A stretch of DNA of 6,357 nt, taken from assembly GCA_016929465.1 (NCBI GenBank), contig JAFGIT010000027.1, positions 1 through 6,357 on the forward strand. The letters run 5' to 3'. This document shows positions 1 through 6,357 of this stretch, in pieces (position 1 is the first letter of the stretch; the number at the start of each line of letters is the position of its first letter). A program made the position numbers and the translations under genes. The DNA comes from JAFGIT01 sp016929465 [NCBI: Candidatus Coatesbacteria bacterium] (GTDB lineage Bacteria; B130-G9). A model generated the notes under the pieces. That model was not told where the DNA came from, did no database searches, and was given only the letters and a program-made list of their open reading frames with translations.

Positions 1-1
1 A

Positions 2-190
2 GTCAAATGGGCCAGGGTCATGGAAGTGATGCACTCAAGGCTCAAAATAGATGCATTTATCATCGCTGCACCGGCGGCGGAACTGAGCCATCTCGTCAGG
101 ATCAATCGGGAAGAGTCCGTGATAATCTCGCTCGAAGATCCAGATGACCTCGATAGCGCGGTCGAGCGCCTATCGCGGCTGGATGGTTAG
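2..190 (+). CDS. C-terminal 62 codons of an unrecognised protein (5' partial)
   Basis: The frame is open from the window edge to a TAG at 188-190, so the start lies outside the window. The visible tail reads as a plausible alternating beta/alpha segment. A hydrophobic strand (IDAFIIAAPAAE) is followed by a basic/acidic helix, a second strand (SVIISLE), and a terminal acidic amphipathic helix (DPDDLDSAVERLSRL). This composition is typical of a soluble cytoplasmic protein and no membrane segment is visible. I do not recognise the family, and too little is present to assign a function. An internal ATG at 20-22 could start a very short protein, but it has only a poor AGGG two bases upstream, and the frame continues in coding style ahead of it. 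The gene converges on the minus-strand gene that ends at 280. No T-rich terminator follows it. Confidence 0.6.
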   Translation, partial: VKWARVMEVMHSRLKIDAFIIAAPAAELSHLVRINREESVIISLEDPDDLDSAVERLSRLDG

Positions 191-201
191 AGTCCCGAGG
201 C

Positions 202-279
202 TTAGGCCGGCAGCCCCCTTTCGGTGCCAAGATAAGCACCGATCCACTCATTCGGGGCGATCTCCCCGGTATTCGTGGA
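202..279 (-). other. In-frame 25-codon extension beyond the TGA of the small gene
   Basis: Directly after the TGA at 280-282 the same minus-strand frame continues for 25 sense codons to a TAA at 202-204. The extension has a protein-like composition (STNTGEIAPNEW, then IGAYLGTERGLPA) and a GC-rich third position. If the TGA is read as an amino acid, the product would be 118 residues and would end 11 bp from the stop of the converging gene. An open stretch of this length also occurs often by chance. The alternatives are selenocysteine insertion or readthrough, a recent nonsense mutation of a CGA codon, or ordinary non-coding sequence. Confidence 0.35.
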
Positions 280-288
280 TCAGTGCTT
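234..288. repeat. 55-bp nested inverted repeat spanning the TGA
   Basis: The outer arms 234-247 and 275-288 pair over 14 positions with one mismatch (240 against 282). Inside them an independent hairpin, 253-257 with 264-268 (CGGGG/CCCCG), encloses a 6-nt loop. The outer and inner stems are separated by asymmetric internal loops. The repeat lies between two convergent genes and includes the last three codons and TGA of the minus-strand gene. Neither side shows a T-tract, so it is not a canonical intrinsic terminator. It could still act as a bidirectional mRNA 3'-end structure. On the minus strand its position relative to the TGA resembles a bacterial SECIS element. Confidence 0.75.
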
Positions 289-558
289 CATTTCCGCAGT
301 TGTGTGGTCCGCGTCCATCATGAACTGCCACAGAGCCTCCGTCGCTACATCAATGATCTCTGGATCGTCGCTATTCTTGATGACGTGCTCCAGTTGGACC
401 CTGCATGCATCTTTCAGCCTCACGATCTCCTCTGCAAGTGGAGCAATCAATTTCTGGGCTATGGGGTCTCCCATTTCCGCATGACGCTCGATAGTTGCCA
501 AACCTTGCTCCATTTTTGCAAGATTAAGCTCCAACTGCGCCAGGATTCTATTTTTCAT
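280..558 (-). CDS. Small helical protein of unknown function, 92 residues
   Basis: The start chosen is the ATG at 556-558, because GAGGAG sits eight bases upstream. A longer reading from 621 would add 21 residues with no ribosome binding site. The protein is acidic and almost wholly alpha-helical in character. An N-terminal amphipathic helix (about residues 4-28, ILAQLELNLAKMEQGLATIE) is followed by a GDP break. A second helix (about 33-62, LIAPLAEEIVRLKDACRVQL) and a third (about 68-84, IIDVATEALWQFMMDAD) come next. It looks like a small helical bundle or coiled-coil adaptor. It has one Cys (in DACRV), no signal peptide and no membrane segment. I do not recognise a family. The stop is TGA, and the frame reopens beyond it for 25 codons inside a strong hairpin, so the true C-terminus is uncertain. 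The opposite strand is also open here but lacks the ribosome binding site support. Confidence 0.7.
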   Translation of the reverse strand: MKNRILAQLELNLAKMEQGLATIERHAEMGDPIAQKLIAPLAEEIVRLKDACRVQLEHVIKNSDDPEIIDVATEALWQFMMDADHTTAEMKH

Positions 559-566
559 CGAAAATG

Positions 567-572
567 CTCCTC
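567..572 (-). promoter_or_regulatory. Ribosome binding site GAGGAG of the small gene
   Basis: On the minus strand GAGGAG lies eight bases before the ATG at 556-558. It is a strong, well-spaced Shine-Dalgarno match that decides the start codon and argues that this short frame is really translated. Confidence 0.75.
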
Positions 573-747
573 GGTGAAATCGATTCTCGATAAATGCCAG
601 AACGCTGGAACGTATTACCATTATTATTCCTACACAACCAGCCTCGAATCTGGGCCCACAGACTCAGGTTCAAGTCTACTTCATCCCCATCCCACATTCA
701 GAGCATAGCCAAAGCTGAAGAAGAAGTCAAGTCGATGGCGAAAGAGG

Positions 748-870
748 GTGCGACCCGGGATTGTAGGTAAATTGATCACCACAATTTTGGCTGGCATTCC
801 TATTCTATTGATCGCCGCCCTGGTAAGGGCGATACCATGGGTAGCCCCATGCGGCAGCGTGGGGTACTGA
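748..870 (+). CDS. Possible small single-span membrane peptide (40 codons)
   Basis: A plus-strand frame, open from 709 and ending at a TGA (868-870), encodes a strongly basic segment (KKKSSRWRKR) before a possible GTG start at 748. A hydrophobic stretch follows (LITTILAGIPILLIAALV, about residues 9-26 from that GTG), then a short polar tail containing one Cys. A TTG at 772 is an alternative start. This is the pattern of a small positive-inside membrane peptide. Neither start has a good ribosome binding site, and the 3' part contains two hairpins (816-831 and 836-851). The open frame may be chance or a gene remnant. Confidence 0.15.
   Translation: MRPGIVGKLITTILAGIPILLIAALVRAIPWVAPCGSVGY
816..831. 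repeat. Hairpin CGCCCT-GGTA-AGGGCG
   Basis: Perfect 6-bp stem with a GGTA loop. An overlapping alternative pairing, ATCGCC (811-816) with GGCGAT (828-833), is also possible. No T-tract follows on either strand. Confidence 0.5.
836..851. repeat. Hairpin CATGGG-TAGC-CCCATG
   Basis: Perfect 6-bp inverted repeat with a 4-nt loop, only four bases after the preceding hairpin. It is part of the hairpin cluster in this gene-free stretch. Confidence 0.5.
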
Positions 871-895
871 AGGCATCAATCAATCCTTTTTTCTT

Positions 896-935
896 CCGCC
901 CTCCCGCCAATCGCGAGCGATTGGCGGGAGGGCGG
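896..935. repeat. 40-bp perfect palindrome
   Basis: Arms of 19 nt (896-914 and 917-935) are exactly complementary around a two-base centre (GA). Further pairing with two G-T wobbles extends to 892-939. The arm is C-rich on the left (CCGCCCTCCCGCCAATCGC) and pairs with a G-rich right arm. The left flank is T-rich (TTTTTTCTT) and the right flank is TCTCTTTT. The right flank would make only a weak T-tract for a plus-strand intrinsic terminator. For minus-strand transcription the sequence after the stem is A-rich, so it is not a standard terminator of lptFG. It most resembles a REP-like or other dispersed palindromic element. Confidence 0.85.
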
Positions 936-1005
936 GAGGTCTCTTTTGCGCTTCTCAGAATCCGTGGGTTTGGCCTTCAGCCTGCACCAAACGGCTACTC
1001 ATACG

Positions 1006-1022
1006 ATGCCCCGCTGGGGCAT
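1006..1022. repeat. Hairpin ATGCCCC-GCT-GGGGCAT
   Basis: Perfect 7-bp GC-rich stem with a 3-nt loop, extendable by one G-T and one C-G pair. It lies about 145 bp downstream of the lptFG stop on the minus strand and has no T-tract. It could stabilise an mRNA 3' end. Confidence 0.55.
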
Positions 1023-1033
1023 TGACTGAGCAA

Positions 1034-1060
1034 AGCAAATTAATTAGATGGCAATTTGCT
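1034..1060. repeat. Hairpin AGCAAATT / AATTTGCT
   Basis: Perfect 8-bp arms separated by 11 nt, about 105 bp beyond the lptFG stop. On the minus strand it is followed by TTGCTCAG, too poor in T to call an intrinsic terminator. It is the nearest clear stem-loop downstream of lptFG, so it is the best candidate for a weak transcript end. Confidence 0.45.
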
Positions 1061-1165
1061 GGAATCATTGCTTGCCCAACTCACCTACAATTCTGGGTCA
1101 CGCTCGCGAAAGAGACTTTTAGAGAGCCAATAGGTCGGAAATCTCGGCAAGACCGGGATGGCCTG

Positions 1166-3622
1166 CTACGTCCTGGCGTGGCTGTATAAAAAGAGACCGA
1201 CTATCCCAAAGAGGGCATTCGCCGCCCAGGCAGCGAGGAAGTCAGGTATCCGACCGCTATGGCCGAAGGAAATGAATGAAGAGTGAATGACGAAAAATAG
1301 CCCCGCTATGCCGATCGCGGCCCCAAGGCCGATCAGCTTACCACTCTTGCCAGCCATTGCGCCGAGTGGAACTGCTATCAGCGCTATGATCACTGCAATC
1401 GTCGGCAGAGCGATCTTGTTGGCTAGATCGGTCTCATACTGCTGATAGCTATAGCCAGCCTTCCTGAGCTCCTCAATGTAATCGCTCAGCTCCTTGTAGC
1501 TCATCTCGTCCGGGTTGGGGCGCAGTTTGATGAAATCACCCGGCGTCTCCTCCAGCTTTAATTTAAGGCGTCCCCTGGTCTCCGATCTCGGGCCCTCGGG
1601 TGTGATCCATCTTATATCGACATCCTCGAAGCACCAGATGCCGTCGGCATAATAGGCAGTATCGGCCTGCAGTATATCCTTTATGCGGAATTCATCGTCG
1701 AATTCGAATATCGTAACTCCCTTGATGACGGGCTCGGGCGGCCTCTGATCGATATAGGTTATATTGTAGATACGATTGCCAGCACCTCTATACCACATCC
1801 TGTGCTTTGAGAACTTGCTCTTCTTCTCCCTCTGGTTGATGTCCTCGTGCTTTATGCGCTCGGCCTCCCGGTTCGTGTATGGCACGATGTACTCATTCAG
1901 GGCGAACGACAGCGAGCTTGCCATAAGGGCGACCGTGAGTATCCCCACGGAGACCCGCTGCAGGCTGATGCCGCCGGAGAGAAGGACGGTCAGCTCATTA
2001 CCTCTCGCCATCAGATTGATAGTCATCATTGCGGTGACCAAGACCGCCATCGGAATAGTCCAGAAGAGGAGCTGGGGGATTGAATACAGCATGTAATTCA
2101 CGGCGGACATGACGCCGGATTTGTGCTCTATAACGTCATCGATCACCTCGATGAAATTGACGACGCAGAAGACCGCAATGAGCCCGCTGGTGACAATCCC
2201 CATTATCCGAATGAACTTCGCCATGATGTACCTATCGAGCAGCCTCGGAAAGCGAACTCGCCCACTTCCGGTCCAGTACCCCTTGAATCTGTGCCCCCCG
2301 GGTACCCATGGCCGGAACTTGCCGATCATCCCCAACTTGGAAAACAGCCTGGCTCCCTTTTGTCCAAAGGCATAGAACCAGTCAGTCAGCCTGGTCCAGA
2401 TTCTGGGGAGCTTCTCATGCGAGGAATAGTAAAGCAGGAACGCGGCGAAAACGCTCAGCAGTATATTCGGAAACCAAACCGATAAAAACGGCGGTACATC
2501 GCCATTGTCGCCAAGATTCTCGCCACCCGAGAGCAATACATAATAGACCAAAAAGAGCAGGATGCTGATCCCGATGCTGCCTCCTTGCTTGCGACGGCGA
2601 CTAAAAATGCCTAGTGGAACCGCAATGATCGCGAAGATTACGCACGCGAATGGCAGCGAGAACTTCTTGTGGAGTTCGACTCGGCTAGAATTATACATCC
2701 ATTGCCAATATCTACTGGTCTTGCGAAGGTCATCGAGCTTCTTATCTTCGACCTTCTCGTCGCCCGTCTTCAGCAGCGCTTCTTCATAGGCGTGTAGGTG
2801 AGTATTCATGTTCGCCATGTTTCCCGCAACGACAGCTCTCAGCTCAGAGATAGTCATCTCCCTGTGCCCGAGCGGGATCTTCTTGCGCAGTTTCTCCCGC
2901 TCCTTCTGAGTCAAGAGGGGCATCATGTAAGACTCAAAGCTAGCTATCGAATACCTATCACCGCGCGCGGCGGGGAGCTCGTGAACAGTGCCGTTTTCAG
3001 CGTATATGCTCACTTGGTCGCTTTGCTCGACGGAAATAAATCTGCCCCTGGATGCGACCACGATCTTGGTGGTGCCATCATCCTCAGTCCGGGACACGAA
3101 TATATTCTTCAGCAGCCGCTCATCCGGTGGAATTTCCTGAGCGTAAATGATGGCATCCTTGAATTGGTCGTAGAAGACCATCGGCTGTATCTGAGTATCG
3201 AAATGCTTTACCGCCATCTCAGCTATCTTCTCCTTGGCCGGCCTGTTTGCGTAAGGCAGGACGTAGAGCATTATACTGGACGACACCAGCCAGCCGGCGA
3301 GCCCAAAAATAAGCGGGGCACGCAGCATCCTGAACAGGCTAACCCCAGTGGCCTTCAGCGCGACTATCTCATTGTCGGCCGACATCCTCGAGAAGGTCAT
3401 CAGGATCGAGACCAGGACCGCCATAGGAATGGAAAGCACGAGAAGCGAGGGCATCAAAAAAAGAAGGAACATCAGAAACAACGACGCCGGAACGCCCTTG
3501 TTGATGATCAACTCCATCAACTTGAGCATCTTGTCCATGATCAGGACAGTAGTGATCAGGGCTATGCAGAGGCCGAATGGGGCGACCATCTGCCGGAGAA
3601 TGTATCTATCCAGGCGGTTCAT
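1166..3622 (-). CDS. lptFG: LptF-LptG fusion: LPS export permease, both transmembrane subunits in one chain
   Basis: LptF and LptG are inner-membrane subunits of the LptB2FG ABC transporter, which extracts LPS from the inner membrane and passes it through periplasmic beta-jellyroll domains to LptC/LptA. Here both are one 818-residue chain. Residues 1-401 are LptF-like: an LDRYILRQM start, coupling-type motif SADNEIVALKATGVS (81-95), three N-terminal membrane helices, a periplasmic domain (about 125-315) and LPFACVIFAIIAVPLGI (323-339) opening the last three helices. Residues 461-818 are LptG-like: LLDRYIMAKF, ARGNELTVLLSGGIS (539-553), a periplasmic domain (about 585-730) with MSYKELSDYIEELRKAGYS (707-725), then IALPTIAVIIALIAVPLG (737-754). 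A basic, aromatic linker (402-460) joins two ends that are both normally cytoplasmic. Separate subunits are about 360 residues each, in the same F-then-G order. No Shine-Dalgarno is clear; the ATG is chosen because the conserved N-terminus begins there. No lptB, lptC or lptA is present in the window. Confidence 0.93.
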   Translation of the reverse strand: MNRLDRYILRQMVAPFGLCIALITTVLIMDKMLKLMELIINKGVPASLFLMFLLFLMPSLLVLSIPMAVLVSILMTFSRMSADNEIVALKATGVSLFRMLRAPLIFGLAGWLVSSSIMLYVLPYANRPAKEKIAEMAVKHFDTQIQPMVFYDQFKDAIIYAQEIPPDERLLKNIFVSRTEDDGTTKIVVASRGRFISVEQSDQVSIYAENGTVHELPAARGDRYSIASFESYMMPLLTQKEREKLRKKIPLGHREMTISELRAVVAGNMANMNTHLHAYEEALLKTGDEKVEDKKLDDLRKTSRYWQWMYNSSRVELHKKFSLPFACVIFAIIAVPLGIFSRRRKQGGSIGISILLFLVYYVLLSGGENLGDNGDVPPFLSVWFPNILLSVFAAFLLYYSSHEKLPRIWTRLTDWFYAFGQKGARLFSKLGMIGKFRPWVPGGHRFKGYWTGSGRVRFPRLLDRYIMAKFIRIMGIVTSGLIAVFCVVNFIEVIDDVIEHKSGVMSAVNYMLYSIPQLLFWTIPMAVLVTAMMTINLMARGNELTVLLSGGISLQRVSVGILTVALMASSLSFALNEYIVPYTNREAERIKHEDINQREKKSKFSKHRMWYRGAGNRIYNITYIDQRPPEPVIKGVTIFEFDDEFRIKDILQADTAYYADGIWCFEDVDIRWITPEGPRSETRGRLKLKLEETPGDFIKLRPNPDEMSYKELSDYIEELRKAGYSYQQYETDLANKIALPTIAVIIALIAVPLGAMAGKSGKLIGLGAAIGIAGLFFVIHSSFISFGHSGRIPDFLAAWAANALFGIVGLFLYSHART

Positions 3623-3657
3623 CTTCGACCGATCGCGTGAGTTAATATGCGCATACT

Positions 3658-3666
3658 ATTATAGCA
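3658..3666 (-). promoter_or_regulatory. Extended -10 promoter of lptFG
   Basis: The minus strand reads TGCTATAAT, a perfect extended -10 element (TGn followed by consensus TATAAT). It lies in the 75-bp gap between the two large genes. No good -35 hexamer sits at 16-18 bp, which is usual for extended -10 promoters. Transcription would start near 3651 and give a leader of about 30 nt before the ATG at 3622. The lptFG gene can therefore be expressed apart from its upstream neighbour. Confidence 0.6.
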
Positions 3667-3697
3667 AACTGACGCGCCTTTGGTTTTGTGAACCGGT

Positions 3698-6124
3698 CTA
3701 ACAGGCCTCCCTGCTAGCCATTCCAACGGCGACAATCGCGACGATATAGGCCAGCATCCCGAGGATTAGGCAGCCGGAAAAACCGACCCACATCCCGATT
3801 ATGATCGCGAGGATCGAGCCCAGGACCGATGTCAGACCGTTCACAGCCCAGGCCCAAGGGACTATGTATTCACCTCCCCCCGCAAGCGCCTTTATGCCCA
3901 GCGGGAACATTCGGCCCATGGAAAGCCCGAGTGGCAGCAGCACCACCCCACACACGATGAACCGAACCGCGAGAGGGGATGCCATAAACTGCTCGAATAT
4001 CCAGGCCGAGAGCAGGATGAATAGCCCAAGCACGATGATCACCATGACCGCCGAAGACATCGAATGAGCACGCAGTCTCCTAAGGTCCGGCAAATCGGCT
4101 TCCCCATCTTCCCTACCCTTCTTAATTCCCGCTCTCTCCGTGAGGAGGCTCCCGATGCCCGTGAATAGAAGCAGTGAGAACAGAACTGCAAGAAGCGAGT
4201 AGGTTGGATGTCCCAGGAATAAAGTGAGTTTCTGCATGATCGATATCTCGGCGAGCATGAATCCGAGGCCTATCGATGCGAAGTAAAGGAGGCTGGGCAA
4301 AGCGGCAACCGACTTGCCCTCCAGACGGCCTGTCTTGAAGTAGAGCGGCAGCAGTATGAGCAGGGCACTCAAGACTAGATATACAATAAACAAGAAGGCG
4401 ACGACGAGCTGAGCATACAGGTTATGATCGAGGATGCTCCCGAGACCCTCCAGCGACTTGAACACGGAAAACGGCTTCAAAAGGTTGAAGAAGAACGGCC
4501 TGTCGTCGGTCGGAGGTGACACATCGAGAGGGTATTCATCATAAAAAGCGTCCCGGTCCTTGCTCCGTATCAGCTTCTCGAAGGTCGGCTCCCCGCCGTG
4601 ATGCGGCAGAAACAGAATAGTATAGTGCAGGTTGTCCGCGATGCCTTTCAGCAGCTCTATTTCGTCGATGGTGAATGGGCTCTTTTTGAGCAGCGTGGTC
4701 GCAGCAGGATCGCACGCCAGGACGGCTATATGCCGGCCGGGTGATTCAATGCCCTGGTCCTCCAGGCACGCGATCGCCAGAGAAACGACGCGAAGCGACT
4801 GGCTGGGCATCTTTGAGTAATAGCGTGAGAATGAGAGTAGGCCATCGTCGTTGAGCTTCTCCCAGTATTCGTTGAATGCCTCTTTTGTGTATAGATTGTT
4901 CTCTGAGAGCGAAAAGGCGCCGGCTGCGGTCGCGGCCCACGTGTCGGTCATCGATGACTGTATGATGTCGAATTTCCTTTTCGAGCGGCGGATCTGGCTC
5001 CTTGCATCATCAACCACGACATTCACATCGGGACGAGCATAGATATCCCCGACAAATTTCGCGAAGTGCTTGCCGACAACATCGACCATCAACGAATTTA
5101 TGTCCGCTGCGAATACCGCCTTTGCTCCGAACATCAGAGACGACATGATATCGCGTCCACCGCCTGGGCCGATGATGAAAACGTCCGGGTCACCCTTCAG
5201 ATAGTGCACTATCTCGGTGATGTCGTATTTGAGAAAGTCGAGCTTCGAGAAATCGCCGTCGAAATTGACTAGCGGCGTAGCAGCAGCAGCGTCTATCTGA
5301 ACCGCGAGCATCGTCGGCAGTTCGCCGTTAAAGGTTTCACTGACTCCCCAGCCGGAGACCGAATGCCAGGGGAATACATCGACCCTGGAGAGCGAGTTCC
5401 ACTCAATGAATAGCAGCTCCGGTCGCTTGCCCTCATTGATCAGCGCGAAATCACGCTTGGACGTTATCTCCAGAATGTCATCCCGATGAGAGAAGATCGC
5501 AAGGATCAGAAGGATGCAGATGCCGACCACCGCAAAGCCGACTGCCGGCCGCCTGCCCTCGAATGCGCCGAAGAATGCAGCTCCGACGCCCCCAACCGCT
5601 GCTATGATCGGGACCGCCGTGGGCGAGCCGAGATACTCCATAACGGCAACGATCGCGATACAGCCGCAGGCCGCACCCGCGAGGTCTGCAAAATAGAGCT
5701 TGCTGATCATCCTGGTGTAAGTCCGAAGTGCAATCGCGACGCAAATCCCGGCGACCAGGAAGGGTATGGTCCACTCAACGCATAGCAGAAACAGCCTGAA
5801 GAAGGAATCGAGCGTCATCTTCGCCTCGAATGGGAACCACTTGAAGAGAAGGAACGCACCAAGTGTACATGCAGAAAATAGGATGCCAAACGCCGACAGA
5901 TACGGCGGGGAATCGCTCTTAATGAGCCGATCACCGAATACGTAGGTCAGGACCCCGCCGGCGCTCAGGCCGAAAAGCGCCATAGTGACCGCAAGAAACG
6001 AAAAGTGATAGAACATCACCACCGAGAAGAGGCGAGTGATGTTCACCTCGAGCATCAATAGCGCGAGGGTCGTAAAAAATATGCCCAAAAAGAGGAGCGA
6101 TCTCCGCCCCTGGTGTCCTTCCAA
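3698..6124 (-). CDS. Membrane-embedded spermidine-synthase-like protein
   Basis: This 808-residue protein has three parts. The N-terminal part (about 10-211) has roughly seven membrane helices and the family-typical YFADLAGAACG (144-154). The central soluble domain (about 215-550) is a Rossmann fold of spermidine-synthase/methyltransferase type: glycine loop FIIGPGGGRD (316-325), acidic ribose-binding end AADIN (339-343), DDARS (372-376), FDIIQSSMTDT (385-395), NNLYTKEAF (409-417), and the closing PPTDDRPFFF (537-546). The C-terminal part (about 569-802) has about seven helices with GFMLAEISIMQKLTLFLGHP (621-640) and VPWAWAVNGLTSVLGS (755-770). Proteins of this build are annotated as spermidine-synthase-like membrane proteins and their substrate is unknown to me. 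In a hand alignment the catalytic Asp of true spermidine synthases falls on Ser, so polyamine synthesis is doubtful and binding of (decarboxylated) SAM or a related nucleotide is the safer statement. Translation starts at TTG (6122-6124), with GAGG five bases upstream. Confidence 0.85.
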   Translation of the reverse strand: MEGHQGRRSLLFLGIFFTTLALLMLEVNITRLFSVVMFYHFSFLAVTMALFGLSAGGVLTYVFGDRLIKSDSPPYLSAFGILFSACTLGAFLLFKWFPFEAKMTLDSFFRLFLLCVEWTIPFLVAGICVAIALRTYTRMISKLYFADLAGAACGCIAIVAVMEYLGSPTAVPIIAAVGGVGAAFFGAFEGRRPAVGFAVVGICILLILAIFSHRDDILEITSKRDFALINEGKRPELLFIEWNSLSRVDVFPWHSVSGWGVSETFNGELPTMLAVQIDAAAATPLVNFDGDFSKLDFLKYDITEIVHYLKGDPDVFIIGPGGGRDIMSSLMFGAKAVFAADINSLMVDVVGKHFAKFVGDIYARPDVNVVVDDARSQIRRSKRKFDIIQSSMTDTWAATAAGAFSLSENNLYTKEAFNEYWEKLNDDGLLSFSRYYSKMPSQSLRVVSLAIACLEDQGIESPGRHIAVLACDPAATTLLKKSPFTIDEIELLKGIADNLHYTILFLPHHGGEPTFEKLIRSKDRDAFYDEYPLDVSPPTDDRPFFFNLLKPFSVFKSLEGLGSILDHNLYAQLVVAFLFIVYLVLSALLILLPLYFKTGRLEGKSVAALPSLLYFASIGLGFMLAEISIMQKLTLFLGHPTYSLLAVLFSLLLFTGIGSLLTERAGIKKGREDGEADLPDLRRLRAHSMSSAVMVIIVLGLFILLSAWIFEQFMASPLAVRFIVCGVVLLPLGLSMGRMFPLGIKALAGGGEYIVPWAWAVNGLTSVLGSILAIIIGMWVGFSGCLILGMLAYIVAIVAVGMASREAC

Positions 6125-6128
6125 ACCT

Positions 6129-6133
6129 ACCTC
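6129..6133 (-). promoter_or_regulatory. Ribosome binding site GAGGT supporting a TTG start
   Basis: The minus strand reads GAGGTAGGT immediately before TTG at 6122-6124. It is the only credible initiation site before the first membrane helix, and a TTG a few bases upstream is closed at once by TAG. This placement keeps the basic GRR residues ahead of the helix, consistent with the positive-inside rule. Confidence 0.55.
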
Positions 6134-6192
6134 AATCCCTATCGATTAAAACCAGAGAATACACACCCAGGAAACACGTACAAAGCCCTGCC

Positions 6193-6222
6193 AATGTAGC
6201 CTGTGAACCGCCACAAAGTCAA
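6193..6222 (-). promoter_or_regulatory. Possible sigma-70-type promoter upstream of the spermidine-synthase-like gene
   Basis: On the minus strand TTGACT (6222-6217, five of six to consensus) is followed after 18 bp by TACATT (6198-6193, four of six). The leader would be about 60-65 nt. A weaker alternative nearby is TTGTAC with TATTCT at 16 bp. This is sequence resemblance only. Confidence 0.35.
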
Positions 6223-6232
6223 ACCGGGATTA

Positions 6233-6267
6233 GTTGGCGGTTGGCAGTTGATGGTTGGAAGTTTGGC
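6233..6267. repeat. Five tandem imperfect heptamers (GTTGGNN)
   Basis: Consecutive units GTTGGCG, GTTGGCA, GTTGATG, GTTGGAA and GTTTGGC run without gaps from 6233 to 6267. The array lies just upstream of the possible promoter of the spermidine-synthase-like gene. It could be a slipped-strand array, a direct-repeat binding site, or low-complexity intergenic sequence. Confidence 0.55.
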
Positions 6268-6357
6268 CCTGATGCAGGCCAGCAGTTCCGCAAGCGTCGC
6301 CGGGGGTGTTCGGTTTTTAGGCTCGGATTGATGCATTAGGCACAGGCATCTTCGGTA

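What the first reader, a model, noticed from the sequence alone, without database searches (positions are those of the whole stretch)
1166..3622. LptF and LptG fused into one 818-residue LPS-export permease
Both halves keep their own family signatures (LDRY start, coupling motif, periplasmic domain, LP...AVPLG helix), so this is a full heterodimer in a single chain and not a duplication of one half. The order matches the usual lptF-lptG gene order, consistent with loss of a stop codon between neighbours. The junction is topologically sound because both joined ends are cytoplasmic. It would fix subunit stoichiometry at 1:1. I believe two-domain proteins of this permease family exist in some lineages, so the architecture may not be new, but it is uncommon and useful as a lineage marker.
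Basis: partly seen in the sequence, partly recalled or inferred. Interest (0 to 1): 0.6.

Follow-up and report, generated by a model that had tools for sequence, protein, structure and literature searches.

The report
LptF and LptG fused into one protein
In this bacterium the two halves of the membrane pump that sends lipopolysaccharide to the cell surface are made as one protein; the fusion is real, looks ancient, is the usual form in at least two other groups of bacteria, and in several genomes comes with a second fusion in the same export machine.

Summary
Observation confirmed. Window 1166-3622 (-) is one uninterrupted 818-codon frame. Scanned alone, the N half passes only the LptF equivalog model and the C half only LptG. 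No other LptF/LptG is found in the 86%-complete genome. Two other genera of the family carry the same fusion (65% and 59% identical), so an assembly error is very unlikely. The junction is a basic linker of about 50 residues, presumably cytoplasmic. Both coupling-helix glutamates are kept. LptB, LptD and LpxC are present. The protein is best read as the whole transmembrane part of a single-chain LptB2FG exporter. "Uncommon" is half right: at least 12 of 386 broadly sampled genomes are fused, but 81 of 99 in one large phylum and 6-7 of 8 in another. A linker-free tree puts 31 fused rows from three phyla in one clade (SH-aLRT 96); three more fused genes lie outside it, so fusion probably arose several times. 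All seven belong to that clade. My literature searches listed no description of either natural fusion. Function is inferred; nothing was tested biochemically.

The parts
1166..3622 (-). fused lptF-lptG gene, 818 aa (ATG at 3622, stop 1166-1168)
   Evidence: fused orthologues in G001 and G002
2423..3622 (-). N half, LptF-type permease (residues 1-400): predicted helices, coupling helix, periplasmic beta-jellyroll, helices
   Evidence: NCBIfam LptF 258.5 bits (cut-off 230), LptG only 148.2 (cut-off 240) (scanned as residues 1-407); tree; model
3368..3370 (-). codon of Glu85, aligned to E. coli LptF E84 (coupling helix)
   Evidence: role of E84 from PMC5082905 (passages)
2918..3178 (-). predicted periplasmic beta-jellyroll strands of the LptF half (residues 149-235)
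   Evidence: strand pattern of the model
2249..2422 (-). inter-half linker (residues 401-458 by my division), basic; includes a predicted helix 407-429
   Evidence: alignment A1; pN 0.40-0.49 against pS 0.72-0.85; no start codon at a column shared by all three family members, though one column (446) has TTG in G001 and ATG in G002; charge; pLDDT under 50 at 428-462
1169..2248 (-). C half, LptG-type permease (residues 459-818)
   Evidence: NCBIfam LptG 273.6 bits (cut-off 240), LptF only 134.1 (cut-off 230) (scanned as residues 455-818); tree
1994..1996 (-). codon of Glu543, aligned to E. coli LptG E88 (coupling helix)
   Evidence: PMC5082905 (passages)
1577..1801 (-). predicted periplasmic beta-jellyroll strands of the LptG half (residues 608-682)
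   Evidence: strand pattern of the model, low confidence
3698..6124 (-). upstream neighbour on the same strand: membrane protein with a spermidine-synthase-like domain, 808 aa from a TTG; adjacency also in G001. Not claimed to be part of the exporter

Best explanation
The gene encodes the complete transmembrane half of the LPS exporter as one chain: an LptF module (6 TM helices, periplasmic jellyroll), a cytoplasmic basic linker of about 50 residues, and an LptG module. It pairs with two copies of the separately encoded ATPase LptB (own genome contig C6), one at each coupling helix. [quoted passage not shown] In this lineage LptC and LptA-type domains are themselves one chain, which hands LPS on to LptD. 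The fusion fixes F:G at 1:1 in cis. Shown here: the fused frame, identity of each half, conservation, both coupling glutamates, presence of partner genes, the LptC-LptA fusion. Inferred: membrane topology, assembly with LptB, substrate, transport cycle, and that the chain stays uncleaved.
For: frame and identity of halves; fused orthologues in two other genera; linker under amino-acid constraint, no internal start shared by all three and no Shine-Dalgarno-like string before the candidates; trees; Glu85 and Glu543; sequence and fold matches to solved LptF/LptG chains; LptD, LptB, LpxC in own genome; LptC-LptA fusion in G000 and G001.
Against: No biochemistry, no read mapping. The structure model is weak (mean pLDDT 66, pTM 0.49) and does not by itself show that the halves pack as a heterodimer. 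The own genome is 86% complete, so a second lptF or lptG could be in the missing part. One linker column carries a possible start codon in two of the three family members (TTG in G001, ATG in G002), though not in the window. Cleavage at the variable linker cannot be excluded.
Confidence: 0.92

Rival explanations
1. Assembly or sequencing artefact: a stop or frameshift between two normal genes was lost in the MAG.
For: Single MAG contig of 6357 bases; no reads could be mapped.
Against: Same fused frame, in-frame linker of near-equal length, in two other genera, and a fused frame in 22 of 22 further loci of two other phyla re-checked by my own ORF calling.
Confidence: 0.02
2. The frame is fused but two proteins are made, by internal initiation in the linker or by proteolysis of the linker.
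For: The linker is the most variable part of the chain and has low model confidence. ATG or TTG codons occur in it, and one column (446) has TTG in G001 and ATG in G002.
Against: No candidate start codon is at a column shared by all three family members; the window's own candidates (TTG 430, ATG 432) are unique to it, and none of the five candidates has a Shine-Dalgarno-like string in the 20 bases before it; the linker still shows pN below pS.
Confidence: 0.06
3. A duplicated single-type permease, or a relative that exports another lipid rather than LPS.
For: The halves are distant homologues of each other; the substrate was not tested.
Against: The halves pass different equivalog models and split to opposite sides of the tree; LpxC and LptD are encoded in the same genome.
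Confidence: 0.03

Closest known systems
LptB2FG(C), type VI ABC transporter (E. coli, Vibrio cholerae, Acinetobacter and others)
   Same: Each half matches solved LptF or LptG chains by sequence and the model matches them by fold; both coupling glutamates are kept; LptB present.
   Different: F and G are one chain here. The classification paper PMC8386196 lists type VI as '6 + 6 Heterodimer' only, while type V includes single chains (passages).
Other natural LptF-LptG fusions found here (G079, G085, G087, G089, G107, G221, G225, G346, G350 and most of the phylum of G350)
   Same: Same F-linker-G order, linkers of 23-68 residues in the 34 examined.
   Different: 27-31% identical to the window's protein in the five outside the own family that I aligned to it; G087, G089 and G107 lie outside the main fused clade and have an unfused LptC.
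Single LptF/G homologue of diderm Firmicutes (PMC5007114)
   Same: One permease gene instead of two.
   Different: There the paper reports 'a single homologue of LptF/G' (passage); I take this to be one half, not both halves in one chain, but did not check those genes.

Membership tests
LptF (TIGR04407) | N half alone passes the equivalog cut-off and fails LptG's | tested here: met
   258.5 against 230; LptG 148.2 against 240
LptG (TIGR04408) | C half alone passes the equivalog cut-off and fails LptF's | tested here: met
   273.6 against 240; LptF 134.1 against 230
LptB2FG exporter (type VI ABC transporter) | conserved coupling-helix glutamate in both permease halves | tested here: met
   Glu85 and Glu543 align with E. 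coli E84 and E88
LptB2FG exporter (type VI ABC transporter) | an LptB ATPase in the same genome | tested here: met
   350.9 bits against 240, contig C6
LptB2FG exporter (type VI ABC transporter) | LptC, LptA and LptD partners and lipid A synthesis | tested here: met
   LptD (two matches over the cut-off, 65.9 and 23.4 bits against 22.4), LpxC as the one lipid A gene sought, LptC plus LptA domains
LptB2FG exporter (type VI ABC transporter) | 6 + 6 TM helices with a periplasmic jellyroll in each half | tested here: inconclusive
   Helix and strand pattern fits, but the model is weak (pLDDT 66); no TM predictor was run
LptB2FG exporter (type VI ABC transporter) | LptF and LptG as two separate chains (heterodimer) | tested here: not met
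   One frame, one chain predicted. This makes it a single-chain variant; it does not speak against the same way of working
LptB2FG exporter (type VI ABC transporter) | ATP-driven LPS extraction | not testable with these tools
   -

The most novel reading that the evidence does not exclude
A deep bacterial clade spanning at least three phyla inherited a consolidated LPS exporter from a common ancestor: LptF and LptG as one permease chain, and LptC, extra jellyrolls and LptA as one membrane-anchored chain. The trans-periplasmic bridge would then be a single covalent rod whose length is set by the gene, instead of an assembly of exchangeable LptA units.
Probability: 0.5. Interest if true: 0.62.

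Novelty: new variant of a known kind. Interest (0 to 1): 0.42.

Why it matters
LptB2FGC is a current antibiotic target, and the separate roles of LptF and LptG and the route LPS takes between them are studied with two-chain complexes. A natural single chain shows that F and G need not assemble from separate subunits and gives a fixed-stoichiometry construct for structural work. If the co-inherited LptC-LptA fusion is confirmed, these lineages would let one ask directly whether the LPS bridge has a fixed length and whether it must come apart. The fusion is also a useful, though not unique, character for deep bacterial phylogeny.

Tried and rejected
The 'open_frame_aa' column of the genome search cannot be used to call fusions: G025, G381 and G151 looked fused there but have one or two in-frame stops. 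I counted as fused only matches covering both halves without stops, and re-checked part of them by my own ORF calling: 12 of 12 and 22 further loci. In the phylum of G350, 22 of the 81 counted were re-checked in this way; the other 59 rest on the search table.

G028, G052, G140 and G322 have long frames but only one permease half in them: rejected as fusions.

LptC and LptA jellyrolls cross-match. Four further weak LptC matches in long frames were checked: two are LptD (G085:C21, G350:C38), one looks like an LptD-like N terminus with overlapping matches and LptC under its cut-off (G088:C34, an unfused genome), one an LptA-like protein with overlapping matches (G107:C14). None is an LptC followed by separate LptA domains, so I did not count them.

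Adding separate LptG rows to the structure alignment failed, because MAFFT placed them on the N half or apparently split them (judged from its summary). The model was therefore run with LptF rows only (A5), which leaves the C half poorly supported.

An AU test of 'all 34 fused rows are one clade' did not finish, so the number of fusion events rests on SH-aLRT support alone.

The only named record that I can tie to the family is JAGHCW010000035.1, isolate AUK292; a taxonomy search and the Auka vent paper PMC9213671 (passages only; no occurrence of AUK292) did not place it. That the record comes from that study is my inference from the isolate prefix. A plasmid search with the G350 fusion matched 56 records, 10 of them listed. 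The only one covering at least 80% of the query, a Fusobacterium vincentii record, has two separate overlapping genes, not a fusion; the others were not examined.

Rfam (gathering threshold) and tRNA scans of the window were empty. The consensus scan found no sigma-70-type promoter in 900-4000 and terminator-like sites near the chance level (4 against 2.5).

Literature: ten answered searches, nine of them on Lpt or YjgP/YjgQ and one on the Auka site. Searches found no paper; several lists were partial (37 of 38, 12 of 31, 15 of 18). No listed title or abstract start is about a natural LptF-LptG or LptC-LptA fusion. Passages, never whole texts, were seen of PMC10094684 (its 'fused' and 'fusion' places shown are about other systems), PMC8871954, PMC9213671, PMC5007114, PMC9972910, PMC8386196, PMC4986956 and PMC5082905. 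In the passages shown, 'lptCA' in PMC4986956 and PMC9972910 denotes two genes expressed together. Other papers were seen in the listings only. Subscription papers, preprints and database architecture pages are outside that library; I recall, from no call, that two-domain LptF_LptG proteins are listed in domain databases.

Full report
What is there. The window is a whole contig (G000:C395, 6357 bases) of an 86%-complete, 423-contig genome. On the minus strand, 1166-3622 is a single 818-codon frame without stops. Pfam finds LptF_LptG in two stretches. NCBIfam names LptF at 4-398 and LptG at 461-815. Scanned alone, the N half passes LptF (258.5 against 230) and fails LptG (148.2 against 240); the C half passes LptG (273.6 against 240) and fails LptF (134.1 against 230). 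phmmer against solved structures finds 18 sequences, with the LptG chains on the C half and the LptF chains on the N half.

Not an artefact. Of four held genomes of the phylum, three carry the gene, all fused, at 65% and 59% identity in two other genera, with an almost constant linker length. The fourth, G003 (83% complete), lacks both the gene and the upstream neighbour P0002, which suggests a missing stretch. Linker codons 401-458 show pN 0.40-0.49 against pS 0.72-0.85 in the three pairwise comparisons. Synonymous sites are close to saturation, so the contrast is qualitative. Five ATG/GTG/TTG codons lie in the three linkers; no column has one in all three genomes, but column 446 has TTG in G001 and ATG in G002, not in the window. 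None of the five has a Shine-Dalgarno-like string in the 20 bases before it. The linker is basic: net charge +4 or more in 32 of 34 fused proteins examined, median length 42.5 residues, as expected for a cytoplasmic loop.

Parts for function. Glu85 and Glu543 align with E. coli LptF E84 and LptG E88, the coupling-helix glutamates needed for assembly with LptB and for LPS release (PMC5082905, passages). The E84 position is Glu in 34 of 34 fused rows, the E88 position in 32 of 34, the two others being Gln. The own genome encodes LptB (350.9 bits, cut-off 240), LptD and LpxC. The AlphaFold model (ten rows, mean pLDDT 66, pTM 0.49) shows in each half helices, a short coupling helix, a beta domain and helices, and its best Foldseek matches in the PDB are LptF and LptG chains. 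It is too weak to prove packing of the halves.

How common. In 386 broadly sampled genomes, 335 have LptF/LptG matches. With a profile of fused chains, 12 of 386 show a match over both halves with no stop: three of the own family and G079, G085, G087, G089, G107, G221, G225, G346, G350. All 12 were confirmed by my own ORF calling (G002 through its named copy L035). This is a lower bound, since the E-value limit was strict (1e-90) and lists were cut. In some lineages it is the rule: in the phylum of G221, 6 of 8 genomes are clean fusions and a seventh, G389, is a partial match that spans the junction. In the phylum of G350, 81 of 99 sampled genomes have a full-length match without stops; 7 more have partial or split matches and 11 have none at that threshold, 7 of these from one family (my count from the rows). 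I re-checked 22 further loci of these two phyla by ORF calling and found a fused frame in 22 of 22.

History. In a tree of 116 halves, all 12 fused N halves sit with 48 LptF and all 12 C halves with 44 LptG (98 SH-aLRT), E. coli anchors included. Labels of the other unfused rows came from profiles built on the window's family, so the E. coli anchors are the independent check. In a tree of 70 concatenated F+G rows, 31 fused rows from three phyla form one clade (97). With linkers removed the support is 96, and G087, G089 and G107 fall elsewhere, four changes in all. The AU test did not finish, and many branches are long. A likely route is stop loss: in G381 an lptF with a basic tail is followed by one in-frame TAG and the ATG of lptG.

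A second fusion. Upstream of lptB in the own genome is a frame of at least 745 aa (cut by the contig end) that matches LptC and LptA-type domains and passes both NCBIfam equivalogs (LptA 131.8 against 71.7; LptC 55.4 against 38). In G001 the complete protein is 769 aa, LptC at 51-177 plus LptA-type (LptD_N) stretches further on: two at E up to 0.001, four at the lax limit of E up to 1. I then searched LptC in 36 chosen genomes: the four held members of the own phylum, nine other LptFG-fused genomes, and 23 unfused ones picked among strong LptF/G matches, not at random. Of 12 LptFG-fused genomes, 10 have an LptC match and in 7 (G000, G001, G079, G085, G221, G346, G350) it lies in one frame with separate, later LptA-type domains. 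G085's LptA score is 68.1, below the equivalog cut-off of 71.7, though its Pfam domain is well over cut-off. Of the two without a match, G002's frame is cut by its contig end and shows LptA-type domains only; in G225 nothing was found. G003's LptC frame (292 aa, cut by the contig end) shows no LptA domain in the visible part. Of 23 unfused genomes, 20 have an LptC match and none shows the fusion: by the table, 18 frames are only 99-270 aa, at least one of them at a contig start, and the two longer ones (G352, G286) lack LptA domains. Weak secondary matches in long frames were checked and are LptD-like or LptA-like. The three LptFG-fused exceptions (G087, G089, G107) are exactly those outside the main clade. 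I also looked in stretches of 3-20 kb beside lptFG of 19 further genomes: two show the fusion (G443; G467, whose LptC is at 20.9 bits, just under the cut-off of 21), one (G430) shows LptA-type domains in a frame cut by the stretch end, and 16 show no such gene within the stretch, which says nothing about the rest of those genomes. The genomes are related, so this is at most a few independent events.

Reading. The protein most likely works as LptB2FG does, with its two permease subunits in one chain. Among the features of the LptB2FG family that I tested, the one not met is separate chains, which is the point of the variant; the helix count stayed inconclusive. PMC8386196 lists type VI as heterodimer only (passages). 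The literature searches (given in Tried and rejected) listed no paper on either natural fusion. The single-gene finding is solid but moderate in interest; the clade-wide double fusion is the more interesting claim and is less well supported.

Noticed in passing
L099 1-2238 (+) (own genome, contig C6); L104 1863-4172 (-) (G001): LptC fused to LptA/OstA-type domains directly upstream of lptB, followed in the own genome by rpoN and an hpf-like gene; 769 aa in G001 with an N-terminal hydrophobic stretch.
   Followed up: partly
window 3698-6124 (-): Membrane protein of 808 aa with a spermidine-synthase-like domain (PF01564, 24.9 bits against 22.9) directly upstream of the fused gene, also adjacent in G001; a partial copy on another contig in G002.
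   Followed up: partly
L124 472-1965 (+) (G352); L125 47-1042 (-) (G286): LptC in frames with a long N-terminal part of unknown kind (LptC only at 346-483 and 175-320), no LptA domain.
   Followed up: no
G405:C134 and G405:C163: Two full-length fused LptFG matches in one genome of the phylum of G350.
   Followed up: no
family f284 of the phylum of G350 (G416, G429, G442, G454, G465, G476, G486): Seven of seven sampled genomes of one family, 98-100% complete, lack any match to the fused profile at E 1e-60: lost, divergent or replaced LptF/G.
   Followed up: no
L180 295-2883 (-) (G088): Frame of 863 aa with an LptA/LptD-type jellyroll near its N terminus but no LptD barrel match in Pfam.
   Followed up: no
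window 280-621 (-): Open frame of 113 aa (from an upstream ATG) without any Pfam or NCBIfam match.
   Followed up: no
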